Source: an uncultured Clostridia bacterium
Lineage (GTDB): Bacteria; Bacillota; Clostridia; Lutisporales; Lutisporaceae
Length of the DNA stretch: 38,161 nucleotides
Direction: 5' to 3'
Assembly: GCA_937930535.1 (NCBI GenBank)
Contig: CALGKJ010000179.1
Location: forward strand, 1 to 38,161
Shown: positions 1-38,161 of the stretch, piece by piece
Layout of the letters: each line of letters opens with the position of its first letter
Position numbering within the stretch: position 1 is the first letter of the stretch
Position numbers and translations under genes: made by a program
The notes under the pieces: generated by a model
Databases searched by the model: none
What the model saw: the letters and a program-made list of their open reading frames with translations, nothing else
What the model was told of the DNA's origin: nothing

Positions 1-719
1 AAATTAATGCAGAGGAAGTTGTAAACACTGATATAGTACCACAGGCACTTCCTTTAGATATAATATATGAGGATGAATGGCTTCTGGCAGTAAATAAGCC
101 GCCTTATATGGTAGTGCATCCTACCAAGGGAACTACTGAAAAAACCTTGGCAAATGCTGTAATGTATCACTACCAGCAAACTAAACAAAATATACCCATG
201 AGATTTCTTAACAGGCTGGATATGAATACCTCAGGTATAATAATAATGCCTAAAAGCTCAAAGTCACATTCAAACCTAGGTGCGCAAATGGAGGCAGGTG
301 AAATAAAAAAGCAGTATATTGCTGTTGTAGAAGGTATAATTAAGCCTCCCACAGGGCTGATAGAACGACCTATAGGCAAGGATTTGCAAAACCCCATTAA
401 GCAGACTGTATTACCCCAAGGACAATACGCTGCAAAGCAGTACGCTGCAACAATCTATAATACAATAAAGGTGCTTGATAATACTTCTTTAGTAAGGCTG
501 GAGCTGATTACAGGAAGAACCCATCAGATTAGAGTTCACCTTAGTTATTTAGGACATCCCATTATTGGTGATGAATTGTACGGCAGCAAAAGTGAAAAAA
601 TATCAAGGCAGGCTCTTCATGCTGATACAATGATATTCAAGCATCCAGCAACAGGAGAGGCCTTTGAGCTAAAAGCGGACATTCCAGAAGATATTAATAA
701 TTTGATGATGCAGTTATAG
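1..719 (+). CDS. RluA-family rRNA pseudouridine synthase (5' end outside window)
   Basis: The reading frame is open from base 3 and continues upstream of the window, so this is a 3' fragment. The product should isomerise uridine to pseudouridine in rRNA. Visible motifs are the NKP segment just before the first internal ATG (108), the family's RLD motif within NRLDMNTSG, which carries the catalytic aspartate, and the C-terminal TGRTHQIRVH block followed by GHPIIGDELYG. The missing N-terminus would carry any S4 RNA-binding domain. An internal start at 108 is unlikely because conserved family sequence lies upstream of it. A closely related paralogue follows 74 bases downstream. Which rRNA position is modified cannot be told from sequence alone. 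Confidence 0.93.
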   Translation, partial: INAEEVVNTDIVPQALPLDIIYEDEWLLAVNKPPYMVVHPTKGTTEKTLANAVMYHYQQTKQNIPMRFLNRLDMNTSGIIIMPKSSKSHSNLGAQMEAGEIKKQYIAVVEGIIKPPTGLIERPIGKDLQNPIKQTVLPQGQYAAKQYAATIYNTIKVLDNTSLVRLELITGRTHQIRVHLSYLGHPIIGDELYGSKSEKISRQALHADTMIFKHPATGEAFELKADIPEDINNLMMQL

Positions 720-763
720 AGAAACAACTTCAAAATTAAAACTTTACAGTTGGTTATCTATAA
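714..763. repeat. Imperfect inverted repeat containing a dispersed 16-mer
   Basis: TTATAGAGAAACAACT (714-729) faces AGTTGGTTATCTATAA (748-763) across an 18-base loop, with two mismatches between the arms. The left arm overlaps the stop codon of the first RluA gene. The right-arm 16-mer recurs exactly at 7529-7544 and, on the other strand, at 34873-34888. It could be a terminator-like hairpin or a small dispersed element; there is no clear U-tract after it. Confidence 0.6.
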
Positions 764-793
764 CATAGCTGTGCGGTGAAAGGTGGACATGCT

Positions 794-1693
794 TTGAAGG
801 ATCATAATACTTATATAATAGAAAAAAGTGAGGACGGTATGAAGCTGGAGGGATATTTAAGAAATAAGCTCAGGCTGTCTCATAGAACTCTTGTTAAATT
901 GAAAAAAAATCAATCCATAAAGCTTAATGGTGAAAAAAGCAGAATAAACGTTTTACTAAGTGAAGGCGATAAACTAGAGATAACCTTATATGGGGAAGAA
1001 TCAGAGAATATCCTTCCTGAGCCTATGGAGCTTGATATAGTATATGAAGATGAATACCTTATAGCGGTTAATAAGCCATATAATATGCCAGTACACCCTA
1101 CACGAAGGCATATAATGGGTACTTTAGCAAATGGTATAGTTTACTATTGGATGAACAGAGAGCGGAGCACCGTAGTTAGATTAGTAAACAGGCTGGACAA
1201 GGATACGTCAGGGCTGGTGGTCATAGCTAAGAACTCACATATTCAGCATCTGCTGTCGCTAAATATAGGGAAGCCGGAGTTTGAAAAAAAATACATAGCG
1301 GTTGTAGAGGGCATACCAGATAATACAGTGGGTACTATCGATCTGCCTATAGCCAGAGAACGTGCTGGATTTATTAAAAGAGTTGTAAGAGAAGATGGGG
1401 ATAGGGCAGTAACTCACTATGAAGTCTTAAGCTCCTTTAAAAGCACATGTGTCTTAAGCATTAAGCTTGAAACAGGAAGAACTCATCAGATAAGAGTACA
1501 CATGTCCCATATAGGACATCCTCTGCTCGGGGATGAGCTGTACGGCGGCAGCACCAAGCTCATTTACAGACATGCGCTTCATGCAAATGAGATCAATATG
1601 AAGCATCCGATAACTGGAAAATGGCTGAAGCTAAAGGCAGAAATGCCCTCAGATATGGTTGAACTTATTGAAGCTTTAAAATTCCAAGAGTAG
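794..1693 (+). CDS. RluA-family rRNA pseudouridine synthase with S4-like N-terminus
   Basis: A second pseudouridine synthase of about 299 residues. The first 60 or so residues look like an S4 RNA-binding domain, and the catalytic domain carries NRLDKDTSG with the active aspartate, then TGRTHQIRVH and GHPLLGDELYG. A longer frame opens at GTG 776, but AAAGGTGG at 779-786 sits 7 bases before TTG 794, so TTG 794 is preferred. It is a tandem paralogue of the preceding gene, probably from an old duplication, with an inverted repeat between the two. RluB/RluD-like specificity cannot be separated by eye. The gene ends just before a strong bidirectional terminator. Confidence 0.92.
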   Translation: MKDHNTYIIEKSEDGMKLEGYLRNKLRLSHRTLVKLKKNQSIKLNGEKSRINVLLSEGDKLEITLYGEESENILPEPMELDIVYEDEYLIAVNKPYNMPVHPTRRHIMGTLANGIVYYWMNRERSTVVRLVNRLDKDTSGLVVIAKNSHIQHLLSLNIGKPEFEKKYIAVVEGIPDNTVGTIDLPIARERAGFIKRVVREDGDRAVTHYEVLSSFKSTCVLSIKLETGRTHQIRVHMSHIGHPLLGDELYGGSTKLIYRHALHANEINMKHPITGKWLKLKAEMPSDMVELIEALKFQE

Positions 1694-1700
1694 AATATAA

Positions 1701-1745
1701 AATAAATGAAGGTGAGACAACTACTGTATCTCACCTTCATTTATT
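1701..1745. terminator. Bidirectional terminator between convergent genes
   Basis: A perfect 17-bp stem (1701-1717 with 1729-1745) and an 11-base loop separate the convergent pseudouridine synthase and HD-GYP genes. The last codons and stop of the minus-strand gene (stop at 1721-1723) lie inside the hairpin. Confidence 0.8.
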
Positions 1746-2794
1746 AACTGTATCAAAGTGTCTACTACTATAGGGTCCAAGCTTCCAGAATTTTTTTCGC
1801 CTTCAAGTACCTGTTTAGCCTGTTCGGTGGTCATTTTACTTCTATAGGGTCTATCAGAGGAAATAGCATCATATATATCAGCAGCAGCTATTATTCTGGA
1901 TTCCAATGTTATTTCATCACCCTTAAGAGCGTCGGGATAACCATTTCCATTTAGCTTTTCATGATGCTGCCGTACAGTCGCCAGTACATAGCTTAAGGAC
2001 TTTAGGGGCTTGCATATTTTTTCTCCAACTATAGGGTGGGTTTTTATAACCTCAAATTCTTCATTTGTTAATTTTCCCTGCTTGTTTAATATGTTTTCAG
2101 GTATGGCTATTTTGCCTATATCATGAACTATGCCGCCTATTTTAAGTATCTTTATTTGTTCCTCTGACAAATTTAATCGTCTGCCTATTTTTGTGGCTAT
2201 ATGACTAACCCTGTCTGTATGACCTTCTGTATATTTATCCTTTGCTTCGATGGTTTTTGCCAGTGCAACTATTACATTTTCCACACTTTCTAATTCATGC
2301 TGATAATCCTTTTGAAGAAGATTGTACAAATGAGTTATTTCGTTGTTTTGTTTTTCAATAGTACCATAAGCAGTGCTCAATTCCTCAATTTTCTGAGTAA
2401 GCTCTACTACTAAATTTTTCTTTTCCAGTCCATTTTTTACTATCATAACAAGCTCTTCATTGTCCCATGGCTTTTCTACATATTGGTAAAGCTCAAGCTC
2501 ATTAATCGCTCTAATAGCATTTTCTTTATCAGCATAGCCTGTCAGCATTATTGTTACAGCATCGGGACAGATTTTTTTAACATTAGATAAAAAATCCAGT
2601 CCATTCATTTCTGGCATCATAAAATCAGAGATAATAATATCAATTTTTTTGCCCTGCAATTCCGTTAATGCTGTTATGGGATTATTATAAGCTGTTAAAG
2701 TATAGTCAGTTGCTAATTCAAAGTATGTAGAAATGGAATCTGTAATTATATCATCATCATCAACTATTACAATAAAAGGATCTTTAATACTCAT
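1721..2794 (-). CDS. Response regulator with HD-GYP cyclic-di-GMP phosphodiesterase domain
   Basis: A 357-residue two-domain regulator. Residues about 7-122 form a CheY-like receiver with the acidic cluster VDDDD, phospho-acceptor D57 in SDFMMPEMNG, T85 and K108. A coiled-coil linker of about 50 residues follows. Residues about 165-355 form an HD-GYP domain with HDIGK at 214-218, HHE at 267-269 and NGNGYP at 272-277, so both the metal-binding and GYP signatures are intact. Established members hydrolyse cyclic di-GMP, so phosphorylation here would be expected to lower that messenger. The upstream kinase gene ends 15 bases before its start, with AGAGGTG as ribosome site, which makes them a co-transcribed pair. 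Confidence 0.93.
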   Translation of the reverse strand: MSIKDPFIVIVDDDDIITDSISTYFELATDYTLTAYNNPITALTELQGKKIDIIISDFMMPEMNGLDFLSNVKKICPDAVTIMLTGYADKENAIRAINELELYQYVEKPWDNEELVMIVKNGLEKKNLVVELTQKIEELSTAYGTIEKQNNEITHLYNLLQKDYQHELESVENVIVALAKTIEAKDKYTEGHTDRVSHIATKIGRRLNLSEEQIKILKIGGIVHDIGKIAIPENILNKQGKLTNEEFEVIKTHPIVGEKICKPLKSLSYVLATVRQHHEKLNGNGYPDALKGDEITLESRIIAAADIYDAISSDRPYRSKMTTEQAKQVLEGEKNSGSLDPIVVDTLIQLINEGEIQ

Positions 2795-2809
2795 GTTTTA
2801 AACACCTCT

Positions 2810-4819
2810 TTAATGTTTTTTTGAATTATAGGGTTTCCCTATGTTACTGATCGGAAGCTTGATTGTAAATTTAGCCCCTAGATTCTCAGTATTTTCTACG
2901 GTTATTGAACCATTATGCTTCTGAATTATCTTATAGGTTATTGATAATCCCAAGCCTGTCCCAACACCTACTCCTTTGGTAGTAAAGCCAGGATCAAACA
3001 CCCTATCCAAGTACTCTTTGGATATACCCTTTCCAGAATCTATAAACTCTATAAAAACTGCATTTTCTTCGGCATAGGTATTTATATATATTTCGCCTTT
3101 TCCTTCGATCGCCTGAGCTGCATTTACTAATATATTCATAAAAACTTGATTTAGCTGATTGGGATAGCATTCAATTTCTGGTACGCTTCCATAGTTTTTG
3201 TGAATGATTAGACGGTTTTTTATGTGGCTGTTAAGCAGAATCAAGGTGCTGTCTATACCATCATGTATTTTTGCTTTTTGAAACTCTGCTTCATCAAGTC
3301 TGGAAAAATTTTTAAGACTTCGAACTATTTCAAGTATTCTGCCACAGGCAATAGTATTTATATCATTCATTTTATTAAACTTTTCTATAAGCCTTTGTGC
3401 CTCAGCATTACCAGTTGCTGCTGCAATATTCATAAGCCTTGTGGCTATAAGCTTTGTTGTTTCAATATTACTGTTAATAGAGCCTAGGGGAGTATTTATT
3501 TCATGTGCCACACCAGCAACCAACTGTCCAAGGGCTGCCATTTTCTCCGTTTGTATTAACTGGGCTTGTGTTTCCTGAAGCTGCTTATACGCCTGCTCTA
3601 ACTGCTTGTTTACCTCCATCAGCTCATGCTTCTGAGCCTCAAGCTCTTCCTTCTGGGCTTCCAGCTCATTGTTTTGCTCATGCAGCATAAAATTTTGTTC
3701 CTCATTTTGCAGCAGCAGCAGCTTATACTCAGTAATATCATCAATATTTACAATATGTCCTATAGTCCTTTTACCGTTATTCAAAATAGGACCGGCATGT
3801 ACACTAAAATACCTTGGTGTACTGTCCTTAAATTTAAGTTCCAGATTCATAGGCTTATCTGCTTTGCCTACAGCCTCTTTAACCTGTTCCAAAAGAATGT
3901 AAGGATTATCTATTTTTGATGACAAATTGATAATAATATCAAAAATATTGATATCGATTCTAGCATTATAGTAGCTTCCTATCCATTTTTTAGCTGTGTT
4001 ATTCATATCAATGATACTGCCATCCTCATTAAGAACAATGACACCATCACTCATATTATTAAAAACCTCACGTAAGGCTATTGGAACTAATTCCATAAGC
4101 TTATACTTAGTAACGGCTTTCCATATAAAAAATTGAAGCATAACAAAGCCTGCTGGTATTGGATCAAAGCTCAGCTTCGCTATATCCAAAAACGCTATTA
4201 TATCAATAGGCAGTACGAAGAATAACCCTGCTGTTATTAACTGAACCTGTTTTATATAAACACCTTTTTGTTTTAGAGCAAATCTGTTTAGCTTTACTAA
4301 ACTGATAACAGACACATAAACTGTAGAAAAATAAATTATTATCATTTGAAGATTATTTGCATGCAGTGTTCTTGCTTGCTTAACATTAAAATCCTGAAGG
4401 GGAAATAAAGTAAAAAGTATGGTAGCCGTAAATAATAAAACAAAAATAAATTTGGTATTAATTTTGTTATTTCTTTTAGTATACACTTCAGCAAAAACAT
4501 ACCAAGCAACAGCAGTGTATAGCCTTGCCAAATATTCGATTCTTATCCAAAACATTATCTGCTCATTGCTAATAGCCAGATATTTTTGCAAATCAGAATA
4601 TATCCATATAGATATCATTGCAAGCAGAAAAAGAAAACCATAAAATAGTCTATTCTTTTCCATTTTAAAAATCACATATATAATAAGAAAGAGTGATATA
4701 ACAGAAGTTATAGTCACAAATGCCGCATATAAATCATATCTATCAGTCAGAATACCGAAAGAATCAATTGCTTTTTCATATAACCTCATAATAATTATCC
4801 AAATAGCATTCAAAAGCAT
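2810..4819 (-). CDS. Membrane sensor histidine kinase (7TM-type sensor, PAS, HisKA, HATPase)
   Basis: A 669-residue kinase. The N-terminal 230 or so residues contain about seven or eight hydrophobic segments, resembling the 7TM histidine-kinase sensor type. A PAS domain follows (VFNNMSDGVIVLNEDGSIIDMN), then a glutamate/glutamine-rich coiled coil with repeated EAQK units. The HisKA motif GQLVAGVAHEINTP puts the phosphorylated histidine at about 439. The ATPase domain shows the N box (NILVNAAQAI), DSGKGIS and GVGTGLGLSI. The start at 4819 is preceded by TTAGGGGG seven bases away. It is the first gene of an operon with the HD-GYP regulator, its likely substrate. The sensed signal is unknown. 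Confidence 0.93.
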   Translation of the reverse strand: MLLNAIWIIIMRLYEKAIDSFGILTDRYDLYAAFVTITSVISLFLIIYVIFKMEKNRLFYGFLFLLAMISIWIYSDLQKYLAISNEQIMFWIRIEYLARLYTAVAWYVFAEVYTKRNNKINTKFIFVLLFTATILFTLFPLQDFNVKQARTLHANNLQMIIIYFSTVYVSVISLVKLNRFALKQKGVYIKQVQLITAGLFFVLPIDIIAFLDIAKLSFDPIPAGFVMLQFFIWKAVTKYKLMELVPIALREVFNNMSDGVIVLNEDGSIIDMNNTAKKWIGSYYNARIDINIFDIIINLSSKIDNPYILLEQVKEAVGKADKPMNLELKFKDSTPRYFSVHAGPILNNGKRTIGHIVNIDDITEYKLLLLQNEEQNFMLHEQNNELEAQKEELEAQKHELMEVNKQLEQAYKQLQETQAQLIQTEKMAALGQLVAGVAHEINTPLGSINSNIETTKLIATRLMNIAAATGNAEAQRLIEKFNKMNDINTIACGRILEIVRSLKNFSRLDEAEFQKAKIHDGIDSTLILLNSHIKNRLIIHKNYGSVPEIECYPNQLNQVFMNILVNAAQAIEGKGEIYINTYAEENAVFIEFIDSGKGISKEYLDRVFDPGFTTKGVGVGTGLGLSITYKIIQKHNGSITVENTENLGAKFTIKLPISNIGKPYNSKKH

Positions 4820-4965
4820 TTTTTAGCCCCCTAACCTGCATGAAAAGTTGCTCTACCCAGCTTTTCATTTTATAAAAGCATAAAGTATAATATTACGAAA
4901 TATTTCTATTAATTAAATTTTAGTCTAATTTGTTATATATTACAATAATGAATAAATTACCGCAA

Positions 4966-5015
4966 GCAAAAAGCCCTGCCTTAAATATATAATAAATATC
5001 TAAACAGCAGAGCTT
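4966..5015 (-). terminator. Rho-independent terminator downstream of the DUF4363 gene
   Basis: On the minus strand the stem AAGCTCTGC / GCAGGGCTT (one mismatch) is followed by a T-run (about 4966-4972). It closes the DUF421-DUF4363 operon. The rest of the 220-base gap 4820-5042 holds an AT-rich stretch with TATACT on the minus strand (4884-4889), a possible -10 for the kinase operon. Confidence 0.65.
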
Positions 5016-5042
5016 ATGTATATATATTTTATCGAACTCACG

Positions 5043-5423
5043 TTAAAATATATTTTTCAAATTTATTGCTTCCTTTTCAGCCATATGAAGAATCAAAACC
5101 TTTAGACTTAAAATTTTTGCTTTTGCAGGGCTCTTGTCTTTTACCGAAATAAAAGCCTTTAGCTCAGCAAAATTTATGTTAATATTGTCAATTTCAAAAT
5201 GATCTATCAGCATAGAGTATTTTTTATTAGATTTTTTCCATGCTTCAAGTATACCTTTATATAATTCGTCCGCTTTGTCCCAATCCTCATTGTCAACACT
5301 TACACACAGCATATCCAGCTTTTCAGATAAAAGCCTTGATTCCGCTTGAAGAAGATTATGAGTCATAAGTCCTCCTGCTATTATGACTGTTAATAATATG
5401 AGTACAGTTAATATTGGTTTCAT
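5043..5423 (-). CDS. DUF4363 family protein
   Basis: A 126-residue protein with one N-terminal hydrophobic segment (about residues 4-26), either a membrane anchor or uncleaved signal. The rest is helical and charged, including the stretch NEDWDKADELYKGILEAW, which is typical of the DUF4363 family as I recall it. The gene starts 12 bases after the stop of the DUF421 gene, so the two form an operon. In clostridia such proteins often accompany DUF421 (YetF-like) proteins, which suggests a shared role at the membrane. No catalytic residues are evident and the function is unknown. Confidence 0.75.
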   Translation of the reverse strand: MKPILTVLILLTVIIAGGLMTHNLLQAESRLLSEKLDMLCVSVDNEDWDKADELYKGILEAWKKSNKKYSMLIDHFEIDNININFAELKAFISVKDKSPAKAKILSLKVLILHMAEKEAINLKNIF

Positions 5424-5435
5424 ATTAAGCCCCCT

Positions 5436-6122
5436 CTATTTATCAGCTTTTAGTTGAAAGTGAAGCTTTTTATCAGATGTAACAAAGGCGAAAAAAACAT
5501 CCTTAGGAGACTTTATATTGTTATTGTTAAGCTGCTTAATAAGCCAGTCTTCATCTAATTCTACTAAGCTTAAGTTATAGGAATGTACTCGTCCGTCTAT
5601 AATTACTGTATATGGCAGATCATCAGGCTGAGCTTTTATTTGCATGTCTCCTATAGTAACTGGTTGCTTGGACAAAATTGGAAAAGTGCTTAGCTGTCCG
5701 CTGGTTTCTAAAATTGCGAATTCTACATCTGAAACATTTGATATACCATTAAGCCGTAACTGCTCAAGCAAATCATTTATATTATATCTAAGCTTTCGCA
5801 TTTCTTCCTCTATAATTTTTCCTTTTTTAATCAAGATACTTGGCTTTCCACTAATTATGCCTCTTGCTTTTTCGCTTTTCAAAGCAATATATGACAAAAG
5901 CTCTTCTGCAATAAACAGCGTAATTATAGGAATTATACCACTAAGCAGAGGCTTATCGACATTTTCCATGGGAATTGCAGCAAGATCTGCTACCACCAGA
6001 GCAAAGACCAGCTCGGCAGGTTGAAGCTCTCCAATTTGCCGTTTACCCATTAATCTCATAATAATAATCAAAATAGAATATAGTATTATTGTCCTTACAA
6101 ATGATATAAGCAAATTAAACAA
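5436..6122 (-). CDS. DUF421 (YetF/YcaP-like) membrane protein
   Basis: A 228-residue protein with about three N-terminal membrane segments, then the conserved DUF421 block (IIMRLMGKRQIGELQPAELV) and a cytoplasmic domain containing LRYNINDLLEQLRLNGI and VEFAILETSGQLS. These match the YetF family, found widely in spore-formers; the biochemical role is not established to my knowledge. The tail from about residue 165 is longer than the simplest family members. It precedes the DUF4363 gene by 12 bases. A ribosome site (AAGGAG) lies just upstream of ATG 6122. Confidence 0.88.
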   Translation of the reverse strand: MFNLLISFVRTIILYSILIIIMRLMGKRQIGELQPAELVFALVVADLAAIPMENVDKPLLSGIIPIITLFIAEELLSYIALKSEKARGIISGKPSILIKKGKIIEEEMRKLRYNINDLLEQLRLNGISNVSDVEFAILETSGQLSTFPILSKQPVTIGDMQIKAQPDDLPYTVIIDGRVHSYNLSLVELDEDWLIKQLNNNNIKSPKDVFFAFVTSDKKLHFQLKADK

Positions 6123-6269
6123 CTCCTTAACGTTTAGACATTTAAACTATGTAAAAATTGTGTGAGGCAAATAAAATATGTATAAGCAATTAAAATTAAT
6201 TACATAAACAAATACTCTTTATAAATATGCTACATAATGATAAAATGTATAGTTAGTGGATAATTAACG

Positions 6270-6303
6270 AAAAATATCAAAAATCTCCGGTTGCCCGGAG
6301 ATT
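6270..6303 (-). terminator. Rho-independent terminator after the CBS gene
   Basis: On the minus strand AATCTCCGG pairs with CCGGAGATT across a four-base loop and is followed by a T-rich tract. It sits 15 bases after the CBS gene stop. Confidence 0.85.
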
Positions 6304-6317
6304 AAGAATTATAAAGC

Positions 6318-6737
6318 CTAATGTCTTACTCCAAAGGATATTTGATGCAGTGCTTCTCCAGCTTCATCTTCAAATATCGCTTCTACTGCAATATCACCTA
6401 TAGCAATTATTCCTACAAGCTTGTTGTTTTCTATCACTGGTAATCTTCTGATTTGATGCTCTGCCATCAAATCAGCAACCTCGTGTACATCCATATCTGG
6501 TGATACTGAAGTTACCTTAGTAGTCATAACAGAAGATATACGCTGATTTGGATCTTGGCCTTTGGCAACATTCCTTAGAACTATATCTCTATCTGTAACT
6601 ATGCCAACAACATTATCGTTTTCAACTACAGGAATACAACCAACATCTAATTGATCCATAATAGTTGCAGCTTTTATAACTGTATCACTAGGTTTTACAG
6701 TTCTTACATCAGTAGTCATTATTTCCTTAATTCTCAC
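6318..6737 (-). CDS. CBS-domain pair protein
   Basis: A protein of about 139 residues made almost wholly of two CBS motifs: MTTDVRTVKPSDTVIKAATIM...GIVTDRDIVLR, then MTTKVTSVSPDMDVHEVADLMAEHQIRRLPVIENNKLVGIIAIGDI. Stand-alone CBS pairs bind adenine nucleotides or related ligands and act as energy or redox sensors; the ligand here is unknown. The frame extends to ATG 6776, but AGGATG (6744-6749) lies 6 bases before GTG 6737, so GTG 6737 is the preferred start. Two direct copies of a 16-base motif lie 32-73 bases upstream of that start and may be regulatory. The gene is divergent from the sigma-factor operon. Confidence 0.88.
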   Translation of the reverse strand: MRIKEIMTTDVRTVKPSDTVIKAATIMDQLDVGCIPVVENDNVVGIVTDRDIVLRNVAKGQDPNQRISSVMTTKVTSVSPDMDVHEVADLMAEHQIRRLPVIENNKLVGIIAIGDIAVEAIFEDEAGEALHQISFGVRH

Positions 6738-6768
6738 GAAAATCATCCTTTCATGAAATAGATTATGG

Positions 6769-6810
6769 CAATACATTATTGCAATTCATTGCGACAATAC
6801 ATTATTGCAA
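6769..6810. repeat. Two direct copies of CAATACATTATTGCAA
   Basis: The 16-mer occurs at 6769-6784 and 6795-6810, a spacing of 26 bases, in the divergent region between the CBS gene and the ECF sigma operon. It resembles a tandem operator but no regulator is identified. Confidence 0.5.
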
Positions 6811-6909
6811 CAGAATACAAACAGGTTAAAAGATTGTGTCATAAAAAAGACACTAATATTATAGTTACCTTAAAAAAATTTTTTAATAGTTAAAAATTGC
6901 AGAAGAAAA

Positions 6910-6937
6910 TGAAACTTTTTCAATTTTTTTTGTGTAT
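6910..6937 (+). promoter_or_regulatory. ECF-type promoter of the sigma-factor operon
   Basis: TGAAAC (6910-6915), 16 bases, then GTGTAT (6932-6937). The same architecture and flanking bases recur before gerW at 8688-8715. It resembles the Bacillus ECF consensus TGAAAC-N16-CGTA, which supports autoregulation by the sigma factor encoded directly downstream. The GTG at 6932 lies in the -10 and cannot be the translation start. Confidence 0.75.
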
Positions 6938-6964
6938 AGTATAGTGAAGTACGGGGGTGATGCT

Positions 6965-7522
6965 ATGAATGTGGACATAAATGTAATAAAAAAGTGCAAA
7001 AAAAATGATAAAAACGCATTCATGGAGCTGTTTAAGCAGTATGAGAGATACTTATACAAGCTTTGCTACAGCTATGTTCAGAACGAACAGGATTCCTTGG
7101 ACATTATGCAGGAAGTTTACATAAAAATATTTAAAAACATAAATAAATTCGATACAAATATGCCATTTCACCCTTGGATAAGAAGAATTGCTGTAAATAC
7201 CTGCTTAAACCACAAGAGAAGCCTTAAATACAATACCATCTCTCTCAGCGGCGGAAGTGATGAGTATCAAGCCTTAGAAGAACAGCTTGCGGCAGATACT
7301 GATATCGAACAATATATAGAAAACATGGATTTAGAGCGTATTGTTAAACAGCAGCTCGACACAATGTCCCCAAAGCATAGGATGGTAATAATACTAAGAT
7401 ATTATGAGGGGCTAAGCTATGATGAAATAGCCGAAATGCTGGAGCTGCCATTAGGAACAGTTAAAACTGATCTTTATAGAGCACGAAATGCCCTTAAAAA
7501 TAAATTAGCAGGTATAGTATAG
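6965..7522 (+). CDS. ECF-type RNA polymerase sigma factor
   Basis: A 185-residue group IV sigma factor. Region 2 covers about residues 18-86 (AFMELFKQYERYLYKLCYSYV, DIMQEVYIKIF, WIRRIAVNTCLNHKR) and region 4 about 125-182 (LSYDEIAEMLELPLGTVKTDLYRARNALK), a helix-turn-helix. The short linker (LSGGSDEYQALEEQ) is typical of ECF factors. ATG 6965 is chosen because GGGGGTGA precedes it, while the longer frame would begin inside the promoter. The zinc-finger anti-sigma gene follows after 37 bases. The matching promoters here and before gerW suggest it transcribes both its own operon and gerW. Confidence 0.93.
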   Translation: MNVDINVIKKCKKNDKNAFMELFKQYERYLYKLCYSYVQNEQDSLDIMQEVYIKIFKNINKFDTNMPFHPWIRRIAVNTCLNHKRSLKYNTISLSGGSDEYQALEEQLAADTDIEQYIENMDLERIVKQQLDTMSPKHRMVIILRYYEGLSYDEIAEMLELPLGTVKTDLYRARNALKNKLAGIV

Positions 7523-7528
7523 TTTTAG

Positions 7529-7544
7529 AGTTGGTTATCTATAA
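7529..7544 (+). repeat. Second copy of the dispersed 16-mer AGTTGGTTATCTATAA
   Basis: Exact copy of 748-763, here between the sigma and anti-sigma genes and directly before the AAGGAGGAGG ribosome site. No inverted partner is visible next to it. Confidence 0.6.
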
Positions 7545-7559
7545 GAAGGAGGAGGAATT

Positions 7560-8000
7560 ATGAGCTGTAAATTCGATCAGGAAATAATCCAGAGATATAT
7601 AGACAATGATATTGATCCTCTTGAATTAATATTTCTAAAGGAGCATATTAAATACTGTGCAGACTGCAAAAGAGAAGTAGAGCTGCTTACTATTACCGAT
7701 CAAAAGCTTTTTAATGTATGTAATGATATAGATCTGCCCTTTGATCTTGATTTTCTGGCAGAGAAGGTAATGAAACAGTGTGATGAGGAGAAGAAGAATC
7801 GAAGCGGCGTTAGTTCAGCAATGTACAAAGGTGCAATAATAAGTAAGGGTATAGCCATAAGTCTTTCGAATTATATTAAATTTATTCCGGGAACAAGGCT
7901 GATTTCTAAGGGAATAAATGCATCAACAGAATTTATAGGCAAGAATACAAAGACATTTTTTAAGAATAAAATAGAAAAAGTCTTTGCTGATTTAATATAA
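7560..8000 (+). CDS. Zinc-finger anti-sigma factor (ZAS/zf-HC2 type)
   Basis: A 146-residue protein with an N-terminal ZAS-like domain: C3, then H29-x3-C33-x2-C36 (HIKYCADC), the usual zinc-binding arrangement of anti-sigma factors that hold ECF sigma factors inactive. It directly follows the sigma gene, with a strong AAGGAGGAGG ribosome site. The C-terminal half (about residues 85-146) is basic and only moderately hydrophobic; I see no convincing transmembrane helix, so it may be cytoplasmic or peripherally membrane-bound. The signal that releases the sigma factor cannot be read from sequence. The zinc-binding cysteines allow a redox response as in RsrA-type proteins, but that is speculation. 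Confidence 0.82.
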   Translation: MSCKFDQEIIQRYIDNDIDPLELIFLKEHIKYCADCKREVELLTITDQKLFNVCNDIDLPFDLDFLAEKVMKQCDEEKKNRSGVSSAMYKGAIISKGIAISLSNYIKFIPGTRLISKGINASTEFIGKNTKTFFKNKIEKVFADLI

Positions 8001-8013
8001 GGGGGGTGCTTAA

Positions 8014-8679
8014 ATGTTTGTAGTAGTTTTCATACTTAAGCTGCTTCTTTATTTATTTCTTGCATTTATTTCGTTTGTTTTACTTATTTTATTATTGCCT
8101 GTTACATATTCAGGAGAAGTACTATTTGCAGGGGGAGTTGCAGCTAATTATAGATTTGGCTGGCCTTGGAAAATTTTCAATGTAAAAGGCAGCTACAACG
8201 AAGATAAGCTTGAAATGGGATTATACCTGGCTAATCTTAGAATTCTAAAGCTAAACCTTGATAAAATGGAAAATCAATTTAAGGATAAAAAAGTTAATAA
8301 AGAAGATAAGCCAAAAAATGAAAGTAAAAAAGAAAAAAAGGAAGCTAAAAATTTGGGAGATTTTTTTGATACAGGTTTATTAAAAGAGTTTTTAGCTTAC
8401 GCTAAAAGAATCCTAAAAATATTAAAACCCAAATATATGCATCTTAAAGGTACTTACGGCTTTGAAGATCCTGCACTAACCGGAATGGTATGCGGGGCTG
8501 TAAATGTTGTAAATGCTGTAGTACCAAATGCCAAAATAGACCTTTATCCCGACTTTACCGATGAGGTACTAGAAATAGACTTTAAGGCAGAGGGCAGAGT
8601 AGTAGCTGGCCGTCTTTTATTTCAAACCTTGAGAACTTTCCTGAAAAAGGATATAAGGAAAAAAATATTTAAAAAATAA
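8014..8679 (+). CDS. DUF2953 (YtfI-like) membrane protein
   Basis: A 221-residue protein with a strong N-terminal membrane segment (about residues 3-30), a lysine-rich linker (about 87-112) and a C-terminal region containing YGFEDPALTGMVCGAVN, characteristic of DUF2953. In Bacillus subtilis the homologue YtfI is encoded directly before ytfJ (gerW), and the same order is kept here. It starts 13 bases after the anti-sigma stop behind GGGGGGTG and so belongs to the sigma operon. Function unknown; a role linked to sporulation or the envelope is inferred from context only. Confidence 0.85.
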   Translation: MFVVVFILKLLLYLFLAFISFVLLILLLPVTYSGEVLFAGGVAANYRFGWPWKIFNVKGSYNEDKLEMGLYLANLRILKLNLDKMENQFKDKKVNKEDKPKNESKKEKKEAKNLGDFFDTGLLKEFLAYAKRILKILKPKYMHLKGTYGFEDPALTGMVCGAVNVVNAVVPNAKIDLYPDFTDEVLEIDFKAEGRVVAGRLLFQTLRTFLKKDIRKKIFKK

Positions 8680-8687
8680 TGAAAAAA

Positions 8688-8715
8688 TGAAACCTTTTCA
8701 AAAAACACAGTGTAT
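8688..8715 (+). promoter_or_regulatory. ECF-type promoter of gerW
   Basis: TGAAAC (8688-8693), 16 bases, GTGTAT (8710-8715), followed by a leader of about 70 bases. Spacing and the surrounding ATGAAAC-YTTTTCAA block match the promoter at 6910-6937. Confidence 0.75.
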
Positions 8716-8792
8716 TATTAGGTGTAAACAAAAACTTAGTCACCTAAAATAATAACATAATAAAAATTATATAAATTTAAGGAGGAAACAAA

Positions 8793-9173
8793 ATGGAAAA
8801 CAAAACACCAGTAAATGAAAGCTTGGAGACTTTATTCAGTCATCTTCAAAAATTTTTAAGCACTGAAACAGTAGTAGGTGAGCCAATTGTCGTTGGAGAA
8901 ACAACACTAATCCCAATAATAACAGTATCATTTGGCTGCGGCGGCGGCGGTGGAACAGGCAATGATGAGAAGGGCAACGGCGGCTCAGGAACAGGAGTAG
9001 GAGTAGGAGCAAGAATAAAGCCCGATGCAGTATTAGTTATAAAGGGCGATTCAGTAACTATGCTTCCTGTAAACAATAAATGCGGCTTGGATAAGCTTGT
9101 AGGAATGGTTCCAGAAATAGTTAAAAAGTTCAAAATCAAAAAAGACAAGGTTGAAGAAGTAACAGAAGAGTAA
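8793..9173 (+). CDS. gerW: GerW/YtfJ family sporulation protein
   Basis: A 126-residue protein with the conserved N-terminal helix (SLETLFSHLQKFLSTETVVGEPIVVGETTLIPI), a glycine-rich central segment (FGCGGGGGTG...GGSGTGVGVGARIKPDAVLVI) and the end motif VNNKCGLDKLVGMVPEIVKK. This is the Spore_YtfJ family; in Bacillus subtilis GerW is made in the forespore and affects germination. A perfect GGAGGAAA ribosome site lies 7 bases before ATG. The gene has its own ECF-type promoter (8688-8715), unlike the forespore-sigma control known in Bacillus, and is followed by a terminator. It implies a spore-former, although the family also occurs in some non-sporulating Firmicutes. Confidence 0.9.
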   Translation: MENKTPVNESLETLFSHLQKFLSTETVVGEPIVVGETTLIPIITVSFGCGGGGGTGNDEKGNGGSGTGVGVGARIKPDAVLVIKGDSVTMLPVNNKCGLDKLVGMVPEIVKKFKIKKDKVEEVTEE

Positions 9174-9179
9174 AATATA

Positions 9180-9218
9180 AAAAGTCTTAGTTAATGCACT
9201 GCGTTGACTAAGACTTTT
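9180..9218 (+). terminator. Terminator after gerW
   Basis: AAAAGTCTTAGT (9180-9191) pairs perfectly with ACTAAGACTTTT (9207-9218) across a 15-base loop. Confidence 0.75.
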
Positions 9219-9247
9219 AATATGCTATTATTATAATAGCATATTAA
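9217..9247. repeat. Near-perfect AT-rich palindrome before yqeC
   Basis: AATATGCTATTAT (9219-9231) and ATAATAGCATATT (9233-9245) flank a single base. With essentially no loop it looks more like a dimeric operator or cruciform than a terminator. It is 26 bases upstream of the YqeC start. Confidence 0.5.
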
Positions 9248-9272
9248 AAATTTATTTTAACAGAGGTACGCC

Positions 9273-10031
9273 ATGAATGTTTTTTCTGCAATAGATATTG
9301 GTAATAATAAAGACTGCATTTGCATTGTAGGTGCAGGAGGAAAAACCAGCACTATGTTTGCTTTAGCAAAGGAGCTAAGAAGCCTAAATAAAAAAGTTGT
9401 AGTAACCACTACAACAAAGATATATTATCCAGACAAAGAGCTTTATGACAATATATTAGTTAGCTGCCATGAAAGCAGAATACTGAGCTTCATAGATAAT
9501 ATAGAACATGCAGGGATAAACATAATAGGAAGCAGTGTAATAGAAGAAAACAAGCTTAAGGGAGTCCAACCACAGCTAATATGCAAGCTGTTTGAAAAAA
9601 ACAATATAGACTATGTATTGGTAGAATGTGACGGCTCAAGAGGCAAACCAATAAAGGCTCCAGCAGAGTTTGAACCTGTAGTTCCAGCATGTGCTGCAAA
9701 GGTATTGGGGATTATTGGACTTGATGCTGTAGGAAAAAAAGCTGACGAAATGACAGTACATAGACTCCATGAGTTCTGCAAAGCAGCAGAATGTAAGATA
9801 GGTGAGGTCATAACAATACACCACATTGAAAAGTTAATTTGTCATAGTGATGGACTTTTTAAGAATACACCTAAGCATATACAACGCTATGTTGTATTAA
9901 ATAAGGCAGATACTAAAGAGAGATTGCAATATGCTGTTGACATCAAAAAGCTGCTTGCTGATAGAGTGGATCTAAAAGTATTAATAGCACAGATGCAGCA
10001 TTATGACCCCATACTTGACACAGGAGAGTGA
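9273..10031 (+). CDS. yqeC: YqeC-like selenium/molybdenum hydroxylase accessory protein
   Basis: A 252-residue protein matching the YqeC family. The N-terminus has a P-loop-like VGAGGKTSTMFALAKEL, followed by KVVVTTTTKIYYP, VLVECDGSRGKPIKAPAEFEPVVP and VLNKAD, all diagnostic for the family. YqeC is linked genetically to selenium-dependent molybdenum hydroxylases (xanthine dehydrogenase type) and proposed to help activate the labile selenium cofactor; the chemistry is not proven. The stop overlaps the ribosome site of the next gene, a MocA-like nucleotidyltransferase, the usual partner. No hydroxylase gene is in the window. Confidence 0.88.
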   Translation: MNVFSAIDIGNNKDCICIVGAGGKTSTMFALAKELRSLNKKVVVTTTTKIYYPDKELYDNILVSCHESRILSFIDNIEHAGINIIGSSVIEENKLKGVQPQLICKLFEKNNIDYVLVECDGSRGKPIKAPAEFEPVVPACAAKVLGIIGLDAVGKKADEMTVHRLHEFCKAAECKIGEVITIHHIEKLICHSDGLFKNTPKHIQRYVVLNKADTKERLQYAVDIKKLLADRVDLKVLIAQMQHYDPILDTGE

Positions 10032-10035
10032 TATT

Positions 10036-10629
10036 ATGATAAGCGGCATTATATTAGCGGCAGGAAGCTCTACCAGAATGGGCAGTCAAAAGCTTCTGCT
10101 GGATATAGACGGCTTAAGAATAATTGAAAAGGTAGTAAAAGAGGTTGCTGACTCAGGCTGTTTCGATGAGATAATACTTGTATATCATGAAGAAGCAGTA
10201 AAAAATGCAGTCAGCAAATACAATATTATATTTTCATATAATCCCATGCCTCAGCTTGGGCTAAGCAGCTCTATCAAAGCAGGTATAAAAGCAGTAAAAG
10301 ATAATACCAATGCTTATATGTTTTTTATGGGAGATCAGCCTTTTATCAATGAAAAAGTTATAAAAAGGCTTATATGTGAATATAAAAAAAGTCAAAAGAG
10401 CATAATAGTTCCAACATATGGCGGTAATAATGGTATGCCGACTATTTTTTCTTCCAAATGGAAAGAAAATTTTTATCAGCTTGAGGGAGATGTAGGCGGC
10501 AGGACGATAATAAAAAGTAATATTGGAGAAGCGGCTTTTATAGAGATTGAGGATGATATATCAGGTATGGATATAGATACAAAGGAAGCCTATAAAAGGG
10601 CTACAGAAATTGTAAAAAATAAATTGTAA
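10036..10629 (+). CDS. MocA-like molybdenum cofactor nucleotidyltransferase
   Basis: A 197-residue GT-A fold nucleotidyltransferase. It begins ISGIILAAGSSTRMGSQKLLL, the NTP-binding loop of MobA/MocA enzymes, and continues with LGLSSSIKAGI, MFFMGDQPFI and IIVPTYGGNNGMPTIF, then GDVGGRTII. These fit MocA, which joins CMP to molybdopterin for hydroxylase-type enzymes. ATG 10036 is preferred over the earlier in-frame ATG (10003) because AGGAGAGTG is correctly spaced and the family begins at this point. It lies 4 bases after YqeC; the pair fits hydroxylase maturation. Confidence 0.87.
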   Translation: MISGIILAAGSSTRMGSQKLLLDIDGLRIIEKVVKEVADSGCFDEIILVYHEEAVKNAVSKYNIIFSYNPMPQLGLSSSIKAGIKAVKDNTNAYMFFMGDQPFINEKVIKRLICEYKKSQKSIIVPTYGGNNGMPTIFSSKWKENFYQLEGDVGGRTIIKSNIGEAAFIEIEDDISGMDIDTKEAYKRATEIVKNKL

Positions 10630-10636
10630 AAAATCC

Positions 10637-10665
10637 TTGTGAAAGATTATATTTGGTGTTATAAT
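10637..10665 (+). promoter_or_regulatory. Sigma-A promoter of the tRNA unit
   Basis: TTGTGA (10637-10642), 17 bases, TATAAT (10660-10665), with the extended TG at 10657-10658. It lies directly before the tRNA remnant and tRNA-Val. Confidence 0.75.
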
Positions 10666-10684
10666 ATCAATGCATAATTTAATA

Positions 10685-10733
10685 AGGGTGGTTAGCTCAG
10701 ATGGTTAGAACACGCTAAGTGTTTCTACATCTC
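10685..10733 (+). pseudogene. Broken tRNA remnant upstream of tRNA-Val
   Basis: GGGTGGTTAGCTCAGATGG copies the acceptor 5' strand and D-arm of the intact tRNA-Val 64 bases downstream. After this a short hairpin (GAACA / TGTTT) stands where the anticodon arm should be, but its loop lacks the U33 expected of a tRNA. No T-arm or acceptor 3' strand follows. It is best read as a decayed first tRNA of the same transcription unit. Confidence 0.6.
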
Positions 10734-10749
10734 ATAAAAATTTAATAGC

Positions 10750-10825
10750 GGGCGGTTAGCTCAGTTTTGGTTAGAGTGCTTGCTTGACATGCAAGAGGTC
10801 GCTGGTTCGATCCCAGTACTGCCCA
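10750..10825 (+). tRNA. tRNA-Val (anticodon GAC)
   Basis: A complete cloverleaf: acceptor GGGCGGT with ACTGCCC (one G-U pair), D-arm GCTC/GAGT, anticodon stem CTTGC/GCAAG around loop TTGACAT (anticodon GAC, read as valine), variable loop AGGTC, and T-arm GCTGG-TTCGATC-CCAGT. Discriminator is A and the CCA end is encoded (10826-10828). Confidence 0.96.
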
Positions 10826-10840
10826 CCAATTCGTAAGATT

Positions 10841-10886
10841 AATCTTTGTTCTGATGAATTATATTCACTAGAACAAAGATTTTTTA
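10841..10886 (+). terminator. Terminator of the tRNA unit
   Basis: AATCTTTGTTCT (10841-10852) pairs with AGAACAAAGATT (10870-10881) and is followed by a T-rich run. Confidence 0.85.
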
Positions 10887-10934
10887 TTTTTTGTGATACA
10901 GTGACAGTGCTGGATGAACATAAATATAAAAACA

Positions 10935-10963
10935 TGGACATATTACAATATGTAGAATACAAT
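10935..10963 (+). promoter_or_regulatory. Sigma-A promoter of the RCC1/Kelch gene
   Basis: TGGACA (10935-10940), 17 bases, TACAAT (10958-10963). Predicted transcription start about 10970, leaving a leader of roughly 50 bases with AAAGGAGG before ATG 11019. Confidence 0.65.
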
Positions 10964-11018
10964 ATAAAATATGGTAAATAAGGGTGAGTCATACAAAAGC
11001 AATAAAGGAGGAAATCAA

Positions 11019-14000
11019 ATGAAGAAATTTAAACAGATCTTATCAAAGCTTTTGACGTTTATTTTTATGTTCAGCCTGATATTAAATACAGGCTTCAATA
11101 CTGTTTCTGCTCAAACTGTTACAAAAAAATTGGTGGCAGCTTTTGAACATGCTTTACTGTTAAAGGATGACGGAACTGTATGGGCTTGGGGAAACGATGC
11201 TTTTGGACGGCTGGGAAATGGAACAAGTGCTTATAATGGTATACCTCTGCAAGTAGTTGGACTGAATAATGTAATAGACATAGATAGCAGCAATTTTCAT
11301 TGCATAGCACTTAAAGCTGATGGAACAGTATGGACTTGGGGAGATAATGGCTATGGACAGTTAGGAGATGGAACTAATATAAACAGACGTACACCAGTGC
11401 AGGTACTAAGCAATGTAAAATCAATATCGGCAGGCTACTATAGCAGTATAGCTATAGCAAAGGATGGTACTGCATGGATGTGGGGATATAATATTAATGG
11501 ACAGCTAGGAGATGGAACAAATGCAAACAAAAATATACCAGTGAAGGTAGCTTCATTAACTGATGTTAAGAAAGTTATAACAAATGATGATCATAGTATG
11601 GCTTTAAAGAATAATGGTGATGTCTATGCTTGGGGTAGAAATAATTGCGGACAGCTTGGAAATGGCTATGAAACAGATACAACCATACCTGTCAAGGTTT
11701 TGGATTTAACAAATGTTAAAGATATTGCCTGCGGTTATGGCAGCAGCTTGGCACTAAAAGCTGATGGAACAGTGTGGAGCTGGGGCGATAATTGCTATGG
11801 GCAGTTAGGCATTGGGAATAATATCAATAAGAAAGTACCCCAAAAGGTTAATAATCTTACTGATATTGATGCCATAGTAAGTAATAATAATTATGGTTTT
11901 ATGGCATTAAATACTGATGGTACAGTATGGAGCTGGGGATATAATATTTATGGTCAGCTAGGGGATGGAACTACAAGTAATATAAATAGTCCAAAGCAAG
12001 TAACAGGATTAACTAACGTATCAGAAATAAAGAGTACAGGAAGCTTTAGTATAGCTAAAAAAGCTGACGGAACAGTATGGACATGGGGGTATAATGCTTT
12101 TGGTCAGCTTGGAGATGGTACTTTTGCAAATAGAGCTGAACCCCAGCAGATAAATGGAATTAGTGAAGTGTCTGTAATCGCATGTAATGCAAATTATGTA
12201 TTAGTAATAAAAAACGACGGAAGATTATATGGATGGGGTCGTAATATATACGGACAGCTTGGTGACGGCTCAGTATTTTATAGAAGCAAGCCTATGATAA
12301 TACCAGGATTAGAAAACGTTAGCAAGATAGACGGTTTTGGAAATCATGCAGTAGCTTTAAAAGATGATGGAACAGTATGGTCTTGGGGCAGTAACAAATA
12401 TGGACAGCTTGGTATAGGAACAAATGTGGAAAAAAAAGATACGCCGACACTTGTAACAGGTCTAAGTAATGTAATTGACATAAGCTGCAACTACCATACT
12501 ACTTTAGCCTTAAAAAGTGACGGAACAGTATGGGCATGGGGATATAATGGTTATGGACAGCTAGGTAATAACACTAATACAAACAGTAATATACCTGTAC
12601 AAGTATCAGGATTAGAAGGCGTTACAAAAATATTAATTAAAGGGGAACACTGTCTTGCACTAAAAAGTGACGGTACAGTATGGGCATGGGGTCAAAATTA
12701 TTATGGACAGCTAGGTAATAATACCACAGTAAACAGCAATGTACCTGTAAAGGTATTCGGGTTAAACAACATTGTAGATATTGCAAGCGGATATAATAAT
12801 AGTATGGCATTAAATAGTGAAGGAAAAGTGTTGAACTGGGGAAACAACAGCGGCGGACAGCTAGGCAATAATAATCAAGGAGTTGATGCATTGGTACCAG
12901 TGTATACGACCAATAGCATAAGTACCAGTAAAATACATTCTGGCTATAGTTCAAGCTATGAAATAAAAACAAATGGCTCAGTATATTCATATGGATACAA
13001 TAGTTTTGGGCAGCTAGGCATAGGCAATACTAATAATCAACCTAATCCAGCAAATATAACAATTGCCAGCCCAATAATAAAGCTGGATGCATATGTTGAT
13101 TATGCAACAGCACTAGCAGCAAACGGCAATGTATATTCATGGGGTGCAAATCATGCTTGTCAGCTAGGCGATGGAACAACAGTAGATAAGCCAAGTCCAG
13201 TCCAAGTAGTTGGACTAACCAATATCATAGATATTCTCATAGGTGTGGGTCATAACTTGGCACTAAAAAGTGATGGAACAGTATGGACATGGGGATTTAA
13301 CCAGTTTGGTCAATTAGGAGATGGCACTTTAGACAATAAAAGTACTCCAGTCAAGATATCAAATATGGACAATGTAAAGTCTTTTTTTCAAACTGGAAAT
13401 ACCAGCTATGCAGTAAAAAATGATGGAACAGTTTGGAGCTGGGGGCGAAATTCATTTGGCTTATTAGGTAATGAACGACAAATTTTATACACTGCAACTC
13501 CAGTACAAACCCAGATTGTACTAAGCACTGTAGAAATAAAATCAGCTCAAATAGACACAATATCTAAGAATAGTATCCAAGCATCATGGGACAGCGGCTC
13601 AACAGGGGAAACATGCTATATGCTGGCGGCTTTTGATAAAAGCAGTAATCTGATCAAACAAAATCAGTGGACAAGCAATCTGAGTGATACAATAACAGAC
13701 CTTGACGCTGCAACCGCATATACACTAAAGGTTAAGGCAAAGGATAGCTATGGCTACATTACTGATTGGTATGAGATCGGCACAGCGGCTACATTAGAAG
13801 AGCCGGATCTTGGTATATGGTCAACAAAGGCAAATATGCCAACTGCAAGATATGGTATGGCAGTAGTACAAGTAAACAATAGGATATACAGCATTGGAGG
13901 ATTTACAAATACTACATATACAAATGTAACAGAGGAATATAACTCCCTCACAAATGAGTGGACAACTAAAGCAAATATGCCAACTGCAAGACGTTTTCTA

Positions 14001-15167
14001 GGGGCAGCGGCAGTAAATAACAAAATATACGCAATAGGAGGATATACCGCATATGGTATAACCAATAAAGTAGAAGAATATGATCCAGAAACAGACCAAT
14101 GGACAACAAAAGCAGACATGCCAACCCCAAGGCATTATTTGGGACTGGCAATAGTAAATAATAAAATATATGCAATAGGAGGGTATACAGTTAACGGCAG
14201 GACAAACATAGTAGAAGAATACGATCCAGAAACAAATACATGGACAACAAAAGCAAGTATGCCAACCCCACGTTATGGCTTGGGAGCGGCAGCAGTAAAT
14301 AATAGAATATATGCAGTAGGAGGATATACAGAAAACGGCAGAATAAATACAGTGGAAGAATATGACCCAGTATCAGACCAATGGACAACAAAAGCAAGTA
14401 TGCCAACTGCAAGATATACTTTTGGAACAGCAGTTGCAAATAACAATGTATACATAATCGGAGGAAGCTTAAGCAGTGGAAGTACAAATATAGTAGAAAA
14501 GTATAATCCAGCCATAGATCAATGGGAAACAGTACTAAGTATGCCAACCACAAGATATCATTTGGGTGTAACGGCAGTTAATGACAAAATATATGCGATA
14601 GGCGGATTCTCTTCAATCGCTGGATTGCTCAATAAAGTAGAAGCATGGGGAAGCTCTTATTCGGGCATAGATTTATACTGCGAAATCGAAGATATGAATT
14701 TGTCGGCAGTAATAGATCCAACGATTTTATATGACAATCTAACTGCTGACAACACAATTATTACAGAATATGATACTACTGCTCCTGTTATTTCACATGC
14801 TTATTTATCCGCTGACAATACATATATTGATATAGTATTTGATGAAGGTGTATATGGAATGAATGACGGTACTACGGAACTTACAGCAGATAAGCTGGCA
14901 ATTAAAGTTACCAAAAACAAAGCTGATTCTACAGCAGGTGTAAAAATAAGCTCAATAAAGCAAAATAACAGCAGTAAAGAAAGCTCCGCTTCCGCTCTTG
15001 CAGGAGGAGAAACCATAATCAGAGTGTTCTTAAAAATCAGCGGAAAAGCTGATGAAATAGAAACCATTCAAATAACCCCTTATGATAAAGCTTCTATTTA
15101 TGATATAACAGGTAACTCAATGAAGATTGAACAAACCATTATTAAAACAGTTAACCACATTGAATAA
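11019..15167 (+). CDS. Large secreted double-propeller protein (RCC1 and Kelch repeats)
   Basis: A 1382-residue exported protein. Residues 1-31 are a signal peptide (basic start, hydrophobic core, VSA cleavage site). Residues about 40-825 hold 16 RCC1-type repeats of about 50 residues with the core VWxWGxNxxGQLGdGT. A fibronectin-III-like domain follows at about 828-925, then six Kelch repeats (about 938-1206: MPTxRyxxGxAxVNNKIYAIGGy...VEEYDPxTDQWTTKA). The C-terminal 165 residues resemble a bacterial Ig-like or SbsA-type domain (TTAPVISHAYLSADNTYIDIVFDEGV). No SLH, LPXTG or transmembrane anchor is visible, so it may be released or bound non-covalently. ATG 11019 is chosen for its AAAGGAGG; an upstream in-frame start at 10971 is poorer. 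Likely binds proteins or glycans; no enzyme motif seen. Confidence 0.9.
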   Translation: MKKFKQILSKLLTFIFMFSLILNTGFNTVSAQTVTKKLVAAFEHALLLKDDGTVWAWGNDAFGRLGNGTSAYNGIPLQVVGLNNVIDIDSSNFHCIALKADGTVWTWGDNGYGQLGDGTNINRRTPVQVLSNVKSISAGYYSSIAIAKDGTAWMWGYNINGQLGDGTNANKNIPVKVASLTDVKKVITNDDHSMALKNNGDVYAWGRNNCGQLGNGYETDTTIPVKVLDLTNVKDIACGYGSSLALKADGTVWSWGDNCYGQLGIGNNINKKVPQKVNNLTDIDAIVSNNNYGFMALNTDGTVWSWGYNIYGQLGDGTTSNINSPKQVTGLTNVSEIKSTGSFSIAKKADGTVWTWGYNAFGQLGDGTFANRAEPQQINGISEVSVIACNANYVLVIKNDGRLYGWGRNIYGQLGDGSVFYRSKPMIIPGLENVSKIDGFGNHAVALKDDGTVWSWGSNKYGQLGIGTNVEKKDTPTLVTGLSNVIDISCNYHTTLALKSDGTVWAWGYNGYGQLGNNTNTNSNIPVQVSGLEGVTKILIKGEHCLALKSDGTVWAWGQNYYGQLGNNTTVNSNVPVKVFGLNNIVDIASGYNNSMALNSEGKVLNWGNNSGGQLGNNNQGVDALVPVYTTNSISTSKIHSGYSSSYEIKTNGSVYSYGYNSFGQLGIGNTNNQPNPANITIASPIIKLDAYVDYATALAANGNVYSWGANHACQLGDGTTVDKPSPVQVVGLTNIIDILIGVGHNLALKSDGTVWTWGFNQFGQLGDGTLDNKSTPVKISNMDNVKSFFQTGNTSYAVKNDGTVWSWGRNSFGLLGNERQILYTATPVQTQIVLSTVEIKSAQIDTISKNSIQASWDSGSTGETCYMLAAFDKSSNLIKQNQWTSNLSDTITDLDAATAYTLKVKAKDSYGYITDWYEIGTAATLEEPDLGIWSTKANMPTARYGMAVVQVNNRIYSIGGFTNTTYTNVTEEYNSLTNEWTTKANMPTARRFLGAAAVNNKIYAIGGYTAYGITNKVEEYDPETDQWTTKADMPTPRHYLGLAIVNNKIYAIGGYTVNGRTNIVEEYDPETNTWTTKASMPTPRYGLGAAAVNNRIYAVGGYTENGRINTVEEYDPVSDQWTTKASMPTARYTFGTAVANNNVYIIGGSLSSGSTNIVEKYNPAIDQWETVLSMPTTRYHLGVTAVNDKIYAIGGFSSIAGLLNKVEAWGSSYSGIDLYCEIEDMNLSAVIDPTILYDNLTADNTIITEYDTTAPVISHAYLSADNTYIDIVFDEGVYGMNDGTTELTADKLAIKVTKNKADSTAGVKISSIKQNNSSKESSASALAGGETIIRVFLKISGKADEIETIQITPYDKASIYDITGNSMKIEQTIIKTVNHIE

Positions 15168-15212
15168 TATAACTGCTTTTTAAAACTTATACCTGTATAT
15201 TATTAAGAAACA

Positions 15213-15221
15213 TGGTATAAT
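15213..15221 (+). promoter_or_regulatory. Extended -10 promoter before the coiled-coil gene
   Basis: TGGTATAAT forms a TGnTATAAT extended -10 without a good -35. Transcription from about 15228 would give a leader of about 125 bases. Confidence 0.5.
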
Positions 15222-15353
15222 ATCATAAGGAAGGCGAAATCAAGTAACTTTTATACAAGGGGAGTGCGAGGCTGAAAGAAATTAGAAATATATGTGAAAG
15301 GGGTGCCGAGTCCATGCAATTTCTTACATTACGTTTTGTGCAGAATACAGGGC

Positions 15354-15731
15354 ATGGACATAAATATGGAAGAAAAAATATTTGAATTAATGGAAAAATT
15401 GTATGTGGAATTTACTTCCTTTAGAAAGGAAGTAAATCAGAGATTTGAGGGAGTAGATCAGAAGTTCGACGGAATAGATCAGAAATTTGACTCAATGGAT
15501 AAAAGATTCGACTCAATGGATAAAAGAATGGACTCTTTAGAAACTGAAGTAAGCGGAGTTAAAAAAGATGTAATTCGATTGGAAAATAACTTAACAGCAA
15601 AAGTAGACGCAGCCCTTGACGGATACAAAGTTGTATATGAAAAGCTTGAATCCCTAGAAGAAAAGGTAGATTCCATTGATTCAAAGGTAGGAAAGCAGGA
15701 GCTGGAAATTAAGCTTATAAAAGGTGCTTGA
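15354..15731 (+). CDS. Small heptad-repeat coiled-coil protein
   Basis: About 125 residues with no enzyme motif. After MEEKIFELMEKLYVEFTSFRKEV, consecutive seven-residue units (GVDQKFD, GIDQKFD, SMDKRFD, SMDKRMD, SLETEVS) form a strong coiled coil continuing to the C-terminus (KLESLEEKVDSIDSKVGKQELEIK). The matching DNA at about 15446-15535 is a 21-base tandem repeat. The start is uncertain: the frame opens at GTG 15294, but ATG 15354 or 15366 better fits the protein; neither has a good ribosome site, and ATG 15354 lies in the 3' arm of an inverted repeat (GTCCATGC 15310-15317, GCATGGAC 15352-15359). Function unknown, possibly a structural or adaptor protein. Confidence 0.65.
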   Translation: MDINMEEKIFELMEKLYVEFTSFRKEVNQRFEGVDQKFDGIDQKFDSMDKRFDSMDKRMDSLETEVSGVKKDVIRLENNLTAKVDAALDGYKVVYEKLESLEEKVDSIDSKVGKQELEIKLIKGA

Positions 15732-15740
15732 TAAATATAA

Positions 15741-15785
15741 GTCCCATCTACGAGAAATGTCTCATAGATGGGATTGTTTTTTATA
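15741..15785 (+). terminator. Terminator after the coiled-coil gene
   Basis: TCCCATCTA (15742-15750) pairs with TAGATGGGA (15765-15773), followed by TTGTTTTTT. The remaining gap to hsdM (to 15936) includes AGTACAAAT twice (15880-15888, 15891-15899), an 11-base direct repeat. Confidence 0.85.
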
Positions 15786-15936
15786 TATACCGATTTTTAT
15801 GGATACAATATACAGCTTAAGAAAACAAGAATACTCATAGTATTGTAAAAACGTACTAGCGGTGATATCCTAAATATGTAGTACAAATGCAGTACAAATA
15901 ACATAAAGCATACATAACAAAATAGGGGGCAATTAC

Positions 15937-17448
15937 ATGCAGAAGTTAAACCTAGTGACACTGGAAAAAAAGCTGTGGGACTGTGCCGACATCCTGAGAG
16001 GTACTCTCAACTCAACACAGTACATGGAATACATATTTGGAATGTTATTTCTCAAAAGAATCAACGACCAGTTTGACGCAGAAAGAGAAGAAAAGAAAAA
16101 GCAGTTTTCAAAGCATCCAGCAGAAGCACTTGATAGAATATTGGAGGATGCCAAGGCTTACAGAACCTTCTTTATTCCCAAGCAAGCCAGATGGCAGAAC
16201 TTTAAGGATCTGAACCTAAACATAGGCGCAGAGCTTGACAAAGCCTTTAAAGCCATAGAGGACGAGCCCAAAAATGCCGAGCTGGTAGGGGTGCTCAGCA
16301 CAGCCAACTATAACGATAAGGAAAGAGTCCCTGACGGCAAGCTTAACCAACTGCTGCAAATCTTTGATGCAATGAATCTTTCCAACGAAGGGCTGGAAAG
16401 TCCCGATATACTTGGAGATGCATACATGTATCTTATTAAGAAGTTTGCAGACGATGGCGGAGCCAAGGGCGGAGAATTCTACACACCCAAGGAAATAAAG
16501 GAAGTCATGGTAAAGCTTCTAAAGCCACAAGAGGGAATGAGCATATATGACCCCTGCGCTGGCTCTGGCGGCTTTTTAATCAGCACGATAGAATATGTAA
16601 AAGCCAAAAATCAAAACCATAGAAATTTACAGATTTACGGACAAGAAATAAATCTTACAACCTGGGCAATTGCAAAGCTTAATATGCTGCTGCATGATGT
16701 ATCCGGCTCAACTATCTGGAAGGGCGACACCATAAGAGAGCCTAAAAATACAGATGGTTCAATACTAAAGACCTTTGATATGGTGCTTTCAAACCCTCCC
16801 TTCTCACTAAAAAACTGGGGCAGGGAAGCCGCCGAAAAGAATGACTACAATAGATTCAACTACGGTGTAGCACCAGCTTCTTATGGAGACTTGGGATTTG
16901 TTCAGCATATGCTTGCATCATTAAACTCCAAGGGCATCATGGCAAGCGTTGTACCTCACGGAATACTTTTCAGAGGCGGAGAGGAAGGAAAGATAAGACA
17001 GGGGATGCTGGAGGATGATATGTTTGAAGCAGTTATAGGTTTTCCTCAGAATTTGTTTTATGGGGCATCTATACCAGCGGCAGTCATAATATTAAATAAA
17101 AATAAATCACAAGACAAAAAGGGCAAAGTCTTATTTATAGAAGCCTCCCAAGGCTTTATAAAGGACGGCAACAAGAATAAGCTTAGACCCGAGGACATAG
17201 AGCATATTGTAAAAGCATATGAAACCTTTGCAGACGAAGACAAATTTGCCAAGGTGGCTACCCTTGAAGATATAAGGAAAAATGACTATAACCTGAATAT
17301 AACCAGATATGTAGATACCTCCCAAGAGGAAGAGGAAATAGATATAGCGGAGGTAATCAGCAGGCTTTCACAAAGAGAACAGGAGCTTGCAGAGTCCAAG
17401 GAAAAGATAAACTCATTCCTGCAACAGCTTGGATTTGAGAGGATATAG
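15937..17448 (+). CDS. hsdM: Type I restriction-modification DNA methyltransferase subunit HsdM
   Basis: A 503-residue N6-adenine methyltransferase. The N-terminal HsdM_N domain (LEKKLWDCADILRGTLNSTQYMEYIFGMLFLKRINDQF) is followed by the catalytic domain with the S-adenosylmethionine motif DPCAGSGGF at about 205-213 and the catalytic NPPF at 286-289. It methylates adenine in the target set by HsdS and is required for both modification and restriction complexes. The start has TAGGGGG 7 bases upstream. The stop is 11 bases before the preferred hsdS ATG. Both catalytic motifs are intact. It heads an operon hsdM-hsdS-hsdR-metallopeptidase. Confidence 0.97.
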   Translation: MQKLNLVTLEKKLWDCADILRGTLNSTQYMEYIFGMLFLKRINDQFDAEREEKKKQFSKHPAEALDRILEDAKAYRTFFIPKQARWQNFKDLNLNIGAELDKAFKAIEDEPKNAELVGVLSTANYNDKERVPDGKLNQLLQIFDAMNLSNEGLESPDILGDAYMYLIKKFADDGGAKGGEFYTPKEIKEVMVKLLKPQEGMSIYDPCAGSGGFLISTIEYVKAKNQNHRNLQIYGQEINLTTWAIAKLNMLLHDVSGSTIWKGDTIREPKNTDGSILKTFDMVLSNPPFSLKNWGREAAEKNDYNRFNYGVAPASYGDLGFVQHMLASLNSKGIMASVVPHGILFRGGEEGKIRQGMLEDDMFEAVIGFPQNLFYGASIPAAVIILNKNKSQDKKGKVLFIEASQGFIKDGNKNKLRPEDIEHIVKAYETFADEDKFAKVATLEDIRKNDYNLNITRYVDTSQEEEEIDIAEVISRLSQREQELAESKEKINSFLQQLGFERI

Positions 17449-17459
17449 GGGGAATGAGT

Positions 17460-18725
17460 ATGACTAAGATTAGAGAAGGTTATAAGGAGACGGAGATTGG
17501 GGTTATTCCTATGGATTGGGAGGTTGCAAAAGTGAACGATATTGCTACATTTGTAGGAAGTGGAATAACTCCCAAAGGTGGTCAGAATGTTTACACTTCC
17601 GCTGGAGTACCCTTTATCAGAAGTCAGAATGTACATCCGAATGCACTAAAGTTAGACGATGTAGTATATATTACAGATGAAATTAACAGCAAAATGAGAA
17701 GGACTATTTTAAAAGAAAAAGATGTCTTACTAAACATCACTGGTGCTTCAATTGGCAGGTGCGCTATTGTTCCTGTTGGTTTTGGTAAGGGTAATGTTAA
17801 TCAACATGTTTGCATAATTAGGGTTGATGATACTTATTCACCATTTTTTCTAAGTCAATTTTTAAATTCAAAGTTAAGTCGAAAACAAATAGATTCTTTT
17901 AATGGTGGATCGAGTAGAGAAGGATTGAATTTTCAGCAAGTTAGAAGCATATTATTATCAAAACCTCCGCTCCAAGAACAACAACGCATAGCAGAGATTC
18001 TCGCAACAACAGACGACCACATTGAAAAACTGGACAAGACCATTGAGGACTACCAACTTCTAAAAAAAGGCATGATAAAAAAATTTTTAACAGAAGGCAT
18101 TGGGTATACGGAGTTTAAAGATACTGAGGTTGGAAGGATACCTAAGGAGTGGGAAGTTAAGGAGTTGAGTGAAATAAGTGAAATAGTTACTGGTAGCACA
18201 CCCAAAACATCAGACAAAGAGAATTATGGAAATGAGTATATATGGGCTTCTCCTGCTGACTTAGGTAAAACAAAATATATTAATGTAACTACTAAAATGC
18301 TTAGTGAGGAAGGATTTTCAAAATCAAGACAACTACCTATAGGAACTATATTAGTTACTTGCATTGGTTCAACTATCGGGAAATTAGGTATTTTGAGTGA
18401 TATAGGAAGCACTAATCAACAAATAAATTCAATGATATGTAATGAAAATGCGTATAACGAATATGTTTACTATGCACTTGATTTTTATTTTGTGAAGTAT
18501 ACTTCTTATATTTCAACTCAGGCAGTGCCAATTATAAATAAAACAGTGTTTTCTAAACTTAAACTACCAATTCCACCACTACAAGAACAACAACAAATAG
18601 CCTCAATACTATCCGAGCTAGACAACAAAATTAACCTCTACCAAAAACAACGAGAAGACTACACCCAACTAAAAAAAGCACTAATGGAACAACTCCTAAC
18701 AGGAAAAATCAGAGTAAACCAATAA
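17460..18725 (+). CDS. hsdS: Type I restriction-modification specificity subunit HsdS
   Basis: About 421 residues in the classical two-half design. Each half has a target-recognition domain opening with a similar phrase (GVIPMDWEVAKVNDIA; GRIPKEWEVKELSEIS) and closing with a conserved helix (PPLQEQQRIAEILATTDDHIEKLD; PPLQEQQQIASILSELDNKINLY), the spacer helices that set the distance between the two half-sites. The two recognition domains are more AT-rich than the flanking genes, which fits exchange of specificity modules. ATG 17460 is preferred over 17454 because the AGGGGG lies 7 bases before it. Recognition sequence cannot be predicted by eye. No second or silent hsdS copy is in the window. 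Confidence 0.95.
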   Translation: MTKIREGYKETEIGVIPMDWEVAKVNDIATFVGSGITPKGGQNVYTSAGVPFIRSQNVHPNALKLDDVVYITDEINSKMRRTILKEKDVLLNITGASIGRCAIVPVGFGKGNVNQHVCIIRVDDTYSPFFLSQFLNSKLSRKQIDSFNGGSSREGLNFQQVRSILLSKPPLQEQQRIAEILATTDDHIEKLDKTIEDYQLLKKGMIKKFLTEGIGYTEFKDTEVGRIPKEWEVKELSEISEIVTGSTPKTSDKENYGNEYIWASPADLGKTKYINVTTKMLSEEGFSKSRQLPIGTILVTCIGSTIGKLGILSDIGSTNQQINSMICNENAYNEYVYYALDFYFVKYTSYISTQAVPIINKTVFSKLKLPIPPLQEQQQIASILSELDNKINLYQKQREDYTQLKKALMEQLLTGKIRVNQ

Positions 18726-18754
18726 TATACAGATAAGAAGGGGGGATGCCTACA

Positions 18755-21700
18755 ATGACAGACTATCTAGGCAATGAATATACCCTTGTAGAAAAACCAG
18801 CTATAGATTATTTAGTAAACACCTTAGGCTATGACTATATAGATGGCACAAAGCTGACTCCCGCCTATGGCGAAAGGGAGTCCTTTCGTGATGCAGTCCT
18901 TGTAAACAGACTAAGAACTGCACTCAAACGCCTAAACCCTTGGATGAACGAGCAGTCCCTAAGCACAACAGTTAGATTCCTTTTAAACAGTCAGTCTCTT
19001 GGTACTTCTCTATTGGAAATAAATGAGAAGATACATAAAGCATTAGTAGACTTGGAATTTACAGTACAGCAGGAAGTAAAGGGACAAAAGAAAAACCATA
19101 CAGTAAGGTTTATAGACTTTGACGATATCAGCAATAATGATTTTTTAGCTGCCAGACAATACGAGGTACAGGGCATCAACAAAACCATAGTGCCGGATAT
19201 TGTAATATTTATCAATGGAATACCTGTAGTAGTAATAGAAGCCAAGTCACCCTTCAAAGAAAATGCAGAAAATACTAAGGCTGGCAAAAAGGATGCCTAC
19301 AACCAGTTGAGAAGATATATGGACATCAGAGACGGCTCTGTATCAGAGGGAGCAGAGAGACTTTTTCATACAAACTTTTTTACAGGCATTATCAATAAAT
19401 ACCATGCATATGCAGGTACTATTAGCAGCAGCTATGACTACTACCTAGAGTGGAAAGACCCCTATCCCTTCAAAAAAGAGGATATGGAAGACATAGAAAA
19501 CAATCAACAAAACCTGTTTTTGCAAGGAATGCTTGAAAAAAGCAATCTGCTGAAAATCATGCAGTTCTTTATCATCTTTGAAACTGAAAGCGACGTAAGG
19601 ATAAAAAAGCTGGCAAGATATCAGCAGTTCAGAGCCTGCATGAAAGCCTTAAAAAGAATCGAAAAGGGCAAAACCCCCTTAGAAAAGGGAGGCGTTATCT
19701 GGCATACCCAAGGATCAGGCAAGTCTCTCAGTATGGTAATGCTGGCAAGAATGATCAGAAGAACAAAAGAGCTTCAAGATACCATGCTTGTAGTTGTTAC
19801 AGACAGGATTGATCTGGATAAGCAGATTTATAATACCTTTTCAAGGGTATTTCCTGCTGAATACACTCTGGCGGAGTCTAATCTGGATAAGCTGCTTACT
19901 AGAGCTGAAACAGTACAGGAAATGAAAACCCTGCTGTCTATGGCACAAGCCAAAATAATCTGCACCACCATACAAAAATTTCAGTGCAAAGCAGACGAAA
20001 ATCCTATTCTGGAGGACGGAACACAAGCTTCGGCACTGTTTTTTGACAAGGAAATAGAGGTGCTTACAAATAAATCAAAGGTTATTGTATTTACTGACGA
20101 GGCTCACAGAAGCCAGTACTCCAATCTCTCCATGAACATGAGAAAGGCACTGCCCAATGCCGCTTTTATAGGCTTTACGGGTACACCTATTGAGAAGGAT
20201 GACAAGTCAACCTATAGAACCTTCGGAGCTTTAATCGACAGCTATACAATTTCACAGGCAGTTGAGGACGGCAATACGGTAGCTATTGTATACGAGGGCA
20301 GACGACAAGACCTTCATATTATTCAAGACAAGCTGGATGAGGATTTTAACGAGTACTTTAAGGACAAGAACGAGGATGAAAAGGAAGCCATAAAAAAGAA
20401 ATATTTCAACAGGCTTTCACTATCTGAGGCCGACGACAGAATCAACGATATTGCCAGAGATATGCTGCTTCACTATAGAGACAACAGTCATAAGCTTGGC
20501 TTTAAGGCACAGCTTGTTACTGTTTCAAGACTTGCATGTGTAAAGTACTATGATGCACTGCAAAAGCATATGCCGGAAATCTTTGGAGATAATGCTATAG
20601 AAATAAGGATCATATACTCCTGTGAAAACAACGAAGAGCCATATCTGGTAAAACACAGAACATCAAAAGCAGAGCAGGATCAAATAATAAGCAGGTTTAA
20701 AAAGGAAATAGAAAAGGACAGGCTGTGCATAATCATAGTTAAGGACATGCTGCTGACAGGCTTTGATGCACAAATAGAGGATGTAATGTATCTGGACAGA
20801 CCACTAAAGGAGCATACTCTATTACAGGCAATAGCAAGAGTAAACAGAACCTATGACAAGGAATACAAAGCCATTGACGAGCATGGAAACGAAATAAAGC
20901 ACCAGAGAACAAAAAGCTACGGCAGAGTTGTAGACTATTTTGGTATAACCAGACATTTGGATGAAGCACTAAGAATATTTGACAAAGAAGATGTTGGCGA
21001 ACCAATGGAGAATATTGACTCCCTATTCAAAAAGATGCTGGACTACAAGGAAGCAGTAATGAGAATCTTTGCAGGTGTAAACAAAAGCGATCTGGATGAG
21101 CTTATGAATGTACTGAAGCCTGAAAACAAAAGGGCGGAGTTTGATATGGCATATAAAAGGTTTGCAGTTGCGGTAAATGCTCTGATGCCATCACATGCAA
21201 GGCAGGAGGATTTAAACGATTTAAAATGGATGTCATATATCCGTGCTGGAGCAAAGGCAAGGTTTGAGCCTGAGAATGCCATTGACATAAGCGACTGCGG
21301 AGAAAAAGCCAGAGAGCTTATTTCGGCACATCTGAAATCACAGGGAGTTTATCAGTGGATAGAGCCGATCACACTATTTGACAAAGACTTTAAAGCCAAG
21401 ATAAATCACGGTTCAGATGAAGCTATTGCTTCTACTATGGAGCATGCTATCAAACATGCAATAAGTGTAAGGATGAGTAATAATCCAGTACATTATACCT
21501 CCCTGCTGGAAAGACTAATGAGGATACTAGAGGAAACAAATATGAACTGGGAGGAAAGAAGAAGACAGCTTGAGCAGTTTGTTGAGAGAGAAATGAACCA
21601 CAGTGAGGAAAATCTGGTTAAACAGCATAACTTAAAGGATAAAAGGCAGCTTGCCATATTTGAAACAATACAAAAAGCTCTGAAAAAAGAAAGGGCGGCA

Positions 21701-21955
21701 GAGGAAGCAGTATATTATTTCGATTCCAGCCAAGAGGATGTCATAAGAAATATCACTTTGGCTATTGAGGAGGTTATTCTAAACACCAGAGTAAAGGGGT
21801 TTAGGAACAATCCCACCAGAATATCAGAAATGGAAACCGCCGTTTATAATATGCTGATGTCAAGGTACTATAATGAGCTGGAGTATGATGCTATTGCACA
21901 GCTTACTGTTCCGCTGATTGATCTGGCTAAGATTCACTATGAAGATATGGAGTAG
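18755..21955 (+). CDS. hsdR: Type I restriction-modification endonuclease/translocase HsdR
   Basis: About 1066 residues. The N-terminal nuclease domain shows the PD-(D/E)xK pattern with D148 (PDIVIFINGIP) and E162-A-K164 (VVVIEAKSP). The superfamily 2 motor follows, with Walker A GSGKS at 320-324, DEAH at 448-451, motif III GFTGTP and motif VI AIARVNRTYD. The C-terminal helical region would join the HsdM/HsdS complex. It cleaves unmodified DNA after ATP-driven translocation. ATG 18755 is preferred over 18746, which touches the GGGGGG ribosome site. All key residues appear intact, so the system is probably active. Confidence 0.96.
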   Translation: MTDYLGNEYTLVEKPAIDYLVNTLGYDYIDGTKLTPAYGERESFRDAVLVNRLRTALKRLNPWMNEQSLSTTVRFLLNSQSLGTSLLEINEKIHKALVDLEFTVQQEVKGQKKNHTVRFIDFDDISNNDFLAARQYEVQGINKTIVPDIVIFINGIPVVVIEAKSPFKENAENTKAGKKDAYNQLRRYMDIRDGSVSEGAERLFHTNFFTGIINKYHAYAGTISSSYDYYLEWKDPYPFKKEDMEDIENNQQNLFLQGMLEKSNLLKIMQFFIIFETESDVRIKKLARYQQFRACMKALKRIEKGKTPLEKGGVIWHTQGSGKSLSMVMLARMIRRTKELQDTMLVVVTDRIDLDKQIYNTFSRVFPAEYTLAESNLDKLLTRAETVQEMKTLLSMAQAKIICTTIQKFQCKADENPILEDGTQASALFFDKEIEVLTNKSKVIVFTDEAHRSQYSNLSMNMRKALPNAAFIGFTGTPIEKDDKSTYRTFGALIDSYTISQAVEDGNTVAIVYEGRRQDLHIIQDKLDEDFNEYFKDKNEDEKEAIKKKYFNRLSLSEADDRINDIARDMLLHYRDNSHKLGFKAQLVTVSRLACVKYYDALQKHMPEIFGDNAIEIRIIYSCENNEEPYLVKHRTSKAEQDQIISRFKKEIEKDRLCIIIVKDMLLTGFDAQIEDVMYLDRPLKEHTLLQAIARVNRTYDKEYKAIDEHGNEIKHQRTKSYGRVVDYFGITRHLDEALRIFDKEDVGEPMENIDSLFKKMLDYKEAVMRIFAGVNKSDLDELMNVLKPENKRAEFDMAYKRFAVAVNALMPSHARQEDLNDLKWMSYIRAGAKARFEPENAIDISDCGEKARELISAHLKSQGVYQWIEPITLFDKDFKAKINHGSDEAIASTMEHAIKHAISVRMSNNPVHYTSLLERLMRILEETNMNWEERRRQLEQFVEREMNHSEENLVKQHNLKDKRQLAIFETIQKALKKERAAEEAVYYFDSSQEDVIRNITLAIEEVILNTRVKGFRNNPTRISEMETAVYNMLMSRYYNELEYDAIAQLTVPLIDLAKIHYEDME

Positions 21956-21959
21956 TTAA

Positions 21960-22673
21960 ATGAAGCTATCATATGATTATGGAACGCAGACAATAGAATT
22001 TACAACAATATTCAAGAAACGAAAAACACTAACAATCGAAGTAGAAGCTCCAAAAACCATAACAGTTATAGCACCGGAGGGAACAACTGAGGATAAAATA
22101 CTTGAGACAGTCAAAACCAAATCAAAATGGATAGTACAAAAGCTTTTTGAGATAAGGGAAATGGAGTATAGAAAAAGAGTAAGGCAGTATGTCAATGGAG
22201 AAGCCTTTATATACATGGGCAGAAACTACAGCTTGCAGATAGTTCAGGACGACAAAGTATCACTGCCCGAGGCAAAGCTAATCAGAGGCAGGTTTTATGT
22301 TTATACCTATTCAAAGGATGAGGAAATAGTAAGACGAGCTTTGGAAAACTGGTACAAGGATAAGGCAGAGGAAAAAATCAGAGAAAGAGTGAAGTACTAC
22401 CAGTCTTATTTTGATATAAAACCAGCTAAGATTAGCATAAAAGATCAGCAAAAACGCTGGGGAAGCTGTACCTCCAAAAAGGAGCTTCTATTTAACTGGA
22501 AGTGCATAATGGCACCCTCCCCAGTGCTTGACTATATTGTGGTGCATGAGATGTGCCACCTAGCTTATATGAATCACTCAAAGGAGTTCTGGCTGTTATT
22601 GAAAAGGGTGCTTCCCGACTATGAAGACAGAAAGAACTGGCTGCGTAATAATGGGATTAAATATGATTTATAG
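21960..22673 (+). CDS. YgjP-like M48-type metallopeptidase, fourth gene of the hsd operon
   Basis: A 237-residue protein of the YgjP/WLM-like family. It contains QKRWGSCTSKKELLFNWKCIMAP, then the zinc-binding HEMCH at 196-200 (VVHEMCHLAYMNHSKEFW) with H206 as the likely third ligand. The ATG begins 4 bases after the hsdR stop, with GGAG inside the end of hsdR, so translation is probably coupled. Such putative metallopeptidases are frequent next to type I restriction genes, but their role is not established; control of HsdR levels by proteolysis is one possibility. A weak hairpin at 22705-22729 follows and may end the operon. Confidence 0.87.
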   Translation: MKLSYDYGTQTIEFTTIFKKRKTLTIEVEAPKTITVIAPEGTTEDKILETVKTKSKWIVQKLFEIREMEYRKRVRQYVNGEAFIYMGRNYSLQIVQDDKVSLPEAKLIRGRFYVYTYSKDEEIVRRALENWYKDKAEEKIRERVKYYQSYFDIKPAKISIKDQQKRWGSCTSKKELLFNWKCIMAPSPVLDYIVVHEMCHLAYMNHSKEFWLLLKRVLPDYEDRKNWLRNNGIKYDL

Positions 22674-22704
22674 CTTATTATAATTACCATTTATTATGAA
22701 AGCA

Positions 22705-22729
22705 AAGCTGATCACCACTTGATTAGCTT
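22705..22729 (+). terminator. Possible terminator after the hsd operon
   Basis: AAGCTGATCA (22705-22714) pairs with TGATTAGCTT (22720-22729) with one wobble. The downstream T content is modest, so this is tentative. Confidence 0.4.
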
Positions 22730-22811
22730 GTGTGTCGTTTTAATGTATATTGTATACAGAACATAGAAAGGGGGAGTCGGTATAAAAGCAAGCTCATTTG
22801 TCAAATTTGCT

Positions 22812-23684
22812 ATGTTTGGTATAAGTACTATTTTATTCAAGAGGAAGAAACCCATTCTTGGTACAATTATACTTACAGATAAATGTAATTTAACATGTAA
22901 GCATTGTGCTGTTAATAATGTGAGCTGTGTAATATATCCCTATGAAAATATTAAAAAAGAGATGCTTTTACTATACCAACAAGGAATAAGAATCTTATTT
23001 TTCTGCGGGGGAGAAACCTTCCTATGGGAGGATAAGGGTAAAAATCTTAGAGATTTAGTTATAGAGGCTAAAAGTATGGGATTTTTAATTGTAAACATTG
23101 TAACAAACGGAACATTTAAGCTTGATTTGCCTGAAGCAGACTTAATACTTTTAAGCTTAGATGGTACAAGAAAAAATCACAATGATATTAGAGGAAATAC
23201 CTATGATAAGATATTGGATAACATTAGTAATGCAGCTTTTGATAATATTTGCTTATATATGGCTATAAACAAAATTAATATAAAGGATATTGAAGAGGTA
23301 TGCGAAGTTGCAAAAGAGCAAAAAAATGTACGAGCTGTTTCTTTTAATTTTCATACACCATACCCTGACACTGAAAGCTTATGCTTAAGCCAAGAGGAAA
23401 AACAAAGCTGCTGTAACCGCATTGAACAGTTAATCAAAAAGGGCTATCCTATTTTCAATCTTAAAAGTGCTTTTAGGTATATAGTAAACAACAGCTTTAA
23501 AACACCCTGCTATCAATGTGTGGTTATGGAAAATGGCAAGCAGTTTATATGCGGCAGGTGTGTAGAGGTAGAAGGGCTATGTGAAAGTTGCGGCTACTTT
23601 TTTGCAGCAGAGTACGCTATGGTATTTGACGGAAATATTAAAGTAATATTAGATATGCTGAAAACCTATCTAAAGTATGTATAA
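22812..23684 (+). CDS. Radical SAM protein with cysteine-rich C-terminus
   Basis: At least 290 residues. The SAM/iron-sulfur motif is C25-x3-C29-x2-C32 (CNLTCKHC), followed by FFCGGETFLWED and TNGTF, typical of the radical-SAM barrel. The C-terminus has paired cysteines (CYQCVV, CGRCVEVEGLCESCG), like SPASM or twitch auxiliary clusters. ATG 22812 has no ribosome site; the frame continues upstream through KASSFVKFA to ATA 22782, 5 bases after AAAGGGGGAG, so the real start may be AUA at 22782. A HemN-like radical-SAM gene follows after 10 bases. Substrate unknown; peptide or cofactor modification are options. Confidence 0.85.
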   Translation: MFGISTILFKRKKPILGTIILTDKCNLTCKHCAVNNVSCVIYPYENIKKEMLLLYQQGIRILFFCGGETFLWEDKGKNLRDLVIEAKSMGFLIVNIVTNGTFKLDLPEADLILLSLDGTRKNHNDIRGNTYDKILDNISNAAFDNICLYMAINKINIKDIEEVCEVAKEQKNVRAVSFNFHTPYPDTESLCLSQEEKQSCCNRIEQLIKKGYPIFNLKSAFRYIVNNSFKTPCYQCVVMENGKQFICGRCVEVEGLCESCGYFFAAEYAMVFDGNIKVILDMLKTYLKYV

Positions 23685-23694
23685 GGGGATATAA

Positions 23695-24948
23695 ATGTTG
23701 TTAACATCATTATTAAGAATAATTTTAACAAGGTCGCTGAAACCATTTGTTTTTAATGGGAAGCATAAAGAAGCACTGGAGTTTGAGGACTTGGACAGTT
23801 TAGGGCTGTATGTGCATATTCCTTTCTGTAGGTCTATATGCAGCTTTTGTCCTTATTGTAAAGAGGAATATAATAAAGCATTAGCTTTAAAATATAAAGC
23901 TGCTCTGCTAAAAGAAATTGAGTTGGTTTGTAAAGATACCAATAAGAAAAAATCAGTAACCAGCCTTTATTTTGGGGGTGGAACACCCAGCTTAATGATT
24001 GAGCAGCTTTCTGAGATTATAGAAAAGCTTAATAGCTTTTTTGATATTAGAGATGGAATAGGTGTTGAGCTTCATCCTGATGATATAAACGATGAAACGC
24101 TGAGTCGTCTTAAAAATATAGGTATTACAATGTTAAGTGTTGGGATACAATCATTTAATAAAGAGTGCTTGAGAAAAATCGGAAGAGAATATGCAGGATT
24201 TGAAGAGAAGCTTTTATTAATAAAAAAGCACAATTTTTCAGTAGTGGATGTAGATTTAATATTCGGAATACCGGGGCAAAACCAGGAAATACTTAGAAAT
24301 GATATAGATACAGCCTTTAGGTGCGGTGCAACTCAAATTTCAACATATCCTTTCATAGATTTCACATTTGCAAACAATGAATATAAGCCATTATCTCATA
24401 AACAGAAAAAAGAAATGCTGGCTGCTTTAAATGAAAAATGCCTCGAATTAGGAGCACAGCGTACTTCTGTTTGGACGTTTTCAAAAAAAGATACAGCAAA
24501 ATATTCATCTGTTACACGGGATACTTTTTTAGGCTTTGGAGTTTCTGCAACAACACTTTTAAAGGATGTATTCAAAATAAATACATTTTCTATAAATGAG
24601 TACATTAACCGTGTTTCTAAAAGCAGCTTACCTACATCCCTGACCCTTGATTTTACAGTAAGACAGCGAGCGGTTTATTATCTTTTCTGGAGTGCATATG
24701 GACTTCAAATAAATGAAGCAAATTTTATGAAAATAATAGGTAGACCACTAAAGAAAATTTACAGATTTGAATTTTTTATTGCAGAAAAGCTTGGCTTACT
24801 TACTAGAAAGGATGGTATATATTATTTAACGGATAAAGCGGCATATATATATCATTACTTGGAACAAGAATACACAACTGCCTACATTGATAAGATGTGG
24901 AATATATCACGCAAAACAGCATTTCCTCAAAAGATTGTTCTGAAATAA
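23695..24948 (+). CDS. HemN/HemW-like radical SAM protein
   Basis: A 417-residue protein related to coproporphyrinogen dehydrogenase/HemW. It shows LYVHIPFC45RSIC49SFC52PYC55, then TSLYFGGGTPSLM and LSVGIQSF, DLIFGIPGQ. HemN and HemW usually have the spacing CxxxCxxCxC; here the last cysteine is one residue further on, so the fourth cysteine is shifted. The C-terminal part differs from HemN, and heme synthesis is not implied. It follows the other radical-SAM gene with AAGGGGA as ribosome site, suggesting joint action. True HemW, a heme chaperone, or a specialised methyltransferase-like role are all possible. Confidence 0.85.
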   Translation: MLLTSLLRIILTRSLKPFVFNGKHKEALEFEDLDSLGLYVHIPFCRSICSFCPYCKEEYNKALALKYKAALLKEIELVCKDTNKKKSVTSLYFGGGTPSLMIEQLSEIIEKLNSFFDIRDGIGVELHPDDINDETLSRLKNIGITMLSVGIQSFNKECLRKIGREYAGFEEKLLLIKKHNFSVVDVDLIFGIPGQNQEILRNDIDTAFRCGATQISTYPFIDFTFANNEYKPLSHKQKKEMLAALNEKCLELGAQRTSVWTFSKKDTAKYSSVTRDTFLGFGVSATTLLKDVFKINTFSINEYINRVSKSSLPTSLTLDFTVRQRAVYYLFWSAYGLQINEANFMKIIGRPLKKIYRFEFFIAEKLGLLTRKDGIYYLTDKAAYIYHYLEQEYTTAYIDKMWNISRKTAFPQKIVLK

Positions 24949-25052
24949 TTTTAGGTATTGCTAGTTATGCTATAAAGGCAGACAAGAGACATCCTTAAAA
25001 ATGCTTTCGATTTTTGATATCTCCTGCTGCTTTTCCATTCTGCATAAATTTG

Positions 25053-27701
25053 CTATCGCTTTTTTTCTCCAAAAAGTTCATCCATCTGTTGTTTGGTTTC
25101 AACAGTTAATGTATCCTTTAGACAATTAATATTTACTGTTTGTTTTGCTTGATAAGCTTGGACAACCATTTCATTAGCTCTTTCAATTTCTTCCTTAAGC
25201 TCTCTGGCGGATAATAAGGAACAGCCTGCGCCCCTGATAATAATCTGCTGCAAACCGTCTGAGGTTGCAACCACTATATTATATTTTTTCTGATTGTCAC
25301 GGGCAAATTTTTCAATATACTGATCCGCTGTTTGTGCTTCTTTGGTATATACCACATGGATATTATAGTAGTCGATTACTTCTTCAAGATGCCCCTCAAC
25401 ACGATAAGCATCAAACACCACAATAATATGACATTTGCGAATAGCCTGATAATTACTTAGTGAATCAAGCAATTTCATTCTTGCACCGTCCATATTTCCA
25501 TCAGCAAGGGTTTTAAGCTCAGACCATGCATAGATAATATTATAGCCATCTACAAGAAGATATTCTTCCTTAGCTTCTTTTGGTTCGTTTGTATAGGCAG
25601 CCGATTTATAATAACTTTCGGGAGCTGTTCTTCGTTTTTGCCAAACAGATTTTTTTCCTTGATTTGCATAATAGGTTCGCTCAAGGATCTTATCAATTTC
25701 CTCTGGGTCAATCCATTTGTCCTCTGAATACGAAGCTTGATTTACAGATGCTTCTTCCAATAAGCTATTCTTTTTCTGAAAGCAGCTTTCAATATGCATA
25801 TGGTTTTTTACTTCATCCCAACTAACCAAAAAGCTTGTGCCATTTGCACAAAAGACAGATTCTGCTGGATTTCCCAAGTCCCTTTCAGAGTCATAGCCTA
25901 TCATTTTTATGATTTCTTCAGTATTATGACAGGGTTCATACCCCTTTAGACTGCAAAAGAGCCTGCCCTGACCCCTAGTATAGGCAGTCACATCCTTTTG
26001 ATAGTTTCTCATGGCAGCAACAGGAGCTGTCCCTGTAAGAACTGCTATTTCACCTTCTATATGTGAAATTTGGCAAGTCCCATGCATTTTCTCAACGTCC
26101 GTCATAGCACGGCCTACCATTTTTTCAGGCAGCTCAAGATGAAAGGCATAATACGGTTCTAATAATATAGACTCCGCTTCCATTAAACCCTGACGTACTG
26201 CACGATAGGTAGCCTCTCTAAAGTCACCGCCTTGTGTATGTTTATTATGTGCTTTGCCTGAGACTAAAGTAATTTTCATGTCTGTAATTGCCGACCCTGT
26301 AAGAACCCCTTTATGAACCTTTTCTTCCAGATGGGATAAAATAAGTCTTTGCCAGCTTTTACCCAGCAAATCCTCACTGCATTCTACCCCAAACTGTAGA
26401 CCGCTTCCACGCTCATCCGGTTCCATTAACAAGTGAACCTCAGCATAATGCCGCAAGGGTTCAAAGTGTCCTACTCCTTCTACCACATTTGCAATAGTCT
26501 CTTTATAAACAATCTTACCTGAATCAAATGATACCTCTATACCAAAGCGGCTTTGTATAAGACTTTGCAGAATTTCGGTTTGCACCTCGCCCATAATCTG
26601 CACCTTGATTTCCTTAAGCTGCTCATCCCAGACAATATGAAGCTCAGGATCTTCCTCCTCCAAGAGGCGCAGCTTAGGTATCATTACTCTTGGGTCACAG
26701 CCTTCTGGAAGTATAATTCGATAAGTCAATACAGGCTCAAGTATAGGTATATTTGAAGCTTCCTCTATCCCAAAACCTTCTCCCGGTTTAGTTTGACTAA
26801 GTCCTGTTACTGCACATACAGAACCTGCCTCTATCTCATTTACAGCTTCAAATTTCTGTCCTGAATAGATTCGGATCTGATTAACCTTTTCTTCCCAAGC
26901 ACCGTTTTTCAAAGTATCTCTTACCTTAAGTATTCCGCCGGTAATCTTCATATAGGTAAGGCGGTTCCCTTGTTCGTCCCTGCTGATTTTGAATATTCTG
27001 GCTCCAAACTTTTCGGGGTAAGAAGGTGCTTCGGCATACTTCACAATATCTTGAATAAATGCCTCAATGCCTTCTAATTTCAAAGCTGATCCGAAAAAAC
27101 ACGGAAATACCTTGCGTTTTCTGATGGCTTTCTTAATCTGTGGGGTTAGGATATGTTCTGTTTCCAAATAGGCTTCCATGAGTGTTTCATCACACATAGC
27201 CAATTGCTCATTAAAAGCTTCTGTCTCGCCATGTCCGAATTCAATACACCCATCACCCAATTGTTTTCTTAATTCATTTATTATTTTTCCTTTGTCAGTC
27301 CCATTTTGGTCCATTTTATTTATAAATAAAAAAACCGGTATCTGATATATGGAAAGCAAACGCCATAAGGTTTTAGTATGCCCCTGTACGCCATCTACTC
27401 CGCTTATCACTAAGATGGCATAATCCAGCACTTGGAGTGTTCTCTCCATCTCCGTTGAAAAATCTACATGACCCGGAGTATCTAATAAGGTAATCTGTGT
27501 ATCAGCCACTTCGAATATAGCCTGCTTGGAAAAAATAGTAATGCCTCTTGCTCTTTCCAGCTCATAGTTATCCAAATAGGCGTCTTTATTGTCCACACGT
27601 CCCAATTTTCGTATTTTACCGCTTAAGTAAAGCAGACTTTCTGATAATGTTGTTTTACCTGCATCTACATGTGCTAATATCCCAATAACCAACTTTTTCA
27701 T
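25053..27701 (-). CDS. TetM-like ribosomal GTPase fused to a YacP/Rae1-like NYN nuclease domain
   Basis: An 882-residue protein. Residues 1 to about 640 are an EF-G-type translation GTPase of the TetM/TetO ribosomal-protection group: AHVDAGKT (10-17), DTPGH (74-78), NKMD (128-131), then domains II-V including MVGRAMTDVEKMHGTCQI and GQGRLFCSLKGYEP. Residues about 713-870 are a YacP-like NYN domain: LLVDGYNIIYAW, IVVFDAYRVEG, AQTADQYIEKFA and VATSDGLQQ, with acidic residues D718, D764, D793 and D815. Rae1/YacP of Bacillus subtilis is an endoribonuclease acting in the ribosomal A site. The fusion suggests a factor that binds stalled ribosomes and cuts the mRNA, or a tetracycline-protection protein with a recruited nuclease. 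AAGGATTG precedes the ATG. Confidence 0.88.
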   Translation of the reverse strand: MKKLVIGILAHVDAGKTTLSESLLYLSGKIRKLGRVDNKDAYLDNYELERARGITIFSKQAIFEVADTQITLLDTPGHVDFSTEMERTLQVLDYAILVISGVDGVQGHTKTLWRLLSIYQIPVFLFINKMDQNGTDKGKIINELRKQLGDGCIEFGHGETEAFNEQLAMCDETLMEAYLETEHILTPQIKKAIRKRKVFPCFFGSALKLEGIEAFIQDIVKYAEAPSYPEKFGARIFKISRDEQGNRLTYMKITGGILKVRDTLKNGAWEEKVNQIRIYSGQKFEAVNEIEAGSVCAVTGLSQTKPGEGFGIEEASNIPILEPVLTYRIILPEGCDPRVMIPKLRLLEEEDPELHIVWDEQLKEIKVQIMGEVQTEILQSLIQSRFGIEVSFDSGKIVYKETIANVVEGVGHFEPLRHYAEVHLLMEPDERGSGLQFGVECSEDLLGKSWQRLILSHLEEKVHKGVLTGSAITDMKITLVSGKAHNKHTQGGDFREATYRAVRQGLMEAESILLEPYYAFHLELPEKMVGRAMTDVEKMHGTCQISHIEGEIAVLTGTAPVAAMRNYQKDVTAYTRGQGRLFCSLKGYEPCHNTEEIIKMIGYDSERDLGNPAESVFCANGTSFLVSWDEVKNHMHIESCFQKKNSLLEEASVNQASYSEDKWIDPEEIDKILERTYYANQGKKSVWQKRRTAPESYYKSAAYTNEPKEAKEEYLLVDGYNIIYAWSELKTLADGNMDGARMKLLDSLSNYQAIRKCHIIVVFDAYRVEGHLEEVIDYYNIHVVYTKEAQTADQYIEKFARDNQKKYNIVVATSDGLQQIIIRGAGCSLLSARELKEEIERANEMVVQAYQAKQTVNINCLKDTLTVETKQQMDELFGEKKR

Positions 27702-27736
27702 AATTTATCTCAATCCTTTGTTATCTATCTATATAT

Positions 27737-27742
27737 ATAATA
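27737..27742 (-). promoter_or_regulatory. Possible -10 (TATTAT) of the GTPase-NYN gene
   Basis: On the minus strand TTGGTATTAT gives an extended -10 (TGnTATTAT) about 36 bases before the start codon; no convincing -35 at the usual spacing. Confidence 0.35.
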
Positions 27743-27822
27743 CCAATAAGTATGGAATCTAACAAACAATATGTTATCTATAGAGAAACTACTTAGAATA
27801 TGTCATAATATTAATATTGGGT

Positions 27823-27851
27823 AGCAACCATAAAACTTAACTTATTCATAT
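27823..27851 (+). repeat. Leader motif shared with the 35124 gene (copy 1)
   Basis: AGCAACCATAAAACTTAA (27823-27840) is identical to 35076-35093. The next 11 bases differ only by four pyrimidine transitions. It lies 41 bases before the preferred TTG start of the NIF3 gene. Confidence 0.6.
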
Positions 27852-27880
27852 GCTAAAAACCCTATAGTGAGGTGGTTAAA

Positions 27881-28729
27881 TTGAAAGCAGCATTTCTATA
27901 TGAAATACTGGAAAAGGATTTTATACATACTGGTCTGACTGATGATTGGGCTGCATATATGGGAGTTGTTAAAGAGTATCTATGCGAGAATTTTATTAAA
28001 AGAAGTATAGGCTTGGTATGTGACTTTACAGATGAGATTAGTAAGGTTTATACGGCAGTTTTTCCTACTGATAAGGTAATGCAGAAAATTATTGATGATG
28101 GAGCTGTAAAAACTATGCTTTTTGTTCATCACCCTTCAATATGGGATATAAGCAGTAAGGAGATTTTCTATCAAATGTCTCCAAAGCTACTAGATAAATT
28201 TAAGGAACGGGAGATTTCTATATATAATCTGCATGTGCCTCTTGACAACTATAGTGAATATTCCACAAGCAAAACCCTAGCTGATGCCATAGGCATAACT
28301 GCTGAACAGCCTTTTGCAAAGTATAGAGGGGCTTTATGCGGCGTTATCGGAAAAACCACTTGCAATACAATTGAGGAACTAAAAAAGCAGGCTTCCAATG
28401 CACTAGGACATAAGGTGGGTTTGTATAAATATGGCAGCAGTGAAATCATAAACAACAGGGTTGCAGTGGTTGCAGGGGGAGGAAATCAAAAGGATTTTGT
28501 GCTGGAAGCAATAGAACACAATGTAAATGTTTTTATAACAGGAATTACCAGTAAAAATGCCTGCTATTCTCTTGTGCATGAGCTGGAGCAAAAGCATAAT
28601 ATAAATGTTATAGGGGGCACACACTATTCTACTGAAAAATTTGCATGTATAGCCATATGCAGATATTTTAACAAACTAGGCTTATCCGCAGAGTTTGTTA
28701 AGGGTGAAGCTATATTGGAGGATCTTTAG
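27881..28729 (+). CDS. NIF3-like dinuclear metal-centre protein
   Basis: About 282 residues of the NIF3/YqfO family, toroidal hexamers with a two-metal centre. Metal-binding motifs are visible: MLFVHHPSIWDIS, YNLHVPLDNYSEYSTSKTLAD, and near the C-terminus GGTHYSTEKFACIA. It lacks the PII-like insert of YqfO, so it is the short form. Activity is unsettled; some members have been reported as GTP cyclohydrolase type 2-like, others are regulatory. The frame opens at GTG 27872 but GAGGTGG lies 5 bases before TTG 27881, preferred here. Start-proximal leader carries a motif shared with the gene at 35124. Confidence 0.88.
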   Translation: MKAAFLYEILEKDFIHTGLTDDWAAYMGVVKEYLCENFIKRSIGLVCDFTDEISKVYTAVFPTDKVMQKIIDDGAVKTMLFVHHPSIWDISSKEIFYQMSPKLLDKFKEREISIYNLHVPLDNYSEYSTSKTLADAIGITAEQPFAKYRGALCGVIGKTTCNTIEELKKQASNALGHKVGLYKYGSSEIINNRVAVVAGGGNQKDFVLEAIEHNVNVFITGITSKNACYSLVHELEQKHNINVIGGTHYSTEKFACIAICRYFNKLGLSAEFVKGEAILEDL

Positions 28730-28744
28730 CTTGCAGACAAGCAA

Positions 28745-28803
28745 CAAAAAAGTATCTGTATTCAACAGTTTTTATAAAACCATTGAATACAGATACTTTT
28801 TTT
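28745..28803. terminator. Bidirectional terminator between NIF3 and lipoprotein genes
   Basis: AAGTATCTGTATTCAA (28750-28765) is matched by TTGAATACAGATACTT (28783-28798), flanked by an A-run on one side and a T-run on the other, so it can end transcripts from both strands. Confidence 0.9.
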
Positions 28804-28822
28804 CATAAGGAGGATCGGGCTG

Positions 28823-29143
28823 TTATTTATCTAAACTGTAGCTTCCTAATACTTGATTATTTTTAGTTACTCTTAGATTAATTGCTTTATTTTTATATTT
28901 TGTTTTAATAGCATTAGCTAGTTCCTTGGCAAGATCATTAGCGTCCTGGCTGTCTAAATTTGAGTTTTCATTCAGCATAACATTAAAATCCATACTATTA
29001 CCAGTATCATAAACCTCAAAATCCTTTATATCAGGATTGCTCTTGATTCTTTTGTAGGTACTAGCCATTGAACAGCCTACAAATATGGCTGAAATTAAAG
29101 ATATAAGCGTAATTACTGCTATAAATTTTAAACCTTTTGTCAT
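28823..29143 (-). CDS. Small predicted lipoprotein
   Basis: A 106-residue protein with a lipoprotein-type signal: hydrophobic core LKFIAVITLISLISAIFVGC and cysteine at about residue 24. The mature part is hydrophilic and of unknown family, with a region (AKELANAIKTKYKNKAINLRVTKNNQVLGSYSL) that looks like a small alpha/beta domain. ATG 29143 is chosen over 29158 because GGAGG lies 7 bases before it. It is alone, convergent with the NIF3 gene and divergent from the patatin gene. Acts at the outer face of the cytoplasmic membrane if the lipobox is used; function unknown. Confidence 0.75.
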   Translation of the reverse strand: MTKGLKFIAVITLISLISAIFVGCSMASTYKRIKSNPDIKDFEVYDTGNSMDFNVMLNENSNLDSQDANDLAKELANAIKTKYKNKAINLRVTKNNQVLGSYSLDK

Positions 29144-29312
29144 TTTACAAACCTCCAATTTTTATTTTTCATAAGATATACGTAATTTAGAATAGAATGT
29201 CTGAAAGTTAAGCGCATATTTTTTATGATTTATATAAGTAAAGCAAGCATAAAGCAAAATGGGAAGAGTGGACAGCATATACATTGTAACTATATATAGA
29301 TATTTTGAGTTG

Positions 29313-29321
29313 TGTTATAAT
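29313..29321 (+). promoter_or_regulatory. Extended -10 promoter of the patatin gene
   Basis: TGTTATAAT (29313-29321) matches TGnTATAAT; no good -35. A leader of about 45 bases carries CGGAGG before ATG 29373. Confidence 0.6.
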
Positions 29322-29372
29322 ACTACTGTACAAAAGCTTAAATATAAAATATAAGTTACGGAGGTTAGTAAA

Positions 29373-30752
29373 ATGGAGTTTTATAATGCTGGTATTAATC
29401 ATATGTCTCATAATGTTCCACTATTAACTGGATTTCAAATGCCTATGCCTGCACCAGAAAAAATAAAAAACCTTGTTTTCTCAGGAGGAGGAACAAAAGG
29501 AATCGCTTATGTAGGAGTGTTAGGCGTACTTGATGATTTGGGCATAACAAAAAATATTGAAAGATACGCAGGAGCAAGTGCAGGGGCAATAACTGCTGCT
29601 CTTCTGGCAATAGGTATGACTACGAAAGAAATAGAGGCAAATCTTCCTACTTCCTTTATGAAATTTCTTGATCCTGAGAAGGGTAAAGCGGATGATATAG
29701 TCAAGGAGCTTGGTCGTATTGGAAAAGCTATTGACGGAAGCATAGACTTCTGGGATATCATAAAGCTCATAACAGATAGCAAATCTATAATAAAGCCTGA
29801 AATGGAGCATATGGGACTGTTTAAAGGAGATGCTTTTTTAAGCTGGCTAAAGGGGTGCTTTAACAAGAAAGAGGGAATAAACGGAGAAATAACATTCAAA
29901 GAGCTTCATGATAAAACAAAGAAAGAGCTGCATCTTATGTTATGTAATGCCAACTATGGAAAAACAATTGTTGCAAATCATATAAATACTCCTGATATGC
30001 CTGTTGCTCTTGCTGTAAGATGCTCTATGGCAATACCATTTTTCTTTTATCCCATAAAGTACAAGGGAGATGTTTTTGTAGATGGGGGTACTATGTATAA
30101 CTATCCCATAGAAATATTTGATAACGTCTGTGAACCTGATGAAACCCTTGGATTTATTCTTTCCACAGCATCTTCAATTTTGTGGCCGGAAAGAAGTGAG
30201 GATAATGGTTTTTTTCAGCATTTGGGAAGGGTATTTGGAGCGATAATGAATGTGTCTTACGAATATTGCTTTAGAGAAGGGAATGCTTCAAGAACTATAT
30301 TTGTAGATCCGGCAGGGGTCAGCTCAATTAATTTCAATTTGTCTGAACAGCAGATTAATAATCTTAAAGCAAATGGTAAAAATGCAGCAGAAAAATTTTT
30401 TAGCAGCAGGTTTGGACCAGATCAAAATTTACCAATACAAAGAGAATACTCATATCCAATAGTAGTTCCATCAGGAAAAACTATTTCAGCATCCTTTTGT
30501 TTTAAAAGCATATCAGAAGTGGAAGAGTGTATTTTGGTTAATGGCAATTTATTTAATGACGGAACTGACATTTTATTTAAAGCAACCACCTGTGCAGCTT
30601 GGAGCTGGACAAATACACAAAAAACTAACGCCATTATCTTTGTAACGGGTTGGAATAAGGCTGATAAATGGCTGCAAATACCTGGGATTATTAATTCACA
30701 TAACAGCATTGACTTTGGCAATGGCTTGATTGTAAGCTATGATTTAAAATAG
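29373..30752 (+). CDS. Patatin-like phospholipase with extra C-terminal domain
   Basis: A 459-residue protein. The patatin domain (about 33-245) has the oxyanion loop SGGGTKGIAYVGVL (37-50), the nucleophile elbow GASAG (67-71, S69) and the catalytic DGG (D237, in VFVDGGTMYNYP). It is predicted to hydrolyse acyl esters of lipids. The N-terminus is soluble, with no signal peptide, so it acts in the cytoplasm unless otherwise exported. After the patatin fold, about residues 355-459 form an unrecognised, aromatic- and serine-rich segment (SFCFKSISEVEECILVNG, ATTCAAWSWTN, GWNKADKWLQI) that looks like a beta-sandwich binding domain. CGGAGGTT precedes ATG. Role, from lipid turnover to toxin-like attack, is open. 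Confidence 0.9.
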   Translation: MEFYNAGINHMSHNVPLLTGFQMPMPAPEKIKNLVFSGGGTKGIAYVGVLGVLDDLGITKNIERYAGASAGAITAALLAIGMTTKEIEANLPTSFMKFLDPEKGKADDIVKELGRIGKAIDGSIDFWDIIKLITDSKSIIKPEMEHMGLFKGDAFLSWLKGCFNKKEGINGEITFKELHDKTKKELHLMLCNANYGKTIVANHINTPDMPVALAVRCSMAIPFFFYPIKYKGDVFVDGGTMYNYPIEIFDNVCEPDETLGFILSTASSILWPERSEDNGFFQHLGRVFGAIMNVSYEYCFREGNASRTIFVDPAGVSSINFNLSEQQINNLKANGKNAAEKFFSSRFGPDQNLPIQREYSYPIVVPSGKTISASFCFKSISEVEECILVNGNLFNDGTDILFKATTCAAWSWTNTQKTNAIIFVTGWNKADKWLQIPGIINSHNSIDFGNGLIVSYDLK

Positions 30753-30774
30753 TTTTAGGGTTAGATAGAACATT

Positions 30775-30825
30775 AAAAAATATCGGTAATAATTGGATTT
30801 GAACCAATTATTACCGATATTTTTT
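30775..30825. terminator. Bidirectional terminator between patatin and cooT genes
   Basis: TATCGGTAATAATTGG (30781-30796) pairs with CCAATTATTACCGATA (30804-30819), with A6 before and T-run after. Confidence 0.9.
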
Positions 30826-30862
30826 GGATTGTATAATAGCAGTATTATTGCTAAAACAGTAG

Positions 30863-31051
30863 TTATTCTTCAATTATTATTCGATGATCAACAAGTGCCA
30901 TTTCTTTTATTCTGGCTTTAACCAGCTTTCTTTGGCTAAAAATATTTTCCAGCAGTAGACCTTCATTTGTGGGAATGACCTTGTCTACGGATTCAAGTAT
31001 CAGTATTTCATTTCCTTCTGAATCTATCATATACACATTTGCTTCACACAT
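30863..31051 (-). CDS. cooT: CooT-like small nickel-binding protein
   Basis: A 62-residue protein beginning MCEANVYMIDSEGNEILILESVDKV and ending KEMALVDHRIIIEE. This matches CooT, a small nickel-binding protein linked to carbon monoxide dehydrogenase maturation in some bacteria, with the conserved Cys2 as the expected metal ligand. ATG 31051 is preferred to GTG 31060 because GAGGTG is well placed and the family begins MCEAN. It overlaps the DUF3842 stop by 8 bases (ATGTGTGA), implying coupled translation. Last gene of the metal-transport operon, so nickel rather than cobalt is favoured as the imported metal, by inference. Confidence 0.85.
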   Translation of the reverse strand: MCEANVYMIDSEGNEILILESVDKVIPTNEGLLLENIFSQRKLVKARIKEMALVDHRIIIEE

Positions 31052-31466
31052 ATTTTTCACCTCTTTGAGCTTTTACTATTTCAATAGCATCATCAATATA
31101 ATGGGGAAGGGGCTTGTTTTCAGTGCCTGCAACAGCCACATTACATTTATTCAGCGGAATCAGTACTTTTTTTGCCGGACTTTCTGCTATTGCTTTTGCC
31201 ATTAGGGGTGTCAGTTCACCCAGCAAAGAGTTGGCACATATTATGCCTATAGGTCCCAAAATTATATCTACTCTAGGTGCATTATATACTATAGCGTTTT
31301 CACCTGTAGCACCTTCGTTAGCACCTGACTTTAGCATTAAAGAAGTAGCTAATGAGTTAGTTCCTAGTGCAATAATTTCAATTTTGTCTTCAAAGGTTTT
31401 TCTAAATTTTTCCACTATGGCTTTGCCCATTCCTCCGCCTTGTCCATCTATGACAGCAATTCGCAT
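31044..31466 (-). CDS. DUF3842 family protein
   Basis: A 140-residue protein starting MRIAVIDGQGGGMGKAIVEKF, a glycine-rich loop reminiscent of nucleotide-binding folds, and continuing with IIALGTNSLATSLMLKSGANEGATGENAIVYN and GPIGIICANSLLGELTPLMAKAIAESPAKKVLIPLNKC. This resembles DUF3842, which I recall beside metal-transport or CooT genes in anaerobes. No biochemical role is known to me. CGGAGGGA precedes the start, and an AT-rich stretch (31480-31502) separates it from cbiO. Confidence 0.78.
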   Translation of the reverse strand: MRIAVIDGQGGGMGKAIVEKFRKTFEDKIEIIALGTNSLATSLMLKSGANEGATGENAIVYNAPRVDIILGPIGIICANSLLGELTPLMAKAIAESPAKKVLIPLNKCNVAVAGTENKPLPHYIDDAIEIVKAQRGEKYV

Positions 31467-31510
31467 ATTTTCCCTCCGAACATATAATATATAATATATA
31501 ATATATTATA

Positions 31511-32269
31511 TCAAACTTTAGCACTGCCGCATACAGTACAATTTTGAAGTGAAAGGGGCAGCTCTAATCCACAGCTATCTAAAAGCACTGAATTTGTCAA
31601 GATTTCAGATGTTTTTCCGTCGGCAGCAATCTGACCTTTATCAATAATGATAGTTCTTTCACAGCTTTCCATTATCATATCCAAATCATGGCTTGTAATA
31701 AGCTTAGTATGAGTGAAGCTGTTCAGCAGCTTTATTATTTTGCGCCTTGACTTGGGGTCTAAGGCTGATGTTGGTTCATCCATTATTAATATGTCCGGCT
31801 GCATTGACAAAACAGATGCAATTGCAGCTATACGTTTTTCGCCTCCTGACAGCTTAAAGGGGGCTTTGTCTTTTAAATGCAGTGCTCCAACTGCTTCTAA
31901 AGCATTTAATACACGGTTTTCAACTTCTTTTTCACTAAGCTTATAGTTTCGAGGTCCAAAGGCAGCATCCTCATATACAGTGGGCATAAATAACTGGTCA
32001 TCAGGATCCTGAAAGACCATTCCTAGTTTTTCACGTATTAGCGGTAGTGTTTTTTTAGTAACACAAATATCTCCTACCATAATTTCGCCGCTGTCAGAGA
32101 ATAAAACACCCATAATGAGCATCAGAAGGGTAGATTTTCCTGCACCGTTAGCTCCAATAATACCTATTGACTCACCTGGAGAAACGGTAAAAGATAAGTC
32201 TTTTATTATTTCATGGCTGTGAGGATATGAAAAATGTAAATTTCTCACTTCAAGCTTGTGCTGAAACAT
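31511..32269 (-). CDS. cbiO: Energy-coupling-factor ATPase CbiO/NikO
   Basis: A 252-residue ABC ATPase that powers the CbiMQO metal transporter. Walker A is GANGAGKST (39-47), Q-loop VFQDPDDQLF (85-94), signature LSGGEKR (140-146), Walker B ILIMDEPTSALDP (160-172) and H-loop TSHD. The start ATG is directly adjacent to the cbiQ stop (TAG|ATG) so translation is coupled. It shares the operon with cbiM and cbiQ. The substrate is cobalt or nickel; CooT downstream favours nickel. Confidence 0.93.
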   Translation of the reverse strand: MFQHKLEVRNLHFSYPHSHEIIKDLSFTVSPGESIGIIGANGAGKSTLLMLIMGVLFSDSGEIMVGDICVTKKTLPLIREKLGMVFQDPDDQLFMPTVYEDAAFGPRNYKLSEKEVENRVLNALEAVGALHLKDKAPFKLSGGEKRIAAIASVLSMQPDILIMDEPTSALDPKSRRKIIKLLNSFTHTKLITSHDLDMIMESCERTIIIDKGQIAADGKTSEILTNSVLLDSCGLELPLSLQNCTVCGSAKV

Positions 32270-33079
32270 CTATTTTATCACTCCTGTAAATAATGAACCT
32301 ATTAGTATAGGTATATTAATAATTTTAGCAATAACAAAAAACAAGCTCCAACCAGCGAAATAGAGATAATCACTAGAATTCAGCTTTTTAATGCTTTTAG
32401 CATGATACTCCCCTGAAAAGCCTCTTAAATTCATAGCCTGATATACTCGCTGGGCTCTTTCTATTGTTCTTAGCAGCAAATGTCCTGCGAAGGAGCCCCA
32501 GGCATTTTTGTGTATACCCTTTTGCTGTGGTGCTCTTAAGGAATAAGCTCTATACATTCTAAATAGTTCTTCTATTAAAACTGAGATGTAGCGATATGTT
32601 AATAAAAGCTGTAATACAAAAACCCTTGGAACTCTTAATATCCTTAAAGCAGCAGACAGTTGAAGCATACTGGTGGTTGAGATTAGTAAAATACAGGCAG
32701 TTACGGTTAAGTTGTACTTTATAAATATAGATAAAAATGTAATCCAGCCTTTGGAAATTTCAAAACCGCCTATAGCTATAAGTTGCTGCTCCAGCAGTGG
32801 ATTTAGTATTCCTACTCCTATTATTAAAGGCTCAATAAATAGAAGTCTTTTAATTATCTGATAAGCTGGCAGCTCCGCCAGAACAAAAATCAGCATAGGA
32901 TAAAAAATAAAGGGTATGAGTCTGCTGATTTCATGTTTACCCATGGAAACAATCATAACCAAATAAAAGATCGTTGTCAGAAGCTTTATAAGGGGATGAA
33001 GGTTATGTATGGGAGTTTTCTTGAGGGACAGCTCATCAAACAACCTGATATTGTATAAAGAATTTTTAATATCTGCCAT
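32270..33079 (-). CDS. cbiQ: Energy-coupling-factor transmembrane protein CbiQ/NikQ
   Basis: A 269-residue membrane protein with about five or six hydrophobic segments. It carries the EcfT coupling-helix motifs near the C-terminus (MYRAYSLRAP and RAQRVYQAMNLRG), which contact the ATPase. It links the substrate-binding CbiM to the CbiO ATPase. ATG 33079 is chosen because AGGATT lies upstream; an earlier TTG at 33088 is less likely. It begins 52 bases after the cbiM stop, in the same operon. Confidence 0.93.
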   Translation of the reverse strand: MADIKNSLYNIRLFDELSLKKTPIHNLHPLIKLLTTIFYLVMIVSMGKHEISRLIPFIFYPMLIFVLAELPAYQIIKRLLFIEPLIIGVGILNPLLEQQLIAIGGFEISKGWITFLSIFIKYNLTVTACILLISTTSMLQLSAALRILRVPRVFVLQLLLTYRYISVLIEELFRMYRAYSLRAPQQKGIHKNAWGSFAGHLLLRTIERAQRVYQAMNLRGFSGEYHAKSIKKLNSSDYLYFAGWSLFFVIAKIINIPILIGSLFTGVIK

Positions 33080-33130
33080 ATAAATCAAATCCTAATAATA
33101 AAGTTTTGGCAGGGGTTGATGCCCTGCCTG

Positions 33131-34156
33131 TTAAGCCAGTACTTTTGTTTTTCTCTTTTTAAATATATTAGCAACAAATCCAATTAGTACTATCAAGGCT
33201 AGTGTAAATACTCCGCCTATTATGCCAGAAACGCTTGTGCCTGCATTGTCGGAGGCTAGTAAGCTTTCATTTGAGGATTCCTTAAAATCATAGTCAGGTA
33301 AAAAGGCTGTATTGTTCTGTATGTTTGATAATGTGGTATGAATACCTTCTGGGGCTTCCAGCTCTGATATTCCTGTAGTTTTTTCGATAGCCCACTCCAA
33401 ACCATCTGGGTATGATGATGCGAACCATGATAATATACCTCCTACAGCTATAACGCAAATAACCATGGCTATTAGTATTTTTCTGGTAGAAATGCTGCCT
33501 AAAGCTTCTTCTGCATTAGTTCTTTCTATAATCTCAGGTCTAGCTTTCCATATGAAGGTAACAACAGCACAGGTTATAAGTCCTTCAACTAAGCCGATGG
33601 CTAGGTGTATGGATTGCATAAATAATGTAAATGTGGAGAAGGACAGCTCTGTTTTTCCAGATATAAGAGTTTGCAGCACAACGCTGAAAGCACCTAATTG
33701 GAGACCTGCTAGTGATGAAATTATTGAAGCATAAAAAATATTATTAATTGTGATACCTTTTTTTGTTAAGGGCTTAAAAATCAGAGGATAAGCTATATAA
33801 CAGGTATAAAAGCCAAGGTTAAGTACATTACATCCATAAGCAAGCAAGCCCCCATCACCAAAAAACAATGCTTGTATAAGTAATATGGATGCCATAGCCA
33901 AAAACCCGGCATGAGGACCCAGTAATATTGCAAGCAGCATTCCGCCGCCTATATGTCCGCTTGAACCAGTACCGGGTATTGCAAAATTAATCATTTGAGC
34001 GGCAAAAACAAATGCACCCACTACTCCCATTAGAGGGATTTTTTTCTCATCCAAACTATTCTGAACCTTTTTAATAGAGTGGGCAGCAACTGTAGTAGAA
34101 ACTGCCAGCATAGCTCCTCCAACTATTGGCGAAATCAATGCATCAGCCATGTGCAT
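33131..34156 (-). CDS. cbiM: CbiM/NikM substrate-binding membrane protein with fused N-type PDGLE domain
   Basis: A 341-residue protein. It starts MHMADALISPIVGG, in which the N-terminal Met-His2 supplies metal ligands in this family, and continues with GSSGHIGGGMLLAILLGPHAGFLAM (H68). About seven membrane segments precede a C-terminal extension with YPDGLEWAIEKTTG (about 249-262), the PDGLE (CbiN/NikN) domain, and a final membrane helix. The fusion makes it an MN protein, an arrangement described for nickel systems. First gene of the cbiM-cbiQ-cbiO-DUF3842-cooT operon, behind a leader terminator (34174-34225). No cobalamin-riboswitch signature precedes it. Confidence 0.92.
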   Translation of the reverse strand: MHMADALISPIVGGAMLAVSTTVAAHSIKKVQNSLDEKKIPLMGVVGAFVFAAQMINFAIPGTGSSGHIGGGMLLAILLGPHAGFLAMASILLIQALFFGDGGLLAYGCNVLNLGFYTCYIAYPLIFKPLTKKGITINNIFYASIISSLAGLQLGAFSVVLQTLISGKTELSFSTFTLFMQSIHLAIGLVEGLITCAVVTFIWKARPEIIERTNAEEALGSISTRKILIAMVICVIAVGGILSWFASSYPDGLEWAIEKTTGISELEAPEGIHTTLSNIQNNTAFLPDYDFKESSNESLLASDNAGTSVSGIIGGVFTLALIVLIGFVANIFKKRKTKVLA

Positions 34157-34293
34157 AATAACAGCTCCTTTTCAAAATAAAATGACCCATAAGGGAAAGC
34201 TTAATACTTAGCCCCTTCATGGGTCTGATTATTATTTTATATTGATTCTTGATAGATTAAACAAGAAACCTTCATGGCTTCAATTCTTACTAA
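34157..34293 (-). promoter_or_regulatory. Candidate attenuator leader of the metal-transport operon
   Basis: From a predicted start about 34287 the leader contains hairpin GAAGCC/GGTTTC, overlapping hairpin TTCTTG/CAAGAA, and then the terminator. The sequence CCATGAAGG occurs twice on the minus strand (34277-34269 and 34222-34214); either copy could pair with the terminator's 3' arm (CCTTATGG), which gives a possible antiterminator. Not one of the riboswitch classes I can recognise. Confidence 0.5.
34174..34225 (-). terminator. Leader terminator before cbiM
   Basis: On the minus strand GACCCATGAAGGG pairs with CCCTTATGGGTC (one bulged base) and is followed by ATTTTATTTT. It lies between the promoter and the start of cbiM, so it probably attenuates the operon. 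Confidence 0.8.
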
Positions 34294-34323
34294 AATATAC
34301 CATGTAATATTATATTTTGTCAA
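34294..34323 (-). promoter_or_regulatory. Sigma-A promoter of the cbiM operon
   Basis: On the minus strand TTGACA (34323-34318), 18 bases, TATATT (34299-34294). Confidence 0.7.
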
Positions 34324-34422
34324 TTGCTATTTATATCAAATAAAAGCTGGAACAAAGACATATATAATTCGTCTTAAACAAGAGCAGGGGTATAGTATAC
34401 TAAAGGAGGAAGTCGAGGCTTT

Positions 34423-34821
34423 ATGAAAAAACTATTATTGGTGAGTATCGTTATAATAATGACATTTCTACTGTTTGGATGCAGTACTGTATCAGATAAA
34501 TTAAGCGGCGAGGAAATAGATGATGTATCTATTTTTTATGGAGTTAGCAGTTATGCAATGTTTGGTGCCAGTGAGGATACTTTAAAAGCTTTAATAAATC
34601 AATTCAGCAGTCTATCCTTTGAACCAACAAACCAAGAAATGGATATGCTGACCATGCTTAGTATTAACTTCTATCATAATAAAAAAAGGATTTCATCATT
34701 TAAGGTAGATGCAAAGGGTGTATTTTGGCTGGATGGCGATACAAAATGCTACAAGGCTTCATCTGGCTCATTTGACTATAAATACGTAAAAAAAATTTAT
34801 CAAGATAGTATAAATAACTAA
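34423..34821 (+). CDS. Small predicted lipoprotein
   Basis: A 132-residue protein beginning MKKLLLVSIVIIMTFLLFGCS, a lipoprotein signal with lipobox LFGC and cysteine at residue 20. The mature part has no recognised domain; it contains FYGVSSYAMFGASEDTLKALINQFSSLSFEPTNQEMDML and SFKVDAKGVFWLDGDTKCYKASSGSFDY, which could be a small beta-rich binding or regulatory domain. AAAGGAGGA lies well before ATG 34423. It is divergent from the cbiM operon and ends at a terminator. Probably anchored at the outer face of the membrane. Function unknown. Confidence 0.78.
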   Translation: MKKLLLVSIVIIMTFLLFGCSTVSDKLSGEEIDDVSIFYGVSSYAMFGASEDTLKALINQFSSLSFEPTNQEMDMLTMLSINFYHNKKRISSFKVDAKGVFWLDGDTKCYKASSGSFDYKYVKKIYQDSINN

Positions 34822-34837
34822 ATGGTATATTGCCTTC

Positions 34838-34875
34838 AAAAGTCTTGCAGTTCAAAAGCTGCAGGGCTTTTTTTA
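34838..34875 (+). terminator. Terminator after the lipoprotein gene
   Basis: AAGTCTTGCAG (34840-34850) pairs with CTGCAGGGCTT (34859-34869), followed by a T-run to 34874. Confidence 0.9.
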
Positions 34876-34888
34876 TAGATAACCAACT
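34873..34888 (-). repeat. Third copy of the dispersed 16-mer
   Basis: TTATAGATAACCAACT on the plus strand is the exact reverse complement of AGTTGGTTATCTATAA at 748-763 and 7529-7544. It overlaps the T-run of the preceding terminator. Confidence 0.6.
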
Positions 34889-35003
34889 TTAAAGCTTAAA
34901 ATACTTTTCGTTAGGAGTTGCTAATTTCTTTGTGAGAAACAACTGGAAAAAATTAGATAATGTTCATAAGATTATTAATTGTATCTACAGGCAAATTGCA
35001 ATA

Positions 35004-35012
35004 TGTTATAAT
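35004..35012 (+). promoter_or_regulatory. Extended -10 promoter of the 35124 operon
   Basis: TGTTATAAT (35004-35012) is a TGnTATAAT element; a weak -35 TCTACA lies 17 bases upstream. Leader of about 105 bases includes the shared motif. Confidence 0.5.
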
Positions 35013-35075
35013 AATGGTTAATGGAATGAAAACTGGTGAATAAAGGTAAAGTTACGCTTAATATATATATAGGGA

Positions 35076-35104
35076 AGCAACCATAAAACTTAATTTACTT
35101 ACAT
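35076..35104 (+). repeat. Leader motif shared with the NIF3 gene (copy 2)
   Basis: AGCAACCATAAAACTTAA (35076-35093) equals 27823-27840; the following 11 bases differ by four pyrimidine transitions only. It ends about 20 bases before ATG 35124. Confidence 0.6.
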
Positions 35105-35123
35105 AATTGAAGGGGGAATATAG

Positions 35124-36047
35124 ATGGAAAGTGCGCAATCATTTTATTTAAAAAGAAAAGAAATGTTCAGACAGAATATTAGTAGCATTAAGGAAAATAC
35201 AGTCAATGAGTACATTAATAGCTTGATGCAGCATATTTATAGTGAGTTAGACCAAATGCTGGGTGACAATGGAATATATAGAAAACAACTGTCATCACAG
35301 CAGTCTGCAATTCTAAACAGGGCATTAAGCCTTATACAGGTACAACAGGATTTTTGGGAAGCATCGGTTAACCAACTTAGCTTTAAACCTAATGAAAAGC
35401 AAAAGGGTGAAAAAGAAGAAACTGGACAGAGTCTAAAAAGCCCGGAAGTTCCTTTGGGGCTTGCACTTACTGGCAGTGTGATTTCGGGATTATTAAGCAT
35501 GGGGATTGTATGGCAGCTGTGTATTCCTATTGCCGCATTTATTGGAGGCAAGCTGATAAATACAAAATTTGATAAGGATGAATTAACCAAAGCTGATAAC
35601 AATGGAAAGTATACACTTTCAGATAAAGGCTGTGAAGTCATTATCAATATAATTGAAAAATTATATAGCAATATTGACTATTTTTTAAAGAGCTATGAGA
35701 CTCAGGCAGAAAATATAAGAAATGAGTATGATTCTAAAAATAAGCCTTTTGAAATCAGATATAGATCACTTTTAGAAAAAGCATCTAATCTGATAGGCAC
35801 AATTAAATACTCAAATAAAAATATAGATGCAGATATAGCAATGGAGGCAAAAATACTTGAAAAAGAGCTGAATAATATGAATTTCAGGTTTATACATTAT
35901 CCAAATACTATAGGCGGAAAAACCCAAGAAGAGCTTTTTGACTTTATTTACAGCAGCAATACAAAGGATACTGCATCTGTTTATCCAGCAGTAGTAAAAG
36001 ATGATTCAATAATAGTAAAAGGCAGAGTTGACAAACCTGCTAAATAA
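35124..36047 (+). CDS. Uncharacterised membrane protein partnered with an Hsp70-like ATPase
   Basis: A 307-residue protein of no family I recognise. The N-terminal 85 or so residues are helical and charged (FYLKRKEMFRQNISSIKENTVNEY), followed by a lysine/glutamate linker and a hydrophobic hairpin at about 109-144 (LGLALTGSVISGLLSMGIVWQLCIPIAAFIGGKL), which could span or dip into the membrane. Residues about 150-307 are again helical and charged. AAGGGGGAA precedes ATG. The Hsp70-like gene begins 18 bases after the stop, so the two are co-transcribed and probably act together. A lipid-shaping or membrane-anchoring helper is a guess. Confidence 0.72.
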   Translation: MESAQSFYLKRKEMFRQNISSIKENTVNEYINSLMQHIYSELDQMLGDNGIYRKQLSSQQSAILNRALSLIQVQQDFWEASVNQLSFKPNEKQKGEKEETGQSLKSPEVPLGLALTGSVISGLLSMGIVWQLCIPIAAFIGGKLINTKFDKDELTKADNNGKYTLSDKGCEVIINIIEKLYSNIDYFLKSYETQAENIRNEYDSKNKPFEIRYRSLLEKASNLIGTIKYSNKNIDADIAMEAKILEKELNNMNFRFIHYPNTIGGKTQEELFDFIYSSNTKDTASVYPAVVKDDSIIVKGRVDKPAK

Positions 36048-36065
36048 ACAGAAAGGAGAAAGCTT

Positions 36066-38161
36066 ATGGGTGAAAAAAAACATGTATTAGCTATAGATTT
36101 GGGACATGGTGAAACATCAGCGGCTTATGTGAATATTTCCAAGGAAATTCCAGCTAAGGATTTAAAGGATCCTGTGGATTATAATATATTACCCTCAAAG
36201 CCAGTTATACCTACTGCTTATGCTAGGACGACGGATGGAAGAGAGCTGATAGGGGAAGATGCGATAGATAACATAGGAAGCTTAGCTTTTTTGTACATAT
36301 GCTTTAAGAAAAAGCCCAGCTTAATGACCGAAGCTGACAAATATCTTATACAAGGGTATTTTAGATGCGTTGTACACAGCGTCATTAATATAAATAATAT
36401 AAAAATACAGGATTATCAAATAGTGGTTGGATGTCCATCAAGCTGGAATACAAAAGAAAGAAAAATATATGAGAGTATTTTGACTGATGCCATTAAATCA
36501 GACTTTTCTAGCAAGGTAGAGGTTATAAAAGAGTCAAAGGCTGCAATAGTTCATGCAGCAAAGCGTGACAAGGAGCGTATGATTGATGGGGCTATTAATG
36601 AAGGCATATTAGTTATTGATTTTGGCTCAAGCACAACAGACATTACATATATCAGGGGTATTGATGAACCCATAAATATTGGCTTTGAGCTGGGAGCATC
36701 AAGAATAGAGAAGAGTATGGTGAAATATGGAATGGCACATAGTGAAAATCATTTACAAATGGAAAATGCACTGAATAGCCAGCAAAACAGACATGTTACT
36801 GAGAGTAAGCTGGAATTCAGATGCAGAGAGGCAAAGGAAAAGTATTTCAGCAGCAGTGACGATTATGGCAAAAACATTAACGTCAGCTTCAAGATAGATA
36901 AGGGTGTCTATTTTGAATTTGATTATAATAAAAATTCTATGGATGAGATACTAAGCACACCAATGAAGTTTGACAATAGAAATATTGATGACTGCATAAT
37001 AAAAAGGCATATTGGCTTTATAGATAAGATAACAGAATGCTCGTGGAAGGAATTTTGCTTTAATATTATGCTGGAGGTCAAAAATGCCCTTGCTAAGGAG
37101 GGCAGAGAAATAGGATCGGTTATAGTAACAGGCGGAGCATCTGCTATGGACTTTATACGTGATTATGGAAAGAAGATATTTGGAAAAGACAAGTTTCTTC
37201 CAGATCCTATGCCATCTCTCTGCATTTCAAGGGGATTAGCCGAATCCTGCCGTGCTGATATTCGTTCAAGGCAGATGAAGGAAAAGGTGCTTAATGAGGT
37301 TAATGGGATTTTACGTGAAAGCTATAATGAGCTTATAAAGCCATTTTCTGAAAAAGTCTGTAATTATCTATTTACAGACTTGATAAAGCCAAAGCTTACA
37401 GCTTGGAAGGATGGCAAATATTCAACGCTAGAGGTTATGACAAGGGCGATTAACCAAGAAGCTGAGATGCTAAAAAGCTCGCCAGCCATTCAAAAGCTGG
37501 TTCAGCAAGAGTTAAGTATATGGTTAAAAAAGCAATCTGACAAAATAACAAAGAAAGTTAATTTATTATTTTCTCAGGAGTATGGATCAAGCTTAATTTC
37601 CAGTAAAGTTGATGTAGCGGGCTGTTTATATAATAATGTACAAACACCAAGTAAAACAAGCGTAAATTTTAGTGCCAGAGAGTATGTGGACTTTGAAGTG
37701 GGTGCTGATATCAGCGGGGTTATAGCGAGTATTATTGCATGGATAGTTTCTGCGGTTGTAGGGTTTATTATATCCTATATAATTGTGTTAATCGGTTTGT
37801 TTATCATTGGCTTTATTATAGGACTTACTGGTGTAGGGTTACCTGTTGCTATATGGATTGCCGGAAATGCCTTTTGGATTGCAGCCGGTATTGCCTTTGC
37901 AGGGGGAGATATTTATGAAGAAATAGCAGAAAATTTTGGTGAAGGTACAACCAATGTCATTAAAAAAATGGTTGGCAACCCTGAAACCAAAAACTACCCT
38001 TTAGCTAAAAGGAAGAAATACTATGATCAGATTATGAAGAAAGAAGCAGATATAAAAGAAAATCTAGGCTTAAAAGTAGGAGAGCAAATGATCAAGGATG
38101 AAGATATGAGAGTTAAGCTTTTAGACTCTATGGATGGCATTTTGAAGCAGTCTATCGAGCT
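36066..38161 (+). CDS. Membrane-anchored Hsp70-like (actin-fold) ATPase, 3' end outside window
   Basis: A frame open from ATG 36066 to the right edge, at least 698 residues. The actin/Hsp70 nucleotide-binding motifs are present: phosphate 1 LAIDLGHGETSAAYV (D11), phosphate 2 LVIDFGSSTTDITYI (D185) and adenosine VIVTGGASAM (355-364). The usual DnaK substrate-binding domain is not recognisable. Instead, about residues 395-545 look helical, and residues about 549-615 form two or three membrane helices (ISGVIASIIAWIVSAVVGF, IIVLIGLFIIGFIIGL, WIAGNAFWIAAGIAFAGG), followed by a charged tail. AAAGGAGA lies before ATG. It is not a DnaK housekeeping chaperone; a membrane-tethered ATPase acting with the 35124 protein is inferred. 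Confidence 0.85.
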   Translation, partial: MGEKKHVLAIDLGHGETSAAYVNISKEIPAKDLKDPVDYNILPSKPVIPTAYARTTDGRELIGEDAIDNIGSLAFLYICFKKKPSLMTEADKYLIQGYFRCVVHSVININNIKIQDYQIVVGCPSSWNTKERKIYESILTDAIKSDFSSKVEVIKESKAAIVHAAKRDKERMIDGAINEGILVIDFGSSTTDITYIRGIDEPINIGFELGASRIEKSMVKYGMAHSENHLQMENALNSQQNRHVTESKLEFRCREAKEKYFSSSDDYGKNINVSFKIDKGVYFEFDYNKNSMDEILSTPMKFDNRNIDDCIIKRHIGFIDKITECSWKEFCFNIMLEVKNALAKEGREIGSVIVTGGASAMDFIRDYGKKIFGKDKFLPDPMPSLCISRGLAESCRADIRSRQMKEKVLNEVNGILRESYNELIKPFSEKVCNYLFTDLIKPKLTAWKDGKYSTLEVMTRAINQEAEMLKSSPAIQKLVQQELSIWLKKQSDKITKKVNLLFSQEYGSSLISSKVDVAGCLYNNVQTPSKTSVNFSAREYVDFEVGADISGVIASIIAWIVSAVVGFIISYIIVLIGLFIIGFIIGLTGVGLPVAIWIAGNAFWIAAGIAFAGGDIYEEIAENFGEGTTNVIKKMVGNPETKNYPLAKRKKYYDQIMKKEADIKENLGLKVGEQMIKDEDMRVKLLDSMDGILKQSIE

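Follow-up and report, generated by a model that had tools for sequence, protein, structure and literature searches.

A SigW-like ECF sigma factor of an uncultured Lutisporaceae bacterium very probably drives its own operon from one promoter, P1, and a gene of the GerW family from a second, P2. The gene read from P2, for which we coin the name GerW2, and the DUF2953 gene that precedes it are, by sequence and comparison, a diverged second copy of the ytfI–ytfJ (gerW) pair. The cluster lies in a window of 38,161 nucleotides, the whole stretch of DNA that was analysed, and its features are collected in Table 1.

Table 1. Features of the sigma–GerW2 unit and its immediate surroundings (window coordinates).
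Feature	Positions	Strand	Evidence
CBS-domain protein gene, divergent	6318..6776	-	PF00571
Promoter P1 of the sigma operon (predicted)	6910..6937	+	Exact match; equivalent site at 26 of 28 loci, 0.02 expected
ECF sigma factor, SigW-like, 185 residues, regions 2 and 4	6965..7522	+	Pfam Sigma70_r2 2.7e-16, r4_2 2.1e-17
Soluble zinc-type (class I) anti-sigma factor, 146 residues	7560..8000	+	zf-HC2 4.5e-6; RsiW domain 5wuq_C, E 2e-4
DUF2953 (YtfI-like) protein, 221 residues	8014..8679	+	PF11167 1.1e-10
Promoter P2 of the GerW-family gene (predicted)	8688..8715	+	Exact match; equivalent site at 25 of 28 loci, 0.04 expected
GerW-family paralog GerW2, 126 residues, soluble	8793..9173	+	PF09579 80.8 bits
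Terminator-like hairpin after GerW2	9180..9218	+	RNA fold -24.2 kcal/mol, z -7.2, T run at end

The sigma factor has the architecture of the ECF (group IV) proteins, with regions 2 and 4 only (PF04542 at residues 22–87, PF08281 at 126–177) joined by a short linker, and it scores 113.8 bits against the ECF model TIGR02937, for which the cut-off is 42.9. The start is placed at the ATG at 6965; a longer frame opening with GTG at 6932 would begin within the promoter. The anti-sigma factor carries the marks of the class I (ASDI, zinc) proteins: the N-terminal domain, the motif H29-x3-C33-x2-C36, and a gene beside that of the sigma factor. Residues C3, H29, C33, C36, and P110 are invariant (alignment A4). 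No membrane segment was found in this protein, the maximum hydropathy over 19 residues being at most 1.21 across 44 homologues. The DUF2953 protein has a single N-terminal hydrophobic segment (hydropathy 3.12 at residue 10), and a structure search returned no match to it among solved structures. GerW2 passes the Pfam gathering score of the Spore_YtfJ superfamily, 25 bits, by a wide interval; its matches to pseudoazurin in structural comparison were weak (E 0.009) and are taken as chance. The terminator-like hairpin closes the unit, parting GerW2 from the downstream yqeC and mocA-like genes.

On the other side of the unit, the divergent CBS-domain gene is a neighbour in Lutisporaceae only; synteny reveals other neighbours in Clostridium carboxidivorans, and the gene is placed outside the regulon. 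Upstream of it or at its start, the 16-base sequence CAATACATTATTGCAA occurs twice in identical form, at 6769–6784 and 6795–6810, 26 bases apart, each copy containing the palindrome CAATA-N3-TATTG. The pair is absent from the equivalent place in relatives, and is possibly an operator.

The two promoters are exact instances of TGAAAC-N16-GTGTAT, TGAAACTTTTTCAATTTTTTTTGTGTAT at P1 and TGAAACCTTTTCAAAAAACACAGTGTAT at P2. The preliminary description had drawn attention to these twins, and their equal spacing and matching flanks were found as described: both lie on the + strand, with a spacer of 16 bases, A-rich surroundings, and a T run after each. It had also called for a scan of the genome with the motif. 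A pattern search of all 4,688,476 bases (4.69 Mb in 252 contigs) returned P1 and P2 as the only exact copies, and the reversed pattern, which served as a control, gave two exact matches as well. The copy number within one genome is thus unremarkable and proves little. The striking point is rather the placement of the two copies, on the same strand, 1.8 kb apart, and ahead of consecutive transcription units.

It is the conservation of both sites across species that is decisive. GerW-family relatives were drawn from 80 loci of named genomes and from additional relatives, and the block of sigma, anti-sigma, DUF2953, and GerW-family genes was found at 27 further loci in several families (Lutisporaceae, Clostridium, Syntrophomonadaceae, and Anaerosolibacter). 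Its carriers include Lutispora saccharofermentans, L. thermophila, C. carboxidivorans, C. drakei, C. muellerianum, and C. neonatale, together with many uncultured relatives, one Syntrophomonadaceae bacterium, and Anaerosolibacter. With the window included, the pattern TGAAAC-N15..17-NKGTA precedes the sigma gene at 26 of 28 loci and the GerW-family gene at 25, against expectations of 0.02 and 0.04 from dinucleotide-shuffled versions of these stretches; the loci include close relatives and hence are not independent, and at least three families are represented. These counts support the proposal, made in the preliminary description, that the sigma factor would run its own operon with the anti-sigma and YtfI-like genes and, from a second promoter, the gene there called gerW. 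The strict pattern misses P1 at two loci (L116 and L122), and P2 is not recognisable at three that bear the sigma gene (L122, L138, and L151).

The –10 box at the scored loci is GTGTA or a near variant; at one locus (L110) it reads GGGTA in P1 and P2 alike, its relatives having mostly GTGTA. Flanking genes change between Lutisporaceae and Clostridium, and the four genes and two promoters remain together. Since the spacers of P1 and P2 are unlike each other and unlike between species, it is the two boxes that are conserved and not a copied block. This observation speaks against the suggestion that the twins are a relic of local duplication. Coincidence might be argued from the mere twelve fixed bases of the motif and from the equal number of reversed matches in the genome, but a chance origin is ruled out by the cross-species counts, and the probability that either accident explains the two sites is negligible.

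The predicted regulon looks confined to one locus with two promoters, because matches off the locus stay at the level of the control; pattern searches of this kind would miss targets with a drifted –10 box. Across the 80 loci (825 kb), 43 motif sites stand in the expected places and 3 elsewhere, with a single match to the reversed control, and one of the three is actually P1 lying 269 bases upstream (L124). A stricter pattern, TGAAACNTTN12,13GTGTAT, was applied to about 88 Mb from 18 genomes of Clostridium and Lutispora and matched 16 times. Fifteen of these matches fall at the sigma–GerW2 locus, the sole exception lying ahead of a transposase gene (G074:C17, L191), and the reversed form gave none in the same genomes. 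The 22 genomes of the family contain 26 motif matches, 16 at the locus and 10 off it, against 11 for the reversed control. A larger regulon was rejected on these grounds and on those of a relaxed search of the bacterium's own genome, which yielded 24 matches against 22 for the reversed control. The preliminary description had named the presence of the motif before many unrelated genes as counting against its own proposal; no such excess over the control is seen.

Two individual sites deserve mention. The best candidate in the bacterium's own genome, a one-mismatch site ahead of a diadenylate cyclase gene (L035), was rejected as a target because it is not conserved at that position in relatives. 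In another genome of the same genus, a perfect motif lies 33 bases before the gene for a 422-residue MFS transporter (L103; G001:C240:7791); this is a single case and may be chance.

No sigma ortholog was found in seven Clostridium-group genomes that carry GerW2. In one of them, DSM 17811 (L140), a contig end cuts the locus and the last 50 residues of the sigma factor are still present. Both the sigma gene and the P2 motif have been lost in C. acidisoli and C. akagii. A metagenome-assembled genome (L111) and C. frigoris (L130) lack the sigma gene and retain P2, and look like recent deletions; C. algoriphilum (L120) has a decayed remnant of the sigma gene, and C. chromiireducens (L132) has lost it and keeps a remnant of DUF2953, each with a perfect P2. 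The loci of these last four (L120:5110-5280, L130:5140-5200, L132, and L111) display a graded loss of sigma and anti-sigma genes in which GerW2 and its promoter are kept. Because P2 is kept in C. algoriphilum and C. chromiireducens without an intact sigma gene, some other sigma factor may read it in these species. The sigma-losing series provides natural material for asking what reads P2.

A broader form of this idea is that both promoters answer to some other ECF factor, such as a further SigW- or SigM-like protein with a preference for TGAAAC at –35, so that the operon belongs to a foreign regulon. The persistence of P2 in the two species just named is what one would then expect, and the –35 box is indeed common to the SigW promoter, TGAAACN16,17CGTA (PMC2375139). 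Such a regulon should, however, place the motif before other genes, and genome-wide this is not so. CGTA never forms the –10 box at the scored loci, and from family to family the sigma gene is accompanied by both motifs. Where the sigma gene is gone in C. acidisoli and C. akagii, P2 is gone as well. We regard control by a foreign factor as improbable; the adjoining sigma gene very probably encodes the factor that reads P1 and P2.

The nature of the second target requires revision. The preliminary description identified the gene at 8793 as gerW and saw in its arrangement a rewired sporulation circuit; neither proposal withstands comparison with the canonical gene. GerW2 scores 63.1 bits against the GerW model TIGR02874, below the equivalog cut-off of 116.3, and in the tree the canonical GerW clade (support 100/99) and the ECF-linked clade (100/97) are separate, the rows L220 and L222 labelled "canon" being GerW2 copies in reality. 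An intact canonical gerW, to which GerW2 is about 26% identical, lies on a separate contig of the same genome (G000:C216:3230-3652) in the order trpS–scpA–scpB–DUF2953–gerW, and it is this copy, not GerW2, that occupies the canonical place after scpA–scpB–DUF2953. No genuine promoter of the P1/P2 type was found upstream of canonical gerW among 19 loci; two motif matches were discarded, one lying within coding sequence (L203) and the other in the same coding stretch (L206). The statement that gerW is under forespore control in Bacillus was correct, but concerns the canonical gene, which is read by sigma-F and is dispensable for germination (PMC4366231). The spore reading is thus a case of mistaken identity due to the paralog.

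At least one Spore_YtfJ gene is present in 21 of the 22 family genomes, and most have two or three. Some Lutisporaceae contain a third type of DUF2953 and GerW-like pair, with no adjoining sigma gene (L075–L077, in G015, G005, and G010). Members of the family are also found in Methanosarcina, Fibrobacterota, and Marinimicrobia, so that membership does not imply a role in the spore.

That distribution, the intact canonical gene beside scpAB, and the position of GerW2 below the GerW cut-off and in the other clade make it very improbable that the spore gene gerW itself has moved under ECF control. What speaks for such a move is that GerW2 is a Spore_YtfJ protein with a YtfI-like partner, in an organism that is probably spore-forming, since its genome contains SpoIVA. 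A different possibility is that GerW2 serves the spore or its germination at another stage, with a stress input through the ECF factor, and that canonical gerW keeps the forespore expression. Clostridium and Lutispora are spore-forming genera, and most carriers of the ECF-linked version belong to them; SpoIVA would again be in accord. Nonetheless the predicted regulon includes no sporulation gene, and GerW2-like proteins without the sigma factor occur in Halanaerobiales and Syntrophomonas. A second spore copy is therefore considered unlikely, and a diverged paralog under its own ECF factor is the reading we retain.

From these comparisons we infer a mechanism in which the soluble zinc anti-sigma factor, encoded downstream, would hold the SigW-like sigma factor inactive until a signal, probably cytoplasmic, frees it. 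Freed sigma factor would then act at P1, from which the sigma, anti-sigma, and DUF2953 genes would be transcribed, with GerW2 reached by read-through. It would act at P2 too, leading to additional GerW2. The loop through P1 would constitute positive feedback, limited by the rising amount of inhibitor, and the two promoters would supply an excess of soluble GerW2 over its membrane-anchored partner DUF2953. The DUF2953/GerW2 pair would be the effector. Because the anti-sigma factor has no membrane segment, release by membrane proteolysis in the manner of SigW is very unlikely; the signal more plausibly arises in the cytoplasm. The families of DUF2953 and GerW adjoin also where the sigma gene is absent and at the canonical locus, suggesting that the two proteins probably act together.

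Among known systems, SigW and RsiW of B. subtilis are the nearest solved relatives (PDB 5wuq), with E 2e-30 for the sigma factor against 5wuq_A and, for the N-terminal domain of the anti-sigma factor, the value in Table 1. The likeness extends to the TGAAAC –35 box and to the autoregulated sigma/anti-sigma operon, here predicted. SigW is the best NCBIfam match of the sigma factor, but at 140.3 bits it falls below the cut-off of 209, and a second SigW equivalog comparison gave 132.6 bits where 243.1 are required. SigW recognizes CGTA at –10 rather than GTGTA, is freed by membrane proteolysis, whereas the anti-sigma factor here has no segment in the membrane, and controls dozens of genes, in contrast to the one locus predicted here.

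Soluble zinc anti-sigma factors are frequently redox sensors. Like those of the SigR–RsrA and SigE–ChrR pairs, the protein described here is soluble, has an Hx3Cx2C motif, and is encoded beside an ECF factor that is, by prediction, autoregulated. Its presumed zinc ligands (C3, H29, C33, and C36), however, resemble those of RsiW, where zinc is structural, and the predicted regulon, unlike theirs, has no thioredoxin or oxidative-stress gene. Positive autoregulation through a promoter with an AAC-type –35 box is typical of ECF sigma factors, if not universal, and the locus fits this pattern in promoter anatomy and in the conservation of P1, as far as sequence can tell. Redox sensing is not claimed, since the zinc may be purely structural, as it can be in RsiW (PMC7406223). 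The circuit type is ordinary, autoregulated ECF operons being common (about 55% of ECF factors with predictable targets; PMC8103513).

The ytfI–ytfJ (gerW) genes of Bacillus and the canonical DUF2953–gerW pair consist of the same two families in the same order as the pair in the window. The canonical pair follows scpAB and in Bacillus its gerW answers to forespore sigma-F (PMC4366231), whereas the pair in the window is a diverged paralog, predicted to be under an ECF factor, with a predicted promoter of its own before GerW2. The open literature searched contained no link of this kind between an ECF factor and ytfJ/gerW or DUF2953; a single paper in it names DUF2953.

Other features of the window lie apart from the unit. 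An EF-G or ribosomal-protection-like GTPase (25053–27701, – strand) is fused at its C-terminus to a YacP-like NYN nuclease domain (PF05991, 2e-52). The fusion is suggestive, since the YacP/Rae1 of Bacillus is a nuclease of mRNA linked to the ribosome. A 1398-residue, secreted-looking protein encoded at 10971–15167 (+) consists of 16 RCC1 repeats and, after them, Kelch repeats. Inspection by eye of translated reading frames indicates, at 15937–22673 (+), the methylase, specificity, and restriction subunits of a type I restriction-modification system, with a short metalloprotease-like gene after them.

The interest of the unit lies in its cargo, a second DUF2953/GerW pair that makes up the entire predicted output of a switch devoted to it. 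Three or more families of Clostridia retain this switch, C. carboxidivorans and C. drakei being among its carriers. We propose, tentatively, that it may be a widespread single-locus ECF switch of Clostridia in which a cytoplasmic zinc anti-sigma factor is the sensor and the YtfI–YtfJ paralog pair, the sole output, is an effector of stress response or membrane maintenance in growing cells. If this is true, the switch would provide a route to learning what the GerW/DUF2953 pair does, and the inducing condition, once found, would point to the role of that pair outside the spore.

Follow-up and report, generated by a model that had tools for sequence, protein, structure and literature searches.

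What is the role of a translational GTPase that ends in an mRNA-cutting domain? The window (the whole stretch of DNA that we analyzed, 38,161 nucleotides) encodes an 882-residue protein that joins an EF-G-like GTPase to a nuclease domain of the Rae1 type. A sequence-only reading had described it as a ribosomal-protection, TetM-type GTPase fused to an NYN nuclease that could be delivered to stalled ribosomes, making a rescue, defense or drug-response factor. The fusion itself, the signature residues of both halves and the Rae1-like nature of the NYN domain held up; the TetM label and the defense role did not. Carriers of the fusion have Rae1 as the tail of a GTPase, and several of them keep broken pieces of the old rae1 gene; the fused protein thus probably does the work of Rae1 in these genomes and is less likely to confer tetracycline resistance.

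The architecture is already known. One sentence in Atkinson 2015 (PMC4342817) reports that Tet proteins of ten clostridial species acquired a YacP-like NYN RNase domain, in line with the similar clostridial fusions that the sequence-only reading had mentioned, and suggests a new resistance mechanism with RNase activity. Going by that description, these Tet-like GTPases match the fusion in architecture. Beyond Atkinson 2015, we found no functional study or other mention of the fusion in the open-licence papers searched. What is new here is its distribution, its exclusion of standalone Rae1, the rae1 remnants and the difference in the tip loop.

A Rae1-type nuclease at the end of an EF-G-like GTPase

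The gene is a single open reading frame of 882 codons without interruption, with Pfam domains in both halves:

25053..27701, minus strand: whole fusion gene, EF-G-like GTPase and Rae1-type NYN nuclease, 882 aa (ORF, Pfam)
27030..27692, minus strand: G domain, aa 4-224 (Pfam GTP_EFTU, E 6.5e-52)
26787..27008, minus strand: EF-G domain II, aa 232-305 (Pfam EF-G_D2)
26526..26738, minus strand: EF-G domain III, aa 322-392 (Pfam EFG_III)
26175..26519, minus strand: EF-G domain IV, aa 395-509, which in EF-G and TetM reaches into the A site of the 30S subunit (Pfam EFG_IV)
26220..26249, minus strand: domain IV tip loop HNKHTQGGDF, aa 485-494 (alignment with TetM/O/S/W/B(P), OtrA-like and EF-G)
25923..26165, minus strand: EF-G C-terminal domain V, aa 513-593 (Pfam EFG_C)
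25782..25922, minus strand: C-terminal extension common to unfused relatives, aa 594-640 (alignment)
25566..25781, minus strand: linker, aa about 641-712, mostly disordered by prediction (pLDDT mostly <50)
25074..25559, minus strand: NYN_YacP (Rae1) nuclease domain, aa 715-876 (Pfam, PDB 5mq8/5mq9, conservation)

By its EF-G domains I to V (Pfam) and its intact GTPase motifs, the first part belongs to the EF2-family translational GTPases. The motifs that had been read from the sequence are present as claimed (AHVDAGKT at residues 10-17, DTPGH at 74-78 and NKMD at 128-131), together with RGITI, and the G1, DTPGH and NKMD residues are nearly invariant across 22 fusions sharing 47-87% identity or more with the window protein, in which the NYN signature residues, too, vary little or not at all. 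The C-terminal extension contains the insert SVFCANGTSFLVSWDE, absent from the aligned tetracycline-protection proteins, and is followed by a linker whose length ranges from 64 to 113 residues in 32 relatives. The same fusion forms a single frame of about 850-930 aa in dozens of relatives, including one at 87% identity. We rejected a sequencing or assembly artefact, which had been raised as a possibility, because one frame recurs in dozens of genomes.

The C-terminal part matched NYN_YacP with an E-value of 2.2e-52 (177.8 bits against a Pfam cut-off of 24.6) and, by sequence, the solved Rae1/YacP of Bacillus subtilis (5mq8/5mq9; E 6e-23). The predicted structure of residues 580-882 had Rae1 as all of its top three PDB matches (5mq9/5mq8; E 8e-13 to 1e-11). 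The AF2 models were moderate (pLDDT about 72, pTM about 0.5), with a full-length domain arrangement too uncertain for docking. D718, N721, D764, D793, E797 and D815 were 100% conserved, both across 41 fused NYN domains and across 37 standalone ones, so that the acidic residues, reported earlier as intact, proved invariant; at the level of sequence, this indicates that the fused nuclease domain is under constraint. The B. subtilis enzyme has the same domain and conserved acidic residues. With about 170 aa, that enzyme stands alone, whereas the NYN domain described here is the tail of an 882-aa GTPase. B. subtilis Rae1 is described as cleaving mRNA in the ribosomal A site of translating ribosomes (PMC6613710, PMC10100781, PMC12320835).

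Elsewhere in the window, positions 15937-21955 encode a type I restriction-modification system (hsdM, hsdS, hsdR) and, after it, a YgjP-like metallopeptidase, and a 1398-aa protein of RCC1 and Kelch repeats lies at 10971-15167, just after a tRNA gene (10750-10825). A search of the window for regulatory RNA returned only a tRNA, far from the fusion gene.

The fusion and standalone Rae1 rarely share a genome

We combined searches for NYN_YacP and for the GTPase across 293 genomes of the class, each at least 90% complete. Families and genera are cited by rank label (f, g), and the class was taken as Clostridia from the named relatives Agathobacter and Monoglobus. The fusion occurs in about a third of these genomes (103) and standalone Rae1 in 88, counts that were transcribed from tables with unprinted matches placed by subtraction, and in which a handful of fragments, cut by a contig end or broken in frame, are included as fusions. 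The two were found together in a single genome against 31 expected (Fisher p 2e-19, a value that ignores kinship). Only that genome among those sampled, G295 (L088, L089), combines the fusion with an intact standalone rae1, which lies at rlmB. Where present, NYN_YacP is nearly always single, in a frame of either about 850-950 or about 170-215 codons; a second NYN copy in f22 genomes was rejected, as its match fell under the Pfam cut-off. The window's own genome (4.69 Mb, 97% complete) follows this pattern, in that its single NYN_YacP domain is the one in the fusion. In many genomes of the class, neither form is present.

Families f1, f18, f22 and f43 each include both states, as do genera g2, g7 and g28, and the exclusion therefore reflects more than a single deep split. 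A wider draw of 299 genomes at the level of the phylum had the fusion in 18. It is also encoded, at about 53% identity, by two "Bacteriophage sp." scaffolds from human feces (MT835563.1 and MT835514.1; L169, L170), unverified entries that are possibly bacterial contigs filed as phage.

Remnants of rae1 at its ancestral locus in fusion genomes

Standalone rae1 of Clostridia lies between rlmB and sigH, whereas the fusion gene sits elsewhere in the genome; the fusion thus falls outside the rlmB-rae1-sigH order, which is a matter of synteny and not of function. In a relative from the same family that lacks the fusion, the gene order is cysS-rmuC-mrnC-thyX-rlmB-rae1-sigH, with names assigned by sequence inspection and known synteny. 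The window's genome has sigH directly after rlmB, with 347 bp between them. Within this gap (contig C145, L165 about 1302-1445) lies a degraded, correctly oriented stretch of rae1 that corresponds to the last 52 residues of Rae1 (44% identity over aa 122-173, E 7e-7) and lacks the catalytic part. A second alignment in the gap (aa 31-47, E 0.016) overlaps the first and was treated as chance.

We extended the comparison to 29 genomes in which rlmB was found. The four genomes with an intact rae1, G295 among them, have 630-745 bp between rlmB and sigH; in the other genomes with sigH in reach, all of which carry the fusion, the distance is 99-601 bp and an intact rae1 is absent. Besides the window's genome, four fusion genomes retain rae1 remnants at this place: G042 of family f22 (aa 48-143, 6 stops, E 7e-19), G010 of f1 (aa 73-154, 2 stops, E 1e-12), G114 of f47 (aa 72-103, 1 stop, E 3e-9) and G014 of f1 (aa 135-173, E 2e-8), all E-values referring to a short search space. 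Counted in fusion genomes, remnants were thus present in five genomes from three families in all, and three of the remnants contain stop codons.

Decay in place of rae1 in three fusion-carrying families is what one would expect if cells with the fusion can do without the free enzyme. As many genomes have neither form, loss of rae1 alone is no proof of replacement. Altogether, the near-exclusion and the remnants at the old locus strengthen the idea of a ribosome-targeted nuclease, and the fusion has, in our assessment, very probably replaced standalone Rae1.

From replacement to a proposed delivery by the GTPase

That the fusion replaced standalone Rae1 and that its GTPase also brings the nuclease to stalled ribosomes is a fuller claim, which we infer from homology and consider reasonably likely. 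Domain IV of both TetM and EF-G is placed in the A site (PMC7456112, PMC8161019), and their release from the ribosome apparently requires GTP hydrolysis (PMC8161019). By analogy, the GTP-bound GTPase part would bind a stalled 70S ribosome with an empty A site and position domain IV in the decoding center. GTP hydrolysis would then cause domain IV to leave the A site, which the NYN domain, on its flexible tether of 64-113 residues, could take in order to cut the codon there, leading to ribosome rescue and mRNA degradation. A single A site should not have room for domain IV and the NYN domain at once, so their action would be sequential or would take place on a neighboring ribosome.

The GTPase part also occurs alone. 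A maximum-likelihood tree united the fusions and unfused proteins of about 650 aa in one clade (100% ultrafast bootstrap). The latter, "translation factor GTPase family" proteins such as L125, L131 and L162, form a sister group which has the HxKHTxGGDF tip and the C-terminal extension of the fusions but lacks the NYN domain. Unfused GTPases with the HxKHTxGGDF tip are found among loci L124-L141, and a relative carried by Ligilactobacillus salivarius plasmids (41% identity) is annotated as TetM-family resistance. Within the clade, the fused GTPases grouped together at 0.90 in FastTree and 23% in IQ-TREE, which would weakly support a single origin of the fusion. Two standalone NYN_YacP proteins, L080 (G220) and L086 (G236), grouped with the fused domains and not with the other standalone ones; both genomes also carry an unfused GTPase on another contig. 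From these placements, fission or a pre-fusion state is possible.

The unfused proteins raise the strongest alternative, namely that the chain does two jobs, the GTPase keeping a translation role of its own and the NYN domain doing that of Rae1 independently, with the fusion serving co-expression only. Unfused GTPases of the same subfamily are present in 20 genomes, 7 of which have no Rae1 among those listed, and the long, disordered linker would suit independent halves. Co-occurrence of the unfused GTPase with standalone Rae1 in the sampled genomes showed a weak trend that was not significant (p about 0.1), and gene content therefore does not independently prove that the two functions are coupled. 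Against this alternative, homology points to one and the same ribosomal site of action for both parts, the fusion is kept as one frame across many families, and separation is rare, with G220 and G236 as possible cases. We regard two independent jobs as rather unlikely, and continue to favor delivery of the nuclease by its GTPase.

More tentatively, the distinct GTPase subfamily marked by the HxKHTxGGDF tip might be a machine that is driven by GTP and specialized in delivering A-site mRNA cleavage. It would recognize stalled ribosomes, hand the A site to the tethered Rae1 domain through GTP hydrolysis, and have displaced free Rae1 repeatedly across Clostridia; we see this as conceivable rather than likely. 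The fusion would then be a bacterial GTPase-coupled ribosome-rescue nuclease, to our knowledge one without counterpart.

The GTPase differs from tetracycline-protection proteins

Could the fusion instead be a ribosomal-protection protein, conferring resistance to tetracycline or another drug and equipped with RNase activity as Atkinson 2015 suggests? Its best NCBIfam match is indeed tet_protect (NF012153), public annotation labels one relative "TetM/TetW/TetO/TetS family", and its overall domain layout, EF-G-like, is that of TetM, TetO and TetB(P). The match reaches 443 bits against a cut-off of 775, on which TetM itself scores 880, so "ribosomal-protection GTPase" describes a resemblance and not membership. 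Identity to TetM and TetO is about 30%, and in the tree TetM, TetO, TetS, TetW, TetB(P) and the OtrA-like protein formed the opposite clade (100% ultrafast bootstrap). A further EF-G/Tet-like group (L144-L147, L150), with tips of the HxxH[ST]xxxDF type such as HVVHTKAPDF, fell on the Tet side of the tree; its two scored members (L144, L147) are under the tet_protect cut-off.

The tip of domain IV differs as well. All six aligned Tet proteins have SPxSTxADF, whereas the fusions and their unfused relatives have HxKHTxGGDF with few exceptions. K487 of the window protein stands at the position of TetM Pro509, which overlaps bound tetracycline (PMC7456112, PMC8161019); this position is proline in all six Tet proteins and lysine in 30 of 32 fusions. 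The loop-II tryptophan present in every aligned Tet protein is serine in 27 of the 32. The fusion further differs from TetM, TetO and TetB(P) by its extra C-terminal insert and its nuclease. Its five-domain layout and GTPase motifs are those of elongation factor G, and H485 aligns with the EF-G tip histidine, but the rest of the tip is unlike that of EF-G (YHEVDSSEMAF type); the window's genome also encodes separate EF-Gs.

Judged by these sequence comparisons, the GTPase part is not a typical TETRACYCLINE-protection protein, and its TetM likeness is one of resemblance. The fusion is also widespread and has no conserved neighboring genes, and a resistance protein of this kind is now an improbable account, weaker than that of two independent jobs.

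Other roles proposed for the nuclease

Cleavage or maturation of rRNA or tRNA by a GTPase-delivered NYN domain would revive an older prediction for YacP. The first role predicted for NYN domains was in rRNA/tRNA maturation (cited in PMC4342817), and rae1 has the rRNA methylase gene rlmB as its neighbor; with characterized Rae1 described as cutting mRNA in translating ribosomes (PMC6613710, PMC10100781, PMC12320835), we hold it to be very unlikely. The least probable role is that of an anti-phage or abortive-infection factor: A-site mRNA cutting could stop phage translation and a type I restriction-modification system is nearby, but a PADLOC model search of the fusion gave no match at E 0.01, 24 fusion loci had no conserved gene neighborhood, and one copy per genome with apparent replacement of a housekeeping nuclease speaks against defense.

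Implications

If the fusion is a Rae1 delivered by its own GTPase, many Clostridia, including the gut bacterium Agathobacter rectalis, would cut the mRNA of stalled ribosomes with a nuclease carried by a GTPase. The search of Rae1 for a stalled A site and its entry there would become directly testable, since here the nuclease and its presumed delivery factor form one chain. Gut-bacterial genes annotated as TetM-family resistance may then be housekeeping translation factors, and such annotation would inflate resistance-gene counts.
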